From assembly GCF_026683955.1 (NCBI RefSeq), contig NZ_CP113343.1, positions 4,526,001 through 4,590,000 on the forward strand: 64,000 bases of DNA, given 5' to 3'. The notes beneath the pieces are model-generated. The model did not search any database, had not been told where the DNA came from, and worked only from the letters and a program-made list of their open reading frames with translations. Below, piece after piece: positions 1 through 64,000 of this stretch (positions are counted from its first letter, which is position 1; each line of letters begins with the position of its first letter). Both the position numbers and the translations under genes were made by a program. This DNA is from Arthrobacter sp. MMS18-M83. Lineage in GTDB: Bacteria > Actinomycetota > Actinomycetes > Actinomycetales > Micrococcaceae.

Positions 1-170
1 TTGAATGGGCTCCCGAGATCCCCACCTATGTGTCTCTGGCAGTCATCATCGGCACTATCGTGGTGGCGGTAGTCGCGAGCCTCCTGAGTCCGGCCGCCAT
101 CAAGTCCAAGCTGGACGCCCGGCTCGAGGAAGATTCCCGCAAGAGCATGCACAAGGTCTCCGGCCACTAA
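1..170 (+). CDS. TerC-family membrane protein, C-terminal end only
   Basis: Only the last 55 codons are in the window; the reading frame enters at base 3 and stops with TAA at 168-170. The visible part has one strongly hydrophobic transmembrane helix (starting around TYVSLAVIIGTIVVAVVASL) followed by a charged cytoplasmic tail. The short signature before the helix (EWAPEIPTYVSL) and the final helix with a charged tail resemble actinobacterial TerC/Alx integral membrane proteins, which are linked to tellurite resistance and manganese export. In related Arthrobacter genomes a terC gene lies near the uvrB/uvrA region, which fits. Family assignment from so short a tail is tentative. Confidence 0.55.
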   Translation, partial: EWAPEIPTYVSLAVIIGTIVVAVVASLLSPAAIKSKLDARLEEDSRKSMHKVSGH

Positions 171-200
171 CGCGGGTCGCCGCGGTGCGCGGCGGACCAC

Positions 201-238
201 AGCTGAACCCCGGTCACCACTGTGGCCGGGGTTCAGCT
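201..238. terminator. Bidirectional stem-loop terminator between terC and the S33 peptidase
   Basis: AGCTGAACCCCGG at 201-213 pairs perfectly with CCGGGGTTCAGCT at 226-238, leaving a 12-nt loop. It sits about 30 nt after the terC stop and overlaps the last codons of the leftward peptidase gene (stop at 233-235), so it can end both convergent transcripts. There is no long U tract, as is common in high-GC actinobacteria. Confidence 0.7.
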
Positions 239-1582
239 CTTGCCGCGCACCATTCCCAAGAGACGGTTGAAGATTCCCTCGCCGTCTTCGCCGATAGCAT
301 CGTGGTGGAAGTCCCCGGTGGTCCAGGCCTGCAGTCCGCGCACAGCGGCTGCGGTCTCCATGGATAGCTCGAAGTCCACATAGATGTCGTCGCGATACAC
401 CGCAGCCGCCACGGGTACCGTGTTCGCGGCCAGCCGGGCCACATCGTAAAGAGGTTTCCAGTCCTGCTTGCCGGCCAAACGGGCGGCCACGTCCTGCAAG
501 GGCACCAAGGCCGGATCCTGCTCGAAATACCAGGGGTAGACCATCTCGCCTGTCAGGAGCGGCTCCGCGGCCTCGGGCTGGAACTCCGGGAATTCCGCAA
601 GCACGCGCCAAGCCGCCCAGTCCGTGGCTTGCTCTTGGCCGTAGATGGCCTCGTGCAGGACCGCGTACAGGGGATTCGATGCCCGGGATACGAGTCCGTG
701 GACTTGCTCCAGGAAGGCGTCAGAAAGCCGCTCTCCATCCGCGGAGGGTACAAAGGCGTCCTCCAGGAGGGTGTGCAGGGCATCCACGCGGGTGTTCCCG
801 CCCAGGAACGATCCCACCAGTTGGAAGCGCTCCGCGGTCAGGCGCTCTCCACTGGGCAGCCGCTCCTTCGTGGCGTCCAGATGCCGCGCGATACGGGTCA
901 CCATCTCGCGGTCCTCCGGATACCAGGCGAAGTACTCCGCGTTCCGTTCCGCGACCCGCTGGAACGTGGCCCGGTAGACGCGCTCGGCCGGGCCGTCCAA
1001 CGGCGCAAGCCCTCCCGTGATGAGCACTTCGCGAAGGCCTTCCGGAGCGAAGGAAAGGTAGGTCAGTGCGCAGAAACCGCCGAAGCTCTGGCCAAGAACG
1101 GTCCACGGTTCCGAGCCCAAGGTTTTCCGGATGAGTTCGGCGTCAGCCACGATCGAGTCGGCCCGGAAATGCGCCAGGTAGTCTGCCTGAGCCTCGGCAT
1201 CGCCTCGGAGCGGCAGCGTGTTGCGGTCCGCTGGCGTGGACAGGCCCGTGCCGCGTTGGTCGAGCATCAGAATGCGGAAGCTTCTTGCGGCAGCCTTCAT
1301 CCAGCCGGACAAGGACGTGGTCCGCGTTCCGCGTCCGCCCGGTCCGCCTTGGAGGTAGAGCAACCACGGCAGCCGGGCCGCGTCCTCAGCCGGGTGCTCG
1401 GCGGAGACGAACTCCCGGGCGAAGACGGCGATCGTCTCCGCGGCGCCATCACCGGGAGCTTCGCTCCCGGAAGGCCAGTGGTCGAGGGGCACCGTGAAGA
1501 AATGTTCGGTGGTCCGGACGCCACGGAATTCGTGACGTGCCCGGATGGTGTGTGCCGCGTGGCCAGCCATGCGTTCAGCCAC
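233..1582 (-). CDS. Alpha/beta hydrolase, proline iminopeptidase-like (peptidase family S33)
   Basis: A 449-aa alpha/beta hydrolase. An oxyanion-region motif reads QGGPGGRG (HGGPG in classical prolyl aminopeptidases), and the nucleophile elbow GQSFGG holds the probable catalytic serine. A conserved LDQRGTG lies between them. Near the C-terminus DFHHDAIG carries the probable catalytic histidine. The family releases N-terminal proline or other residues from peptides in the cytoplasm; no signal peptide is seen. The start region overlaps the upstream acetyltransferase by 8 nt (1575-1582), so the two are probably co-transcribed and translationally coupled. Substrate is not predictable from sequence, so a general S33 hydrolase is the safe call. 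Confidence 0.85.
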   Translation of the reverse strand: MAERMAGHAAHTIRARHEFRGVRTTEHFFTVPLDHWPSGSEAPGDGAAETIAVFAREFVSAEHPAEDAARLPWLLYLQGGPGGRGTRTTSLSGWMKAAARSFRILMLDQRGTGLSTPADRNTLPLRGDAEAQADYLAHFRADSIVADAELIRKTLGSEPWTVLGQSFGGFCALTYLSFAPEGLREVLITGGLAPLDGPAERVYRATFQRVAERNAEYFAWYPEDREMVTRIARHLDATKERLPSGERLTAERFQLVGSFLGGNTRVDALHTLLEDAFVPSADGERLSDAFLEQVHGLVSRASNPLYAVLHEAIYGQEQATDWAAWRVLAEFPEFQPEAAEPLLTGEMVYPWYFEQDPALVPLQDVAARLAGKQDWKPLYDVARLAANTVPVAAAVYRDDIYVDFELSMETAAAVRGLQAWTTGDFHHDAIGEDGEGIFNRLLGMVRGKS

Positions 1583-2075
1583 GGGTCAAGACCTTGTCAT
1601 CGCTGCCAAAGGCACCCAGGGCTTCTCCGGCAAGCCGGAAGGTGGACCAGCCGTCCATGGGCACGGCGCCGACGCTGCGATAGAAGTTAATGGACGGTTC
1701 GTTCCAGTCCAGGACGCTCCATTCCACCCTTGCGTAACCGCGTTCGACGGCGGTGGCGGCCAGATGCTGCAGGAGCGCCTTGCCGTGGCCCTCGCCGCGC
1801 GCATGGGGCGTGACGTAAAGGTCCTCAAGGTAGATGCCGTGGACACCTTCCCACGTGGAGTAGTTCAAGAACCACAAGGCGAAGCCCTGGACGTCTCCTG
1901 CCGCGTTTTCCGCCATGTGCGCGTACACCCGCGGATTCTCGCCGAACAGGGCAGCGGTCAGCATCTCCGGCGTGTTTTTCACGGCGTCGGGCTCTTTTTC
2001 GTAGACCGCGAGCTCGTGGATCATCTGCAGGATCGCGGGGACATCGGACACGGCGGCAGGGCGGATAACACTCAT
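1575..2075 (-). CDS. GNAT family N-acetyltransferase (diamine acetyltransferase-like)
   Basis: A 166-aa single-domain GNAT protein. The N-terminus IRPAAVSDVPAILQMIHELA is the usual alpha1/alpha2 start. LEDLYVTPHARGEGHGKALL is motif A, with the acetyl-CoA pyrophosphate-binding R-G-x-G-x-G/A loop, and WNEPSINFYRSVGA is motif B. The arrangement most resembles spermidine/diamine acetyltransferases (SAT1-like), but substrate is uncertain. On the minus strand TAAGCT (2087-2082) lies 6 nt before the ATG and there is no Shine-Dalgarno, suggesting a leaderless transcript. The gene is 20 nt downstream of the helicase stop and overlaps the S33 peptidase. Confidence 0.85.
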   Translation of the reverse strand: MSVIRPAAVSDVPAILQMIHELAVYEKEPDAVKNTPEMLTAALFGENPRVYAHMAENAAGDVQGFALWFLNYSTWEGVHGIYLEDLYVTPHARGEGHGKALLQHLAATAVERGYARVEWSVLDWNEPSINFYRSVGAVPMDGWSTFRLAGEALGAFGSDDKVLTRG

Positions 2076-2095
2076 GATTCGAGCTTACTAGGAGC

Positions 2096-4657
2096 CTAGA
2101 GGCGGTTGACCGCGGTCACCCTGACCACGGCGGTACCGCTCTCGTCCGAGGCTTCCAGGTCCACTTCGGCGGAAATGCCCCAATCATGGTTGCGGGCGGG
2201 GTCGTCGAAGATTTGCCGCACACGCCAGATGCCAGGTTCCTCGGTGATCATGAGGAGGCCCGGGCCGCGGGCGTCGGGGCCGGTCCCGATGTCGTCGTGT
2301 TCGTCGAAATAGTCGTCCAGGACGTCCTCCCAGTGTTCCGCATCCCAGCCGCTGCCGGCGTCGAGCTCGCCCAAAGCGGCGGCATCCTCGTCCGCGAACA
2401 GCTCAACGCGCCGGAACATTTCGTTGCGGACCATAACCCGGAAGGCGCGGGTGTTGGACGTGAGCGACGGCGGCGGGGGAGGCGGGGCGTCGTGCGGCGT
2501 GGGGGCCGCCCCGGACGTGAGCTCCTCCCATTCGTCCAGTAGGCTGGAGTCGACTTGGCGGACCAGTTCGCCTAGCCACGCGATGAGGTCTTCAAGGTCT
2601 TCGCGCAGCGCGTCCTGCGGCACCGTTTGGCGCAAGGCCTTGAAGCCGTCTGCCAAATACCGCAACACAATGCCCTCGGAGCGGGCCAGTCCATAGAACT
2701 GGACGAATTCACCGAAGTTCATGGCGCGCTCGTACATATCGCGTACCACCGACTTGGGCGCGAGCTCAAAGTCGCCCACCCATGGAGCGGCCTTGCGGTA
2801 GACATCGAAAGCTTCGCCCAGGATCTCCGCGAGGGGCTGCGGGTAGCTGACCTCTTCGAGCATCGCCATGCGCTGGTCATAGTCGATGCCATCGGCCTTC
2901 ATGGCGGCGATAGCCTCGCCGCGTGCCTTCTTTTGCTGCGCAGAGAGGATTTGGCGGGGTTTCTCGAGGGTTGCCTCGATCACGGACACAACGTCCAAAG
3001 CGTACGACGGCGACTCCGGGTCCAGGAGCTCCAGCGCCGCAAGCGCAAACGGCGAAAGCGGCTGGTTCAGTGCGAAGTTGGCTTGCAGGTGGACGGTCAA
3101 GCGAACGGATCGGCCTTCCTTCTCCTGCTCGGCTTCGGGAATGCGTTCCACCACTCCTGCGGCCAACAGCTCCCGGTAGATACCCAGGGCTTTCTTCATG
3201 AGCTGCAGTTGGGCGGACCGGGCCTCGTGGTTTTCGGTGAGGAGGCGGCGCGTGGCGGCGAACGGGTCGCCGGGACGTTCCATCAAGTTGAGCAACATCG
3301 CATGCGTCACCGTGAAACTCGAGGTCAACGGGTCCGGGACCGACTCCACCAAACGCGTGAAGGTGGGTTGCCCCCAGGAGACGAAGCCCTCGGGGGGCTT
3401 CTTTCGCACCACTTGCCGCAGTTTCTTCTGGTCGTCACCGAATTTCGCGGTGGCCTTGGCCATCGCCTTCGCGTTCTCCACCACGTGTTCGGGAGCCTGC
3501 ACCACAACCGTTCCGGCGGTGTCATAGCCTGCGCGGCCCGCGCGGCCGGCGATCTGATGGAACTCGCGGGAGTTCAGCAAACGGGTGCGGACGCCGTCGT
3601 ACTTGCTCAGGGCCGTCAGGAGGACGGTGCGGATGGGAACGTTGATTCCCACGCCGAGCGTGTCGGTACCGCAGATGACCTTCAGGAGTCCCGCCTGGGC
3701 CAATTGCTCCACGAGCCGCCGGTACTTGGGCAGCATGCCGGCGTGATGGACGCCGATGCCGTGGCGCACCAACCGGTTCAGGGTCTTGCCGAATCCGGCG
3801 GCGAACCTGAAGCCGGCAATCAGTTCGGCAATCTTGTCCTTTTCCTCGCGAGTGCACATGTTGACGCTCATGAGGTTTTGGGCGCGTTCGATCGCTTCGA
3901 CCTGGCTGAAATGCACCACATAAACGGGAACCTGCTTGGTGCTCAGGAGTTCCTCGAGGGTTTCGTGGACGGGAGTTTCCTGGAAGTAATAGTGCAGGGG
4001 GATGGGGCGTTCGGCTGAGCTGACGGTGGTGGTTGACCGCCCGGTGAGTTCGGTCAGGCCGGTTTCGAACTGGCTGACGTCTCCCAACGTCGCTGACATC
4101 AGGAGGAACTGGGCCTGCGGGAGCTCCAGGAGCGGCACCTGCCAGGCCCAACCCCGCTGGGGATCTGAGTAGAAGTGGAACTCGTCCATGATGACCGTGC
4201 CGAGTTCGGCTCCCTTGCCTTCGCGCAGGGCGATGTTGGCGAGGATTTCGGCGGTGCAGCAGATGATGGGCGCGTCCTGGTTGACCCCTGAGTCGCCCGT
4301 GATCATGCCGACGTTCTCCGCTCCGAAGATCTCGCAGAGGGCGAAGAACTTCTCCGAGACCAAGGCCTTGATGGGGGCGGTGTAGTAGCTGCGCATTCCC
4401 CGGGACATGGCCTCGAAATGCGCCGCGATGGCTACCAGCGACTTTCCCGAGCCGGTGGGTGTAGCCAGGATGACATTGGAGCCGGATGCGAGTTCCATGA
4501 TGGCTTCATCCTGCGCAGGGTACAGCTGCAGCCCGCGGCTCTCCGTCCACTCAACGAAGCGTGTGTAGATTTCGTCCGGGTCAACGCGTCCGTTGCCCGA
4601 TCCGGCGTCGGAGGTTCCAGCGTTGGATGTTACCGGAAGCTGCTCAAGAAGTTTCAT
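2096..4657 (-). CDS. Ski2-like DEAD/DEAH-box RNA helicase (DUF3516-type)
   Basis: About 853 aa from the ATG at 4657, chosen because GGAAGG lies just upstream; a longer frame to 4753 has no ribosome-binding site. Motif I is ATPTGSGKS (near residue 70), motif II DEFH, motif III SAT (LLMSATLGD) and motif VI QIAGRAGRAGYD, in the order of superfamily 2 Ski2-like helicases. The C-terminal half, with many acidic and aromatic residues, corresponds to the DUF3516 region of actinobacterial homologues, and the extreme C-terminus has a short beta-rich segment. The family is thought to unwind structured RNA in an ATP-dependent way. An IS110 remnant sits immediately upstream, in what would be its promoter region. 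Confidence 0.88.
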   Translation of the reverse strand: MKLLEQLPVTSNAGTSDAGSGNGRVDPDEIYTRFVEWTESRGLQLYPAQDEAIMELASGSNVILATPTGSGKSLVAIAAHFEAMSRGMRSYYTAPIKALVSEKFFALCEIFGAENVGMITGDSGVNQDAPIICCTAEILANIALREGKGAELGTVIMDEFHFYSDPQRGWAWQVPLLELPQAQFLLMSATLGDVSQFETGLTELTGRSTTTVSSAERPIPLHYYFQETPVHETLEELLSTKQVPVYVVHFSQVEAIERAQNLMSVNMCTREEKDKIAELIAGFRFAAGFGKTLNRLVRHGIGVHHAGMLPKYRRLVEQLAQAGLLKVICGTDTLGVGINVPIRTVLLTALSKYDGVRTRLLNSREFHQIAGRAGRAGYDTAGTVVVQAPEHVVENAKAMAKATAKFGDDQKKLRQVVRKKPPEGFVSWGQPTFTRLVESVPDPLTSSFTVTHAMLLNLMERPGDPFAATRRLLTENHEARSAQLQLMKKALGIYRELLAAGVVERIPEAEQEKEGRSVRLTVHLQANFALNQPLSPFALAALELLDPESPSYALDVVSVIEATLEKPRQILSAQQKKARGEAIAAMKADGIDYDQRMAMLEEVSYPQPLAEILGEAFDVYRKAAPWVGDFELAPKSVVRDMYERAMNFGEFVQFYGLARSEGIVLRYLADGFKALRQTVPQDALREDLEDLIAWLGELVRQVDSSLLDEWEELTSGAAPTPHDAPPPPPPSLTSNTRAFRVMVRNEMFRRVELFADEDAAALGELDAGSGWDAEHWEDVLDDYFDEHDDIGTGPDARGPGLLMITEEPGIWRVRQIFDDPARNHDWGISAEVDLEASDESGTAVVRVTAVNRL

Positions 4658-4972
4658 TGCCTTCCAGCTTAGTTCCCGAGGGGCGGTCGCCCCGCCGTGG
4701 CGGTGGAAAATTGGCGGGTCCCTCACCTGTCCTGGTCGGGATCTGGTGCTCACCGGTGGGGCGGGAGGAGACTTGGGAGTGTGTTTCGGTTGACCCCGGT
4801 CGCTCGATGGTGCCGGTGAGCCCGTAGTTTAGTTTGGTGGCGGAGGGCACAGTTTCTTGTCCGCGGGACCGTGGATTGTTGCTTCGAGCACGAATGTCAG
4901 ATTTGTTGTTTATCCGTCCTCCCCGGAACACAGACACCTTTTCACAGGGGCGGCTTTGGAAGGTGATCCGCT
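4658..4972 (+). other. Non-coding flank of the IS110 remnant (possible bridge-RNA remnant)
   Basis: These 315 bases hold no convincing gene. They lie between the helicase start and the transposase start. CTCACCGG (4749-4756) and CCGGTGAG (4813-4820) form a perfect 8-bp inverted repeat around a G-rich then C-rich interior, so the segment can fold. In IS110-group elements the non-coding end upstream of the transposase encodes the bridge RNA that specifies target and donor DNA. Whether this segment is that RNA or ordinary promoter DNA for the helicase is inference. The left boundary of the element cannot be placed without a relative to compare. Confidence 0.35.
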
Positions 4973-5729
4973 ATGGAGGTGATCCACCCGCGGTGCGCGG
5001 GTGTCGATGTTTCGAAGAAGGACGCGAAGGTCTGCGTCCGTGTCCAGGGCCGAGGGTCCAGGCCCACCAGGTCCACTGTCACGACCTGGGATTCGATGAC
5101 CGCCCGGATCCTCGACCTGCGGGAGCACCTGGGTGTCCCCGGGAGACTGATGCTGCAGGCCCTCGTCGAGGGCGAGAATGACCCCGTCGCACTGGCAAAC
5201 CTCGCCCAGCGCAGCTTGCGTTCGAAGATCCCCGAGCTCACCAAGGCGCTCAATGGCAGGTTCCATGACCACCACCGCTTCATGGCGGCCCTGTATCTGC
5301 ACCGGATCGACGCTCACACCGCGGACATCAACGACCTCAGCGCCAGGATCGAAGAGGCGATCGCGCCCTTTCTCCTCGCCCGGGAGATCCTCGTGAGTAT
5401 TCCGGGATTCAGCAGAACGGTCGCCGAGGTCTTCATCGCCGAAACGGGGGCTGACATGAGCGTCTTCCCCACTGCCGGGCACACACCTACTTCTCCGCGA
5501 AATACAGACGGATCACTGCCGGCACGGTCCGTCCAAAGCGCTCGTCGCATTGGAACACGCCATGCTCACCGCAGTCTGGCACATGCTCACCACAGGAGAG
5601 CTCTACCGGGATCCCGGACCTGACTATTTCGCCGGACGCGCCCCAGCCAAGACCAAGGCCCGCGCGATCGGACAGCTCGAGTCCCTGGGCTACCAAGTCA
5701 TCCTCGAACCCCTGCAACAAGCCGGCTAA
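4973..5729 (+). pseudogene. IS110-family transposase remnant with two internal deletions and a frameshift
   Basis: The start (ATG 4973 after GGAAGG) gives HPRCAGVDVSKKDAKVCVRV, the first Asp-containing strand of the IS110 RuvC-like DEDD domain. Near 5130-5140 the text jumps from DLREHLG to VPGRLMLQALVEGE, so most of the DEDD domain is missing. The C-terminal transposase_20 region follows (VSIPGFSRTVAEVFIAETG). At about 5480 the frame breaks again after TAGH; another frame continues with TYFSAKYRRITA, and one further base is missing near 5517. The original C-terminus (ALVALEHAMLTAVWHML to LEPLQQAG, TAA at 5727-5729) is still readable. About 250 codons remain against roughly 400 in intact relatives, so it cannot transpose. 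The damage list comes from my recollection of the family consensus. Confidence 0.8.
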
Positions 5730-5789
5730 GAAACCACAACAGGCAATTTTCATGTCAGTGTGGAGAGGAAGAGACCACGGAGCCGGACG

Positions 5790-6581
5790 ATGGAGACAGC
5801 AGTGAAATGGGATCCAGCCAAGTACGTCGAGTTCGGCAATCACCGCGACCGCCCGTTTTTTGACCTGACCTCGAGAATCCTGGCGGAAGATCCACGGCTC
5901 GTGGTGGATCTGGGCTGCGGTCCGGGGAACCTGACGGCGACCCTCCCGACGCGCTGGCCCGGTGCCGCCGTCGTCGGGCTGGACTCTTCTGCCGAGATGC
6001 TGGCGAAAGCCGAACTGCTCACCGCCGCACGGCCGGGTCTTTCGTTCGAGCGCGCCGACATCGCAGAGTGGACACCGGAAGCGGACACCGACGTCGTGGT
6101 CAGCAACGCGGCCCTGCAATGGGTGCCCGGACACCTGGCCATGCTCGCCGGGTGGCTGGACGCGCTGAAGCCCGGTGCGTGGTTTGCCCTGCAGGTCCCG
6201 GGAAACTTCGGTGCCCCCTCCCATGTACTCATGCGCGAGCTGGCCGGTTCGCCGGAATGGTCCGGAAGATTGTCCGGTGTGCTGCGTCACGACGACGCCG
6301 TCGGGGAACCAGCCGACTATCTCCGGATCATGCTCGACGCCGGATGCGACGCCGACGCCTGGGAAACCACCTACCAGCAACTCCTACCGGGACCCGACCC
6401 CGTGCTGCACTGGGTGCGGGGGACGGGTCTCCGTCCTGTGCTTGCCGCCCTTCCCGAGGGCGAAGCGGCCGCTTTCGAAAACCAGTACGCAGCCATGCTG
6501 CGAGAGGCCTATCCGACGGACCGGCACGGCACCGTGTTTCCCTTCCGCAGGATTTTCGCCGTGGCCAAAAAACGTGGCTAA
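5790..6581 (+). CDS. tam: Trans-aconitate 2-methyltransferase
   Basis: About 263 aa, SAM-dependent class I methyltransferase. The start METAVKWDPAKYVEFGNHRDRP is the characteristic N-terminus of Tam proteins. Motif I is VVDLGCGPGNLT, followed by the acidic GLDSS loop that binds the SAM ribose. VSNAALQWVP is the conserved post-II/III segment, and WETTYQQLLPGPDPVLHWVRGTG matches the Tam C-terminal region. The enzyme methylates trans-aconitate, a toxic by-product that inhibits aconitase, in the cytoplasm. A start 30 nt upstream (5760) is possible but adds a non-conserved basic stretch. The gene stands alone just after the IS110 remnant. Confidence 0.87.
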   Translation: METAVKWDPAKYVEFGNHRDRPFFDLTSRILAEDPRLVVDLGCGPGNLTATLPTRWPGAAVVGLDSSAEMLAKAELLTAARPGLSFERADIAEWTPEADTDVVVSNAALQWVPGHLAMLAGWLDALKPGAWFALQVPGNFGAPSHVLMRELAGSPEWSGRLSGVLRHDDAVGEPADYLRIMLDAGCDADAWETTYQQLLPGPDPVLHWVRGTGLRPVLAALPEGEAAAFENQYAAMLREAYPTDRHGTVFPFRRIFAVAKKRG

Positions 6582-6716
6582 GAAGGAGCGATTCCTGGCT
6601 CCGGAAGTACTGGAATTGCACCGAATACCAGTGTGATCTGAACTACAATGACAAGGCCATCGCGGGGCGGCATCGTGTGGAATCCGCCGCTCCGGAGACC
6701 AACGATTGGAGGCAAA

Positions 6717-8462
6717 GTGCTGGCATCCCTGCTGCTGCAGCGCCTAGCCCCCTACAAGACCCACGTACTGGCCATAGTTTTGCTGCAACTGGTCCAGATC
6801 GGAGCCACCCTCCTCCTACCCACCTTCAACGCCAAGATCGTCGACGACGGCCTTGTTGCCGGGAACAGCGAAGTGATACTGCGACTGGGCGGTTGGATGC
6901 TGCTCCTCGCAGTCGTTCAGGTGCTTGCTGCAGTGCTGACCGGCTACCTTGGCGCCATCGTCGCCATGAAGCTTGGCAGAGGGCTCCGGCAGGACCTTTT
7001 CGACAAGATCCATTCCCTCCCGGACCAGGACGTAGCGGCCTTCGGGCCCGCCAGCCTCGTGGTCAGGACCACCAACGACGTCCTGCAGCTGCAGAACATT
7101 ACGGTGATCGTGTTTAGCATGCTGGTGGCAGCGCCGGTCATGGGCATAGGCGGCGTCATTCTGGCAGTCGAACAGGACGTGGCATTGTCGTGGATCGTTT
7201 TTGCGATCATTCCCGTGCTGCTGACCATCATGCTCTTGATCGTCCGCAAGCTCGTGCCGCTGTACCGCGAGGGCCAGGGCTTGCTGGACCGGATCAACAG
7301 CGTGCTTCGGGAACAGATCCTGGGCACCGCAGTCATCAGGGCCTTTGTCCGCCAACCATTTGAGATGAGACGGTTCGAGGCTGCCAATGACGCCCTGACA
7401 AACAACAATCTCCGTTCTGCCCGGATTATCGCGGCCATGCTTCCGCTCGTCATGATCGTCGTCAACCTGTCCTCGGCGGGGGTGGTCTGGCTCGGTGGCC
7501 ACCGCATCATCCACGGCGACATGAAATTGGGTGCACTCACCGCATTCATCGCCTACATCATGCAAATCCTCCTCGCGATCATGATGGCCATGTATGTGCT
7601 GAGCATGGCTCCCCGTGCTTCCGTCAGCGCTGAACGCGTCACCGAAGTGCTCAACACTGAATCCGAATCGGCCCTGCCGGGAATCCTGGCCGGCGGGAGC
7701 ACGGGAGGTCCTGAGCTGACGGGGGGCTTGAGCTTCAACAACGTCTCCTTCGCCTATCCGGGAGCCGAGGCGCCGGTGGTGGAAGGCATCTCTTTCGAAG
7801 CGGCCCCGGGAACCACGACGGCGGTGATCGGCTCCACGGGAAGCGGCAAGTCAACTATCGTCAGCCTTGTGCCAAGGCTCCTTGAGGCGACAAACGGAAG
7901 CATCTCCCTCGACGGCCAGGACATCGCGACGGTTCCCTTGGGTGCCTTGCGCAGCCGGCTCGCCGTCGTGCCCCAGGAGACATGGCTGTTCCGTGGAACC
8001 ATCGCGGAAAATCTGCGGCTTTCGCTGCCGTCGGCAACGGATTCCCAATTGTGGCAAGCCCTCGAGACCGCGCAGGCAGAAGATTTCGTGGCCGAACTGC
8101 CCCAAGGTCTGGAAACCACCCTCTCCCAGAGCGGTGCCGGTCTCTCCGGCGGCCAGCGGCAGCGCTTGTGCATTGCCCGCGCAATCTTGCGCCCCGCATC
8201 CGTCTATTTGTTCGACGACAGTTTCTCAGCCCTGGACACGGCGACCGAGGCAAGGCTCCGGGCCGCACTCGAACCCGAACTGAGGGAGGCAACCGTCATC
8301 ATCGTCGCCCAGAGGGTCAATACGGTGGTGTCGGCGGACCAGATACTCCTCATCGACCAGGGCCGTCTGGTGGCAAAGGGAACCCACGAGGAACTCCTCG
8401 TGTCCTCGGAGACCTACCGGGAGATCGTGGCGTCCCAGCTCGAAACGGAAGAAGCCGCGTGA
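6717..8462 (+). CDS. Half-size ABC exporter, degenerate-site partner
   Basis: About 581 aa from GTG 6717, which has TTGGAGG 5 nt upstream; the frame opens further upstream but without a ribosome-binding site. The first ~320 residues are a six-helix exporter membrane domain, followed by a nucleotide-binding domain: Walker A GSTGSGKST (~370), Q-loop VVPQETWLF, signature LSGGQRQRL, Walker B VYLFDDSFSALD. The catalytic glutamate after Walker B is Asp, and the switch histidine is Gln (VAQRVNTV). Such changes are typical of the degenerate half of heterodimeric exporters (LmrCD, TM287/288). The stop overlaps the next gene by 4 nt, fitting a heterodimer. Substrate is unknown; drugs, lipids or peptides are possible. 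Confidence 0.88.
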   Translation: MLASLLLQRLAPYKTHVLAIVLLQLVQIGATLLLPTFNAKIVDDGLVAGNSEVILRLGGWMLLLAVVQVLAAVLTGYLGAIVAMKLGRGLRQDLFDKIHSLPDQDVAAFGPASLVVRTTNDVLQLQNITVIVFSMLVAAPVMGIGGVILAVEQDVALSWIVFAIIPVLLTIMLLIVRKLVPLYREGQGLLDRINSVLREQILGTAVIRAFVRQPFEMRRFEAANDALTNNNLRSARIIAAMLPLVMIVVNLSSAGVVWLGGHRIIHGDMKLGALTAFIAYIMQILLAIMMAMYVLSMAPRASVSAERVTEVLNTESESALPGILAGGSTGGPELTGGLSFNNVSFAYPGAEAPVVEGISFEAAPGTTTAVIGSTGSGKSTIVSLVPRLLEATNGSISLDGQDIATVPLGALRSRLAVVPQETWLFRGTIAENLRLSLPSATDSQLWQALETAQAEDFVAELPQGLETTLSQSGAGLSGGQRQRLCIARAILRPASVYLFDDSFSALDTATEARLRAALEPELREATVIIVAQRVNTVVSADQILLIDQGRLVAKGTHEELLVSSETYREIVASQLETEEAA

Positions 8463-10360
8463 GCGGCGATAGCGTGCACCGCGCCCCCACAGAGAAGCCG
8501 GCGCGGTCGCTTCTCCGCCTCGCGGGCTTGCTGAAGCCCGCGAGGGGAGTCATGACCACCGCGATTCTGTGCATCTGCGGTTTTGCAACGCTCAACGTCG
8601 CGGCCCCCAAGATACTGGGCGACGCCACGGACGTCATCGCAGCCACCGTCTTCGGCGCACCGTTCAACACCGGGCGATTTGTCATGCTGTTGCTCGTTGC
8701 TGCATCCATGTACGCGATCGCTTCGCTGCTCAGTTGGGCCCAGGGCCGGCTCAACGCCATCGCTGTCCAGAGGCTCGCGCACGACCTCCGGGAAGCGGTT
8801 GAAGCGAAATTGCATCGGCTTCCCGTTGCCTACTACGACGGCCGCTCCCGGGGAGATGTTCTCAGCCGTGCCACCAACGACCTCGACAACGTGGCACAAA
8901 CCCTCAACCAACTCCTTGCGCAACTCCTGACCTCAGTGTTGATGGTCATCGGATCCCTGGGGATGATGCTGCTGCTTTCACCCTTGCTTGCCCTCGTGTC
9001 CCTGTTGGCTGTGCCGATATCGGCCCTCGCGTCAGTGGTGGTGACCCGGCGCTCGCAGAAGTACTTTGTCCGGCAGTGGGAAGCTACGGGGGACGTCAAC
9101 TCCCTAGTGGAGGAGACTGCAACCGGCCACGAAACCATCAAGCTTTTCGGGGCGCAATCTGCGATGGCCGTCCGCTTCGCTGCCCACAACGACGGGCTCT
9201 ATTCCGCGAGTTCCAAGGCACAGTTCGCATCCGGGTTGCTGATGCCCCTCATGGCTTTCGTCTCGAACGCCAGCTACGTGGGGGTTGCGATTGTGGGGGC
9301 GCTCCAGTTCCTTGCCGGCGCGATGAGTATCGGCGGGATCCAGGCGTTCATACAATTCAACCGGCTGTTTAGCCAGCCCTTAGGCCAGATCGGCGGCATG
9401 GCCCAGGTCCTGCAATCGTGCGCGGTTTCCGCCAGCAGGGTCTTCGAGTTGTTAGACGAGCCGGAACTGTCAACGGAAATCGGGACTGGCGTTCGCACCG
9501 AGGCTGGTTCGGTGATGGGGTCCGGCGGGCAGCCCGATGCGCAGTTCGATCTCCCTTCGGGAAGGATTTCCTTTGAACACATTGCTTTCAGCTACCGCGC
9601 CGACGCGCCACTGATCGAGGACCTGTCATTCCGCGTGGAGCCGGGACAAACGGTGGCCATTGTGGGACACACCGGCGCGGGGAAAACCACGTTGATCAGC
9701 CTCCTCATGCGTTTCCATGAACTCGGCTCCGGCAAGATCACCATTGACGGCGCGGATATTGCGGACATGGGACGTGATGCCCTCCGCCGCAACTTCGGTG
9801 TGGTCCTTCAAGATCCTTGGATTTTCACAGGAACCATCCGGGAGAACATCGAATACGGACGTCCAGGTGCCAGCGACGCTGACATCGTGGCCGCTGCCGA
9901 GGCAAGCCACGTGGACCACTTTGTCCGCTCGCTGCCGAACGGCTACTCCACCCTGCTCAGCAATGGAGGGGAACCGCTTAGCCAGGGCCAGAGGCAATTA
10001 CTGAGCATCGCCCGTGCGCGGCTCTCCGGCCGCCCCATCCTGATCTTGGACGAAGCCACAAGCTCGGTGGATACCCGCACGGAAGTCCTCATCCGCCAGG
10101 CGATGCACAGATTGCGGAGCAACAAGACGTCGTTCGTCATCGCTCACCGCTTGTCCACCATCCGCGACGCTGATCTAATTCTCGTCATGGACCACGGACG
10201 GATTGTTGAACACGGCACCCATCATTCTCTGCTGGAGCTTGGCGGGCACTACGCCCGGTTGCACGACGCCCAATTTGCCGTCGGAGACGGCGAGTTGGCC
10301 GTGACGCCGGCACGGACCGCCAAACACCGCGGCGTCCAAGGGGAGAGTGAAGCCTCGTGA
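8459..10360 (+). CDS. Half-size ABC exporter, canonical-site partner
   Basis: About 633 aa. GTG 8459 overlaps the preceding stop in a GTGA junction and is preceded by GGAAG. It has six membrane helices (to about residue 330), then Walker A GHTGAGKTT (~402), Q-loop VVLQDPWIF, signature LSQGQRQLL, Walker B ILILDEATSSVD with the catalytic Glu, and H-loop VIAHRLSTI. Here Walker B and the His are canonical but the signature has Q for the second G. That is exactly complementary to the partner gene: this Walker B with the partner's LSGGQ would form the one hydrolysing site. It also overlaps the downstream gntR gene by 4 nt, so the three form one tight operon. Confidence 0.9.
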   Translation: MSGDSVHRAPTEKPARSLLRLAGLLKPARGVMTTAILCICGFATLNVAAPKILGDATDVIAATVFGAPFNTGRFVMLLLVAASMYAIASLLSWAQGRLNAIAVQRLAHDLREAVEAKLHRLPVAYYDGRSRGDVLSRATNDLDNVAQTLNQLLAQLLTSVLMVIGSLGMMLLLSPLLALVSLLAVPISALASVVVTRRSQKYFVRQWEATGDVNSLVEETATGHETIKLFGAQSAMAVRFAAHNDGLYSASSKAQFASGLLMPLMAFVSNASYVGVAIVGALQFLAGAMSIGGIQAFIQFNRLFSQPLGQIGGMAQVLQSCAVSASRVFELLDEPELSTEIGTGVRTEAGSVMGSGGQPDAQFDLPSGRISFEHIAFSYRADAPLIEDLSFRVEPGQTVAIVGHTGAGKTTLISLLMRFHELGSGKITIDGADIADMGRDALRRNFGVVLQDPWIFTGTIRENIEYGRPGASDADIVAAAEASHVDHFVRSLPNGYSTLLSNGGEPLSQGQRQLLSIARARLSGRPILILDEATSSVDTRTEVLIRQAMHRLRSNKTSFVIAHRLSTIRDADLILVMDHGRIVEHGTHHSLLELGGHYARLHDAQFAVGDGELAVTPARTAKHRGVQGESEAS

Positions 10361-10737
10361 GCGGATCGCTCGAGTTTCCCGGTTCGTGGCGACCCAACCA
10401 GTCGAGCACCGTGGCGTTGTATGAGCAGCTTCGGCTCCGCATTATCGAGCTGGCTGACGCTGGTACCCTCCCCGTCGGGACCAAACTTCCGGCGGTGCGC
10501 AGCCTGGCTGGCGAGCTGGATGTCGCGCCCCACACCGTCGCCCGCGCGTATAAGGAACTTGAAGCGGCCGGAGTCGTGGCAACCCGCGGCCGGAACGGAA
10601 CAGTGGTGTGCGCCCGGGACGACCGCTGGAGCGCCTTGGCTGCCGTCGCGGCGAACTACTCGGCCGCGGCAAAGGCGCAGGGCGCCAGTTTCGCCGAGGC
10701 AGTACAGCTTCTGGCGGCCGCCTATGACGCGGATTGA
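10357..10737 (+). CDS. GntR-family transcriptional regulator, YtrA subfamily
   Basis: A 126-aa protein with a winged helix at about residues 20-85 (YEQLRLRIIELADAGTLPVG, LPAVRSLAGELDVAPHTVAR, LEAAGVVATRGRNGTVV) and only a short helical tail. That is the layout of the YtrA subfamily, whose members lack a large effector domain and usually control adjacent ABC transporter genes. GTG 10357 overlaps the transporter stop. It most likely regulates the operon it ends, although its position last, not first, is less usual. The effector is unknown. Confidence 0.87.
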   Translation: MSGSLEFPGSWRPNQSSTVALYEQLRLRIIELADAGTLPVGTKLPAVRSLAGELDVAPHTVARAYKELEAAGVVATRGRNGTVVCARDDRWSALAAVAANYSAAAKAQGASFAEAVQLLAAAYDAD

Positions 10738-10773
10738 TACCCGTCAGTAGCCCGCGGGAGCCCACATGGAAAT

Positions 10774-10789
10774 TCGAAGAAGTTTTCGA
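10774..10789. promoter_or_regulatory. LexA (SOS) box upstream of uvrA
   Basis: TCGAAGAAGTTTTCGA matches the actinobacterial LexA operator TCGAAC-N4-GTTCGA at the outer five bases of each arm, with one mismatch per arm. It ends 13 nt before the uvrA start and directly abuts the presumed -10, so bound LexA would block RNA polymerase. This is as expected for an SOS-induced excision-repair gene. Confidence 0.75.
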
Positions 10790-10790
10790 T

Positions 10791-10796
10791 TAGCAT
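10791..10796 (+). promoter_or_regulatory. Candidate -10 of a leaderless uvrA transcript
   Basis: TAGCAT fits the actinobacterial -10 pattern TANNNT and ends 6 nt before GTG 10803. Initiation 7 nt downstream would start the RNA at the start codon. No Shine-Dalgarno is visible in the preceding 20 nt and no clear -35 hexamer is seen. Confidence 0.5.
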
Positions 10797-10802
10797 TAGT
10801 GG

Positions 10803-13730
10803 GTGCCTAAAGCCGTAGCTGAAGTCCCCGCCGTCGAGTCCCTCGCAAGCGTTCCCGCGCAGCAGCCTGCCACGCCGGTGAGACATGACCTGTCCCGGCT
10901 CGTGGTCAAGGGAGCGCGTGAACACAACCTCCGCAACGTGGACCTGGACCTTCCCCGTGATGCCATGATCGTCTTCACCGGCTTGTCGGGTTCAGGCAAG
11001 TCGTCCCTGGCCTTCGACACCATCTTCGCCGAGGGCCAGCGCCGGTACGTGGAATCATTGTCGGCCTACGCCCGCCAGTTCCTGGGCCAGGTGGACAAAC
11101 CGGATGTCGACTTCATCGAGGGCCTTTCCCCGGCAGTCTCCATCGATCAGAAGTCCACCAGCAAGAACCCGCGTTCCACGGTGGGCACCATCACCGAGAT
11201 CTACGACTACATGCGCCTTCTGTGGGCCCGTGTCGGCAGGCCGCATTGCCCGGTGTGCCATGAGCCCATCACCAGGCAGACTCCGCAGCAGATCGTCGAC
11301 CAACTGCTGGAACTCGAGTCCGGCACACGCTTCCAGATCCTGGCTCCCGTGGTCCGCGGACGCAAGGGCGAATTCGTGGAGCTCTTCAAGGAGCTCACCG
11401 CCAAGGGCTACTCACGTGCCCGGGTGGACGGCGAACTCGTCCAGTTGAGCGATCCGCCCAAGCTCGGCAAACAATTCAAGCACTCCATCGAAGTAGTCGT
11501 GGACCGGTTGGTGGTCAAGGAAGGAATCAGCCAACGGTTGACCGACTCGATCGAAACGGCGCTCGGCCTTGCGGAAGGCCGTGTGCTGGTCGAATTTGTC
11601 GATCTCGACGCCGAAGACCCGGCCCGGATCCGGGCGTTTTCCGAGAACCTTGCCTGCCCCAACGAGCACCCGTTGGCCATCGACGAGATCGAGCCCCGTT
11701 CCTTCTCCTTCAACAACCCTTTCGGCGCATGTGCGGCCTGCAGCGGCATTGGCACCAAACTGGAGGTCGATGAAGAACTCGTAGTCCCCAACCCCGAGCT
11801 TTCACTGGGCCAGGGGGCCATAGCGCCATGGTCGTTGGGTACAGCCACCACGGAGTACTGGAACAGGCTCTTGGAGGGCCTCGCTTTGGAGCTCGATTTC
11901 TCCATGGACACCCCCTGGGAGAAGCTGCCGCAGGAAGTTCGGCAGACGGTGCTGCATGGGAAGGACCACAAGGTGGTCGTCCAGTACCGCAACCGGTTCG
12001 GCCGGGAGCGCAAGTACAGCACCGGCTTCGAAGGCGCCATCCAGTACGTTCACCGCAAGCACGGCGAAACGGACTCGGACTGGGCACGCGACCGCTACGA
12101 AGAGTACATGCGGCAGGTTCCTTGCCCCGCATGCAACGGTGCCCGGCTTAACCCGGCGTCGCTCTCCGTGCTGATCAACGGCAAGTCCATCGCCGAAGTA
12201 TCGGCCCTTCCGATGCGCGATTGCGCCGACTTCCTCGGCAGCCTCACGCTCACCGACCGCGAGGCCCAGATCGCGCATCAGGTTCTCAAGGAGATCCAGG
12301 CACGCCTGACGTTCCTGCTCGACGTAGGGCTCGAATACCTGAATCTCGAAAGGCCGTCCGGGACACTGTCCGGCGGTGAGGCCCAGCGCATCCGGCTCGC
12401 TACGCAAATTGGCTCTGGCCTCGTGGGAGTCCTCTATGTCCTGGACGAGCCGTCCATCGGGCTGCACCAGAAGGACAACCGGCGCCTCATCGAAACGCTG
12501 ACGCGGTTGCGTGATCTCGGCAATACGCTGATTGTCGTCGAACACGACGAAGACACCATCCAGGAAGCCGACTGGGTAGTGGACATCGGACCTGGCGCCG
12601 GCGAGCACGGTGGCCAGGTGGTGCACTCCGGTTCCTACAAGGAGCTCCTGGAAAACACGAACTCGCTGACGGGCGACTACCTGTCCGGGCGACGCAAGAT
12701 CGACATCCCGCCCAAGCGACGCAAGTACGACAAGAAGCGTGAGCTCAAGGTCATCGGCGCACGCGAAAACAACCTGAACAACGTTGACGCTACCTTCCCG
12801 CTGGGTCTTTTCACGGCCGTGACCGGCGTCAGCGGCTCAGGGAAGTCCACCCTGGTGAACGAGATCCTCTACAAGGTGCTTGCGAACAAGCTCAACGGCG
12901 CCAAGCAGGTTGCAGGCCGGCATCGCTCCGTAGTGGGCTTGGAGCACCTCGACAAAGTGGTCCATGTTGACCAGAGCCCCATCGGCAGGACACCGCGTTC
13001 CAACCCCGCCACATACACTGGCGTCTTCGACAACATCCGGAAGCTTTTCGCGGAAACCACCGAAGCCAAAGTGCGCGGTTACCAGCCAGGCCGCTTCTCA
13101 TTCAACGTCAAAGGCGGCCGCTGCGAGGCCTGCTCCGGTGACGGCACGCTGAAGATCGAGATGAACTTCCTGCCGGATGTCTACGTACCTTGCGAAGTGT
13201 GCCATGGTGCCCGCTACAACCGGGAGACCCTTGAAGTTCACTACAAGGGCAAGACCATCGCGGACGTCCTCAACATGCCCATCGAGGAAGGTGCCGAGTT
13301 CTTTGCGGCGTTCACGCCCATTGCCCGGCACCTGAACACCCTCGTCGACGTCGGTCTCGGCTACGTCCGGCTTGGGCAGCCGGCCACCACGCTGTCCGGC
13401 GGCGAGGCGCAGCGCGTGAAGCTGGCCTCGGAGCTCCAGAAGCGATCGAACGGACGCAGTGTCTACGTCTTGGACGAACCCACTACGGGCCTGCACTTCG
13501 AGGACATCCGTAAGTTGCTCATGGTGCTGCAGGGCTTGGTGGACAAGGGGAATACGGTCATCACCATTGAACACAACCTTGACGTCATCAAGTCCGCCGA
13601 CTGGATTGTGGACCTTGGCCCCAACGGCGGTTCAGGCGGTGGACGCATCGTGGCAACAGGCACACCTGAACAGGTAGCCAAGTCCACGGAAAGCCATACC
13701 GCTTCCTTCCTTGCGGAGATTCTGGGTTAG
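10803..13730 (+). CDS. uvrA: Excinuclease ABC subunit A
   Basis: 975 aa, usual UvrA length. It has two ABC ATPase modules: Walker [15 protein letters not shown] near residue 60 and [13 protein letters not shown] near residue 677, with signatures [13 protein letters not shown] and [13 protein letters not shown]. The zinc modules are visible as [15 protein letters not shown] and [24 protein letters not shown]. UvrA dimerises, loads UvrB on damaged DNA and starts nucleotide excision repair. The GTG start is favoured because a TANNNT -10 lies immediately upstream and the conserved domain begins near residue 30. Transcription is probably under LexA control. uvrC follows two genes later. Confidence 0.97.
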
Positions 13731-13744
13731 TGTGGCGCTCCCAT

Positions 13745-13780
13745 CAGGGAATATTTCGGCGGCTGCCGGAGTATTCCCTG
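13745..13780 (+). terminator. Stem-loop after uvrA
   Basis: CAGGGAATA (13745-13753) pairs with TATTCCCTG (13772-13780), with an inner CGGC/GCCG stem. It lies 14 nt after the uvrA stop and before the next gene's start. There is no U tract, so it may be a terminator or an mRNA 3'-end stabiliser. Confidence 0.5.
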
Positions 13781-13829
13781 GGCGGCATGTGAGTTTCAGG
13801 CACGCCTCAACTCGTGAGAAACTAACCCG

Positions 13830-14546
13830 GTGACTCAAACAATGGTGCCCGTAATCTTTGATCTGGACGGCACCCTTGTCGATCCTGCAGGTGGCATAAC
13901 CGGCGGCATCGCCGCGGCCCTGCGCGAAATTGGCCTCCGTGTTCCGGAACAGGCCGTGCTGGACTCCATGGTTGGACCCAAGCTCAGTGATTCCCTGGAA
14001 CACATTGCCGGGGTTCCCGCAGGGCGAGTCGATGAAGTCATTGGGCTTTACCGCAGCTACTACCGATCTGTAGGAATTGGTCAAGGCCAGCTCTATCCAG
14101 GCATCCGGGAGCTCCTCGAGTTCTTCGCGGAGTCGCGGCGTCAGGTCGCTGTAGCCACGCAGAAACCCCAAGGCCTGGCGCGCGTCGTGTTGGAGCACCA
14201 CGGCATTGCTGATTTCTTTGCGTCCATCTGCGGTGCCTCGGACGACGAATCAATGGCCGCAAACACGGCCCCCGGCAAAGTGGAAATCGTTGGTGCTGCG
14301 CTGGCGACGTTGCATTCGCAGCCCGCCGTGATGGTGGGGGATCGCCACCAGGATGTTGCCGGTGCCATGGCCAATGGACTTGACTGCATCGGTGTGAGTT
14401 GGGGATTTGCGCCCGACGGCGAGCTTCAGGAAGCCGGAGCCGTCGCCGTCGTGGACTCCACTGGGCAGCTGCTGAAGAAGATCGAAGAACTTGACGCCGT
14501 CCGCGCGGCGGCCCTGAGCGAGGTGCAGAACGATGGAAGCCTTTGA
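13830..14546 (+). CDS. HAD hydrolase, phosphoglycolate phosphatase-like
   Basis: A 238-aa HAD superfamily subclass IA protein. Motif I is FDLDGTLVDPAGG (nucleophile Asp and acid/base Asp), motif II a Thr in VAVATQKPQG, motif III a Lys in NTAPGKVEIV, and motif IV MVGDRHQDVAGA. The four-helix cap between motifs I and II is the Gph/PGP type. It probably removes phosphate from 2-phosphoglycolate (relevant to repair of 3'-phosphoglycolate DNA ends) or a similar small phosphate ester. It overlaps plsC by 14 nt, so both are probably one transcript. The exact substrate is uncertain. Confidence 0.85.
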   Translation: MTQTMVPVIFDLDGTLVDPAGGITGGIAAALREIGLRVPEQAVLDSMVGPKLSDSLEHIAGVPAGRVDEVIGLYRSYYRSVGIGQGQLYPGIRELLEFFAESRRQVAVATQKPQGLARVVLEHHGIADFFASICGASDDESMAANTAPGKVEIVGAALATLHSQPAVMVGDRHQDVAGAMANGLDCIGVSWGFAPDGELQEAGAVAVVDSTGQLLKKIEELDAVRAAALSEVQNDGSL

Positions 14547-15201
14547 TGTCATCCGCTGGACCACCCGCGGACTGATTTCCAGCACCTGCCGACCCACTGT
14601 CATCGGGCTGGAAAACGTGCCCAAGGAGGGGCCATTCATTGTGGCCCCAAACCATTTGTCTTTTCTGGACAGCGTGATTGTCCAGGCTTTGATGCCCCGC
14701 CCGGTGGGATTCTTTGCCAAGGCCGAGTACTTCACCACCAAGGGCTTCAAAGGCCGTGCGATGAAGGCGTTCTTCCAGGCTGTTGGATCCATTCCGGTGG
14801 AACGCGGAGAGCAGGCGGCCAGTGTGCAAGCGCTCAAGACCCTGCTGGACATCCTGGAGAACGGCAGGGGCATCGGCATCTATCCGGAGGGAACCCGTTC
14901 GCGTGACGGCCTGCTCTACCGTGGGCGGACGGGCGTCGGCTGGCTTGCTTTGACTACGGGCGCCCCCGTCGTGCCGGTGGGCCTGATTGGCACGGACAAA
15001 TTGCAGCCTGTGGACCGTAACACCGTCCGTCCGCAGCACTTCATCATGAAGGTGGGCGAGCCGTTGTACTTCGAGAAAACAGGTCCGGACCATTCCCTGC
15101 CTGCCCGCCGCGAAGTGACGGACAAGATCATGGATGCCATAGCGGCATTGAGCGGCCAGGAACGTTCCACGAGTTACAACCAGAGCAAGACGGCGGAGTA
15201 G
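14533..15201 (+). CDS. 1-acyl-sn-glycerol-3-phosphate acyltransferase (PlsC family)
   Basis: 222 aa. The catalytic NHxxxxD motif appears as APNHLSFLDSV (near residue 39), and the phosphate-binding motif as YPEGTRSRDG. VPVGLIGTDKLQ is the later conserved block. The family transfers a fatty acyl group to lysophosphatidate at the inner face of the membrane to make phosphatidate. Overlap with the upstream HAD gene suggests translational coupling. A more specialised glycerolipid acyltransferase role is possible because actinobacteria carry several PlsC paralogues. Confidence 0.88.
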   Translation: MEAFDVIRWTTRGLISSTCRPTVIGLENVPKEGPFIVAPNHLSFLDSVIVQALMPRPVGFFAKAEYFTTKGFKGRAMKAFFQAVGSIPVERGEQAASVQALKTLLDILENGRGIGIYPEGTRSRDGLLYRGRTGVGWLALTTGAPVVPVGLIGTDKLQPVDRNTVRPQHFIMKVGEPLYFEKTGPDHSLPARREVTDKIMDAIAALSGQERSTSYNQSKTAE

Positions 15202-15247
15202 CTCCGCGAAGCCGGGCGGTGCGTACGGGGTATCGTCTTTCCCTTAC

Positions 15248-15253
15248 TAGACT
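15248..15253 (+). promoter_or_regulatory. Candidate -10 of a leaderless uvrC transcript
   Basis: TAGACT ends 6 nt before GTG 15260, the spacing expected if transcription starts on the start codon. No Shine-Dalgarno is visible upstream of the GTG. No -35 match is obvious. Confidence 0.45.
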
Positions 15254-15259
15254 GGATCT

Positions 15260-17254
15260 GTGGCAGATCCAGCGAGCTATCGCCCCCAGACGGGAGAAAT
15301 CCCCACTACCCCCGGCGTCTACCGGTTCCGGGATCCACACGGCCGCGTCATCTATGTGGGCAAGGCGAAGAACCTCCGGTCCCGGCTGAACTCCTACTTC
15401 GCCAACCCGGCAGGGTTGCTGCCGAAAACGTACGCCATGGTGCACGCCGCGAGCAGCGTTGAATGGACCGTGGTGGGCAGCGAGCTTGAGTCCCTCCAGC
15501 TCGAATACACCTGGATCAAGGAATTCAAGCCGCGCTTCAACGTCGTGTTCCGCGATGACAAGACCTATCCGTACCTTGCCGTGAGCATGGGGGAGAAGCT
15601 TCCCCGGGTTCAGGTCATGCGCGGCGAGCGCCGTAAAGGCACCCGCTACTTCGGGCCGTACACGGCCGGTGCCATCCGTGAAACCATGGACACCTTGCTC
15701 AGGGTCTTTCCGGTGCGGAGCTGCAGCGCCGGAGTGCTTAAGCGTGCGCAGGCCAGTGGGCGGCCATGCCTGCTGGGTTACATCGACAAATGCTCGGCCC
15801 CGTGCGTCGGCCGTGTCACGCCCGAGGAGCACCGCGCCATTGCCGAAGACTTCTGCTCGTTCATGGGCGGCGAGGCCGGCAAGTTCATACGGCGCCTTGA
15901 GAAAGACATGGCAGCTGCCGTAGCTGAGCTCGACTACGAACGGGCGGCACGAATCCGGGACGACATCGCGGCGTTGCGCAAAGTCTTCGAACGCAATGCC
16001 GTGGTCCTTTCCGAAGACACGGACGCAGATATCTTCGCCCTGCACGACGACGACCTCGAGGCTTCCGTGCAGGTCTTCCACGTCAGGGGCGGCCGCGTAC
16101 GCGGCCAGCGGGGATGGGTGGTCGAAAAGGTCGAAGACGCCACCACGCCGGAGCTTATCGAGCACCTCCTGCAGCAGGTTTATGGAGAAGACAGCGACAA
16201 CCAAGGCCGCATTCCTCGCGAAGTCCTGGTCCCGGAGATTCCGTCCAACCATCATGAGCTGCTTGAATGGCTTGGCGGCCTCCGGGGCGCCAAAGTGGAT
16301 ATCCGCGTGCCGCAGCGTGGCGACAAGGCCGCCCTCATGTCCACTGTCCGCGAAAACGCGGAGCAGGCGCTGAAGCTCCACAAAGTCCGGAGGGCAGGCG
16401 ACATCACCGTCCGCTCCCAGGCGCTTCAGGAGTTGCAGGAGGCGCTTGAGCTTCCCGTGCCGCTCCTACGGATCGAATGCTATGACATATCCCATGTGCA
16501 GGGCACCAACGTGGTCGCGTCCATGGTGGTTGTGGAAGACGGCCTCCCCAAGAAGGCCGACTACCGGAAATTCTCCATCACCGGTGCAGCCGCAACGGAC
16601 GACACTGCGGCGATGCATGACGTCCTCACGCGACGCTTCCGGCACTACCTTCAGGACAAGTCCTCCCAGCTTCCCAAGAGCGGGGAAGTCCGCAACCCGG
16701 CGGAACTGGCGCCGTCGTCGGATGATGCCGCCCTCACCGGGACAAAGGCGAGGTTCGCCTATCCGCCCAACCTGGTCGTCGTCGACGGCGGCCAGCCCCA
16801 AGTCAACGCCGCCGCGCGGGCCCTCGCGGAACTGGGGATCGACGACGTCTACGTCGTGGGCCTGGCCAAGCGGCTCGAAGAAGTCTGGTTGCCGGATAGC
16901 GATTTTCCCGTGATTCTGCCGCGAACTTCACAGGGGCTCTACCTGCTGCAGCGCATCCGCGACGAAGCCCACCGCTTCGCCATCACTTTCCACCGGCAGA
17001 AGCGTGGAAAAGCCATGACCGTGTCCGCGCTTGACGGCGTTCCCGGCCTAGGAGAAGCCAAACGGAAGGCGCTCGTGGCACATTTCGGTTCGCTCAAGAA
17101 GATCAAGGCCGCCACGGCAAGCGAGCTCACCGCCGCGAAGGGAATCGGCCCGGCGTTGGCGGAAGCCGTCGTGAGCCACCTGGCGGGGGCCGGCGCCTCC
17201 GAAGAGGCCGCCCCGGCAGTGAACATGACCACCGGCGAAATCCTTGAATTTTAG
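15260..17254 (+). CDS. uvrC: Excinuclease ABC subunit C
   Basis: 664 aa. The N-terminal GIY-YIG nuclease domain includes [22 protein letters not shown] (split by the family gap), which makes the 3' incision. A Cys-containing segment (CSAPCVGRV) follows. The UVR/UvrB-binding region is near residues 205-240, the RNase H-like domain that makes the 5' incision spans about 390-560 ([31 protein letters not shown]), and a C-terminal helix-hairpin-helix pair includes [18 protein letters not shown]. It acts with UvrA and UvrB. First gene of the conserved uvrC-rapZ-yvcK-whiA string. Confidence 0.97.
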
Positions 17255-17267
17255 CTAGGGTAATAAA

Positions 17268-17290
17268 CGGACCGCTCCTCAAGCGGTCCG
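17268..17290 (+). terminator. Stem-loop after uvrC
   Basis: CGGACCGCT (17268-17276) and AGCGGTCCG (17282-17290) form a perfect 9-bp stem with a 5-nt loop, 13 nt after the uvrC stop. It probably separates or attenuates uvrC from rapZ. No U tract follows. Confidence 0.55.
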
Positions 17291-17340
17291 GCTTGGACCT
17301 TCCCAGAAGCTTTGGACCATCTCAGAAACGGGGACACTTG

Positions 17341-18263
17341 ATGTCAGAGTCAACAGCAGGATCCGACGCGGAGCAGGACGGCCTCATTCCCGTCAAGCCT
17401 GTCGAAGCGGAACTGCTGGTGGTGACTGGCATGTCCGGAGCAGGCCGCAGTACGGCCTCGGACGCCTTGGAGGACCACGGCTGGTACGTCGTCGAAAACC
17501 TCCCCCGCAGATGTTGGGGACCCTCGCCGAAATCGTCTCGCACGCACCCCAGTCGATCCCCAAGCTGGCCGTCGTCGTGGACGTCCGCAGCAAAGGACTC
17601 TTCACCGACATCAGGACGGCCCTCGGCGCACTCAGCGCCAGCGGAATCACGTTCCGGGTTCTCTTCCTCGATGCCAGCGACAACGTCCTGGTCCGGCGCT
17701 TTGAACAAGGCCGCCGCCCGCATCCGCTCCAGGGCGGAGGCCGGATCCTGGACGGTATCGCCGCAGAGCGCGACGTCCTGAAGGAACTCCGGGAATCGGC
17801 AGATGTGGTCCTGGACACGAGTACGTACAACGTGCACGGCCTGGCGACCGCCATCACCGAGCTCTTCAGCGACACGGGCCCCGTGGCACTGCGCCTGAAC
17901 GTCATGAGCTTCGGCTTCAAATATGGCTTGCCGGTGGATGCCAACTTCGTGGCCGACGCGCGCTTCATCCCCAACCCGCACTGGGTCCCGAAGTTACGCC
18001 CGCACACTGGACTCGACGCCGATGTCAGCGAATATGTGCTGGGGGCCGACGGCGTCAAGGACTTCGTTGACCGGTATGTCCTTGCCTTGGAGCCCGTCCT
18101 CGACGGCTATCGGACGGAAAACAAGCATTACGCCACCATTGCTGTCGGCTGCACAGGCGGCAAGCACCGTTCAGTGGCAGTCGCCGTCGAACTTTCCAAA
18201 CGGCTGGCCCAATATCCCCGGGTCACCGTGACCACCAGCCACCGTGATCTGGGTCGTGAATAA
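17341..18263 (+). pseudogene. rapZ: RapZ/YvcJ nucleotide-binding protein, interrupted by a -1 frameshift
   Basis: From ATG 17341 the first frame encodes [20 protein letters not shown] (Walker A; Arg in place of the usual Lys is normal in actinobacterial homologues) and ends in sense at WYVVENLP. The rest ([14 protein letters not shown] onward, to HRDLGRE, stop 18261-18263) is in another frame. A run of five C at 17502-17506 should be six to give the family sequence VENLPPQML, so one base is missing. The C-terminal part with GCTGGKHRSV is complete. Intact length would be about 307 aa. RapZ homologues bind nucleotides and, in E. coli, control GlmS mRNA. A sequencing or assembly error in the C run is the simplest alternative. 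The stop overlaps yvcK. Confidence 0.9.
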
Positions 18264-19279
18264 TGGGGGTTCTGACCGGACCCCTGCCGCTTGTCCCGCC
18301 CAAGGGGACGCCAGGCAGCCAGCCTGCCAAGGGCCCCACTGTTGTTGCGCTAGGCGGCGGACACGGGCTCTCAGCGTCGCTCTCCGCGTTGAGGCTGTTG
18401 ACCTCCGAGCTCACTGCGATCGTGACCGTTGCGGACGACGGCGGATCGTCCGGGCGGCTGCGGGAAGAGTACGGTGTCCTTCCGCCCGGCGATCTTCGGA
18501 TGGCGCTGAGCGCCCTCTGCGATGACACGGACTGGGGGCGCACGTGGCGGGACGTCATGCAGCACCGCTTCAAGACCCCGAGCGGTCGGCAGGGTTCCTT
18601 GGACAACCACGCCATGGGAAACCTGCTCATTGTTACCCTCTGGGAGCTGCTGGGCGACGCCGTGGCGGGACTGAAATGGGCAGGTGCCCTCCTGGGTGCC
18701 CGCGGTCAGGTCCTGCCGATGTCCACGCAGCCACTGAACATCGAGGGCGACGTCCGGGTGCCCTTGCTGGGAGGCGGGTACGAGTTCCAGACCGTCAGGG
18801 GCCAGGCCAAATGCGCCGTTGCCGGATCGCTCGAAAACGTCCGGCTTCGCCCGGAGGACGCGCGGGCATGCATCGAGGCGCTCACGGCCATCGAGCTCGC
18901 AGACTGGATCATTCTCGGCCCTGGCTCCTGGTACACGTCTGTCCTGCCCCACTTGTTGTTGCCTGAGATGCGCCAAGCCTTGTGTGGCACCCCGGCTAAA
19001 CGATGCCTCACCATGAACCTTGCCATGGACACCAAGGAAACTTCCGGGATGTCCGCCGCGGACCATCTGGACGCCCTGCGCCACTACGCGCCGGAGTTCA
19101 GCGTCGACGTAGTCCTCGCCGATCCCTCGTCGATATCGGACCACAAGGAATTCGAGCGCGCTGCCGGAATGATCGGTGCAGAGGTGGTCTTGGGTAAAGT
19201 GGGGGCGTCGAGCCGCCGTCCAGTCCACGACCCGCTGCGTCTGGCATCGGCGTATCACGATATCTTCGGGAATAGTTAG
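18263..19279 (+). CDS. yvcK: YvcK/CofD-like UDP-N-acetylglucosamine-binding protein
   Basis: 338 aa. The N-terminal Rossmann-like core has VVALGGGHGLSASLSALRLL, then VTVADDGGSSGRLREEYGVLPPGDLR, the hallmark of the YvcK/gluconeogenesis-factor family. LDNHAMGNLLIV and LGPGSWYTSVLPHLL follow. B. subtilis YvcK binds UDP-sugars and is needed for growth on gluconeogenic carbon sources and for cell-wall homeostasis; mycobacterial CuvA is the homologue. ATG 18263 overlaps the rapZ stop by one base, so translation is probably coupled, which the rapZ frameshift could disturb. Confidence 0.93.
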   Translation: MGVLTGPLPLVPPKGTPGSQPAKGPTVVALGGGHGLSASLSALRLLTSELTAIVTVADDGGSSGRLREEYGVLPPGDLRMALSALCDDTDWGRTWRDVMQHRFKTPSGRQGSLDNHAMGNLLIVTLWELLGDAVAGLKWAGALLGARGQVLPMSTQPLNIEGDVRVPLLGGGYEFQTVRGQAKCAVAGSLENVRLRPEDARACIEALTAIELADWIILGPGSWYTSVLPHLLLPEMRQALCGTPAKRCLTMNLAMDTKETSGMSAADHLDALRHYAPEFSVDVVLADPSSISDHKEFERAAGMIGAEVVLGKVGASSRRPVHDPLRLASAYHDIFGNS

Positions 19280-19288
19280 GAACATGCG

Positions 19289-20269
19289 ATGGCACTGACC
19301 GCATCGGTCAAGGAAGAACTTTCCCGGCTGGACATCAAGAAGTCTTCCGTCCGCAAGGCCGAAGTCTCGGCCATGCTGCGTTTTGCCGGCGGATTGCATA
19401 TCATTTCGGGCCGCATCGTGATCGAGGCAGAGGTTGACCTCGCCTCCACGGCGCGGCGACTTCGCGCCGCGATCGCCGAAGTCTACGGGCACCAGAGCGA
19501 GATCATCGTCGTCTCCGGTAGCGGCCTCCGGCGCGGTAGCCGCTATGTGGTGCGTGTAGTGCGCGACGGCGAGGCCTTGGCTCGCCAGACGGGCCTCCTG
19601 GACGGCCGTGGACGGCCTGTGCGCGGGTTGCCGTCCGCCGTCGTCAACGGTTCGGCGTCAGACGCCGAAGCGGTCTGGCGCGGAGCTTTCCTGGCACACG
19701 GTTCGCTTACCGAACCGGGCAGGTCCTCCTCGCTCGAAGTCACCTGCCCCGGACCGGAGTCCGCCCTTGCCCTGGTTGGAGCCGCCCGTCGCCTCGGAAT
19801 CCAGGCCAAGGCGAGGGAAGTGCGCGGGGTGGATCGCGTGGTCATTCGCGACGGCGACACCATCGCCGCGTTGCTCACCCGGATGGGCGCCCACGACGCC
19901 CTCATGGTGTGGGAGGAACGCCGCATGCGGAAGGAAGTACGGGCAACCGCCAACCGCCTTGCGAACTTCGACGACGCCAACCTTCGCCGCTCGGCCCAGG
20001 CGGCCGTCGCCGCCGGTGCCCGGGTGGACAGGGCCCTGGAAATCCTGGGCGACGACGTTCCGGACCACCTGAAGTACGCCGGTGAGCTCCGGGTGGCGCA
20101 CAAACAGGCCAGCCTGGATGAACTGGGCCGGCTCGCTGATCCGCCGATGACCAAGGACGCCATCGCGGGGCGGATCCGCCGGCTGTTGGCCATGGCGGAC
20201 AAACGCGCCGGAGACCTGGGCATCCCCGGTACCGAGGCGAATGTGACCCCCGAAATGATGGACGAATAA
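19289..20269 (+). CDS. whiA: Sporulation/division regulator WhiA
   Basis: 326 aa. The N-terminal domain (to about residue 200) is the degenerate LAGLIDADG homing-endonuclease-like fold ([25 protein letters not shown] split in two, [11 protein letters not shown]). The C-terminal domain is a helix-turn-helix ([19 protein letters not shown]). In Streptomyces WhiA acts with WhiB to switch on division genes; in non-sporulating actinobacteria it is retained and linked to growth and division. An AGGA sequence lies just before ATG 19289. Third member of the rapZ-yvcK-whiA module. Confidence 0.96.
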
Positions 20270-20280
20270 AGGGCCCGCCC

Positions 20281-20286
20281 TAGAAT
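20281..20286 (+). promoter_or_regulatory. Candidate -10 for sodA
   Basis: TAGAAT is a good TANNNT hexamer 12 nt after the whiA stop. It would give a 5' UTR of about 85 nt ending in the GGAGG of sodA. No convincing -35 is seen. Confidence 0.4.
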
Positions 20287-20378
20287 CGTCAGGGTGTAGA
20301 TTTCCGGCCGGTTCGCCGATCGGATGAACAAAACGAGAGTTACCAACCGGACCCCGGTCCATTACATTGGAGGATTTC

Positions 20379-21002
20379 GTGACAGAGTACGTACTGCCCG
20401 AGCTCGGCTACGACTACGCAGCACTTGAGCCGCACATTTCGGCGAAGATCATGGAGCTGCACCACAGCAAGCACCACGCTGCCTATGTAGCCGGCGCCAA
20501 CAACGCCCTGGCCCAGTTGGCAGAGGCCCGCGACAAGGGCGATTTCGCCAACATCAACCGCCTTTCCAAGGACCTCGCGTTCCACACTGGCGGCCACATC
20601 AACCACTCCGTGTTCTGGAACAACATCTCCCCGGACGGCGGCGACAAGCCCGAGGGCGAGCTGGCGGCAGCGATTGACGACGCCTTCGGCTCCTTCGATG
20701 CCTTCCGTGCACAGTTCTCGGCAGCGGCCCTTGGCCTCCAGGGATCCGGCTGGGGCTTCCTCGCCTACGAGCCCATCGGTGGCAACCTCCTCATCGAGCA
20801 GCTCTACGACCAGCAGGGCAACGTCGCAGTCGGCACCACGCCGCTGCTCATGCTGGACATGTGGGAGCACGCTTTCTACCTGGACTACGTCAACGTCAAG
20901 GCTGACTACGTCAAGGCTTTCTGGAACATCGTCAACTGGGCCGACGTCGCCAAGCGCTTCGAAGCGGCCCGCGCAAACGCCACCGGACTGATCGTTCTCT
21001 AG
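20379..21002 (+). CDS. sodA: Superoxide dismutase, manganese type predicted
   Basis: 207 aa from GTG 20379, with TTGGAGG 6-10 nt upstream; an in-frame TTG at 20367 is within the ribosome-binding site and is rejected. Metal ligands are a His in HHSKHH, a His in [10 protein letters not shown], and the Asp and His of [12 protein letters not shown]. The GGHINH segment with Gly where iron enzymes keep Gln, and the later YDQQGN that can supply Gln, favour manganese. It converts superoxide to hydrogen peroxide in the cytoplasm. No signal peptide. It probably has its own promoter and terminator between whiA and gap. Confidence 0.95.
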
Positions 21003-21091
21003 GGACTCCGTCCCGAATCGGTGAGTGACGCGGAATACACGGGAATGTAACAAACTTCACATTCAGGTGAATTTCGCCCAAATACCGGATT

Positions 21092-21119
21092 GTCTGCCCC
21101 CGCAGTTGCGGGGGCAGAC
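21092..21119 (+). terminator. Terminator after sodA
   Basis: GTCTGCCCCCGCA (21092-21104) and TGCGGGGGCAGAC (21107-21119) are perfectly complementary, a 13-bp stem that must open slightly for its 2-nt loop, 90 nt after the sodA stop. The rest of the 285-nt sodA-gap gap (21003-21287) has an AT-rich stretch and presumably the gap promoter, with TAAGAT at 21131-21136 as a weak -10 candidate. Confidence 0.7.
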
Positions 21120-21194
21120 GTAGTTAAACGTAAGATGGGTCACGGAAGGCGGTTAGCCTTCAGCAACGTGGCTGGTCGCCCTCCGATCTGATAA

Positions 21195-22298
<1,104 letters not shown>

Positions 22299-22307
22299 GG
22301 TAGACAC

Positions 22308-23534
22308 ATGACTTCTCACACCCTCAACGAACTGATCGCTGAAGGTGTCCGCGGGCGGTACATTCTTGTCAGAAGTGACCTGAATGTGCCGCTCGACGGC
22401 TCTACAGTGACCGACGACGGCCGCATCAAGGCCTCCCTCCCGGTCATCGAAAAGCTCTCGGACGCCGGTGCCCGCGTGCTCGTCACGGCCCACCTGGGAC
22501 GCCCCAAGGGTGCTCCCGAGGCCAAGTATTCGCTCAAGCCCGCTGTAGCGCGGCTTGCGGAGCTCGCTCCATTCAAAGTCCGGCTCGCGGAAGACACCGT
22601 TGGTGAGTCCGCCAAGGAACTCGCCAGGGCCCTCGAGGATGGAGACGTCCTGGTTCTCGAGAACGTCCGCTTCGACGCCCGCGAGACCAGCAAGGACGAC
22701 GCCGAGCGCGGCGCCTTCGCGGATGAACTCGTAGCGCTGACCGGTGACAACGGCGCCTTCGTTGATGACGCCTTTGGTGCGGTTCACCGCAAGCACGCCA
22801 GCGTTTACGATGTCGCCACCCGGCTTCCTTCCTACCAAGGGGACCTCGTGCACACCGAGGTCGAGGTACTGCGCAAGCTCACCACCGATACACAGCGTCC
22901 GTACGTTGTTGTTCTCGGAGGCTCCAAGGTATCGGACAAGCTCGCCGTGATCGATAACCTCTTGGGCAAGGCGGACACCATCCTGGTTGGTGGCGGGATG
23001 CTCTTCACCTTCCTGGCAGCGTCCGGCCACAAGGTCGCCGGCAGCTTGCTTGAAGCAGACCAGATCCCCGTGGTCCAGGACTACCTCAAGCGTGCATCCG
23101 ACGCCGGTACCGCTTTCGTCGTACCCACAGACGTGGTGGTCGCGAGCCGCTTTGCTGCGGACGCCGAACACGAAGTGGTCGCCGCCGATGCGATCGAGGA
23201 CAGCTCATTCGGTGCCACGGGCATTGGCCTGGACATCGGGCCGGTATCCGCGGCGGCGTTCGCCGAGCAGATCAAGGCCGCCAAGACCGTGTTCTGGAAC
23301 GGGCCTATGGGGGTCTTTGAATTCGAGGCCTTCTCGGACGGGACCCGCGCCATTGCGCAGGCCTTGACTGAGACGCCTGCATTCACCGTGGTCGGCGGCG
23401 GCGACTCTGCCGCAGCTGTCCGGACCCTCGGTTTTGAGGACTCCCAGTTCGGCCACATTTCAACCGGCGGCGGCGCAAGCCTGGAATACCTTGAAGGCAA
23501 GGATCTTCCTGGCCTGAGCGTGCTGGACCGCTAA
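22308..23534 (+). CDS. pgk: Phosphoglycerate kinase
   Basis: 408 aa. Substrate-binding N-domain: [42 protein letters not shown]. Nucleotide-binding C-domain: [29 protein letters not shown], and [11 protein letters not shown] followed by [13 protein letters not shown]. It makes ATP from 1,3-bisphosphoglycerate. It starts 9 nt after the gap stop with AGGGTAG as ribosome-binding site, so the two are one operon. Confidence 0.97.
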
Positions 23535-23545
23535 GGCTACACGGC

Positions 23546-23583
23546 CGGCGGGGCGCCCTTCTTAGAAGGCTAGCGCCCCGCCG
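23546..23583 (+). terminator. Large hairpin between pgk and tpiA
   Basis: CGGCGGGGCGC (23546-23556) pairs with GCGCCCCGCCG (23573-23583), and the interior CCTTCT/AGAAGG (23557-23562 and 23564-23569) pairs too, with a one-base tip and a 3-nt bulge. It lies inside an operon, so it may partly terminate, or protect the gap-pgk mRNA, rather than fully stop transcription. No U tract. Confidence 0.55.
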
Positions 23584-23615
23584 CTTCCCTATCTCAACGC
23601 ATTTTTGGAGCACAC

Positions 23616-24431
23616 GTGACAACTTCTGCCAACGGAAACTTCGTTCGCAAGCCTTTCATTGCCGGCAACTGGAAGATGAACATGGACCACGTCCAGGGCA
23701 TCACCCTGTTGCAGAAGCTGGCATGGACCCTGTCCGATGCCAAGCACGATTACAGCCGGGTCGAGGTTGCGGTCTTCCCGCCGTTCACGGACCTCCGCGG
23801 TGTGCAGACCCTCGTCCAGGGCGACGAACTGGACGTTGTCTACGGCGGCCAGGACCTCTCACAGTTCGACTCCGGAGCCTATACCGGCGACATTTCCGGC
23901 CAGTTCCTCAATAAGCTGGGTTGCGCATACGTTCTGGTGGGTCACAGCGAACGCCGCACCATCCACAACGAGACTGACCAAGTCCTCAACGCGAAGGTCC
24001 AAGCTGCCTTCCGTCACGAGGTAACGCCGGTTCTGTGTGTCGGCGAAGGCCTTGAGATCCGCCAGGCCGGCACCCACGTCGAGCACACCCTTGCCCAGTT
24101 GCGTTCCGGCGTCGAAGGGCTCTCAGCGGAGCAGGCCGGCAATCTGGTTGTCGCCTATGAACCGGTCTGGGCCATTGGCACGGGCGAAGTGGCTGGTCCG
24201 GAAGACGCACAGGAAATGTGCGTCGCTATCCGTGCCGAACTCGCTTCGTTGTTCGATGATTCGGTCGCTGCCAAGACCCGCCTCCTCTACGGTGGCTCGG
24301 TGAAGGCCAACAATGCAGCAGCGATCATGGCCGGCTCCGACGTCGACGGCCTCCTGGTGGGTGGCGCGAGCCTCGACCCTGCTGAGTTTGCTAACATTGT
24401 CAGGTTCGAGAGCCACCTTAGCGCGGCTTAG
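23616..24431 (+). CDS. tpiA: Triosephosphate isomerase
   Basis: 271 aa. [10 protein letters not shown] carries the catalytic Lys, LVGHSERR the catalytic His, and [16 protein letters not shown] the catalytic Glu and the flexible loop 6. [16 protein letters not shown] and [10 protein letters not shown] form the phosphate-binding end. It interconverts dihydroxyacetone phosphate and glyceraldehyde 3-phosphate. GTG 23616 is the start; ATTTTTGGAG lies upstream. Confidence 0.97.
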
Positions 24432-24478
24432 TCCGTTCAAGGTTCCGCTCCCGTTTTCCGTTCTTCTGAAAGGCCGTC

Positions 24479-24736
24479 GTGGACGTTCTTCAAGTCATTC
24501 TGCAGATCCTGCTGGGCATCACCAGTCTTCTGCTGACGCTGCTCATACTCCTACACAAGGGACGGGGCGGCGGGTTGTCCGACATGTTTGGCGGTGGCAT
24601 GAGCTCGGGATTGAGCTCTTCGGGTGTCGCAGAGCGAAACCTCAACCGTTTCACCATCGTCTTGGGCTGCACTTGGGGTGTCGTAATCATCGGCCTTGGC
24701 CTCATCATGCGCTTCACCTCCGGCGGAGACTCCTAG
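24479..24736 (+). CDS. secG: Preprotein translocase subunit SecG
   Basis: 85 aa with two membrane helices (residues ~2-24 and ~57-77) joined by a Gly/Ser-rich loop containing LLHKGRGGGLSDMFGGG, the family signature. SecG assists SecYE in protein export. It follows tpiA by 47 nt, the usual place in actinobacteria. GTG start with GAAAGG upstream. Confidence 0.94.
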   Translation: MDVLQVILQILLGITSLLLTLLILLHKGRGGGLSDMFGGGMSSGLSSSGVAERNLNRFTIVLGCTWGVVIIGLGLIMRFTSGGDS

Positions 24737-24858
24737 TTCTCCCGGTTCAGTTCCGGTGGAGCAAGGTGCCCGGAACCCTGCCGTCGTCGGGTTCGCCGCA
24801 CTAGACTAGGCTGCGTGGCCTACACCGCCATGCAGCCGAACTCTCAAGGGGATCGACG

Positions 24859-25254
24859 ATGGTTCATGGTTCTTCAGGATTCCGAGGCACACGGGCCGGT
24901 GTAACAGCCGGATCGGCCCCGAGAAACCAACCCGACTCCATAGTCGGCGAAAGCTTGCCGCGTATTCGTGTTCCCTATTGGTGCGCCAAGGGACATGAGA
25001 CGCGGCTTGTTTTCGTTAAGCTCCCGGAAGATCAAATTCCGGCCCGGTGGGACTGCCCGAAGTGTGGCCTGGTCGCCGTCCGTGAACAGGGCGAGGCGAC
25101 GATGGAGCGCGCGGACGAAGAAATCTTCAAGAGCCACTTGGACTACGTTAAAGAAAGACGCTCCAGCCAGGAAGCGGAGATTGTCCTGGCTGGAGCGCTG
25201 AAGCGGCTACGCGCCCGCAGGATCCTTCCGGATGAGCTGCTGGGGGACACGTGA
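24859..25254 (+). CDS. rbpA: RNA polymerase-binding protein RbpA
   Basis: 131 aa. A disordered N-terminal tail, then a core domain with CAKGHE and CPKCGLV metal-type cysteines, a basic linker, and the C-terminal sigma-interacting domain (HLDYVKERRSSQEAEIVL, LKRLRARR). RbpA is an essential actinobacterial factor that binds the principal sigma and stabilises open complexes. Its last 48 bases are shared with the convergent pgl gene, and its codons 101-113 also form a hairpin that serves pgl (separate entry). A TAGACT hexamer at 24802-24807 is a weak -10 candidate. The longer N-terminus than the ~111-aa mycobacterial protein is normal for Micrococcaceae as far as I recall. Confidence 0.93.
   Translation: MVHGSSGFRGTRAGVTAGSAPRNQPDSIVGESLPRIRVPYWCAKGHETRLVFVKLPEDQIPARWDCPKCGLVAVREQGEATMERADEEIFKSHLDYVKERRSSQEAEIVLAGALKRLRARRILPDELLGDT
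25149..25197 (-). terminator. Intrinsic terminator of the pgl operon, inside the rbpA coding sequence
   Basis: CGCTCCAGCCAGGA (25159-25172) and TCCTGGCTGGAGCG (25184-25197) form a perfect 14-bp stem with an 11-nt loop. Read on the minus strand it begins 10 nt after the pgl stop and is followed by TCTTTCTTTAA (25158-25148), a good U tract for this GC-rich genome. All of it is also codons of rbpA. Confidence 0.85.
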
Positions 25255-26037
25255 GGCTGCATTTTCGTCGATGAGCCATAGGGTTCTCGACCGGCCAAGA
25301 GGGCCGGAGGCGGGAACCTGGATCGGGTTGGCCCCGGCGAGGGCCAGGCCCACGGCCCCGGCCTTGTCTTCGCCTGCCACAACCATCCAGATCTCCTGGG
25401 CGGAATTGATGGCGGGCAGGGTCAGTGAAATCCTCGACGGCGGCGGCTTGGGGGAGTTCTCGACGCCCACCACTGTGCGGTCCTGGACACGGATACCCGC
25501 TTGCTCAGGGAAGAGCGAGGCAACGTGCGCATCCGGGCCCACGCCCAGCAGCAGGATGTCGAAACGCGGCAGCTCGCCAGCATGCTCCGGTCGGTTGTCC
25601 GAAGTATCTGCGGCGTGCTCTTCCTCCGCAGCGGCCTTGAGCCGGGCTGCATAGTCCGCTGCGGCGTCGTCTGCGGTGGCGAACTCGTCCGAAGATCCCG
25701 GTTCGTGCACGCGGTCGGGATCCACCGGCAGGCTGGAGAGCAGGGCCTCACGGGCTTGTACGGTGTTTCGGTCTGTGCTGTCCTTGCCAACGAACCGCTC
25801 GTCACCCCACCAGAAGTTCACGCGGGACCAGTCGACTGCGGGTGCCGCGGGTGAGTCGGCAACTGCTTTTAGGGTGCCGATGCCCACGGTTCCGCCGGTG
25901 AGGACCACCGTGGCTTCGCCGTGCTTGTCCTGCACGTCCACCAGCTTGGTGATGAGCCTTGCTGCGATCGCGGCCATAAGGACGGCGGAGTTGGGATGGA
26001 TGCTTACTCTGGGGTCAGCGCTCACTGGGACGGTCAC
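25207..26037 (-). CDS. pgl: 6-phosphogluconolactonase
   Basis: 276 aa. VVLTGGTVGIGTLKAV is the sugar-phosphate binding start, WWGDERFVGKDSTDRN the conserved WGDER block, and LLLGVGPDAHVASLFPE holds the catalytic-region GxGxDGHxASLFP motif, with Ala replacing Gly. It hydrolyses 6-phosphogluconolactone from Zwf. GTG 26037 overlaps opcA by 4 nt. The last 48 bases overlap rbpA tail to tail. An insertion rich in Glu and His (residues ~147-160) before LLLGVG looks lineage-specific. Confidence 0.94.
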   Translation of the reverse strand: MTVPVSADPRVSIHPNSAVLMAAIAARLITKLVDVQDKHGEATVVLTGGTVGIGTLKAVADSPAAPAVDWSRVNFWWGDERFVGKDSTDRNTVQAREALLSSLPVDPDRVHEPGSSDEFATADDAAADYAARLKAAAEEEHAADTSDNRPEHAGELPRFDILLLGVGPDAHVASLFPEQAGIRVQDRTVVGVENSPKPPPSRISLTLPAINSAQEIWMVVAGEDKAGAVGLALAGANPIQVPASGPLGRSRTLWLIDENAASRVPQQLIRKDPAGA

Positions 26038-26957
26038 TCCTTGCTATTGGTTCGGGGCAGTCCCATAGTAATCACTTCTCCGAAGACATCGTCCGGATCA
26101 AGGCGACGCAGTTCTTCGGCGAGGCAATCCCGCAAGCTGCGGCGTGGCAGTGAAATCCGCTGGGCGGGTTGGCCAGGCTGGGTCAGTTCCGCGATAGTGA
26201 GGCCTGGACGAACCAGCTGGACGTCGCCGGTGGCGCGGCTCAGCCGTACCCTGCGGATGCCCGTTCCTGCCGGATCCGCGACAATCTGGACCGGGGCGTC
26301 GAGGAACAATGTGAGCCAGGCGGCCAGCAAAAGCGTGCTGGGGGAGTCCGAAGCGCCCTCGACGGCGATTGCCGTGACGGGTGATTCGTCCACCTGGTCC
26401 AGGGCTGCCGCGAGCTGCAGGCGCCAATTGGTCAGGCGTGTCCAGGCGAGATCGGTGTCGCCTGCCCGGTACGTTTTCCGGATACGGGCCAGAGCCGCCG
26501 CGGGGTCGGGCTCGTTGGCGGAGTCCGTGATGCGCCGGTGCGCAATACGTCCGATGGAGGTCTCGCACGCGTTCTCGGGTGCTCCGTGCGGCCACCAAGC
26601 CACGATCGGCGCGTCGGGCAGCAGCAGTGCCGCGACGAGGGATTCGCTTTCCTTGGCGAGCTCACCGTAGCCCCGCAGCACGATCACCTCGGAGGCTCCC
26701 GCGTCGCCGCCCACCCGGATCTGGGCGTCGAGCCGGTTGGGCGCTTCACTGCCAGCGTCGGCGAGGACGATGATGCGGCACGGGTGTTCGCGGCTGGCCT
26801 CGTTGGCTGCCTCGATGGCTTCTTCCTCGAGACCGGACTTGGTGACCACCACCAGGGTCAGGACGCGTCCAAGGGCAATCACACCCCCCTGCTCGCGCAG
26901 GGAGGTGATCTTCTTGGAGATCTTGGAAGTGGTGGTGTCGGGAAGATCTACGATCAT
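26034..26957 (-). CDS. opcA: Glucose-6-phosphate dehydrogenase assembly protein OpcA
   Basis: 307 aa. Starts MIVDLPDTTTSKISKKI, as in actinobacterial OpcA, with VLTLVVVT and the C-terminal LRDCLAEELRRLDPDDVFGE characteristic of the family. OpcA is needed for activity and redox control of Zwf in actinobacteria and cyanobacteria. It overlaps both neighbours by 4 nt (ATGA with zwf, GTGA with pgl), so zwf-opcA-pgl are translated as a coupled unit. Confidence 0.95.
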   Translation of the reverse strand: MIVDLPDTTTSKISKKITSLREQGGVIALGRVLTLVVVTKSGLEEEAIEAANEASREHPCRIIVLADAGSEAPNRLDAQIRVGGDAGASEVIVLRGYGELAKESESLVAALLLPDAPIVAWWPHGAPENACETSIGRIAHRRITDSANEPDPAAALARIRKTYRAGDTDLAWTRLTNWRLQLAAALDQVDESPVTAIAVEGASDSPSTLLLAAWLTLFLDAPVQIVADPAGTGIRRVRLSRATGDVQLVRPGLTIAELTQPGQPAQRISLPRRSLRDCLAEELRRLDPDDVFGEVITMGLPRTNSKE

Positions 26958-28519
26958 GGCCTTCTCCAGGTTCGTCCGTCGCGGGCAAGCAGCTCGTCGG
27001 CCGAGGCCGGGCCCCAGCTGCCGGGAGCGTAGGGTTCGGGCTGTTCGTCGAGTCCGGCCCAGTATTCCTCGAAGGGGTCCAGGATCTTCCAGGACTCCTC
27101 GACTTCCTGATGCCGGGGGAAGAGCGGCGGCTCGCCCAGCAGCACGTCCAGGATCAGGCGTTCGTAGGCCTCCGGGCTGGACTCGGTGAACGAGTGCCCG
27201 TATCCGAAGTCCATGGTGACGTCCCGGACTTCCATCTGCGTGCCGGGAACCTTGGATCCGAAGCGGATGGTGGCGCCCTCGTCGGGCTGCACCCGGATGA
27301 CCACGGCGTTCTGGCCGAAGTCGTCCTCGCCGTGCCCGCGGAAGAGCAGGTTGGGTGCCCGCTTGAACACCACGGCGATTTCCGTGACGCGGCGGCCTAG
27401 ACGTTTGCCTGCGCGGAGGTAGAACGGTGCCCCGGCCCAGCGCCGGGTGTGGATGTCCAGGCGGATGGCTGCGTAGGTTTCCGTCTTGGAATCGGCCGGG
27501 ATGCCCTCTTCCTCAAGGTAGCCCTGCACCAGCTCCCCGCCTTGCCAGCCGCCGGTGAACTGGCCGCGGGCCGAGTGGGTGGACAGGTCATCTGGGAGCC
27601 TGACCGCGGCGAGGACCTTTTCCTTCTCGGCGCGCAGGTCATCGGCGTTGAAGGATATGGGCTCCTCCATGGCCGTCAGGGCCAGCAGCTGCAGGAGGTG
27701 GTTCTGGATGACGTCGCGTGCCGCGCCGACGCCGTCGTAATATCCCGCACGGCCGCCGGTGCCGATGTCCTCGGCCATGGTGATCTGGACGTGGTCAACA
27801 TAGTTGGCGTTCCACAAAGGCTCGAACAACTGGTTGGCGAAGCGCAGCGCCAGGATGTTCTGGACCGTTTCCTTGCCAAGGTAGTGGTCGATGCGGAAGA
27901 CCGCGTCCTGCGGGAAGACGGACTCCACGATGTCGTTGAGCTTGCGCGCGGACTCCAGGTCGTGGCCAAAGGGCTTCTCAATGACCACGCGACGCCACTG
28001 GCCATCGCCGGCCTGCGCCAGCCCGTGCTTGGACAGCTGGCGGCAGACCTGCTCGAAGGCCTTGGGCGGAATGGACAGGTAGAAACCGTGATTGCCGCGC
28101 GTGCCGCGGGTCTCGTCCAGTTCGTCAAGCGTGGCGCTGAGGCGCTTGAACGCCTGGTCGTCGTCGAACTCTCCCTGGACGAAGCGGATGCCCTCGGAGA
28201 GCTGGTTCCAGACGGCGTCGTCGAACGGGGTGCGGGAGTGCGCCTTGACGTTCTCCTTGACCTCGTCCGCGAAGTCCTCGTTGCTCCAGTCCCGCCGGCC
28301 GAAGCCGACAAGCGCGAAGCTCGGCGGCAACAGCCCGCGGTTGGCGAGGTCGTAGACCGCCGGCATGAGTTTCTTGCGGGCGAGGTCGCCGGTGACTCCG
28401 AAGAACACCAGCGACGAGGGCCCTGCGATGCGGTTCAGGCGCCGGTCCCGGGGATCCCGGAGGGGATTGCGGTGACTTGCCTTTCCGGTGGACCGGTAAC
28501 CGTTTTCAGTTTCTGGCAT
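26954..28519 (-). CDS. zwf: Glucose-6-phosphate 1-dehydrogenase
   Basis: 521 aa. NADP-binding start VFFGVTGDLARKKLMPAVYDL, the active-site motif RIDHYLGKETVQN with the catalytic His/Lys region, and EKPFGHDLESARKLN are all present. It commits glucose 6-phosphate to the oxidative pentose phosphate pathway and supplies NADPH. The charged N-terminal ~35 residues before the Rossmann fold are typical for Micrococcaceae. Neighbour genes supply its assembly factor (opcA) and the next enzyme (pgl). Confidence 0.97.
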   Translation of the reverse strand: MPETENGYRSTGKASHRNPLRDPRDRRLNRIAGPSSLVFFGVTGDLARKKLMPAVYDLANRGLLPPSFALVGFGRRDWSNEDFADEVKENVKAHSRTPFDDAVWNQLSEGIRFVQGEFDDDQAFKRLSATLDELDETRGTRGNHGFYLSIPPKAFEQVCRQLSKHGLAQAGDGQWRRVVIEKPFGHDLESARKLNDIVESVFPQDAVFRIDHYLGKETVQNILALRFANQLFEPLWNANYVDHVQITMAEDIGTGGRAGYYDGVGAARDVIQNHLLQLLALTAMEEPISFNADDLRAEKEKVLAAVRLPDDLSTHSARGQFTGGWQGGELVQGYLEEEGIPADSKTETYAAIRLDIHTRRWAGAPFYLRAGKRLGRRVTEIAVVFKRAPNLLFRGHGEDDFGQNAVVIRVQPDEGATIRFGSKVPGTQMEVRDVTMDFGYGHSFTESSPEAYERLILDVLLGEPPLFPRHQEVEESWKILDPFEEYWAGLDEQPEPYAPGSWGPASADELLARDGRTWRRP

Positions 28520-28534
28520 GTTTGGGTTTGTGCC

Positions 28535-30166
28535 TTAGCTTTCGAGCGCGCTGGCCTGGCCGGCCAGTGCGGCGACGATTTCCTGGAGCTGGGCAACTCC
28601 GGCTCCACGATCCGTGAGGTGCAGCCGGAGGACCGGACGGCCGTGGTTCTCGAGAACCTGGGCATCACCGGCCGCCTGGGCTGCAATCAGCTGACCGAAG
28701 GTGAAAGGGCGTTCCGGGATGGCGATGTCGCCGGTCGCGGAAGCCGTAATCTGCAGGAACGAACCGATAGCCGGTCCGCCCTTGTGGAATTGTCCGGTGG
28801 AGTGCAGGAAGCGCGGACCCCAGCCGAAAGTGACCGGCCGGCCACTGACGCCAGCGAGTTCGTCGCGGATGCCTTCCAGTTGGGCGAATGCGATCCGGTC
28901 GAAGTATGCCTGGACGCTCAGGTAGCCATCGGTGCCAAGTTCGGCAAGGAGGGCCTTGACGGCCTCGGCGGCCGTTGCCGCGTCGCCGAGCCACGAACCC
29001 CCGCGGACTTCGATCGCTCCGTCGACGAAGTTCGCCGGCGTGGGCTCAGGACGCGCGTCAAGGAGGCCACGGGCGGCAATCTTGGCCGCCTCGACGTCGG
29101 GCTGGTCAAAGGGGTTGATGCCCAACAGGCGCCCTGCGACGGCAGTGGCAAACTCCCAGACGAACATCTGGGTGGCCAGGCCACCAGCGATGGCGGCTTC
29201 GTTTTCCCCGAGTTCGACGTCGGATTCCGCGCCGACGAGGCGGATCACCAAGACGTCCTCAGCGCCGCCGCTGACCTCGGGTGCGGACGGACCCGCCACA
29301 ACCGGCAAAACACCGGTGCCGAGCTTCCCTGTGGACTCGGCGATGAGCTGTTCGGCCCAATCGGCGAAGCCGACAATGCCCGAACCGTCTTCGACGATGA
29401 CGACCTTGTTGCGCAGCGGGGTGGTTCCGCCAAGCGCAACACCAAGCCGGAGCCCGATGTTTTCAGGTGAGTCATCGTTGAGGATCTCCGCAGCTTCCTC
29501 GGCCTCATCCAGGAATGCCTGGATGTCGACTCCGGCAAGGCCGCTGGGGACCAAGCCGAAAGCCGTCAGCGCAGAAAAGCGGCCACCGACGTTCGGGTCG
29601 GCGTTGAAGACGGCACGGTAGCCGGCTTCACGGGAGGCCTTGTCCAGCGGGGAACCGGGATCGGTCACGATGATGATGCGGCTCTTGGCATCGATGCCGG
29701 CCTCGGTAAAAGCTCGCTCGAATACCCGCCGCTGGGAGTCGGTCTCCACAGTGGAACCCGACTTGGAGGAGACCACGATGGCGGTCTCGGCGAGGCGGTC
29801 CGCCAGGGCAGCGCCGACCTGTTCGGGGTCTGTGCTGTCCAGCACGGTCAGCTCGACGCCAGCGGTGCCGGCAATGACCTCGGGGGCAAGCGAGGAGCCG
29901 CCCATGCCACACAGGACAATGCGGGAGACGCCTTCGGCCCGGAGGGCATCCCGGAGTTCCAGGATTCCCTCGACCAAAGGCTGGGAAACGGTTGCCGCCT
30001 CCACCCATCCGAGACGGATGGCGGATTCGGACTCTGCATCGGGACCCCACAAGGTGTGGTCCTTCGCGAAAATCCTGGTGGCAATCCGGTCTTCAACAAG
30101 TGCCGGGATGTGCAGTTCGATGGCCTGCTGCGCAGCACCGCTGGCGTCGTAGCTGAGAGTGCTCAT
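28535..30166 (-). CDS. pgi: Glucose-6-phosphate isomerase
   Basis: 543 aa, two SIS folds. VSSKSGSTVETDSQR and DPGSPLDKASREAGY bind the sugar phosphate, and NVGGRFSALTAFGLVP is the first Pgi signature. The sequence is a divergent actinobacterial Pgi rather than E. coli-like. It interconverts glucose 6-phosphate and fructose 6-phosphate, joining glycolysis with the pathway encoded around it. In M. tuberculosis the equivalent operon runs tal-zwf-opcA with pgi elsewhere, so its place between tal and zwf is a lineage feature. Confidence 0.92.
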   Translation of the reverse strand: MSTLSYDASGAAQQAIELHIPALVEDRIATRIFAKDHTLWGPDAESESAIRLGWVEAATVSQPLVEGILELRDALRAEGVSRIVLCGMGGSSLAPEVIAGTAGVELTVLDSTDPEQVGAALADRLAETAIVVSSKSGSTVETDSQRRVFERAFTEAGIDAKSRIIIVTDPGSPLDKASREAGYRAVFNADPNVGGRFSALTAFGLVPSGLAGVDIQAFLDEAEEAAEILNDDSPENIGLRLGVALGGTTPLRNKVVIVEDGSGIVGFADWAEQLIAESTGKLGTGVLPVVAGPSAPEVSGGAEDVLVIRLVGAESDVELGENEAAIAGGLATQMFVWEFATAVAGRLLGINPFDQPDVEAAKIAARGLLDARPEPTPANFVDGAIEVRGGSWLGDAATAAEAVKALLAELGTDGYLSVQAYFDRIAFAQLEGIRDELAGVSGRPVTFGWGPRFLHSTGQFHKGGPAIGSFLQITASATGDIAIPERPFTFGQLIAAQAAGDAQVLENHGRPVLRLHLTDRGAGVAQLQEIVAALAGQASALES

Positions 30167-30171
30167 GTGGG

Positions 30172-31290
30172 TTAGGAAGCCTTCCGTGCAGAGGCGAGGG
30201 CGCCTTCGACGTCGGCCAGAAGTTCCTTCCAGCTGGCGACGAACTTGTCCAGGCCCTCGGATTCGAGGATTGCGACGACGTCGTTGTAGGAGATGCCCAG
30301 GCCCTCCAGTGCGTTGAGGACGCCGTTTGCTTCCTCGTAGGTACCGGAGACGGTGTCACCCGTAACCACGCCGTGGTCGAACGTGGCGTCGAGGGTCTTT
30401 TCGGGCATGGTGTTGACCACGCCGGCGGCGACCAGTTCGGTCACGTACAGGGTGTCCGGGTAGGCCGGGTCCTTGACGCCGGTGGAGGCCCACAACGGAC
30501 GCTGCGGCAGCGCGCTGGCTTCGGCCAGGACTGCCCAACGCTCGGTGGAGAACAGCTCTTCGTAGACCTGGTAGGCGAGGCGGGCGTTCGCAACGCCTGC
30601 CTTGCCCTTGAGGGCCTTGGCTTCGTCGGTGCCCAGGGCATTGAGGCGCTTGTCGATCTCGGAGTCCACGCGGGAGACGAAGAAGGACGCCACGGAGTGG
30701 ATCTTGGAGAGATCGTGGCCGTTTTCCTTGGCCAGCTCCAGGCCGGACTGGAAGGCGTTGATGACGGCGCGGTAGCGCTCCAGGGAGAAGATCAGGGTCA
30801 CGTTGACACTGATGCCCTCGGCCAGGGTTGCCGTGATGGCCGCGAGGCCTTCAAGGGTTGCCGGGATCTTGATGTGGACGTTGTCCTTGTTGACCTTCTT
30901 GTACAGGTGCTTGGCCTCGGCGATGGTGCCCTCGGTGTCCCAAGCAAGGCGGGGGTCCACCTCGATGGAGACGCGGCCATCAACACCCTTGCTCGCTGCG
31001 GCGACCGGAGCGAAGAGGTCGCAAGCGTCTGCGACGTCGCGGGTGGTGATTTCAAAGACGGTCTCTTCAACCGTGGCGCCCTTGGCGGCCTCCTCGGCAA
31101 TCACGGCGTCGTAGTCGCTGCCTGAAGTGATGGCGGCGTGGAAGATGGACGGATTGGTGGTCACACCAACCACATTCTTCTCGTCGATGAGCTTCTGCAG
31201 GCTGCCGCTGGACAGGCGTTCCCGGGAAAGGTCATCAAGCCAGATGGACACACCGGCGTCGGAGAGCTGCTGGGTGGGAGTCGTAGTCAT
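30172..31290 (-). CDS. tal: Transaldolase
   Basis: 372 aa, the longer type found in actinobacteria. [15 protein letters not shown] and [13 protein letters not shown] are the N-terminal signature, and [16 protein letters not shown] contains the Schiff-base Lys. [20 protein letters not shown] (20 residues) is the phosphate-binding block. It transfers dihydroxyacetone units between sugar phosphates. AAGGAGA lies upstream of the ATG. It starts 58 nt after tkt and ends 5 nt before pgi. Confidence 0.97.
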
Positions 31291-31348
31291 TTTCTTTTAT
31301 CTCCTTGAAAATCTATTCGTTGCAGTCGAATTCGTCTCAGGCGCGTTT

Positions 31349-33475
31349 TCAGCTACCGAGACCCGCGAGGGAGTCCTTGGCGGCGGCGGCGACTGCTTCT
31401 GCCGTGATGCCGAACTCCTTGAAGAGGCGCTTGTAGTCTGCCGAGGCGCCGAAGTGCTCGAGGCTGATGGAACGGCCGGCGTCGCCGACGAATTCCTTCC
31501 AGCCCAGTGCCAGGCCAGCTTCGACGGAGACGCGGGCCTTGACGGCGGCCGGAAGCACGGACTCGCGGTACGCGGCGTCCTGCTTGTTGAACCACTCGAC
31601 GCACGGCATGGAGACAACGCGGGTGGCGATGCCCTCGGCCTGGAGCGCTTCGCGGGCGTTCACGGCGAGCTGGACTTCGGAACCGGTGCCGATCAGGATG
31701 ACCTCGGCCGGGACCGTGGCGCTGTCCTTCGAAGCCTCAGCCAAAACGTAGCCGCCCTTCGCGACGCCTGCGGTGGAGCCGAAGGTGTCACCCTCAGCAA
31801 CGCCTTCGCCGCGTGCGTAAGTCGGGATGTTCTGGCGGGTCAGCACGATGCCTGCAGGGTTCTCGTGGTTCTCGAGCATGGTCTTCCATGCTGCGGCAAC
31901 CTCGTTGGCGTCGCCGGGGCGGACAACGTCCAGGCCCGGGATCGCACGCAGGGTGGACAGCTGCTCCACCGGCTGGTGGGTGGGGCCGTCTTCGCCCAGG
32001 CCGATGGAGTCGTGGGTCCACACGTACAGCGACGGAACACCCATGAGGGCGCCGAGGCGGATGGCGGGGCGTTGGTAGTCACTGAAGATCAGGAACGTAC
32101 CGGAGAATGCCCGGGTCCGGCCGTGCAGCGAAATGCCGTTCACGATCGACGCGGCGGCGTGCTCGCGGATACCGAAGTGCAATACCCGGCCGTACGGGTT
32201 TCCCTTCCATGCGCCGGTTGAGCGCGAGGCCGGAATGAACGACGGCGAACCCTCGATGGTGGTGTTGTTGGACTCGGCGAGGTCGGCCGAACCGCCCCAC
32301 AGTTCCGGAAGGACCGGGCCGATGGCGTTCAGGACCTTGCCGGAAGCTGCGCGGGTGGAGACTTCCTTGCCTGCTTCGAACACCGGCAGCGCGGCGTCGA
32401 GCTCAACAGGAAGCTTCTTGGCCTCGATGCGCTCAAGCAGTGCAGCGTTCTCCGGGTTGGCGGCCTGCCACGCCTCGAAGGATCCCTGCCATTCGCTGCG
32501 CTCGGCTGCGCCGCGTTCGACGACGGCCCGGGCGTGTGCCAGAACGTCCTCGTCAACCTGGAAGGAACGCTCGGGGTCGAAGCCCAGGACTTCCTTCAGG
32601 GCTGCGACTTCCTCGGCGCCGAGGGCGGAACCATGGATCTTGCCCGTGTTCTGCTTCTTGGGCGCCGGGTAGCCGATGATGGTGCGCAGCGAGATGATGG
32701 ACGGCTTTGACGTCTCGGCCTTGGCGGCGAGCAAGGCGCCGTAGAGCTCCTGGACGTCTTCGACGTATTCGCCGGTCTTGGTCCAGTCCACGCGCTGGGT
32801 GTGCCAGCCGTAGGCCTCATAGCGCTTAAGCACGTCTTCGGTGAACGCGACATCGGTGTCGTCTTCGATGGAGATGTGGTTCTCGTCGTAGATCACCACG
32901 AGGTTGCCCAGTTCCTGGTGGCCGGCCAGGGAAGATGCCTCCGAGGTGACGCCTTCCTGGAGGTCGCCGTCGGACGCTATGACCCAGATGGTGTGGTCGA
33001 ACGGGCTCTCGCCGGCGGGGGCGTCGGCGTCGAACAGGCCACGCATCCGGCGCTGGGAGTAAGCGAAACCAACCGACGACGCGAGTCCCTGGCCCAGCGG
33101 GCCGGTGGTGATCTCGACGCCGGCAGTGTGCTTGTATTCCGGGTGGCCGGGGGTCAGTGATCCCCAAGTACGCAGGGCCTCGAGGTCCTTCAGCTCCAGG
33201 CCGTAGCCGGAAAGGAACAACTGGATGTACAGGGTCAGCGATGTGTGCCCGGGGGACAGGACGAAACGGTCGCGGCCGATCCAGTCCGGGTGCTTCGGGT
33301 CGTGGCGCATCAGCTTCTGGAAGAGAAGGTAGGCGGCCGGTGCAAGGCTCATGGCCGTGCCGGGGTGACCGTTGCCGACCTTCTCGACGGCGTCAGCGGC
33401 CAAAACGCGGACGGTGTCCACGGCGCGCTGGTCCAGGCTTGTCCAAGTCAGTTCTTGCTCTTCCAAATGTGGCAC
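31349..33475 (-). CDS. tkt: Transketolase
   Basis: 708 aa from GTG 33475, which has GAGAGGGG upstream; the frame is open for 20 more codons without homology. GNGHPGTAMSLAPAAYLL begins the ThDP domain. IASDGDLQEG with NLVVIYDENHISI is the ThDP/metal motif, and THDSIGLGEDGPTHQPVEQL the pyrimidine-domain signature. It moves two-carbon units in the non-oxidative pentose phosphate pathway. First gene of the six-gene leftward operon. Confidence 0.97.
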   Translation of the reverse strand: MPHLEEQELTWTSLDQRAVDTVRVLAADAVEKVGNGHPGTAMSLAPAAYLLFQKLMRHDPKHPDWIGRDRFVLSPGHTSLTLYIQLFLSGYGLELKDLEALRTWGSLTPGHPEYKHTAGVEITTGPLGQGLASSVGFAYSQRRMRGLFDADAPAGESPFDHTIWVIASDGDLQEGVTSEASSLAGHQELGNLVVIYDENHISIEDDTDVAFTEDVLKRYEAYGWHTQRVDWTKTGEYVEDVQELYGALLAAKAETSKPSIISLRTIIGYPAPKKQNTGKIHGSALGAEEVAALKEVLGFDPERSFQVDEDVLAHARAVVERGAAERSEWQGSFEAWQAANPENAALLERIEAKKLPVELDAALPVFEAGKEVSTRAASGKVLNAIGPVLPELWGGSADLAESNNTTIEGSPSFIPASRSTGAWKGNPYGRVLHFGIREHAAASIVNGISLHGRTRAFSGTFLIFSDYQRPAIRLGALMGVPSLYVWTHDSIGLGEDGPTHQPVEQLSTLRAIPGLDVVRPGDANEVAAAWKTMLENHENPAGIVLTRQNIPTYARGEGVAEGDTFGSTAGVAKGGYVLAEASKDSATVPAEVILIGTGSEVQLAVNAREALQAEGIATRVVSMPCVEWFNKQDAAYRESVLPAAVKARVSVEAGLALGWKEFVGDAGRSISLEHFGASADYKRLFKEFGITAEAVAAAAKDSLAGLGS

Positions 33476-33610
33476 GTAAACCGAGCCCCTCTCTGTGCTG
33501 ACGGCTGGTGACGGCACGTGGCAAGCCTCGGGCACAGGATGGCGCCCGCTGCGAAGTGTCTACCAGCCGTTCACCATTGAAACGTTGATCTATCATCCAG
33601 ACATGCAAAC

Positions 33611-33630
33611 CTGAGAATACGCTTTCTCAG
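33611..33630. promoter_or_regulatory. Palindrome upstream of tkt
   Basis: CTGAGAA-TACGCT-TTCTCAG is a perfect 7-bp inverted repeat about 136 nt before the tkt start in the 484-nt tkt-ctaB intergenic region. It could be an operator for either divergent gene. No known factor is assigned. Confidence 0.4.
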
Positions 33631-33749
33631 AAACCTGCGTGAGCTGATCTGCAGACAGCTTAGCCCGGTTCCGGGCCCCAAATGGTGGGAATCTCAAAAA
33701 ATGGACGCAAATTCCGTTTTATGAATCACCGCGACGTCAAAGTGCCGGT

Positions 33750-33775
33750 GAACTTTCGGAAACAAAGGAAAGTTC
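33750..33775. promoter_or_regulatory. Inverted repeat upstream of the ctaB promoter
   Basis: GAACTTTC (33750-33757) and GAAAGTTC (33768-33775) are perfect 8-bp arms around 10 nt. It lies just upstream of the second palindrome and the presumed -10 of ctaB, so it may be a regulator or activator site. Confidence 0.4.
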
Positions 33776-33781
33776 CGGGTG

Positions 33782-33810
33782 CCGTGGCGTCGGACAGGCC
33801 ACGGTATGAT
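33782..33810 (+). promoter_or_regulatory. ctaB promoter: palindrome abutting -10 TATGAT
   Basis: TATGAT (33805-33810) is a near-consensus -10. Immediately upstream CCGTGGC (33782-33788) and GCCACGG (33798-33804) form a perfect 7-bp inverted repeat covering the -35 and spacer. No -35 hexamer is recognisable there, which fits a repressor- or activator-controlled promoter. Transcription from here gives a leader of about 140 nt to ctaB. Confidence 0.5.
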
Positions 33811-33959
33811 ATCTGGAGGCCACCAGCGGCGAGTGCGCCTTTCATCCAAAGCGGGGTCCAAAGCACGCATTGAATCCACGCTTTGCCTTGCGCCCCGGTT
33901 TTCGAGGTGCCCGGATGGACTGGCGCCGCCGCTGCGAGAACACCAGAGCAAAGAACAGA

Positions 33960-34922
33960 GTGACTGCCAACGTGAGCACAACAGATACGCCCCTCAACGT
34001 TTCCCCGGCTGCGGGGAAACGTGGAATGTCCCGTAAGTTCAAGGCGTATCTGGCACTGACCAAACCCCGCGTGATCGAGTTGCTGCTGGTCAGCACCCTG
34101 CCCACCATGATCTTCGCCGAGCGCGGTTTCCCCTCCATCGGGTTGATTCTCGCCACTCTGGTGGGTGGCGCGTTCGCGGCCGGCAGCGCCGGGGTCTTCA
34201 ACTGTTACATCGACCGCGACATCGACAAGTTGATGCACCGCACCGAAAAGCGGCCCCTCGTGACGGGCGAAGTCACTCCACGCGAAGCGCTCGTCTTCGC
34301 GTGGATCCTTGGGGCTGCCTCGATCGCCATCCTGTGGTTCGGGGCCAACCCGCTTTCGGCATGGCTTGGCCTTGGTGCGATTGTTTTCTACGTTGTCATC
34401 TATACGATGATCCTCAAGCGCCGGACGGCGCAGAACATCGTGTGGGGCGGAGCTGCAGGGTGCTTCCCGGTGCTTATCGCCTGGGCCGCGGTGACGAACA
34501 CTGTTGAGTGGCCCGCCGTCGTGCTCTTCATGGTGATCTTCCTGTGGACTCCGCCGCACTACTGGCCGCTGTCCATGCGCTACGGCGAGGACTACCGCAA
34601 CGCCAACGTTCCCATGCTGGGCGCCATCGCCGGCGCCAAGGTGGTGTCCGTCCAGGTGGTTCTCTACGCGTGGGCCATGGTTGCGTGTTCGCTGCTTTTG
34701 GTGCCGGTTGGCCGCGCAGGCTGGGTGTACACCATCGCCGCCATCCTCGCGGGCGCCTGGTTCCTGTATGAATCCCATGCCCTTTACAATCGGGCCCAGG
34801 GTGGCGACGTCTCGAACAAGGGAGCCATGAAGGTCTTCCACGGCTCCATCAGCTACCTGACCCTGCTCTTCATTGCCCTCGCCGTGGACCCGTTCATCGG
34901 TTCCCCGATCATCGGCGGCTGA
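33960..34922 (+). CDS. ctaB: Heme O synthase (protoheme IX farnesyltransferase)
   Basis: About 320 aa, UbiA prenyltransferase family with about nine membrane helices. [20 protein letters not shown] (20 residues) is the Asp-rich prenyl diphosphate/Mg site, and [15 protein letters not shown] the second acidic loop. It attaches farnesyl to heme b to make heme O for cytochrome oxidase. GTG 33960 is chosen; GTG 33972 is nearly as good because no strong ribosome-binding site marks either. The basic open frame before it (from 33870) is not conserved. Convergent ctaA supplies the next step. Confidence 0.94.
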
Positions 34923-35048
34923 CGCCCCCGGCCCCCCGGTCGCCGTCGTCGACGGACGCTCGCTGACGTATGTGCGCCCGTGCCCAAACGCCCGCTCACC
35001 TTTAAGGGCAAAAGCCCGAAACCCTCCTGCACCTTTTGCGGCAAAAGA

Positions 35049-35085
35049 AAGACCTTCCTTCACATCAGAGGTGAAGGAAGGTCTT
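35049..35085. terminator. Bidirectional terminator between ctaB and ctaA
   Basis: A 15-bp stem, with core arms GACCTTCCTTCAC (35051-35063) and GTGAAGGAAGGTC (35071-35083), has a 7-nt loop and is flanked by A-rich sequence on the left and CCTTTT on the right, so it works on both strands. A smaller CTTTTG-CGG-CAAAAG hairpin lies just to its left. Confidence 0.85.
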
Positions 35086-35123
35086 CCTTTTGGCTAAGCT
35101 GCGAGGCGACCAACCGCCCGGGG

Positions 35124-36068
35124 TTAGCCCCTCGGGCTGAACCGGGCCACATCCGTCGCGTTCGTGGCGGCGCTCATGAGCAGGGCGGCACCCAACATGT
35201 GGGCGCCTACCAGGAGGGTGGGGGTTCCGTTGTAGTACTGGGTAAAGCCGATGACCGCCTGCAGGACCGTCACGGCGAGCAGCAGCAGCGCCGCTGTGCG
35301 GAACAGGCCGGTGATTCCCTTGCGCAGGACGAAGTAGACGGCGAAGACGGCCCCTGCCGTGATGAGGTACGCCGGCACTGCGTGGATGTGCGAGAAGAGG
35401 TCCCAGTCGAGATCGTTGCGCGGTGCGTTGGCGTCGCCGGCGTGGGGGCCGGCGCCAGTGACTACGACGCCCAGGCACACGGCAACTGCCGAGAAGAACG
35501 CGACGGCGGTCATGACGGGGCTCATTGCGCCCGGAATCGGTGCCAACGGCCGGTTCATGAAGCGGCCGGTCCGGCCATATGCGCGGTTGACCAGGAGCGT
35601 GGAGAAGACCACCAGGGCCATGGAAACCAGGAAATGCAGTCCGACCACCCAGGGGTTCAGATTGGACAGCACGGTGATGCCGCCGATGATGGCCTGTGCC
35701 GGAATGCTGGCGAGCAGCCCCAAAGCAAGCAGGAAAAGGTCGCGACGTTCCTTGCGAAGGTTCCACAAGTACACCAGCATCAGGACGGCGACGGCCGCCA
35801 GAGCGAACGTCAGCATGCGGTTGCCGAATTCGATGAAGCCGTGGATGCCCATCTCCGGTGTATTCACAAGGGAACCGTTGGTACAGCGCGGCCATGTCGG
35901 GCAGCCGAGCCCTGAGGATGTCAGCCGGACCGCGCCGCCGGTGACCACCAGGACTACCTGGCCGATCAAGGACAACATCGCCAGCCTTCGGATGGTGCGA
36001 TTGACTTCGGTGGGCAGTTTGGCGGCCAACTGCTGGATGGACTTCGGGAGGCGGGAAGCCGTGCTCAC
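35124..36068 (-). CDS. ctaA: Heme A synthase (COX15/CtaA family)
   Basis: 314 aa with eight membrane helices. VVTGGAVRLTSSGLGCPTWPRC (split by convention) includes the paired cysteines of the extracytoplasmic loop. Heme-ligand histidines are in IHGFIEFGNR, VGLHFLVSM, HIHAVPAY and GAHMLGAAL. It oxidises heme O to heme A for aa3-type oxidase. It is 54 nt downstream of an ABC-2 permease on the same strand and may be co-transcribed with it, an arrangement also seen in mycobacteria. Confidence 0.94.
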   Translation of the reverse strand: MSTASRLPKSIQQLAAKLPTEVNRTIRRLAMLSLIGQVVLVVTGGAVRLTSSGLGCPTWPRCTNGSLVNTPEMGIHGFIEFGNRMLTFALAAVAVLMLVYLWNLRKERRDLFLLALGLLASIPAQAIIGGITVLSNLNPWVVGLHFLVSMALVVFSTLLVNRAYGRTGRFMNRPLAPIPGAMSPVMTAVAFFSAVAVCLGVVVTGAGPHAGDANAPRNDLDWDLFSHIHAVPAYLITAGAVFAVYFVLRKGITGLFRTAALLLLAVTVLQAVIGFTQYYNGTPTLLVGAHMLGAALLMSAATNATDVARFSPRG

Positions 36069-36122
36069 AGATTTCTCAATTCTCGGATCTCAATTCACGC
36101 TGACGGTTCGGTTCGGCAACGC

Positions 36123-36899
36123 CTAGTTCCACTTGAACCATCGGATCGCGGCCGCGCCGGGAAGAACCGTCCACAACAACAGCACAAGGACGTAGGGCAA
36201 CGAAACATCGCCATGCAGGAAAGCGTCCCTGAGCGACTGCCCCAAGGCGCCCGAGGGCAGGAAGTGCACGATGTTCTGGGCCAGAACCGGCAGGCGCTCC
36301 GCGGGAACCACGATTCCCCCGAGGGCGCCCAACAGAATCCAGAGCAAGTTCGTAATGGCGAGCGTTGCCTCCGGCCGCACGGTGCCGGCAACCAGGAGTC
36401 CGAGTGCTGTGAACGCGGCGGCTCCGAGGACCAGCAGGCCCAGCCCGGGAAGCCATCCTTCTGGACGTGGCTGCCAACCGAGCAACGCGGCCACGGCGCC
36501 GATCACCAGGACCTGGAGGACCAGAACAGCCAGCACAGCGAGGATCTTCCCGGCAATGAGGCCCGTCCGGCCCAGGGGGGTGGTAGAGAGGAAGCGGAGC
36601 ACGCCGTAGCGGCGGTCGAAGCCGGTGGCAATGCCCTGGCCGGTGAATGCCGTGGACATGGCACACAGTGCGAGAACCCCTGGGGTCGCGATGTCCACCC
36701 GATTGGCGCCCAAGCCATCGAGCAGCGGTGTGACGGTGAGTCCCACCAAGGCCAGCAAGGGCATGATCACCGCGAGGATCAGCTGTTCGCCGTTCCGGAT
36801 CATGGTCAAGGTTTCATAGCGGCCTTGGAGCAGGATCCTGCGCATCAAGGGGGCCGGTCCTGCGTGGGGTGTGTTGCGCACAGAGGTTGCGCTGGTCAT
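36123..36899 (-). CDS. ABC-2 type transporter permease
   Basis: About 258 aa with six predicted membrane helices. The start ATG 36899 overlaps the ATPase stop by 4 nt (ATGA); extra codons upstream are not conserved. A cytoplasmic N-terminal segment (RRILLQGRYETLTMIRNGEQ) precedes helix 1, as in DrrB-like permeases. RRYGVLRFLSTTPLGR is the coupling-helix region. It pairs with the adjacent ATPase in an exporter of unknown substrate; its conserved place beside ctaA suggests a link with heme or oxidase assembly, unproven. Confidence 0.88.
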   Translation of the reverse strand: MTSATSVRNTPHAGPAPLMRRILLQGRYETLTMIRNGEQLILAVIMPLLALVGLTVTPLLDGLGANRVDIATPGVLALCAMSTAFTGQGIATGFDRRYGVLRFLSTTPLGRTGLIAGKILAVLAVLVLQVLVIGAVAALLGWQPRPEGWLPGLGLLVLGAAAFTALGLLVAGTVRPEATLAITNLLWILLGALGGIVVPAERLPVLAQNIVHFLPSGALGQSLRDAFLHGDVSLPYVLVLLLWTVLPGAAAIRWFKWN

Positions 36900-37861
36900 C
36901 GGATGTCCCTTCCGGAAATGTCCAGGAAAACGTCTTCCAAACTGCGCGCCTCCAAGCGAAGGGACGCTGGCATGATGCCCTTTTCCGCCCACCAGGCCGT
37001 GAGTTTCGCCAGGTGTTCCGGAGTCAGCGTTCCGGCGATCGCGTAACTTCCCGCCCTGCTTTCCGTGATGGTCAGTTCGTCACCGATGGCCGCGGCAATG
37101 TCGAGACCGGCGGGAGCATCAAAGAAAAGTGTGCGTTCGGTGACCCCGTCCATGGCTTCGTGGCCGTGGCTTAGCAAGTCGGCGACGGTGCCCTCCGCAA
37201 CGTTGCGTCCGGCGTCGATGATGTACACGTAGTCCGCGAGCCTCTGGGCGTCGTCCATGAGGTGTGTGGTGAGGATGATCCCCATGCCCCCATCCCGCAG
37301 TTCGGCGATGAGTTCAAACACGATTTGGCGGGACTGCGGATCCAGTCCCGCGCTGGGCTCGTCGAGGAACAGGACTTCGGGATTGCCGATCAGGGCCGCT
37401 GCGAGAGACAGCCGTTGCTTCTGTCCTCCGGACAACCGGCGGACGCCGGTTCGGCTGAAGGTGTCGATGCCCAGCCGTTCTATGAGGCCGTCCACGGGAA
37501 GGGGGCTTTGGTACATGCCGGCGATGTGCCGGAGCAAGGGGATGGGGCGGGCCGACGGCGGCAGGCCCCCGTCCTGCAGCATCACGCCCACGCGCGAACG
37601 AAGGTTCGCTCCGGCGGTGTCCGGGTCCTCGCCAAGCAGATCGATGCGGCCGCCGGTACGCTTTTGAAGGCCTTGCGCGCATTCGAGGGTGGTTGTTTTG
37701 CCCGCGCCATTGGCGCCCAGCAACGCAGTGATCTGGCCGCGTTCTGCAAACATTGACAGTCCGCTGACCACCCGGAGCATCTTGCCGTCAAGGGAAGCCA
37801 GCGGGCCGACGTCCTTGATGAGTCCATCGATGGTGAGGACAGGGGATTCGGGGGATCGCAC
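36896..37861 (-). CDS. ABC transporter ATP-binding protein (DrrA-like)
   Basis: 321 aa. Walker A LLGANGAGKTT, Q-loop VMLQDGG, signature RRLSGGQKQRLSLAAAL, Walker B VLFLDEPSAGLD, H-loop ILTTHLMDDAQRL. A C-terminal extension of about 80 residues after the ATPase core resembles the DrrA regulatory tail. It energises the ABC-2 permease. It diverges from sufR, with 128 nt between the start codons. Confidence 0.9.
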   Translation of the reverse strand: MRSPESPVLTIDGLIKDVGPLASLDGKMLRVVSGLSMFAERGQITALLGANGAGKTTTLECAQGLQKRTGGRIDLLGEDPDTAGANLRSRVGVMLQDGGLPPSARPIPLLRHIAGMYQSPLPVDGLIERLGIDTFSRTGVRRLSGGQKQRLSLAAALIGNPEVLFLDEPSAGLDPQSRQIVFELIAELRDGGMGIILTTHLMDDAQRLADYVYIIDAGRNVAEGTVADLLSHGHEAMDGVTERTLFFDAPAGLDIAAAIGDELTITESRAGSYAIAGTLTPEHLAKLTAWWAEKGIMPASLRLEARSLEDVFLDISGRDIR

Positions 37862-37918
37862 CAGAGTATTCTACGTGAAGTAGTAGGGGTGCCGCGGGCG
37901 GGGTCTCGCAGGCCAGCC

Positions 37919-37964
37919 TTGCCTTACTGGATGCATGGACTAAATTACGACATGATTGTGTTGT
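37919..37964 (+). promoter_or_regulatory. sufR/suf operon promoter with candidate SufR operator
   Basis: TTGCCT (37919-37924), 16 nt, TAAATT (37941-37946) form a plausible promoter. Directly after the -10, ACGACA (37947-37952) and TGTTGT (37959-37964) make an inverted repeat with one mismatch over the start-site region. That is where an autorepressor such as SufR would bind. The operator assignment is inference. Confidence 0.5.
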
Positions 37965-37989
37965 GTATTCCATGAGGAGTTCTGTTTCT

Positions 37990-38784
37990 GTGCCCGCAAT
38001 GCGACACAGCACAGTCATGCCCATGCCCGGCGACACCGCCGCAGGTGTGGCTGACGCGGAAGACCGCACCAGAGACCGTGTTCTCAACGCAGTGTTGGAG
38101 CACGGCCCCGTCAGCGCGGCCGAACTCGGCGACATGTTGGGCTTCACCCCCGCGGCTGTCCGCCGGCACCTGGACCACCTTCAGCGCGCCGGGGTCATCG
38201 AGGTGAAACGCGTCGCGAAGGCAGGGGCTGGCGCGGGCCGTCCGGCCCGTCGCTATGTCCTCAGCTCCCAGGGCCAGTCGAAGCTCGGAGATGACTACCT
38301 TAATATTGCCAGTTCCGCGCTGCGGCGCTTGCGGGACCTTGCGGGCGAACAAGCTGTCAGGGACTACGCGGTAGAGCGCTTTGCCGAGATGGAACAGCGT
38401 TACGCTCCCGAAGTTGAGCGCGCAGGATCCGATATCGCAGCGCGTGCTTTGGCGCTGTCCAAGGCGCTAAGCCGGGACGGCTACGTTGCATCGGCTGCCT
38501 CGGTTGAGACCAAGGCACCCCTGCCGGCATCTCTCTCCAGTGTCCAGTTGTGCCAGGGACACTGCCCCATCCAGCAACTCGCCGCCGAATTTCCCGTTTT
38601 TTGCGACACGGAGACCGAACTATTTTCCCGTTTGGTCGGCGTCGATGTCCGCAGGCTCTCCACCCTCGCGCAGGGCGGACACGTCTGCACAACCCACATT
38701 CCTACCGGCAGGCCAGCCGCTAAAGAGGCCCTCGGGTTTCCCAAGCTGCGGGCCACGCCCCATGTCGAATCCAACAATCAGTAA
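37990..38784 (+). CDS. sufR: Fe-S-responsive transcriptional regulator SufR
   Basis: About 264 aa. GTG 37990 is chosen because GAGGAG lies 10 nt upstream; GTG 37963 is possible. An N-terminal winged helix ([36 protein letters not shown]) is followed by a helical domain with four cysteines: [13 protein letters not shown] and HVCTTH. Three of these would hold a 4Fe-4S cluster that senses iron-sulfur status. In mycobacteria and cyanobacteria SufR represses the suf operon. Here it directly precedes sufB by 11 nt. Confidence 0.93.
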
Positions 38785-38795
38785 GAAAGGCCGTG

Positions 38796-40271
38796 ATGAC
38801 GGGTCAATTAGCTGAAGGAACAGCAGAGAAAGCGCTAGCTGACGGTGCTGTGATCTCGGAGATTCTGGAGAAGAATCCCGAGCTGCACGGTATTGGTAAC
38901 TACGAGTACGGATGGGCTGACAAGAACGACGTCGGCGCCAACGCACGCCGTGGTCTCAACGAAGAGGTAGTCCGCGACATTTCGGCAAAGAAGAGCGAGC
39001 CGCAATGGATGCTGGACCTGCGCCTGAAGGGCTTGAAGTACTTCGACCGCAAGCCCATGCCCACATGGGGTGCGGACCTCTCGGGCATCGACTTCGACAA
39101 CATCAAGTACTTCGTGCGCTCCACGGAGAAGCAGGCTGCCACGTGGGAAGACCTCCCCGAGGACATCCGCAACACCTACGAGAAGCTGGGTATCCCGGAA
39201 GCTGAGCGCAGCCGCCTCGTGTCCGGCGTGGCCGCACAGTACGAGTCCGAGGTGGTGTACCACCAGATCCGTGAGGACCTGGAGCAGCAGGGCGTCATCT
39301 TCCTTGACACCGACACCGCGCTTCGCGAGCACCCGGAGATCTTCCAGGAGTACTTCGGCACCATCATTCCCGTGGGCGACAACAAGTTCGCTTCGCTGAA
39401 CACGGCCGTGTGGTCCGGCGGTTCCTTCGTGTACGTCCCCAAGGGCGTCCACGTGGACATTCCGCTGCAGGCCTACTTCCGCATCAACACGGAAAACATG
39501 GGCCAGTTCGAGCGCACCCTGATCATTGCGGACGAGGACTCCTACGTCCACTACATCGAAGGCTGCACCGCTCCGATCTACACTTCGGACTCGCTGCACT
39601 CGGCCGTGGTGGAAATCATTGTGAAGAAGGGCGCCCGCGTCCGTTACACGACCATCCAGAACTGGTCCACCAACGTGTACAACCTGGTCACCAAGCGCGC
39701 CATCTGCGAAGAAGGCGCCACCATGGAATGGATCGATGGCAACATCGGCTCCAAGGTGACCATGAAGTACCCGGCTGTCTACCTGGTTGGCGAGCACGCC
39801 AAGGGTGAGACCCTGTCCATCGCCTTCGCCGGCGAGGGCCAGCACCAGGACACCGGCTCCAAGATGGTCCACATCGCGCCGAACACCAAGAGTTCCATCA
39901 TCTCCAAGTCCGTGGCCCGCGGCGGCGGTCGTGCAGCATACCGCGGCCTGGTCCAAGTCCGCGAAGGTGCCAAGCACTCCGCCAACACCGTGCGTTGCGA
40001 TGCCTTGTTGGTTGACACTATTTCCCGTTCCGACACCTATCCCTACATCGACATCCGTGAGGATGACGTGGTGATGGGTCACGAGGCCACCGTTTCCCGA
40101 GTCAGTGAGGAGCAGCTCTTCTATCTGATGTCACGCGGTATGCCCGAGGACGAGGCCATGGCCATGATCGTGCGCGGCTTCATTGAGCCGATTGCCCGCG
40201 AGTTGCCCATGGAATACGCCCTTGAACTCAACCGCCTGATTGAACTGCAGATGGAAGGATCCGTCGGTTAG
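38796..40271 (+). CDS. sufB: Fe-S cluster assembly scaffold SufB
   Basis: 491 aa from ATG 38796 (AAAGG five bases upstream); GTG 38793 is adjacent but too close to that site. The conserved SufB core is seen in [20 protein letters not shown] (20 residues), [41 protein letters not shown] with a conserved Cys, and [20 protein letters not shown]. With SufC and SufD it forms the complex on which new clusters are built. Its sequence has no intein, unlike some mycobacterial sufB genes. Confidence 0.97.
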
Positions 40272-40273
40272 CA

Positions 40274-41590
40274 ATGACTGAAATCACTACTGAAAAGGCT
40301 CGCATCGGCGCGCCATCGGCACACCCATTTATCAACGGCTTCACCGAGGAGGGCGAGAACCTCTCGCCGGTCAACACTGGAACCAACACCTCCACGACGT
40401 CGGAACAGGCGCCTTCGGCCGGTCCGCTTGCCGGAGCCTCGGCCAAGAGCCACTCCCACGGTGGCGGCGTCGGTGTCCCGGACAGTTCGCGCGCAGGTCG
40501 ACTGACCTCGTACAAGCTGGCTGACTTCAAGCCCCTCACCGGCCTGGAAGAAGACTGGCGCTTCACCCCGCTCAAGCGGCTTCGCGGTCTTCACAACGAG
40601 GTCCTGTCCGGTTCGGCACCGTCTGTGGCTGTTACGGCCCCGGACGGCGTCGTCGTCGAAACCGTGGGCCGGGAAGACCGCCGCATCGGTTTGGCGGCCA
40701 TCCCGGAGGACCGCGTGTCCGCCAACGCTTGGGAGAACTTCACGGAGGCCACCGTTATCACGGTGCCCGCCGAGCTCCAGCTCGACGGCGAAGTGTCCGT
40801 CCTGCTTACCGGCACCTCCACTGAAGCTTCCGCCCAGCACATCGTGATCGTGGCTGAGCGCTTCTCCAAGGCCCGGATCGTCCTGGACCACCAGGGCAGC
40901 GCGATCGTTTCGGAAAACGTCGAAATCCTGGTCGAAGACGGTGCCGACCTGACCGTGATCTCGCTCCAGGAATGGAACGACGACGCCGTTCACGCATCTT
41001 CGCAGCAGGCCAAGCTGGGCCGCGACGCCAAGTTCAAGCACATCGTAGTCAGCCTCGGTGGCGACCTCGTGCGCTTGACTCCGTCCACCCGCTTCACGGC
41101 GCCCGGCGCGGAAGCCGAGATGTTCGGCCTGTACTTCGCCGACGCCGGCCAGCACCTTGAGCAGCGCTTGTTTGTTGACCACGCCGTGGCCAACTGCAAG
41201 TCCAACGTCCTGTACAAGGGCGCGCTGCAGGGCCGCAATGCACACACCGTGTGGGTTGGTGACGTCCTGATCCGCAAGGAAGCTGAGGGCACCGACACCT
41301 ACGAGGCCAACCGCAACCTGGTCCTCACGGACGGTGCACGCGCGGACTCCGTGCCGAACCTCGAAATTGAAACCGGCCTGATCGAGGGTGCCGGCCACGC
41401 CAGCGCCACCGGCCGTTTCGATGACGAGCACTTGTTCTACCTCATGGCACGCGGCATCCCGGAAGACGTCGCCCGCCGTTTGGTGGTCCGTGGCTTCCTC
41501 AATGAGATCATCCAGCAGATCAAGGTGCCGGCACTCGAAGAGCGCCTGACCGAAGCTGTCGAGCGTGAGCTCGCCGCGAGCGACAACTAA
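40274..41590 (+). CDS. sufD: Fe-S cluster assembly protein SufD
   Basis: 438 aa. The N-terminal ~90 residues are low-complexity and variable; the SufB/D beta-helix core runs from about 130 to 400 with HIVVSLGGDLVRL, NVLYKGALQGRNAHTVWVGD and SVPNLEIETG. The C-terminal ASATGRFDDEHLFYLMARGI matches SufB's dimer end. It partners SufB and SufC and helps iron entry. Starts 2 nt after sufB stops, so translation is coupled. Confidence 0.95.
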   Translation: MTEITTEKARIGAPSAHPFINGFTEEGENLSPVNTGTNTSTTSEQAPSAGPLAGASAKSHSHGGGVGVPDSSRAGRLTSYKLADFKPLTGLEEDWRFTPLKRLRGLHNEVLSGSAPSVAVTAPDGVVVETVGREDRRIGLAAIPEDRVSANAWENFTEATVITVPAELQLDGEVSVLLTGTSTEASAQHIVIVAERFSKARIVLDHQGSAIVSENVEILVEDGADLTVISLQEWNDDAVHASSQQAKLGRDAKFKHIVVSLGGDLVRLTPSTRFTAPGAEAEMFGLYFADAGQHLEQRLFVDHAVANCKSNVLYKGALQGRNAHTVWVGDVLIRKEAEGTDTYEANRNLVLTDGARADSVPNLEIETGLIEGAGHASATGRFDDEHLFYLMARGIPEDVARRLVVRGFLNEIIQQIKVPALEERLTEAVERELAASDN

Positions 41591-41616
41591 TACAAGCCAA
41601 GCAGGGAAAACAGATT

Positions 41617-41973
41617 ATGAGCGATCAGCCACAAGGCGAACTGGTATGCAACGCCAATGAGATCCAGGTCAAGCAGGCGCTGCGCATCCTGATCGATGAC
41701 TACCCTGTGGCCATCGTCAAGGACTCGATGGGCGAGATCCACGCCATCGGCGACACCTGCTCGCATGCGGACATTTCGCTGGCCGAGGGAGAAATCGAAG
41801 GCTGTGCGATCGAATGCTGGGGCCACGGCTCCCAGTTCGATCTCCGCACCGGGCAGCCCTTGCAGCTCCCTGCCTATGACCCCGTCCCCGTCTTCGCCGT
41901 CACCCTCGACGGTGACGATGTCTACGTGGACGTGACCAACGTTGTGAACGGCGCTTCAGTACAGAACTACTGA
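41617..41973 (+). CDS. Rieske [2Fe-2S] ferredoxin encoded in the suf operon
   Basis: 118 aa, a single Rieske domain. The cluster ligands are in CSHADISL and CWGHGSQFD (C-x-H and C-x2-H, about 18 residues apart), as in BphA3/NirD-like non-heme oxygenase ferredoxins. No membrane anchor, so cytosolic. Its place between sufD and sufC, in the same direction with 26-38 nt gaps, suggests it supplies electrons for cluster assembly or is a first client. No dioxygenase or reductase genes are nearby. Confidence 0.93.
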
Positions 41974-42011
41974 GCGCCAAGTGCCTAAAGACTTACGAAA
42001 GAAAGAAGAGC

Positions 42012-42806
42012 ATGTCTACTCTTGAGATCAAGGACCTGCACGTCAGCATCGAGACGGAGCAGGGCACCAAAGAGATTCTGAAGGGCGTCAGCCTGACCAT
42101 CAAGACCGGCGAGACCCACGCAATCATGGGCCCCAACGGTTCGGGCAAGTCCACCCTGGCGTCCACCATTGCCGGCCACCCGCGCTACAACGTCACGAGG
42201 GGCACCATCACGCTCGACGGCGAAGACGTCCTGGCCATGAGCGTTGACCAGCGCGCCCGTGCGGGCGTCTTCCTGGCCATGCAGTACCCCGTAGAGGTTC
42301 CGGGTGTCACCATGACCAACTTCCTGCGCACCGCCAAAACGGCAATCGATGGCGTAGCACCTGCCCTCCGCACCTGGACCAAGGACGTCAAGGCAGCCAT
42401 GCAGCTGCTGCGCATCGACGCCGACTTCGCACAGCGCAACGTCAACGAAGGCTTCTCCGGCGGCGAGAAGAAGCGCGTGGAGATCCTCCAGCTCGAACTC
42501 TTCAAGCCGAAGTTCGCCGTGCTTGACGAGACCGACTCCGGGCTCGACGTCGACGCGCTCAAGGTCGTCTCCGAGGGCGTCAACCGCGCCCACGCCACGG
42601 GCAACATGGGTACCTTGCTCATCACCCACTACACCCGCATCCTGCGCTACATCAAGCCGGACTTCGTCCACGTGTTTGTTGATGGCCAGGTTGTCGAAGA
42701 GGGCGGCCCCGAATTGGCCGACCGCCTCGAAGAAGAAGGCTACGACCGTTACGCCACGGGCGCCGGCGCAGCCACCATTGCTGCTGCCGCAGCAGCACAG
42801 GCCTAG
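42012..42806 (+). CDS. sufC: Fe-S cluster assembly ATPase SufC
   Basis: 264 aa. Walker [15 protein letters not shown]-loop [11 protein letters not shown], signature [11 protein letters not shown], Walker [14 protein letters not shown]-loop [10 protein letters not shown]. SufC is an unusual soluble ABC ATPase that drives SufB/SufD rearrangement. GAAAGAAAG lies upstream of the ATG. The Ala-rich C-terminal tail is a Micrococcaceae feature. Confidence 0.96.
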
Positions 42807-42820
42807 TTAGGACTCCCGCC

Positions 42821-43153
42821 ATGACCGAAATCAACGCGGCTCGCACCAGCCTCGAGGACGTCGAGGAGGCGCTCAAGGATGTCATTGACCCGGAACTCGG
42901 TGTCAACGTGGTGGACCTTGGGCTGCTCTACGGTCTGAAGTACTCGGAGGAGGACGGCGCGCTGCTCATCGACATGACGTTGACCACCGCAGCTTGTCCG
43001 CTGACGGATGTCCTTGAAGAGCAGGTTGGCCAGTCTCTCGACGGCATCGTGGACGACTGGCGCCTCAACTGGGTATGGATGCCGCCATGGGGTCCCGAGC
43101 GGATCACCGACGACGGCAAAGACCAGATGCGGGCCCTCGGCTTCAACATCTAG
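42821..43153 (+). CDS. sufT: SufT-type MIP18/DUF59 iron-sulfur assembly factor
   Basis: 110 aa. VIDPELGVNVVDLGLLYGL is the DUF59 signature, and MTLTTAACPLTDVLEEQV holds the conserved Cys. GPERITDDGKDQMRALGF is the end typical of actinobacterial SufT. It helps maturation of Fe-S proteins. In M. tuberculosis the same gene ends the suf operon after csd and a SufU-like gene, both missing here. Confidence 0.93.
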   Translation: MTEINAARTSLEDVEEALKDVIDPELGVNVVDLGLLYGLKYSEEDGALLIDMTLTTAACPLTDVLEEQVGQSLDGIVDDWRLNWVWMPPWGPERITDDGKDQMRALGFNI

Positions 43154-43169
43154 GTCCCACCGCCTTGGA

Positions 43170-43221
43170 GTACGACGACGGCCGGTCACCTTCCCTGGAA
43201 GGTGACCGGCCGTCGTCGTAC
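43170..43221. terminator. Perfect 25-bp inverted repeat after the suf operon
   Basis: Arms 43170-43194 and 43197-43221 are perfectly complementary with only CT between them. It starts 17 nt after the sufT stop. The long GC-rich stem should end suf transcription strongly even though no U tract follows. Confidence 0.8.
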
Positions 43222-43307
43222 CCTCGTCGAGTGCGCTTAAGGCTGGGCCACGCCGAAACTTGTGGCGTCACAGAAAGCCGCGAACCCGCGCCAGAGGCTA
43301 AAATTCG

Positions 43308-45941
43308 ATGATGCCTTTTCTGGACAAACTTCAGCTCTGGGCCGATGAACGCCCTGACGACGCCGCCGTCGTCGTGGGCGGCAAACGGCTCAACTGGGCA
43401 GACCTTCGAGACGCCGCTACCTTGCGTCTGGAAGAGACTGCCGAGACGACGATACTCGCCGAGCCCAATTCCCTGGACTTCGTGGTGGCCTACGCGGCCG
43501 CCGTGGCGGGCGGACGGTGCTGCGCCGTGCTCGACCCTCTCTGGCCGCAGACCATGATCGATGAGGTCGCCCAGGGGATTGGACAAGCCGGGCCCGCCCA
43601 AGCGTCGGCTATCGGCCGGGAGCTTGCCGACGGCGACGAGCTGGCCGACGGCCATCCCGACACCACATTCCTGGTCGGCCTGACCTCTGGAACCACGTCC
43701 GTCCCCAAAGCCTTCACTCGTTCACGGCGCTCGTGGCAGGTCTCGTTCGAGGCCTCCATCGAATTTTTCGGCCTGACTCCCGAGGACAAAACGCTGGCCC
43801 CCGGTCCGCTGGCCGCGAGCTTGAACCTCTATGCCCTGTCCGAGTGCCTCTATGCCGGGGCGGCCTTCCATACCCTGGAGACCTTCGACGTCGGCGACGC
43901 TCACGCAGCCATCAGCCACGACGGCATTACCCGCCTGGTCTTGGCGCCCACCATGCTGCGCCTCTTGAGCGAGCGCGGGCTGGCTGGAGGAGTGGACGCG
44001 TCGGGGGTGCGGAGCATCATCTGCGCGGGCTCGAAGCTCGACGCCCGCACGTTGGAGGCCGCCAGGCGGTGGGCGCCGAATGCGGCAATCTTCGAGTATT
44101 ACGGAGCTTCGGAACTCAGTTTCGTTTCCGGAACGCGCCTTTCTGCAGGGGAGCTCCTTGACCCGGGGGGCACCGGCATCGGCGGGCCGTTTCCCGGCGT
44201 CGAACTCAAGATCATGGATGACGACGGCGCGGAGCAGCCCGAAGGGACCGACGGCAACATCTGTGTCCGCAGTGGGATGGTGAGCAACGGATACCTGTGG
44301 GGCGACGACGGGCAGGCGCTGCGCTGCTTTGACGGTTGGTACACGGTGGGGGACCAGGGCTACATGGATGCCGGAGTCCTGCATATCCTTGGCCGTCGAT
44401 CGGACATGATCATCACGTCAGGGAAGAACGTCTATCCCCACGAGGTGGAGCTTGCCCTGGCATCGGTCCCCGGAGTTTCTGCCGCCGTCGCTGCGGGAAT
44501 GGTCGACGACATTCGTGGCCAGCGGGTCGTGGCAGGAATCCTCCCCGCCTACGGCTCGGTGACGGCTACGCAGGTGAGGACGGGGCTGGATGGTTTGCTC
44601 GCCCGGGATAAGCGGCCCCTGCAGTACTTCACCTTGTCCGAATTGCCCGTGACGGACCGCGGAAAAGTCAGCCGGCAGATTCTGCTGGACTGGATTAAGA
44701 CAACGATCCCCGGGCGAAACCCCTTGCTTAGCCGCGGGCCGGGCACGGGCCTGGATCCCTCCCGCCAGCCCGTGATCATTGCCGCCCTGCGGACGCCGGT
44801 CTGCCGTGCCCACGGACAACTGAAGTCGCTCCGGGCCGAGGATCTCCTGGCTCCGGTCCTGCGTTCGTTGCTGACATCCACCGGGGTTTCCGCCTCGGAT
44901 GTCAGCGACGTCGTGATCGGCAATGCGGTAGGCGGTGGCGGCAACCTGGCCCGCTACGCCGCCCTGCAAGCGGGACTCCCGGTGGAGGTTCCCGGCCTGA
45001 CCGTGGACAGGCAGTGTGGTTCCGGGCTCGATGCCATCGCCTTGGCGTCGAGGCTGGTGGCCGCCGGCGGCAACGGAGTCTATTTGGCCGGGGGAGTGGA
45101 GAGCATCAGCACTGCACCACTGCGTGCCAGGCGGAATCCAGACCCCGACGGCGAACCGGACTTCTACACGCGCGCCACTTTTGTGCCGCCCGGGTTCGGG
45201 GACCCGGATATGGGCGTGGCTGCGGAGAACGTGGCACGGAAGTGTGGCATCAGCCGCCAACGACAGGACGATTTCGCGTTGCGCAGCCATCAGCGCGCCG
45301 TCGCCGCCAGCGTAGCCGGCGCGTTCGTCCCGGAAATTGTTCCCTTGGAAGCAGGGGGTGCCGTGGTCCAAGCCGACGACGGTCCCCGGGCATCGCTGAG
45401 GCCCGGACTCATGGCGCGCTTTCCGGCCGCGTTCGTGCCGGGCGGCACTGTAACAGCCGGAAACTCGTGCTTCGACGCTGACGCGGCCTCCGCCGTCGTG
45501 ATCACTTCACTGCAGCGGGCCCGGCAATTTGGCGCCGCCGACGGCCTGCTCGTGCTGGGGTGCGATACCGCAGGGGTGGATCCGGAACTGCTGGGTATCG
45601 GCGCTTCGGTGGCGGCCAAACGATTGCTGGCTGGGCTTGAGATTGAGCCGAAGAAACTCGACCTAGTGGAATTCAACGAGGCATTTGCCTCGCAGGCCCT
45701 CGCTTGCCTTGACGCGCTGGGTGTGGACCCGGAGCGGGCGAACCTCGACGGCGGGGCCCTGGCGCTGGGGCACGGCTATGGTGCGTCGGGGGCGGTTTTG
45801 GTCACGCGAATTCTGGCGCAAGCCCGCCGGATTGCCGAAGAGCAGCCAGGCCGGGAGAGCCTGGCGCTGGCGATGATCAGCATCGCAGGTGGAATGGGTA
45901 CGGCGGCGATGTTCCGGTACGCCCTTCTGCAGGGAGCCTAG
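43308..45941 (+). CDS. Fused acyl-CoA ligase and thiolase beside the biotin transporter
   Basis: 877 aa in one frame. Residues 1-~475 are an AMP-forming acyl-CoA synthetase: P-loop LTSGTTSVPKAF, EYYGASE, GDQGYMDAGVLHILGRRSDM (20 residues), SGKNVYPHEVE, and the A10 Lys in VTDRGKVSRQ. Residues ~485-877 are a complete thiolase: nucleophile Cys570 in RQCGSG, NEAFA at 790, and His822 in ALGHGYGASG. The second catalytic Cys is Ser858 (ISIAGGMG). In B. subtilis the separate genes yhfT (ligase) and yhfS (thiolase) form an operon with the bioY-type gene yhfU under BirA, so this is probably the fused equivalent, perhaps acting on pimelate-like acids. TAAAAT (43299-43304) lies 3 nt before ATG 43308 and 6 nt before ATG 43311. 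The stop shares CTAG with bioN. Confidence 0.9.
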   Translation: MMPFLDKLQLWADERPDDAAVVVGGKRLNWADLRDAATLRLEETAETTILAEPNSLDFVVAYAAAVAGGRCCAVLDPLWPQTMIDEVAQGIGQAGPAQASAIGRELADGDELADGHPDTTFLVGLTSGTTSVPKAFTRSRRSWQVSFEASIEFFGLTPEDKTLAPGPLAASLNLYALSECLYAGAAFHTLETFDVGDAHAAISHDGITRLVLAPTMLRLLSERGLAGGVDASGVRSIICAGSKLDARTLEAARRWAPNAAIFEYYGASELSFVSGTRLSAGELLDPGGTGIGGPFPGVELKIMDDDGAEQPEGTDGNICVRSGMVSNGYLWGDDGQALRCFDGWYTVGDQGYMDAGVLHILGRRSDMIITSGKNVYPHEVELALASVPGVSAAVAAGMVDDIRGQRVVAGILPAYGSVTATQVRTGLDGLLARDKRPLQYFTLSELPVTDRGKVSRQILLDWIKTTIPGRNPLLSRGPGTGLDPSRQPVIIAALRTPVCRAHGQLKSLRAEDLLAPVLRSLLTSTGVSASDVSDVVIGNAVGGGGNLARYAALQAGLPVEVPGLTVDRQCGSGLDAIALASRLVAAGGNGVYLAGGVESISTAPLRARRNPDPDGEPDFYTRATFVPPGFGDPDMGVAAENVARKCGISRQRQDDFALRSHQRAVAASVAGAFVPEIVPLEAGGAVVQADDGPRASLRPGLMARFPAAFVPGGTVTAGNSCFDADAASAVVITSLQRARQFGAADGLLVLGCDTAGVDPELLGIGASVAAKRLLAGLEIEPKKLDLVEFNEAFASQALACLDALGVDPERANLDGGALALGHGYGASGAVLVTRILAQARRIAEEQPGRESLALAMISIAGGMGTAAMFRYALLQGA

Positions 45942-46561
45942 TCCTCCGCGTCGCCCAGGCCGCGCGCCGCCAGGGCATCGCCGGTCTGCCGCGCATAAGC
46001 CACGGTGGTGATGAACACCGGAAGGACCAGGGCGCGGGGATTGCGTTCCAGCCCCCGCGCGCGGGCCGAGTCGCGGACATCGGAGAATGCGCCGGCGATG
46101 AACGGAAGGCTGCGCAGCATGATGGCTATGGTCAGCGCAAAGCGCTCCGGGTCTGCCCCGAAACGCTTGAACGGCTTGGACAGTGCCACTACTCCGTCCA
46201 GCAATGCCTGCACCGGAGTCGTGGCCGTGAGGACGGACGAGGCGACCACGCAGACGAGCACATTGAGGACGATCCGCGCAGCGACAGGGCCGCCCAACTG
46301 CCACCATTGGAACGCGCCGATAACAAGAAGGATGGGCGTCACCAGCCACACGGAATGCACGAGGCGTTTGAACCCTGCACCGCTCAAGAGGAAGAACCCG
46401 CACATCACGGCCAGGACCACCGCCGAGACGAGCCAGTCGACAATCAGGAACGATGCCAAGCCGCAGCCCGCTACCAGCAGGAACTTCAGCCACAAGGGCG
46501 TGCGGTGGACGATCGAGTCACCCCGCACATAGTTGGGGATCAGGATCCCGCAGCCCGTCAC
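45938..46561 (-). CDS. bioN: Biotin ECF transporter transmembrane protein BioN (EcfT-like)
   Basis: About 207 aa from GTG 46561, which overlaps the bioM stop (GTGA). Membrane helices are followed by the two coupling-helix motifs, SARARGLERN and ALAARGLGD, whose Ala-Arg-Gly triplets contact the ATPase. It links the ATPase to the biotin-binding BioY. The shared CTAG at 45938-45941 is the stop of both this gene and the convergent ligase-thiolase gene. Confidence 0.92.
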   Translation of the reverse strand: MTGCGILIPNYVRGDSIVHRTPLWLKFLLVAGCGLASFLIVDWLVSAVVLAVMCGFFLLSGAGFKRLVHSVWLVTPILLVIGAFQWWQLGGPVAARIVLNVLVCVVASSVLTATTPVQALLDGVVALSKPFKRFGADPERFALTIAIMLRSLPFIAGAFSDVRDSARARGLERNPRALVLPVFITTVAYARQTGDALAARGLGDAED

Positions 46562-47310
46562 GTCGTCCGCACCTTGCCGTTGAGGGATTCGGGTTCCGCT
46601 GGCGCGACCGCCTCGGCGCACAGCGCACGGTAGTGTTCGACGGCGTCGGCTGCTCCGCCGTCGAACACTATCCGTCCGCCGTCCACCACCAGGGCGCGCT
46701 CCGCTTCCAGCGCGAGGTCGAGATCATGGGTGGACATGATGATTTGCTGCTCGAGGCCCGCAAGCGTGCGCCGGAGCAACTCCCGATTGCGGAGGTCCAA
46801 CAGCGTTGATGGCTCATCGAGAACCAGGACAGCAGGATTCACCGCGAGGACGGCGGCGAGGGCGAGCAATTGGCGTTCTCCACCGGAGAGTTCGTAGATG
46901 CTCTGATCGGCGAGATTCAGGAGGCCGAACCGGTCCAGGACAGCTTCGGCCCGGGCCGCACGCTCCTTGGAGTTCTTGATCGAACGCCGCAATGACAATT
47001 CAACATCTTCCCGGCCCGTCGGCATGACAAGCTGCGACAAAGGATCGGTGAAGACGAAACCCACTTGGCTGCGGACGTGGCGAACGTCTCCCACGCTGTC
47101 CGCGCCGTTGACGGCGACGGCACCTTCGCTCGGAGCCACCAAACCGTTGAGCAAGCGCAGCAAAGTGGATTTTCCCGAGCCATTGGCGCCAATGACAGCG
47201 ATCCTCTGCTCGGTAAGTTCCAACGAGACGTCCTGCAGCAAGGTCTTGGGCGTGGGGCTGCCATCGACGGCAACACGCACGGAGACTTCGCTCAGAATGA
47301 TGGTGTTCAT
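46558..47310 (-). CDS. bioM: Biotin ECF transporter ATPase BioM
   Basis: 250 aa. Walker [13 protein letters not shown]-loop FVFTDPLSQL, signature ELSGGERQLLAL, Walker B LVLDEPSTLLD, H-loop MSTHDLDLAL. The FVFTDP Q-loop (no Gln in the usual spot, Gln in the following SQL) is typical of ECF ATPases. It powers biotin uptake by BioY. Confidence 0.93.
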   Translation of the reverse strand: MNTIILSEVSVRVAVDGSPTPKTLLQDVSLELTEQRIAVIGANGSGKSTLLRLLNGLVAPSEGAVAVNGADSVGDVRHVRSQVGFVFTDPLSQLVMPTGREDVELSLRRSIKNSKERAARAEAVLDRFGLLNLADQSIYELSGGERQLLALAAVLAVNPAVLVLDEPSTLLDLRNRELLRRTLAGLEQQIIMSTHDLDLALEAERALVVDGGRIVFDGGAADAVEHYRALCAEAVAPAEPESLNGKVRTT

Positions 47311-47328
47311 GTACCGATTGTTCCCGCT

Positions 47329-47943
47329 CTATTTGACGCGGCGGACCAGGATGTCCGGGAATGCCTTGTGGAGGGCGACGGCGATGATCGCGGCAAGGAT
47401 GTTCTTGATGGTGTCGCCGGGGTAGTAGGGCAGATCGGCCAGGAATGCCTTGGCGAAGTCGAACTTGCCATTGACCATGAAGCCAAGCACGCCGAGGCCG
47501 TGGATGAGGATAATGGTGCTGACCATGGCCGCTGCGAACAGGAGCACTGCACGGTACTTGACGGTCTTGCGAATCACTCGAGCCGCGAGCCAGCCGGCAG
47601 CAGCGGCAGCCAGCGGGAAGGCGATGATGTAACCGGCTGATGGTGTGGCCAAGATGCCAAGTCCGCTACGGCCTCCGCTGAAGATCGGCAGTCCAGCGAA
47701 ACCCAGCAGGGTATAGAGCCCGACGGCGGCAAAGGCCCGGCCGCTGCCGAGCACGAGGCCGGTCAGCAACACGGCAAGCGTCTGCAGAGTGATCGGGACA
47801 CCCAGGGCGCCGACCGGGATGCCAGGAATCATGGTGGACGCGGCCACCAAGGCCGCGAATACCGCGATGAGGCCGATGTCAGTAGACGTCCAGCGGGTAC
47901 GGGGGGAGGTTCGTCGCGTAGCCGCGGTTTCGGTGCTGCTCAT
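47329..47943 (-). CDS. bioY: Biotin transporter substrate-binding subunit BioY
   Basis: 204 aa with six membrane helices. GVPITLQTLAVLLTGLVLG is the BioY signature, followed by GLYTLLGFAGLPIFSGGRSG and PSAGYIIAFPLAA. The C-terminal PYYPGDTIKNILAAIIAV contains the conserved Asp-Lys pair for biotin binding. First gene of the leftward bioY-bioM-bioN operon. AGGA lies before the ATG. I saw no clear BirA or BioQ operator. Confidence 0.95.
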   Translation of the reverse strand: MSSTETAATRRTSPRTRWTSTDIGLIAVFAALVAASTMIPGIPVGALGVPITLQTLAVLLTGLVLGSGRAFAAVGLYTLLGFAGLPIFSGGRSGLGILATPSAGYIIAFPLAAAAAGWLAARVIRKTVKYRAVLLFAAAMVSTIILIHGLGVLGFMVNGKFDFAKAFLADLPYYPGDTIKNILAAIIAVALHKAFPDILVRRVK

Positions 47944-48103
47944 GGTGTGTCCTGTCTAATGCCTGGGGCCGAATGAATCCCCTGAAACCGACACTACAGA
48001 GCAGCCGGATACGGCATTTTGTAGGGTGTCCACGAGCAGCGCTGCAAGGCCTTGGGGCCAAGGTACAAAGGATGGCGCTGTTTGCGGCCTGAGCCGCTCT
48101 TGG

Positions 48104-48865
48104 CTAAGCCTCGACGTCCTCTTCCGTTGGGGTGAAGCCCGCGCGGTCCACCTTGCGGTGGTAATGCATGCCGGCCAGTCCGCCCACTACCGCAGCGACG
48201 AGGGTCACTGCTGCCACCACTACGGCGGCGATGATCCCGGTTGCGCTCAACTGTCCCTCATTCAGGGGAATCCTCGGGAAGCTGTTCACGTTGGCGAGGA
48301 TATTGAACCGCTGTCCGGCGACCATGCCCAGCAATGCGACGAGGACGGCCACAATAATTGCCCAAAGCCAGACCATGAACCCCTGTCTGACGCCGTTGAA
48401 CCGGGCCATTCGTCCGGCAACGTAGCCGCCACAATAATAGGAAACGAACAGGATCACCAAGAGCGAGATGATCCCTGCGATCCCTACAGGCTGAGATGCC
48501 CCTAGATTCACCGCATCACTGACGTTTGCGTTGTTTGCAAGTCCAACAGCAATCCCCGCCGCTGCGAGAAGGGCCACCAGTAGCACGGCCATCCCGGTTG
48601 CAGTCAGCCAGCCGAAGAAGGCGGAGCCAATCTTGATTCCGCCGAAGCGTTCTTTCTCGCGGGCAATAACGGTCTCACGGGTGGCTGCACGTGGGTCCGA
48701 AGCGGCGGGAACAACTGGATAGCTGCTCGTGTCGTCAACGTAGCCAGGGTTGTTTCCACGTACATCGTCAACGGCGTCACGCCGTGGTTCGACGGCGTCC
48801 GGGATTCCATCCTGGCCGCGGTTGCCTCGGACGTGCTTGCCGTCGGATCCTGTTGCACTGCTCAT
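48104..48865 (-). CDS. Unrecognised four-helix membrane protein
   Basis: About 253 aa from ATG 48865, which has GGGAGG upstream; a longer frame to 48949 lacks one. The first ~90 residues are hydrophilic and acidic/polar, with SYPVVP and a basic block KERFGGIKIG just before the membrane. Then come four hydrophobic helices, the second containing SYYCGGYVAGRMARF, a pattern seen in TIGR04086/YrzE-like small membrane proteins, and a short acidic tail. Function is not known. It stands alone between bioY and the ABC-F gene. Confidence 0.75.
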   Translation of the reverse strand: MSSATGSDGKHVRGNRGQDGIPDAVEPRRDAVDDVRGNNPGYVDDTSSYPVVPAASDPRAATRETVIAREKERFGGIKIGSAFFGWLTATGMAVLLVALLAAAGIAVGLANNANVSDAVNLGASQPVGIAGIISLLVILFVSYYCGGYVAGRMARFNGVRQGFMVWLWAIIVAVLVALLGMVAGQRFNILANVNSFPRIPLNEGQLSATGIIAAVVVAAVTLVAAVVGGLAGMHYHRKVDRAGFTPTEEDVEA

Positions 48866-49140
48866 CGGGGGCCTCCCTCGCAATCGTCCAACCGGACTCA
48901 TCTTCGGAGCCCCGCAATGCCGGCGCTCCCTACTGGGTCCTACCTTCACCTAACCACGCGCCAAAAATAGTAGCAAGGGTACTTACTATTCAGGGGTCAT
49001 GACCGGACCAGCCTTAGCGCTGGCGAGGGTTAGACCCGGCGGGCGGTAGAATCGTAAAGGCCGTTTGTTCGGCCCTCCACTTCAGCTGCGCCTTGACCTC
49101 TGGTGCTGCGGGTGTTCCCCATTGAAAGGCATCCCCCGAA

Positions 49141-50739
49141 TTGATTACCGTCCAGGAACTCGAACTGCGCGCCGGCGCCCGCCTGCTCATGGATCAGGTC
49201 AGCTTCCGCGTGGACAAGGGGGACAAGATCGGCCTGGTCGGCCGGAACGGTGCGGGCAAGACCACTCTTACCCGCGTCCTGGCCGGCGAGGGACTGCCTG
49301 CGGCAGGCAAGGTTGCCCGCAGTGGCGAGATTGGCTACTTGCCCCAGGATCCGCGGACCCCGGACATGGAACAGCTCGCACGCGACCGGATCCTTTCCGC
49401 CCGCGGACTCGACGTGGTGGTGGGCAAGCTGAAACAGGCACAAACGGACATGTCCAGCGAAGACGCCACCATCCAGCGCAAGGCCATGAACCGCTACGAT
49501 CGCCTGGAAGCCGAGTTCCTCGCAGGAGGCGGATATGCCGCCGAGGCAGAAGCCGCGGCTATTTCCTCCAACCTGGCTCTTCCGGAGCGCCTCCTGAACC
49601 AGCCGCTCAAGACCCTCTCCGGTGGCCAGCGCCGCCGCGTGGAGCTGGCCCGGATCCTCTACTCCGACGCCGAAACCCTCCTCCTGGACGAACCCACCAA
49701 CCACCTCGATGCCGACTCCATCACGTGGCTCCGCGACTTCCTCAAGGGTCACCAGGGCGGGCTGATTGTGATCAGCCACGACGTCGAGCTCCTCGAAGCC
49801 ACAGTGAACAAGGTCTACCACCTGGATGCCAACCGGGCCCAGATTGATTTCTACAACATGGGCTGGAAGCGCTACCTGCAACAGCGCGAAACTGACGAAC
49901 GCGCCCGCAAGCGCGAGCGAGCCAATGCCGAGAAGAAGGCCCAGGTCCTCATGGACCAGGCCAACAAGATGCGCGCCAAGGCCACCAAGGCCGTTGCAGC
50001 GCAGAACATGGCAAAGCGTGCCGAGCGGCTGCTTGGCGGCCTGGAAGCAGTCCGTGAGCATGACCGCGTGGCAGCCCTGCGGTTCCCGGATCCCGCTCCC
50101 TGTGGCAAGACTCCGCTCACGGCTGAGGGCTTGAGCAAGTCCTACGGCTCCCTGGAGATCTTCACGGATGTGGACCTCGCAATCGACCGCGGTTCCAAGG
50201 TGGTCATCCTAGGCCTCAACGGTGCGGGCAAGACCACTCTCCTGCGCATGCTTGCTGGAGTCGACAAGCCGGACACGGGCGAAATCGTCCCGGGCCATGG
50301 ACTCAAGGTGGGCTACTACGCCCAGGAGCACGAAACCCTTGACCACGACCGCACCGTCCTGGAGAACATGCGTTCATCCGCCCCGGACATGAAGGACGCT
50401 GAGGTCCGTGGGATCCTCGGCTCGTTCCTGTTCTCGGGCGACGACGTCGACAAGCCGGCAGGCGTGCTTTCCGGTGGTGAGAAGACGCGACTCGCCCTCG
50501 CCACGATTGTGGCCTCAAGCGCGAACGTGCTGCTTCTGGACGAACCCACCAACAACCTTGACCCCGCCAGCCGCGCGGAGATCCTGGGCGCACTGCGAAA
50601 CTATTCGGGCGCCGTCGTGCTCGTCAGCCACGATGAAGGCGCTGTGGAGGCGCTGAACCCGGAACGCGTGGTCCTGCTCCCGGACGGCGTCGAGGACCAC
50701 TGGAACGAAGACTACCTGGACCTCATCACCCTCGCTTAG
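49141..50739 (+). CDS. ABC-F family ribosome-associated ATPase
   Basis: 532 aa, soluble, with two ABC domains. Walker A are VGRNGAGKTTL and LGLNGAGKTTL, signatures TLSGGQRRRVELA and VLSGGEKTRLALA, Walker B LLLDEPTNHLD and LLLDEPTNNLD. The linker between them (QRETDERARKRERANAEKKA, 20 residues) is the charged helical P-site tRNA interaction motif. ABC-F proteins act on ribosomes rather than membranes, some giving antibiotic resistance. It matches Rv1473 of M. tuberculosis in place and type. TTG 49141 start, with GAAAGG upstream. Confidence 0.9.
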   Translation: MITVQELELRAGARLLMDQVSFRVDKGDKIGLVGRNGAGKTTLTRVLAGEGLPAAGKVARSGEIGYLPQDPRTPDMEQLARDRILSARGLDVVVGKLKQAQTDMSSEDATIQRKAMNRYDRLEAEFLAGGGYAAEAEAAAISSNLALPERLLNQPLKTLSGGQRRRVELARILYSDAETLLLDEPTNHLDADSITWLRDFLKGHQGGLIVISHDVELLEATVNKVYHLDANRAQIDFYNMGWKRYLQQRETDERARKRERANAEKKAQVLMDQANKMRAKATKAVAAQNMAKRAERLLGGLEAVREHDRVAALRFPDPAPCGKTPLTAEGLSKSYGSLEIFTDVDLAIDRGSKVVILGLNGAGKTTLLRMLAGVDKPDTGEIVPGHGLKVGYYAQEHETLDHDRTVLENMRSSAPDMKDAEVRGILGSFLFSGDDVDKPAGVLSGGEKTRLALATIVASSANVLLLDEPTNNLDPASRAEILGALRNYSGAVVLVSHDEGAVEALNPERVVLLPDGVEDHWNEDYLDLITLA

Positions 50740-50764
50740 GATCACCCGCGCTAAGGGGACCGCC

Positions 50765-51208
50765 TCAGGGCATTTCCCACGGCACGGAAGCAAGGGGCCG
50801 GCCGAGTTCGATGTAGCTCTTCAGATTGGACAGGACGGCCGACCAACCCCGGCTCGCAATGGCTAGTTGCTCGTCGTCGGCGATGTTCCTGTGGTGGACG
50901 GTAAGCCTGGCAATGCCGTCATGTGACTCAATGGTGAACGTGACCACGTCCGGCTTCCCAACTTCGGGAACCGTCGGATCTTCCCAGGTGTTCACGAGCC
51001 GCATGGGCGGCGTTGCCTCCAGGACCGTGCCTACGACGTCCGCGATACCGGAACCATCCGTGCGCTGGTGCTCCCAGCGTGAACCTGCTTTCCAGTCCGA
51101 CACATTGGCGTGGCCCCAGTATTCAGCGGTCTGGGCGGCATCCGTCAACGCCGTCCAGATCCGGTCCGGGGTTCCTTCGATGTACGTGACGTACGTGTAT
51201 TCAGCCAT
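50765..51208 (-). CDS. SRPBCC (AHSA1-like) ligand-binding protein
   Basis: 147 aa. The helix-grip fold is marked by YVTYIEGTPDRIWTALTDA, WEHQRTDGSG, and the long C-terminal helix GWSAVLSNLKSYIELGRPL. Such proteins bind hydrophobic ligands or act as co-chaperones; none can be chosen here. It is convergent with the ABC-F gene. Confidence 0.88.
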   Translation of the reverse strand: MAEYTYVTYIEGTPDRIWTALTDAAQTAEYWGHANVSDWKAGSRWEHQRTDGSGIADVVGTVLEATPPMRLVNTWEDPTVPEVGKPDVVTFTIESHDGIARLTVHHRNIADDEQLAIASRGWSAVLSNLKSYIELGRPLASVPWEMP

Positions 51209-51280
51209 GCCAACCAGCCTAGCTGCTGGCGGTAGCGGATCAACCGTCCGGCGGGATCAAGAGCCCAGCGGACCTGCAAC

Positions 51281-51766
51281 TCAGCGGACCTGCAAGGGCT
51301 GCGCGGCCGTGATCCGTTGGAGCTCGCTGTAGCTGATGGAAAACATCGAGTTATTGTCGCCCGCGCCTGCCCAAAGGAGCGGATACTGCTGGAGGGATAT
51401 GTCGAGGATGGTGCGTATGGGCTGTGGGTGGCCGACGGGGGCCACCCCGCCGATGGCCTGGCCCGTGTGCTCCAGGACGAAGTCCGGGCTTGCCCGGCGG
51501 ATCCTGGCCGTACCCAAGGTTGCCGCCACCAAGGCTGTGTCCACCTTCGCGGCTCCGCTCGCGAGAATCAGCAGGGGAGCGCCGTCGAGCTCGAAGACCA
51601 AGCTGTTGGCGATCGCCGCTACATCGCAGCCCAGCAGGGAAGCCGCGGCGGCGGCCGTCGGGACGTCGTCCTCGAAAGTGCGCACCGTGTCCTGGGCACC
51701 GGCAGCGGTCAACGCGGACTTCACGTTCAGGACGGGGGCGGGGATCTCCTCAGTAGCCTTGGGCAT
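51281..51766 (-). CDS. YbaK/EbsC-type aminoacyl-tRNA deacylase
   Basis: About 161 aa. ATG 51766 overlaps the SURF1 stop by 17 nt; codons further upstream are the antisense reading of SURF1 and are rejected. The YbaK core is LVFELDGAPLLILASGAAKVDT, split as VFELDG and KVDTALVA, with the GIVGGVAPVGHP-like motif here reading AIGGVAPVGHP. The family clears mischarged tRNA (for instance Cys-tRNAPro). Last gene of the DUF3099-to-YbaK operon. Confidence 0.9.
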   Translation of the reverse strand: MPKATEEIPAPVLNVKSALTAAGAQDTVRTFEDDVPTAAAAASLLGCDVAAIANSLVFELDGAPLLILASGAAKVDTALVAATLGTARIRRASPDFVLEHTGQAIGGVAPVGHPQPIRTILDISLQQYPLLWAGAGDNNSMFSISYSELQRITAAQPLQVR

Positions 51767-52604
51767 CCAGGATCGCGTCTTCCTGTTCTTCGGCCGTTGG
51801 CCGCTTTGACTTCCGTGGCGCGGGGGCCTTGCGACGAGGCATCGCACTGATTTCTTCTTCCTCGTCTTCGGCATCAATCCGGGCATTGCGCGCCTGTTGC
51901 CTTGCCGCATAGCCGAAGCCGACGAACATGAGCACGCCGAAGGCAAACCACTGCAGGGAATAGGAAAGGTGGGTGCCCTCGTCCGTGGCCGGCTTGGGGA
52001 ACGGCGCGGGCATTGGCTGGACAGCAGGCGATTCCGTGGCCAGCCGCCCATAGGCCCCGGTCAAGATGGGGTAGCCAAGCTCTCCGGCGTAGGAAGGGAG
52101 ATCGATGGATGCCAGTTGGCCGTCGACGGCGCCGCGGTCCAGCTTCGGTTCCGAGGCCTTCAAGCGCGCGACGACGGTGACCTCGCCGGCCGGCGGGGCA
52201 GGGATGCTGTCAGGGTGGCCGGGAGTCTTGTTTCCGATGGGGAGCCACCCGCGGTCAACCACTACAGCCTCGCCGCTCGTCAAGCGGAACGGGACCACCA
52301 CTTCGTATCCGGGCTGGCCGTTGAGAGGCCGGTTGCGCACAACGCGTTGGCTCGACACGTCATAGCTTCCGCGCAGCTCCACCTGCGTCCATTCCCGCTC
52401 CGGGTCCAAGGACTGGAACTCCGCCTTGGCGGCGGAGAACGGAAGGGGGATGGCCGAATAATTACTGACAACACGGTTGATTTCCGCCAACGTTTCGGCT
52501 CGGCGATCCATTTGCCAACGACCCAGGAAAACGCAGCCCGCAGCAAAGATCACGGCCAAGACGAAGTAGCCCAGCCACTTGCTGGAAAAAAGAAAGCGGT
52601 ACAT
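51750..52604 (-). CDS. SURF1-family cytochrome oxidase assembly protein
   Basis: 284 aa. N-terminal helix (GYFVLAVIFAAGCVFLGRWQ, 20 residues) and a second at about 225-245 (HLSYSLQWFAFGVLMFVG), with an extracytoplasmic domain between containing NRPLNGQPGYEVVVPF and VDRGWLP. These are the family signatures. SURF1 helps heme a insertion into the aa3 oxidase, matching the ctaA and ctaB genes in this window. The tail after helix 2 is charged and acidic (EDEEEE) and looks lineage-specific. It starts 1 nt after the small Cys protein stops. Confidence 0.93.
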   Translation of the reverse strand: MYRFLFSSKWLGYFVLAVIFAAGCVFLGRWQMDRRAETLAEINRVVSNYSAIPLPFSAAKAEFQSLDPEREWTQVELRGSYDVSSQRVVRNRPLNGQPGYEVVVPFRLTSGEAVVVDRGWLPIGNKTPGHPDSIPAPPAGEVTVVARLKASEPKLDRGAVDGQLASIDLPSYAGELGYPILTGAYGRLATESPAVQPMPAPFPKPATDEGTHLSYSLQWFAFGVLMFVGFGYAARQQARNARIDAEDEEEEISAMPRRKAPAPRKSKRPTAEEQEDAILDAQGY

Positions 52605-52879
52605 TCAGCGAGCCTCGCCTGGGTCTGTGGTCTTCTCGAAGGGTATCGTCTCTTTCCACAGGCCGCGGGTCTGCAGGTAGTCCTCCAGCCATTCCCGGTG
52701 CTCCTGGCAGGCAAGCCACACCTTGCGGCGATCGGGAGTATGGATGCGCGGGTTGTTCCACAAGAGCTGCCACGTGGCCTCTGCGCGGCAGGCCTTGCGC
52801 GAGCACACCGCGGCGAGTGAGTCGCGCTGACCGGCTTGCTGCTCTTTCTCGAGGCCAAGGCCGCCCATTGTGAAGATGT

Positions 52880-52883
<4 letters not shown>
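52605..52883 (-). CDS. Small conserved actinobacterial Cys/His protein
   Basis: 92 aa, no membrane helix. Four possible metal ligands are evident: CSRKAC, then CQEH (residues ~27, 32, 59 and 62), with W-L-L-W and Y-L between, suggesting a zinc-ribbon-like fold. Homologues sit next to surf1 in many actinobacteria and are sometimes labelled acetone carboxylase without support. It overlaps DUF3099 by 4 nt (ATGA) and abuts SURF1. Function unknown; the placement suggests oxidase or metal assembly. Confidence 0.75.
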
Positions 52884-54277
<1,394 letters not shown>

Positions 54278-54426
54278 GTCCTTCCTTGCGGCGGCAGGGT
54301 GTGTTGGCGAAAACGCAAAACACGTCCACTGGTTCTTGTGGGGAACCCACAGACGGAATGAGGAAGCCCGCTGGCATGATTGACTCAGGACTAATAGAAC
54401 TTGGATGTTTAAACAAAGGAGCACGA

Positions 54427-55176
54427 ATGGGACTGCTGGACAACAAGACGGCAATCGTCACCGGTTCTTCACGCGGCATCGGCGCTGAAGTAGCCAAGAT
54501 CCTGGCCGGCGAGGGCGCTGCCGTCGTCGTCAACTACCGCCAGAAGGCCCCCCGGGCCAACAAGGTTGTGGGCGAGATCCAAGCAGCCGGTGGCCGCGCT
54601 GTCGCCGTGGGCGCGGACCTGACCACCCAGGAAGGCGTCCAGGCACTGGCCAGCGCAGCCATGGAGGAATTCGGTTCGCTGAACGTCCTAGTGCTTAACG
54701 CTTCCGGCGGCATGGAATCCGGCATGGAAGAGGACTACGCCCTCAAGCTGAACCGCGACGCCCAGATCAACATGCTCAACGCGGCAGTTCCGCTGATGCC
54801 GGAAGGCTCCCGAGTGGTCTTCGTCACCAGCCACCAGGCACATTTCGTCGAGACCGTTCCCACGATGCCCGAGTACGAGCCGGTCGCCCGTAGCAAGCGC
54901 GCCGGTGAAGACGCCTTGCGCGAACTGCTCCCGAATCTTGCCGACAAGGGCATCTCCCTCGTTGTGGTTTCCGGCGACATGATCGAGGGCACCGTAACGG
55001 CTACCTTGCTGGACCGCTCCAACCCGGGCGCCATTGAGGCCCGCCGCGCCGAGGCCGGCAAGCTGTATTCAGTGGAGGAATTCGCTGCCGAGGTCGCAAA
55101 GATGGTCACGGCCGACGTCGAGAGCGGCCACACCGAGTATGTCGGCGGCGCCGACTACTTCGGCAAGAGCGCCTGA
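54427..55176 (+). CDS. SDR reductase with a Y-x6-K active site, candidate enoyl-ACP reductase
   Basis: 249 aa from ATG 54427 with AAAGGAG upstream. TGSSRGIGAEVAK is the cofactor loop, and VLNASGG replaces the usual NAG. Ser135 (VTSHQ) and Lys157 (ARSKRAG) are clear, but the residue four before the Lys is Val153, not Tyr. Instead Tyr150 is seven before it, giving Y-x6-K, the spacing of enoyl-ACP reductases FabI, InhA and FabL. FabL of B. subtilis also has a GSSRG-type loop and about 250 aa. Its place directly after fabG supports an enoyl reductase role. A general SDR of unknown function remains possible. Confidence 0.8.
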   Translation: MGLLDNKTAIVTGSSRGIGAEVAKILAGEGAAVVVNYRQKAPRANKVVGEIQAAGGRAVAVGADLTTQEGVQALASAAMEEFGSLNVLVLNASGGMESGMEEDYALKLNRDAQINMLNAAVPLMPEGSRVVFVTSHQAHFVETVPTMPEYEPVARSKRAGEDALRELLPNLADKGISLVVVSGDMIEGTVTATLLDRSNPGAIEARRAEAGKLYSVEEFAAEVAKMVTADVESGHTEYVGGADYFGKSA

Positions 55177-55188
55177 TAGATTTCAAAC

Positions 55189-55229
55189 ACGACGAAGCGG
55201 CCGGGACATTGTCCCGGCCGCTTCGTCGT
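55189..55229. terminator. Convergent terminator between the SDR gene and serB
   Basis: A perfect 19-bp stem (55189-55207 with 55211-55229) and a 3-nt ATT loop, starting 12 nt after the SDR stop and ending 17 nt before the serB stop. It can serve both convergent transcripts. Confidence 0.85.
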
Positions 55230-55245
55230 CGCTCGTGAATTCGGA

Positions 55246-56139
55246 TCAGACGCCGGCGATATGCCGGACCGCGTCGAGGTAGGGCATGTTGATGGCGGCG
55301 TCGGCAACCGCCCGGACGGCGGGCTTGGCGTTGAACGCGACACCGATGCCCGCCGCGCCCAGCATGTCGAGGTCGTTCGCGCCGTCGCCCACGGCGATGG
55401 TGTGCTCCAGGTCGATCCCTTCGGCGGCCGCCCACTCGCGAAGGTACTTCTCTTTGGCTGCGCGGTCGATCACGTCGCCGAGGACCTTGCCCGTCAGGAA
55501 GCCGTCAACGATCTCGAGTTCATTTGCGATCCAGTAGTCCAGCCCGAGTTCCTCCGCGATAGGTTGCAGGATCTGGTTAAAGCCGCCGGACACCACCGCC
55601 ACCACATGGCCCGCGGCTTTGAACGCAGCGACGAGTTCCGCTGCACCCTCGCTCAAGCGCACCTCGGCACGGACGGCGTCGACGACGGCGGCCGGCAGGC
55701 CTGCCAGCACTGCCACCCGGGCATGCAGACTCTGTGCGAAGTCCAATTCGCCACGCATCGCGGCCTCAGTGACGGCGGCTACTTCCTCGCGCTTGCCGGC
55801 GTGTGCAGCAAGCAGTTCGATGACTTCCTGCTGGATCAGGGTGGAATCGACGTCCATGATCAGCATTTTGCGGGAGGCATCACGCAGGGCGTCGGCCACG
55901 ATTGCGGTGTCCATGCCGGGAGCCGCGGCATCTGCCACCTGGCGCCGGATGCCGGACAAGTCAGCGGCAGTAGCCCCATCAACGGCCAGGCCAATGGTGT
56001 ACACCCCAAAGCGCTCGTCACCCGAACGCGACTCAGACGTGAAGGAAGCCCCCGAGCCGGACAGCACCTTGCGCAGGTGTTCAAGCTCCGAAGGGGACAA
56101 ATTCACGCCATAGCTGACCGCGGTCAAGTTCGAACTCAT
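55246..56139 (-). CDS. serB: Phosphoserine phosphatase
   Basis: 297 aa. An N-terminal ACT-like segment (~1-85) is followed by the HAD domain: motif I MDVDSTLIQQE, motif II Ser in VVSGGFNQIL, motif III Lys in AAKEKYLREW and motif IV VGDGANDLDMLG. It makes serine from phosphoserine. On the minus strand TAAGAT (56152-56147) lies 7 nt before the ATG with no Shine-Dalgarno, suggesting a leaderless mRNA. Confidence 0.94.
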   Translation of the reverse strand: MSSNLTAVSYGVNLSPSELEHLRKVLSGSGASFTSESRSGDERFGVYTIGLAVDGATAADLSGIRRQVADAAAPGMDTAIVADALRDASRKMLIMDVDSTLIQQEVIELLAAHAGKREEVAAVTEAAMRGELDFAQSLHARVAVLAGLPAAVVDAVRAEVRLSEGAAELVAAFKAAGHVVAVVSGGFNQILQPIAEELGLDYWIANELEIVDGFLTGKVLGDVIDRAAKEKYLREWAAAEGIDLEHTIAVGDGANDLDMLGAAGIGVAFNAKPAVRAVADAAINMPYLDAVRHIAGV

Positions 56140-56264
56140 GGCTGCAATCTTATCCAGCGTGGAAGCACCGCCCGAATTCCTGTTTCATCCGATGCGACGC
56201 GCAAACGGTGTGACCGTAGTTTCGGTTATCTATCACCCCCATTTTTGTCCTAGTGTCTACTCCT

Positions 56265-57050
56265 ATGAGTGATGTTCTGGAATTGGCTTCCGTCAGCGTT
56301 GTCCGAGGTACCAAGACCCTGCTGGACAAAGTTGACTGGCAGGTCAATGAAGGCGAACGCTGGGTCATCCTCGGTCCCAACGGCGCAGGCAAGACCACCC
56401 TGCTCCAGATCGCCGCCGCCCGGATGCATCCCACCAGTGGAAAAGCCGGGATCCTTGACGAGACGCTCGGCCGGGTTGACGTCTTCGACCTCCGTCCGCG
56501 CATCGGTCTTTCCTCCGCAGCTTTGGCCACCCAGATCCCGGAACACGAAAAGGTGCTCAACGTAGTGGTCACGGCTGCCTACGGCGTGACCGGCCGCTGG
56601 CGTGAAGGATACGAGCGTGACGACGAGCGCCGCGCCTTCGGCCTGCTCAATGAATGGGGCATGGGTCCACTGCTGAACCGGTCCTTCTCCTCGCTCTCCG
56701 AAGGTGAGCGCAAGCGTGTGCAGATCGCCCGCGCCCTCATGACCGATCCTGAGCTGCTCCTGCTCGACGAGCCGGCCGCGGGCCTGGACCTTGGCGGCCG
56801 CGAGGAACTCGTCCACAAACTCGGTGAACTCGCCCGCGACGAGGACGCTCCCGCCATGGTTCTCGTGACGCACCACCTGGAAGAAGTCCCGCCCGGATTC
56901 ACGCATGCCATGCTGCTCCGGGATGGCGGCGTGGTGGCCGCGGGACCCATCGAGGAAGTCCTGACCGCAGAGCATCTCAGCAACACCTTCGGCCTGCCCC
57001 TGGACGTGACCGAGAACTCCGGCCGCTACACGGCCACCGCCCGCCGGTAG
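56265..57050 (+). CDS. ABC transporter ATP-binding protein (single-domain, ModF/YlmA-like)
   Basis: About 261 aa from ATG 56265; GTG 56253 is a weaker choice. Walker A LGPNGAGKTTLLQ, signature SLSEGERKRVQIA (LSEGE rather than LSGGQ), Walker B LLLLDEPAAGLD, H-loop LVTHHLEEVP. TAGTGT (56251-56256) ends 8 nt before the ATG with no ribosome-binding site, so a near-leaderless mRNA is likely. No permease gene is adjacent, so its partner is unknown. Confidence 0.87.
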   Translation: MSDVLELASVSVVRGTKTLLDKVDWQVNEGERWVILGPNGAGKTTLLQIAAARMHPTSGKAGILDETLGRVDVFDLRPRIGLSSAALATQIPEHEKVLNVVVTAAYGVTGRWREGYERDDERRAFGLLNEWGMGPLLNRSFSSLSEGERKRVQIARALMTDPELLLLDEPAAGLDLGGREELVHKLGELARDEDAPAMVLVTHHLEEVPPGFTHAMLLRDGGVVAAGPIEEVLTAEHLSNTFGLPLDVTENSGRYTATARR

Positions 57051-57069
57051 GCACAGGCACCGAGAAACA

Positions 57070-57855
57070 GTGGAGATCCTTAGCGGCATCCTGATCTTTT
57101 TCGCGGGCTTGTGGGCCGGAACCATCAACAGCGTGGTCGGCTCGGGCACACTGGTCACGTTCCCGGTCCTCATCGCCCTGGGCTACGCACCAGTCACGGC
57201 GACCATCAGCAACGCCATGGGGCTTGTCGCGGGCAACGTGACAGGGGCCTGGGGCTATCGCCACGAACTCAGGGGCCGGGGCCGGCAGTTGCTCAGGCTC
57301 TTGCCGGCGTCGTTGCTTGGCGGCATCACTGGTGCCTGGCTGTTGCTCCACCTCCCGGAGAAGGTCTTCTACTACGCAGCTCCGATCCTGATCGTGCTCG
57401 CGCTGCTCATGGTGCTCTTCCAACCCAAACTCCAACGGTGGGTCCAGGACCGGGCCGGCAACCCGGAGCACGCCATCTACGACAAGCGGCACACCGTGAT
57501 CCTCGTTGTGCTGGTGTTCCTCGCCGGGGTCTATGGTGGCTACTTCGTCGCTGCCCAGGGCATCCTGCTCGTCGGCATTCTGGGTGTCTTCATGACGGGT
57601 ACCATCCAGAATGCCAACGCCATGAAGAACATCCTGGTGTTGGCCGTAAACGTGGTGGCAGCGTGCTCCTACCTCCTGTTTGCCTTTGGCCGGATCGAAT
57701 GGCCGGTCGTGGCAGTCATCGCAGTCAGTTCATTGATTGGTGGACTGGTGGGCTCCAAAGTGGGACGGCGCTTGAAGCCCCTCGCGCTGCGCATCGTGAT
57801 CTTCGCGCTCGGCATCGTGGCACTCGGATTCATGATCGCCAACTTGCTGAAATAG
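57070..57855 (+). CDS. TauE/SafE-family sulfite/organic anion exporter
   Basis: 261 aa with seven to eight membrane helices. The family repeats are visible: AGTINSVVGSGTLVTFPVL near the start and GVYGGYFVAAQGILLVGIL in the second half. Substrates in the family include sulfite, sulfoacetate and other small anions; none can be chosen here. It begins 19 nt after the ABC gene and ends 7 nt before the methyltransferase, so the three are probably co-transcribed. Confidence 0.9.
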   Translation: MEILSGILIFFAGLWAGTINSVVGSGTLVTFPVLIALGYAPVTATISNAMGLVAGNVTGAWGYRHELRGRGRQLLRLLPASLLGGITGAWLLLHLPEKVFYYAAPILIVLALLMVLFQPKLQRWVQDRAGNPEHAIYDKRHTVILVVLVFLAGVYGGYFVAAQGILLVGILGVFMTGTIQNANAMKNILVLAVNVVAACSYLLFAFGRIEWPVVAVIAVSSLIGGLVGSKVGRRLKPLALRIVIFALGIVALGFMIANLLK

Positions 57856-57862
57856 GAAACCC

Positions 57863-58672
57863 GTGACTTTCCACTACCTCGAAACCGCGGACGACCCGCG
57901 CGTTGCCGACTACACACAACTGACGGATGTCCACCTCCGCAAGCTCCGCGAGCCCGCGGAGGGCATGTACATTGCTGAGTCGTCCCGAGTGCTTCGGCGT
58001 GCCCTGGCGGCCGGACATAAGCCCCGCTCCTTCTTCCTTGCGGAGAAGTTGCTAGAGGACCTCGACGACGTATTCCAACGATTCCCCGAGGTTCCGGTCT
58101 ACATCGGCAAGGCCTCCCTGCTTGAAGAAATCACGGGATTCCATTTGCATCGCGGTGCCATGGCAGCGATGCATCGCCCGGCCCCGGTGCCCCTTGAAGA
58201 GCTCCTCGCTGGCGCGCACCGCGTGGCTGTCCTCGAAGACGTGGTTGACCACACGAATGTCGGCGCGATCTTCCGTTCCGCGGCAGCGCTCGGAGTGGAC
58301 GCCGTGCTCGTGTCCCCGCGCTGCGGGGACCCACTATATCGCCGTAGCGTCCGGGTGAGCATGGGCACCGTCTTCCAGGTTCCTTGGGCCCGGCTTGAGT
58401 CCTGGCCGGGTGATCTTGAACAGCTCAAGGAGCAGGGCTTCACGGTAGCCGCCATGGAGCTCACAGATGACGCTGTGGACCTCGACGCGCTTGCTGCCAG
58501 CAACCCCGGCAAGCTCGCTCTCGTACTAGGTACCGAAGGCGCGGGCATGAGCCCGGAGACGCTCGCCGTCGTCGACCTCGCGGTGAAGATTCCCATGCGG
58601 GCTGGCGTCGACTCGCTCAACGTCGCGGCCGCCTCGGCCGTGGCGTTCTGGGAACTGCGGCTGCGAAGCTGA
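57863..58672 (+). CDS. SpoU/TrmH-type RNA 2'-O-methyltransferase
   Basis: 269 aa. An N-terminal substrate-binding domain (YIAESSRVLRRALAAGHKP) precedes the SPOUT knot: motif 1 DHTNVGAIFRSAAALG, motif 2 LALVLGTEGAGMS and motif 3 IPMRAGVDSLNVAAASAVAF (20 residues). It methylates rRNA or tRNA ribose using SAM. The exact site is uncertain. Last of the ABC-TauE-SpoU string. Confidence 0.92.
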   Translation: MTFHYLETADDPRVADYTQLTDVHLRKLREPAEGMYIAESSRVLRRALAAGHKPRSFFLAEKLLEDLDDVFQRFPEVPVYIGKASLLEEITGFHLHRGAMAAMHRPAPVPLEELLAGAHRVAVLEDVVDHTNVGAIFRSAAALGVDAVLVSPRCGDPLYRRSVRVSMGTVFQVPWARLESWPGDLEQLKEQGFTVAAMELTDDAVDLDALAASNPGKLALVLGTEGAGMSPETLAVVDLAVKIPMRAGVDSLNVAAASAVAFWELRLRS

Positions 58673-58733
58673 CGCGCCCAGCAGGTGACGCCACCCACCG
58701 CAGGGTCGGTTCGTCGCAAGGTGCCGTTTCCGC

Positions 58734-58739
58734 TATGAT
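58734..58739 (+). promoter_or_regulatory. rpmE2 promoter -10
   Basis: TATGAT is one base from the -10 consensus. A start near 58746 gives an unusually long leader of about 120 nt for such a small gene. A weak TTCGTC is the best -35 at 58710. Confidence 0.5.
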
Positions 58740-58745
58740 TGATTG

Positions 58746-58868
58746 TTGGCCCGGCACTCGGTATCTGTTTTCAAGCGAAAGCGTCCTGAACGGCAGATGG
58801 TGTGCGGACCGAATCCATTCATACCTGGCAGCTGGCAAAATCCAGCTGCGTGAGCAAAAGGTCCCATT
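58746..58868 (+). promoter_or_regulatory. Structured 5' leader of rpmE2 (possible L31 leader)
   Basis: Within the leader GCAGCTGG (58828-58835) and CCAGCTGC (58842-58849) form a perfect 8-bp hairpin with a 6-nt loop, directly upstream of the AAAAGG ribosome-binding site. Structured leaders that bind L31 are described in actinobacteria and other phyla. Whether this is one needs covariation. I saw no Zur box. Confidence 0.4.
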
Positions 58869-59126
58869 ATGAAGTCTGATATCCACCCGAAGTACGAAGC
58901 TGTTGTTTTCAACGACCTGGCTTCCGGCGTCAAGTTCCTGACCAAGTCCACCGTGTCTTCTTCCAAGACCATCGAATGGGAAGACGGCAACACCTACCCG
59001 GTCATCGACGTCGAAATCTCCTCGGAGTCCCACCCGTTCTACACGGGCAAGCAGCGCATCATGGACTCTGCAGGCCGCGTCGAGCGCTTCAACGCTCGCT
59101 TCAAGGGCTTCGGCGGCAAGAAGTAA
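58869..59126 (+). CDS. rpmE2: 50S ribosomal protein L31 type B
   Basis: 85 aa. [20 protein letters not shown] and [21 protein letters not shown] (two adjacent blocks) are type B L31. It has no CxxC zinc ribbon, the form that in many bacteria replaces zinc-containing L31 when zinc is scarce. It stands alone with its own promoter and terminator. Confidence 0.97.
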
Positions 59127-59151
59127 TCAACTTCACCCCCAAGCTTTGGTG

Positions 59152-59199
59152 AAAGCCCGCACCCGCCGTATCTTCGGTGGCTGCGGGCTTTTGCGTTTT
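59152..59199 (+). terminator. Strong intrinsic terminator after rpmE2
   Basis: AAAGCCCGCA (59152-59161) pairs with TGCGGGCTTT (59182-59191), with a partial inner stem, and is followed by TGCGTTTT. It starts 25 nt after the stop. Confidence 0.85.
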
Positions 59200-59216
59200 C
59201 CGGCAGGATGGAAGCC

Positions 59217-60305
59217 ATGACTTCCAGCATGGCTTTCGAGCAAGGCGAGCAACAACTCCACGGCGAATACAAGGTCCTTGGCGGAAAGCTCGTGGTCGTT
59301 GACCTCGACGTGGTGGACGGACAATTCGCGCACGTCTCGCTCAGCGGAGACTTCTTCCTGGAACCGGACGAGGCCCTGTTGGACATCAACCGGGCCGTCA
59401 CAGGACTCCCGGAAAGTTCGACGCCGGCCGAGATTTCCGCTGCCGTCTCCGCCGCGCTGCCTGCCGACTCGGTCCTGTTCGGCTTTTCCGCCGATGCCGT
59501 CGCTGTTGCTGTCCGGCGGGCGCTTGCCAAGGCCAGCGGCTGGGCGGACCACCAGTGGGAAGTCATCCCACCGGCGGTCCTTCCCACGCACCTCAACGTC
59601 GCCTTGGACGAGGTCCTCACCGAGCAGGTGGGAGCGGGGCTCCGCAACCCCACTTTGCGCTTCTGGGACTGGGAGGAGCCGTCAGTGGTGATCGGCAGCT
59701 TCCAGTCTTACCGCAACGAGGTAGATCCCGACGGCGTCGCGCGCCACGGCATCACTGTGGTCCGCCGCATCAGCGGCGGGGGAGCCATGTTCATGGAGGC
59801 CGGAAATTGCATCACCTATTCGCTCTATGTGCCACAGAGCCTGGTGGATGGCATCAGCTTTGCCGATTCCTACGCGTTCCTGGACGCGTGGGTGATGGCC
59901 GCCCTGGAAAAACTGGGCATTACCGCGTTCTACGTCCCGCTCAACGACATCGCCACCGAGCAAGGCAAGATTGGCGGTGCCGCGCAAAAGCGCCTCGCCA
60001 ATGGCGGCATGCTGCACCACGTCACCATGAGCTACGACATTGACGCCGACAAAATGGTCGAGGTCTTGCGCATCGGCAAGGAGAAACTCTCCGACAAGGG
60101 CACCCGGAGTGCCAAGAAGCGCGTGGATCCGTTGCGACGCCAGACCGGCCTGGCAAGGACGGAAATCATCAAGGCCATGCAGGAAGTCTTCGTCGAGCGC
60201 TACGGCGCCAAGGAGTCCCGTATCACCGACGCCGAATTGGCAACGGCACGTGAACGGGTGCAGTCAAAGTTTGGTACCGAAGAATGGCTGCACCGGGTTC
60301 CTTAA
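59217..60305 (+). CDS. Lipoate-protein ligase A family protein with accessory domain at the N-terminus
   Basis: About 362 aa from ATG 59217; ATG 59208 is possible. Residues ~5-100 look like the small LplA accessory domain (LSGDFFLEPDEALLDINRAV, 20 residues), normally at the C-terminus. Residues ~115-360 are the catalytic BirA/LplA domain: WDWEEPSVVIGSFQ, VVRRISGGGAMF and GNCITYSLYVP, with the lipoyl-AMP lysine in EQGKIGGAAQKR. It attaches lipoate or a related acid to E2 or GcvH proteins. The closest known ligand cannot be chosen, and octanoyl transfer is possible. Confidence 0.87.
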   Translation: MTSSMAFEQGEQQLHGEYKVLGGKLVVVDLDVVDGQFAHVSLSGDFFLEPDEALLDINRAVTGLPESSTPAEISAAVSAALPADSVLFGFSADAVAVAVRRALAKASGWADHQWEVIPPAVLPTHLNVALDEVLTEQVGAGLRNPTLRFWDWEEPSVVIGSFQSYRNEVDPDGVARHGITVVRRISGGGAMFMEAGNCITYSLYVPQSLVDGISFADSYAFLDAWVMAALEKLGITAFYVPLNDIATEQGKIGGAAQKRLANGGMLHHVTMSYDIDADKMVEVLRIGKEKLSDKGTRSAKKRVDPLRRQTGLARTEIIKAMQEVFVERYGAKESRITDAELATARERVQSKFGTEEWLHRVP

Positions 60306-60347
60306 TAGCCTGTGTTCCCTAGGACAGACCGGCGGACTGACTGGCAC

Positions 60348-60977
60348 CTACTGGGCCCGGTACGCATTCACTGCCTGTTGCAGGACCGGACCGTAGAGCG
60401 GCCATGAATCGGCGGGAGCCGCCACGATGAGGACGCTGCTGCCCCTGCTACCGGCCACGAAGCAGGCAATCTCACGGTAGCGGTTGTTGCCGACGTGGGT
60501 CACGTAGCTGTCGTCCACGCAGGAACCCGTGCCTCCACGGAAAGCCATTCCGGTTCGCTCAGCGATTTTGGTGGGTGACGAGGAGTTCTCGTCAGCCAAG
60601 TGGTCGAGCCTGAAGGTGTTCCAGTTGTCCAGCGACTCGCTGCCCTGCTGGGGCGTGGCATTGAGGTATATCCGCAGTTCGCCCGTTGAAGACGTGACAG
60701 CTGCGGATACGCTGCCGGGATCGCTTTCCGCGGGACTGGCATCGGGTGGGACTGAAAGGACCCCGGTGCCATCCGGAAGTTCCATGGTTTTCCACCCTGC
60801 CGGGGCCGGTGCTGCGTTGAACCACGCGAGCGGCGCTTCTGCGGAAAGGACAGTTGGCGGCGGGTTCTGGACAGGGGAGCTGCACGCTGCGATGGCTATG
60901 ATCCCACTGGCCGCGATCACAGATGTCCTTGCGGACAGCGTTGCCCTGGAGCGAGCCCGGGTCCTACTTATTTCCAT
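60348..60977 (-). CDS. Predicted lipoprotein, unknown function
   Basis: About 209 aa from ATG 60977, overlapping the upstream lipoprotein gene by 14 nt. A basic start (SRTRARSRATLSARTSV), a hydrophobic helix and IAAC form a lipobox, so it is exported and lipidated. The mature part has DNWNTFRLDHLADE and two Cys (GTGSCVDDSYV and EIACFVAG) that could form a disulfide. No family recognised. It lies convergent to the lipoate ligase and is the second gene of a pair of lipoproteins. Confidence 0.72.
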   Translation of the reverse strand: MEISRTRARSRATLSARTSVIAASGIIAIAACSSPVQNPPPTVLSAEAPLAWFNAAPAPAGWKTMELPDGTGVLSVPPDASPAESDPGSVSAAVTSSTGELRIYLNATPQQGSESLDNWNTFRLDHLADENSSSPTKIAERTGMAFRGGTGSCVDDSYVTHVGNNRYREIACFVAGSRGSSVLIVAAPADSWPLYGPVLQQAVNAYRAQ

Positions 60978-61356
60978 CGCCGTCGTCCGGTCCGCCGTTG
61001 TCGTCACCGTCGTGGTCGCCGCCGTTGGGGTGCCGCGGGGGTGGCGGAACCATGTGCGGCGGCGCCTGTACGGGCGGCGGAACGATCGCTGGCGGGACTG
61101 GAGCTTGTGGGACTACCGCGGGCGGAACGACGGCAGGCGGGGCAGCCGGTGGCGCGATCGGCGTCGCTGTCGGGGAAGTCGACGGCGTGAGGGGAGTCCC
61201 GGTGGTGACGTTCGGCGAAGGCGTGCCGCTAGCGGGCGCAGTGCTCGTGGGTGGGGCAACCGGCGCCGGAGCGGCGGGCTGTCCGCCGAAGCAGGCTCCG
61301 AGCAATAGGCTCGTGCCCAGCGCTGCGGCGGCAAGCACGGGGCGAGGAATCTTCAT
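60964..61356 (-). CDS. Proline-rich lipoprotein, unknown function
   Basis: 130 aa. A signal peptide with the lipobox LLGAC at residue ~22 is followed by about 85 residues almost entirely of Pro, Ala, Thr, Val and Ser, as in a rigid cell-wall spacer, and a short Asp/Gly/Asn tail (NGGDHDGDDNGGPDDGDGNK, 20 residues). The acidic tail could bind calcium. It overlaps the next lipoprotein gene. Composition is unlike the neighbours, and function is unknown. Confidence 0.7.
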   Translation of the reverse strand: MKIPRPVLAAAALGTSLLLGACFGGQPAAPAPVAPPTSTAPASGTPSPNVTTGTPLTPSTSPTATPIAPPAAPPAVVPPAVVPQAPVPPAIVPPPVQAPPHMVPPPPRHPNGGDHDGDDNGGPDDGDGNK

Positions 61357-61474
61357 GGTAACCGTCCTCAGGGAAAGCCCAAGGCGAGGTGCAGGGCTTG
61401 CATCTAAAGACGATGCCGGCGGGTTCCGGGTTCAACGCCGGCCCGGCCGGAGAAGGGTCGGCGTGGCCCGGAGC

Positions 61475-64000
61475 TCAGCCGGCGGCTTGAGCCGTCAGGG
61501 CTCGGAACAAATGGCTCCGCTGCTCTATGACAATGCGCCGAAGGGCCCTCGGGGCTCCCGAGTGCGTCGCAAGCCAATCGTCCGTGCGCAGGAGCACCGG
61601 TTGATCCGCCGGGATCATGCCCGGGGCGAGGTCCTGGGCTGAGGGGAAAAGACCACGCACAATCCGGCCCGCGATCTCGATGCTCCTGGACTCCCAGACG
61701 TTTTCCAAGCAGTCGAAGTACGGTTCCGTGAACCCGTCCAGCAGTCCCGACGGGGAAACGGAGAAACCTGCGATCGTCGCGCTCAGAATCTCGTTCGAGA
61801 GCGTGGTGTTGTTCACTGCGGCATCCCATGCGGCTGCCTTGACTGCGGCATCGGGACGGGCAGCGGCCGCCAGCGCATGGCCTTCGCGGCCGGATGCCGT
61901 GTGGTCCCTGGCAAGTTCGGCATCCAATTCCGGCAGCTCGGCCGAGCCATTCGCTGCAAGGGCCTGCCACAGGCTCCACCGCAGATCGGCATCCACCGTC
62001 AAGCCGTCCACAATGACGCCTCCGGAGAGGATGCCGCGGAGGAACTCCACGTAGGCGCCATCATGGCGCGACAGCTCGGCCAGTGTCCTGGCCCAGGCAA
62101 GTTGTTGGTCCGAACCGGGCTCGCTTGCGCGCAGCCGCCGCGCGCTGGTCTCCAGCAGGCTCCCGCGGACGGCACCGCGTTGCGGAGCCGGGACGTAACG
62201 CTCGACGGCGGTCACCGCGTTGCCCAGGACGTTCAGCAGCACGCCGATTCCTGACTCGGCAGGGGCGAAGCGTTCGACGGCGTTGACGTACAGCGCCGCC
62301 GGCGTAACGGCGTCTCGCGCTGAATCCCACAGGGCTGTCCAGCACAGTGCCCGGGCCATCGGATCGCTGAGTCGGTCCAAGGCGGAACGCACTGTTGCCT
62401 CGGACCCCGCATCCAGGCGGACCTTCGCATAGCTGAGGTCGTCGTCGTTGACGAGGAGAAGGGCCGGGCGAGGCTTGCCCGCCAGTGCCTCCACCGCGGT
62501 CTCGGCGCCTTGGGCATCGGTCTCGACGACCTCGGTTCGGAGCAACCTGCCAATGTCATCGAAGTCGTAGAGCCCGATCCGGAGCCTGTGGGGGCGGTGT
62601 TCCTGCCTGCCCGTGATGGGGTCCACGGAGTCTTGGCGCAGAGTGACTGACTCCATGACGTGGCTGCCACCTGAGATCTCAGCCATCATGGTGGAGATTC
62701 CCGAGGTCTGCAGCCACTGCCGGGCCCAGGTGCCAAGGTCCCGGCCTGATGCTGCGCTCAATGCTTCGAGGAGGTCGGTCAGTGTTGTGTTGCCGTATTC
62801 GTGATCCCTGAAGTAGCGTCGCGAGCCGCCAATGAAGGCCTCGAAGCCGACGTAAGCCACCAATTGCTTGAGGACGGATGCACCTTTTGCATAGGTGATG
62901 CCGTCGAAGTTCTGCTTGGCGGCCTCCAGGTCGGGAATGTCCGCAACGATGGGGTGGGTGGTGGGCAACTGGTCCTGCACGTATGCCCAGGACTTCCGTT
63001 TGTTCGCGAAATTCACCCAGGCGCTGTCCCAGTCCGTGGCCTTGTCCACGCCGAGCGTGCCCATGTAGTCGGCGAAGGATTCCTTGAGCCAGAGATCGTC
63101 CCACCAGGTCATGGTCACGAGGTCGCCGAACCACATGTGGGCCATCTCGTGCATGAGGGTGTTGGCACGGGCTTGGTACTGGGCATCGGTGGCGCGCGAG
63201 GTGAAGACGTACTTCTCCGTGAAAGTGACCAGGCCGGGATTTTCCATGGCACCGAGGTTGTACTCGGGCACGAACGCTTGATCGTACTTGCCCCACGGAT
63301 ACGGATAGTCGAAGAGATCGTTGAAGAAGTCCAAGCCGTTCTTGGTCAACTGGAAAAGCTCCCCGGCGTCGAAGGACTCTTGCATGGATGCGCGGCAATA
63401 AAGCGCCAGTGGGACCTCAAGGCTGGTCCCGTCGTCGAGCGTTTTGCTCCAGTGGTCCGTGGCGCGGAAATAGGGGCCGGCAAGGACGGTGGTGATGTAG
63501 GTGGACATCCGCTTGGTGGTGGCGAAGTCCCAGCGGCTCGTGGCCGGATCGCTCGTCAGTTGCGTCCGCGCGAGCTCTGCGCCGTTCGAGGCCACCTGCC
63601 AACCGGAAGGAGCCATGACATGGAACGTGAATTCGGCCTTCAGGTCAGGCTGCTCGATATTCGCGAAGACGCGGCGGGCGTCCGCCGGTTCGTATTGCGT
63701 GTAGAGGTAGCACTGTCCGTCGGCAGGATCGACGAAGCGGTGCATGCCCTCTCCGGAGCGGCTGTAAAGGGCCGTTCCGGTGACCGTGACTTGGTTTTCA
63801 GCTTGGAGATTGTCTAGGCGGATCCTGTCGCGGTCGACCACTCCGGCGACGTCGAGGCCTTTTCCGTTGAGGAAGACGCTGTGCACTCCGCCGTGGATGA
63901 AATCCAAGAACGTGGAGGAACCGGGCACGGCGGAAAAGTTGATGACGCTGCGGCTCGTGTATCCCGGCACGTCAGGGTCTGTGGCTTCGCGGACGTCGAG
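61475..64000 (-). CDS. pepN: Aminopeptidase N, N-terminus beyond the window
   Basis: At least 842 codons are visible; the frame is open to the last base, and by comparison only about 25-40 N-terminal residues are missing. The M1 exopeptidase motif is NLGAMENPGLV, and the zinc site is HEMAHMWFGDLVT followed by the Glu in LKESFADYMG. The C-terminal ERAP1-like helical half is complete, ending in QAAG. It removes N-terminal residues from peptides in the cytoplasm. The 118 nt between this stop and the lipoprotein start hold nothing recognisable. Confidence 0.96.
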   Translation of the reverse strand, partial: LDVREATDPDVPGYTSRSVINFSAVPGSSTFLDFIHGGVHSVFLNGKGLDVAGVVDRDRIRLDNLQAENQVTVTGTALYSRSGEGMHRFVDPADGQCYLYTQYEPADARRVFANIEQPDLKAEFTFHVMAPSGWQVASNGAELARTQLTSDPATSRWDFATTKRMSTYITTVLAGPYFRATDHWSKTLDDGTSLEVPLALYCRASMQESFDAGELFQLTKNGLDFFNDLFDYPYPWGKYDQAFVPEYNLGAMENPGLVTFTEKYVFTSRATDAQYQARANTLMHEMAHMWFGDLVTMTWWDDLWLKESFADYMGTLGVDKATDWDSAWVNFANKRKSWAYVQDQLPTTHPIVADIPDLEAAKQNFDGITYAKGASVLKQLVAYVGFEAFIGGSRRYFRDHEYGNTTLTDLLEALSAASGRDLGTWARQWLQTSGISTMMAEISGGSHVMESVTLRQDSVDPITGRQEHRPHRLRIGLYDFDDIGRLLRTEVVETDAQGAETAVEALAGKPRPALLLVNDDDLSYAKVRLDAGSEATVRSALDRLSDPMARALCWTALWDSARDAVTPAALYVNAVERFAPAESGIGVLLNVLGNAVTAVERYVPAPQRGAVRGSLLETSARRLRASEPGSDQQLAWARTLAELSRHDGAYVEFLRGILSGGVIVDGLTVDADLRWSLWQALAANGSAELPELDAELARDHTASGREGHALAAAARPDAAVKAAAWDAAVNNTTLSNEILSATIAGFSVSPSGLLDGFTEPYFDCLENVWESRSIEIAGRIVRGLFPSAQDLAPGMIPADQPVLLRTDDWLATHSGAPRALRRIVIEQRSHLFRALTAQAAG

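Follow-up and report, generated by a model that had tools for sequence, protein, structure and literature searches.

Organization of the locus and origin of the joined frame

The locus raises the question of what an acyl-CoA ligase and a thiolase-like protein do beside a biotin importer. In the window (the whole 64,000-nucleotide stretch of Arthrobacter DNA that was analyzed), a single 877-amino-acid open reading frame on the forward strand (43308 to 45941) carries Pfam ligase domains followed by thiolase domains. It converges on three reverse-strand genes recognized from their open reading frames and Pfam domains: bioN (45938 to 46621; T component of an ECF transporter, CbiQ family; Pfam CbiQ), bioM (46558 to 47310; ECF transporter ATPase; Pfam ABC_tran), and bioY (47329 to 47943; biotin-binding S component; Pfam BioY, PF02632). 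With the S component, T component, and ATPase adjacent on one strand, these genes are assigned by Pfam as a BioYMN transporter. The stops of the 877-residue frame and of bioN overlap in the tetranucleotide CTAG (45938 to 45941), and this layout is present in the sequence as the initial annotation described it. A −10-like hexamer, TAAAAT (43299 to 43304, forward strand), found in the sequence and in an alignment of upstream regions, lies 3 nt 5′ of the first ATG, so the frame may possibly have a leaderless start at 43308.

The joining of ligase and thiolase, which had been regarded as a meaningful fusion, was not borne out by comparison. Both domains lie in one frame in none of 80 relatives (L009 to L088, the best 80 of 533 from a genome scan); the joined frame is unique to the window among the 81 sequences compared, and fusion as a functional or family trait is ruled out. 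When the junction was aligned with 15 relatives, their ligase was seen to stop before or within the start of the thiolase gene, which is in a different frame. Compared with these relatives, the window is missing a single A between 44699 and 44700, and the TAG that ends their ligase (44729 to 44731) is therefore out of frame here; the other frame of the window at the junction still encodes the end of their ligase, NDPRAKPLA, followed by a stop. By this alignment the ligase stretch covers 43308 to 44731, and the thiolase-like gene, as in close relatives, covers 44724 to 45941 on the same strand, with a TTG start at 44724 and an 8-nt overlap with the ligase stop. The missing A near 44700 may be a real indel or a sequencing error.

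Domain and residue features of the ligase and the thiolase-like protein

In the ligase half, Pfam AMP-binding spans residues 111 to 330 (profile positions 155 to 384 of 384), the first ~110 residues lying under no match, and AMP-binding_C, over its cut-off, spans residues 379 to 453. The translation contains TSGTTSVPK and DRGKVSR, corresponding to the TSGTTxxPK loop and the C-terminal lysine motif of AMP-forming acyl-CoA ligases, to which this half is assigned by its domains and motifs. Thiolase_N (residues 489 to 734) and Thiolase_C (residues 751 to 869) make up the other half, for which a thiolase fold is predicted. The description of this half as a complete thiolase stands for the fold, but its second catalytic cysteine is gone.

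The best equivalog models were NF005797 for the ligase half (217.8 of 518 bits) and NF005212 for the thiolase half (313.3 of 498 bits), both under cut-off; the former model stands for YhfT and the latter for YhfS. The relatives of the ligase with solved structures are fatty-acid, succinylbenzoate, chlorobenzoate, malonate, and oxalate ligases; they are uninformative on the substrate and do not point to biotin. A common origin of the ligase partners was not supported, as two other ligases fall inside the group.

The thiolase-like protein resembles the classical thiolases of Zoogloea and Clostridium in its predicted fold and in the nucleophilic Cys89 and His348, which are kept in all 53 rows of its clade. 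Unlike them, the clade lacks Cys378, the acid/base residue of the CxG motif (0 of 53 rows versus 24 of 24 other thiolases), and mostly carries a cysteine at the Ser247 position (46 of 53 versus 2 of 24); seven of the 53 rows lack a cysteine at both positions, and Asn316 is lost in 36. In the window protein, the equivalents of Cys89 and His348 are kept, Cys378 is replaced by Ser, and Ser247 is replaced by Cys. The clade-wide loss of Cys378 together with the frequent cysteine at position 247 is a new observation on this type of thiolase, and because Cys378 is absent, a normal Claisen reaction appears doubtful. The tree included ten of the 80 genome loci and five of the other thiolases of the window's genome; L008 (frame not recovered), L007, and two further thiolases of that genome were left out. 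L193 and L194 were placed in the clade on their sequence and residues rather than on a tree position.

Association of the pair with biotin import genes

A search of the class Actinomycetes, in which matches at E ≤ 1e-60 were listed and 62 of the listed places retrieved, gave at least 45 carriers among 394 genomes. On the retrieved stretch, bioY was found at 43 of the 44 sites examined that carry this type of thiolase, representing 10 family groups, versus 0 of 18 other thiolases. Most commonly the order in these places is bioY-ligase-thiolase-(bioM)-bioN, and the link is kept through bioY-ligase-thiolase-bioM-bioN, the same order without bioM, bioM-bioN-bioY-ligase-thiolase, and the convergent arrangement. 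All three importer genes were present on the retrieved DNA of 71 of 79 Micrococcaceae loci.

Outside Actinomycetota, bioM-bioN-bioY-ligase-thiolase occurs on five alphaproteobacterial plasmids, two of Azospirillum, one of Shinella, and two of Sinorhizobium (nine of 123 plasmid records examined). Three Rhizobium plasmids carry the pair without bioY alongside (3 of 111 Rhizobium records examined), and a Rhodospirillales MAG has bioMNY on a contig other than that of the pair. A thioesterase gene adjoins the pair on the three Rhizobium plasmids and on one annotated Sinorhizobium plasmid, two of the four matching Pfam 4HBT. Judged by gene neighborhood, the link of the pair to biotin import, as proposed in the initial annotation, is real and wide, extending over Actinomycetota and some Pseudomonadota; the enrichment of bioY next to homologues, by which that annotation proposed to judge the link, is borne out.

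Beyond bioY, bioM, bioN, ligase, and thiolase, crude gene calling gave clusters of extra operon genes that each reached at most 16 of 41 operon loci. Two 16-locus clusters were taken as frames antisense to thiolase and bioN, and the next four (13, 12, 9, and 8 loci) form, as far as read, one family (f27). With this crude calling, genes for a hydroxyacyl-CoA dehydrogenase, a hydratase, or an enoyl reductase were not recognized as recurring in these 41 actinobacterial operons, and none of the ten cluster representatives inspected by eye looked like a β-oxidation enzyme.

Biotin synthesis genes in carrier genomes

Over model cut-offs, bioB is missing from 34 of the 45 carriers and bioA from 35, whereas 10 have both genes; bioB is rarer in carriers (11 of 45) than in the other genomes of the sample (185 of 349). 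Biotin protein ligase (birA_ligase over cut-off) is encoded by all 45, which rules out, as stated, that the pair replaces this enzyme. Since most carriers lack bioB or bioA yet all have biotin protein ligase, the molecule imported in those carriers should already hold the biotin ring.

These counts bear directly on the earlier suggestion that the pair activates a dicarboxylic acid and trims it to a pimelate-like precursor. Such a role would suit the window's own genome, where bioB, bsaP, bioA, a bioF-like gene, bioD, and a P450 gene lie in a row, as well as the 10 carriers with both bioA and bioB, and it would agree with the BirA control of the pair reported for B. subtilis and S. aureus. The missing bioB and bioA disfavor it in most carriers, however, and the pair sits with import rather than with synthesis genes; as a general role, precursor supply is very doubtful. 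A related comparison is BioZ, a ketoacyl synthase III-like enzyme that starts biotin synthesis in Rhizobiales and that is likewise a biotin-tied member of the condensing-enzyme superfamily (PMC8024396); BioZ serves synthesis, whereas the pair is found with import, mostly where synthesis genes are missing in the examined carriers.

Another reading starts from the residues. The ligase would form biotinyl-CoA, and the thiolase-like enzyme, without Claisen chemistry, would move the biotinyl group from Cys89 to an acceptor, either to store it or to assist biotin protein ligase. The invariant Cys89 and His348, the complete loss of Cys378, and the frequent loss of Asn316 suggest that acyl-enzyme chemistry is kept and enolate chemistry damaged, and this role would work in auxotrophs. 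We nevertheless regard it as improbable: biotin protein ligase in every carrier leaves such a transfer without a demonstrated need, there is no known acceptor, and the cysteine at position 247 in 46 of the 53 rows may restore the missing base.

Regulation and comparison with known systems

BirA control has been reported for bioY and yhfS-yhfT of B. subtilis and S. aureus, and reporter strains of S. aureus indicate that BirA with biotin represses the yhfS-yhfT promoter (PMC6391492). The literature found describes the BirA-controlled genes only as putative fatty-acid enzymes and gives no function for the pair. The parallel to yhfT/yhfS drawn in the initial annotation is partly upheld by an adjacent ligase and thiolase-like gene tied to bioY, by the identity of the best equivalogs, and by the reported BirA control; it is weakened by scores under both cut-offs, and the window comes from another phylum and was compared through models rather than through the YhfS and YhfT sequences.

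The S. aureus repression bears on two further readings. In the first, the pair spares biotin: when biotin is short, acetyl-CoA carboxylase would be short too, and the pair would use outside fatty acids or build chains without malonyl-CoA. This agrees with repression under plentiful biotin (PMC6391492) and with the resemblance of the ligase to fatty-acid and other acyl-CoA ligases, and it would work also in biotin auxotrophs. It is unlikely, however, in that it leaves unexplained why the pair goes with an importer instead of with genes of fatty-acid metabolism, no other β-oxidation gene was recognized as recurring in the operons (by the same crude calling and ten representatives), and the absence of Cys378 from all 53 rows should harm a chain-building thiolase. 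In the second, the pair would shorten the side chain of imported biotin to degrade it, or that of biotin-like antibiotics to disarm them. A ligase and a thiolase do follow the logic of β-oxidation, and soil streptomycetes are reported to produce biotin antimetabolites (PMC13336041); but most examined carriers, having no biotin synthesis genes, should need outside biotin, and repression by BirA with biotin has the wrong sense for catabolism and fits supply. We consider breakdown highly improbable.

In Sinorhizobium meliloti, SMc00965/SMc00966, downstream of bioB (BioY), are expressed jointly with bioY: RNA-seq of a nolR+ strain has bioY (−3.28 log2), AMP-binding (−2.61), and thiolase (−2.20) falling together (PMC12445080). 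The two Sinorhizobium plasmids likewise hold the pair behind bioM-bioN-bioY, but the S. meliloti genes are under NolR, and the Sinorhizobium loci read have Gly at the Cys378 position, where the window has Ser; on one annotated plasmid a thioesterase gene lies alongside. Corynebacterium glutamicum also has bioY, bioM, and bioN together, but its operon is named bioYMN, without the ligase/thiolase pair (PMC3398298).

No common upstream motif of the 877-residue frame and bioY was seen by eye in alignments of the window with up to 30 relatives. With up to two mismatches, a pattern for BioQ sites gave 38 matches in the window versus 25.8 expected (100 shuffles, largest 37); none was exact, and the one-mismatch matches (1734, 21047, 28496, and 38391) are not near these genes, the nearest two-mismatch matches being at 43346, within the ligase, and 48232, past the bioY start. 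An exact pattern for BioR sites was found in none of 212 loci, and no one-mismatch match occurred in the three loci tried (L205, L209, and L212).

Proposed role of the pair

The best explanation, which we prefer tentatively and with confidence somewhat short of even, is that the pair is an accessory module of biotin import that makes imported biotin-like acids usable. BioYMN would import a vitamer whose ring is intact and whose side chain is unsuitable; bisnorbiotin, a natural β-oxidation product of biotin, is our guess at such a substrate. The ligase would convert the side-chain carboxylate to a CoA thioester, and the thiolase-like enzyme would load the acyl group on Cys89 and make or break a carbon-carbon bond of the side chain; its acid/base cysteine may have relocated to position 247. 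Completing the chain and freeing biotin for biotin protein ligase would fall to housekeeping reductases and to a thioesterase, the latter encoded next door in rhizobia.

Salvage is supported by the bioY link, which holds across several gene orders, and by the alphaproteobacterial bioMNY copies, the joint expression in S. meliloti (PMC12445080), the missing bioB and bioA in most carriers that all encode biotin protein ligase, the S. aureus repression, and the thioesterase neighbors. Weighing against it are the lack of recurring reductase or hydratase genes recognized in the operons, the loss of Cys378, and the rows without a cysteine at either position; the solved relatives of the ligase carry no pointer to biotin, the pair lies away from bioY on the three Rhizobium plasmids and in the Rhodospirillales MAG, and the 212 loci contain no exact BioR-like box. 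A bolder form, in which this is a widespread and undescribed vitamer salvage, with import by BioY, a CoA ester, and a thiolase whose base moved from 378 to 247 rebuilding the side chain, so that bacteria without synthesis genes live on catabolites such as bisnorbiotin, is rather unlikely on present evidence.

The same kind of pair occurs in Actinomycetes and Alphaproteobacteria, mostly, among the examined carriers, without bioB and bioA, and with a shared residue loss, which narrows the question to which imported acid needs activation to a CoA ester. If the substrate is a biotin catabolite, the pair would represent an unnoticed route of vitamin salvage in soil, plant-associated, and animal-associated bacteria, and such a route, if true, would alter how genomes are read for biotin auxotrophy.

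RESULTS

In the window (G000:C1:4526001-4590000; genome size, 5.1 Mb), an 877-amino-acid frame on the plus strand (43308 to 45941) encodes an AMP-forming acyl-CoA ligase followed by a thiolase. As the initial annotation described, it converges on bioY-bioM-bioN (47329 to 47943, 46558 to 47310, and 45938 to 46621, minus strand), and its stop codon overlaps that of bioN as CTAG. The open frame is thus real in the window; as a family trait, however, the fusion did not hold up. One genome per species was scanned, and none of the best 80 of 533 relatives, 79 of them Micrococcaceae loci and the other a Rhodospirillales MAG, carries ligase and thiolase in one frame, nor does any of 60 other regions (L126 to L185). 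At 47 of 78 loci, a TTG of the thiolase frame overlaps the ligase stop by 8 nt; the window keeps the same TTG and TAG but, in the sequence as given, is one A shorter some 25 nt upstream, which may be a real indel or a sequencing error. Because nothing further is lost at the junction, a fused or separate reading should yield the same two activities. By these comparisons, the fusion is local to the window and unfit for citing as a family feature.

Several elements surround the locus. A perfect inverted repeat (43171 to 43220; 22-bp arms, 6-base loop) lies between the fused frame and a suf-type cluster identified by eye; it looks like a terminator or hairpin, and the upstream-region alignment shows similar repeats in several close relatives. 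TAAAAT immediately 5' of the start codon (43299 to 43308), also present in close relatives, suggests a leaderless transcript. Upstream of bioY, an element at about 48013 to 48071 (on the bioY strand, TTTGT... and CTACAAAAT) is conserved in part when such regions are compared across Micrococcaceae, and is a possible operator or promoter. What we take to be the BioQ pattern gave 38 matches with up to two mismatches in the whole window, versus at most 37 in any of 100 shuffles. About 12 kb beyond the window, a thiolase-like gene (G000:C1:4602073-4603364) matches in two frames, one with an internal stop, and is either a pseudogene or another indel.

The biotin importer accompanies the pair widely. 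Opposite-strand bioN, bioM, and bioY were found at 71 of the 79 Micrococcaceae loci; in 66 of them the bioN match stops no more than 300 bases from the thiolase frame. One locus is truncated within bioN by a contig end, and the remaining seven lack all three genes on the stretch examined; these seven genomes and the Rhodospirillales MAG have bioY together with bioM and bioN at another site (8/8). Among 394 genomes of the window's class, 91 gave a match at E ≤ 1e-60, and 62 of the matching places were examined: 44 carry the clade thiolase type described below, and 18 carry ordinary thiolases. bioY lies on 43 of the 44 clade-type stretches, across 10 family groups, versus none of the 18 others, an enrichment that bears out the real link to biotin proposed initially. 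The gene orders are bioY-ligase-thiolase-bioM-bioN (20 of 43, including one where another ligase follows bioN), bioY-ligase-thiolase-bioN with bioM not found (19), bioM-bioN-bioY-ligase-thiolase (2), bioY-thiolase-bioM-bioN-ligase (1), and the window's convergent arrangement (1); a single family (f27) supplies 19 of the 43 places, which are therefore not independent. The sole exception, L126, is a same-genus genome without bioY on the stretch examined. Its contig is as long (434374) as that of L037, whose genome has bioY about 34 kb from the pair on an identically numbered contig; by this comparison the link in L126 is probably only stretched.

The predicted structure of the thiolase part (AlphaFold; 405 amino acids, 21 sequences, mean pLDDT 87.3, pTM 0.90) resembles solved thiolases, with model-normalized TM-scores of 0.83 to 0.89 among the 50 matches listed. 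In a quick tree of 77 thiolases, a branch with SH-aLRT 100 separates 53 rows (41 operon members, 11 Micrococcaceae rows, and the Rhodospirillales copy) from 24 other thiolases (17 control places, region L165, the second thiolase of region L161, and five paralogs of the window's genome). Residues are numbered as in the Zoogloea enzyme; PDB titles give Cys89 and Asn316, and we presume the assignments of His348, Cys378, and Ser247. Cys89 and His348 are kept in all 53 aligned clade rows, whereas Cys378, present in all 24 other thiolases as in classical enzymes, is absent from every clade row (37 Ala, 15 Ser, 1 Gly); ten further members (nine plasmid-borne, and G330) have Gly there, read by eye. 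Asn316 remains in 17 of the 53 rows. Position 247, presumably by the pantetheine end, is Cys in 46 clade rows and Ser in 7, versus Cys in 2 of the 24 others. With Cys89 and His348 kept, Cys378 lost, and mostly Cys at 247, this is not a standard thiolase; on the alignment, it retains the acyl-enzyme side, lacks the usual base, and in most rows has a new cysteine at 247. In the ligase tree, two other ligases fall between the Micrococcaceae type and the main actinobacterial ligases; a single origin of the ligase partner is therefore unsupported.

The carriers, at least 45 genomes (the 44 places plus the window's genome), were compared with the remaining 349 genomes sampled. All 45 have biotin protein ligase, 10 have bioA over the cutoff, and 11 have bioB, versus 185 of 349 (Fisher P = 0.0004, kinship ignored). 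The window's genome belongs to the minority with synthesis genes: bioB, bsaP, bioA, a bioF-like gene (358.9 of 426 bits, under the cutoff), bioD, and a cytochrome P450 lie in a row (L192 6696 to 12282; C1, about 1860700 to 1866300). This P450 recalls BioI and might be the source of the pimelate part in Arthrobacter-type bacteria. Precursor supply is a rival explanation for such genomes; as the general role, the pimelate-like precursor suggested initially is unlikely, given the many carriers without bioB or bioA over the cutoff.

A plasmid search returned 123 records (111 Rhizobium, 5 Azospirillum, 4 Sinorhizobium, 2 Streptantibioticus, and 1 Shinella), nine of which were opened. Six carry bioM-bioN-bioY-ligase-thiolase in a row (one from the actinomycete Streptantibioticus, two Azospirillum, one Shinella, and two Sinorhizobium, of which one has a shortened ligase frame); the other three, all Rhizobium (L205, L206, and L212), carry thioesterase-ligase-thiolase without bioY. 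A zinc-type dehydrogenase lies beside the latter, with bioY not nearby. The shortened ligase, in Sinorhizobium meliloti Ak57 pSymB (L209 4501 to 6002; compared with Sinorhizobium sp. C101, L210), has no gene listed in the incomplete gene table and is possibly broken in that strain. An MFS transporter gene, matching PF05977 in L211, comes directly 3' of the thiolase in the two Azospirillum plasmids (L207 and L211). Ligase and thiolase of the Rhodospirillales MAG are immediately preceded by a gene for a 3-hydroxyacyl-CoA dehydrogenase (L087 4910 to 5842).

DISCUSSION

Since the pair accompanies the importer and most examined carriers should be unable to use pimelate, KAPA, or dethiobiotin, its substrate most likely carries a finished biotin ring. 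We favor salvage, in which the two enzymes would make imported biotin-like acids usable: CoA activation and then acyl chemistry at the thiolase-type cysteine would fit side-chain repair of biotin catabolites. In rhizobia, the neighboring 4HBT-type thioesterase would fit product release, and the zinc-type dehydrogenase, if it acts as an enoyl reductase, would fit reduction. Rival accounts of the same pair are breakdown, biotinyl transfer or trapping, and biotin sparing through fatty acids.

The association itself is already known in Bacillota. Published work places yhfS-yhfT, the ligase-thiolase counterpart, and bioY under BirA control in S. aureus (PMC6391492, PMC7235819) and, in a review, in both B. 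subtilis and S. aureus (PMC11089781). It is also visible in the table of an S. meliloti NolR study, where bioB (BioY), SMc00965 (AMP-binding), and SMc00966 (thiolase) are jointly lower in the nolR+ strain (log2 changes of -3.28, -2.61, and -2.20; PMC12445080). What is new here is the breadth of the link, the shared loss of Cys378, accompanied by a cysteine at 247 in most rows, and the bias of the pair to genomes without bioB.
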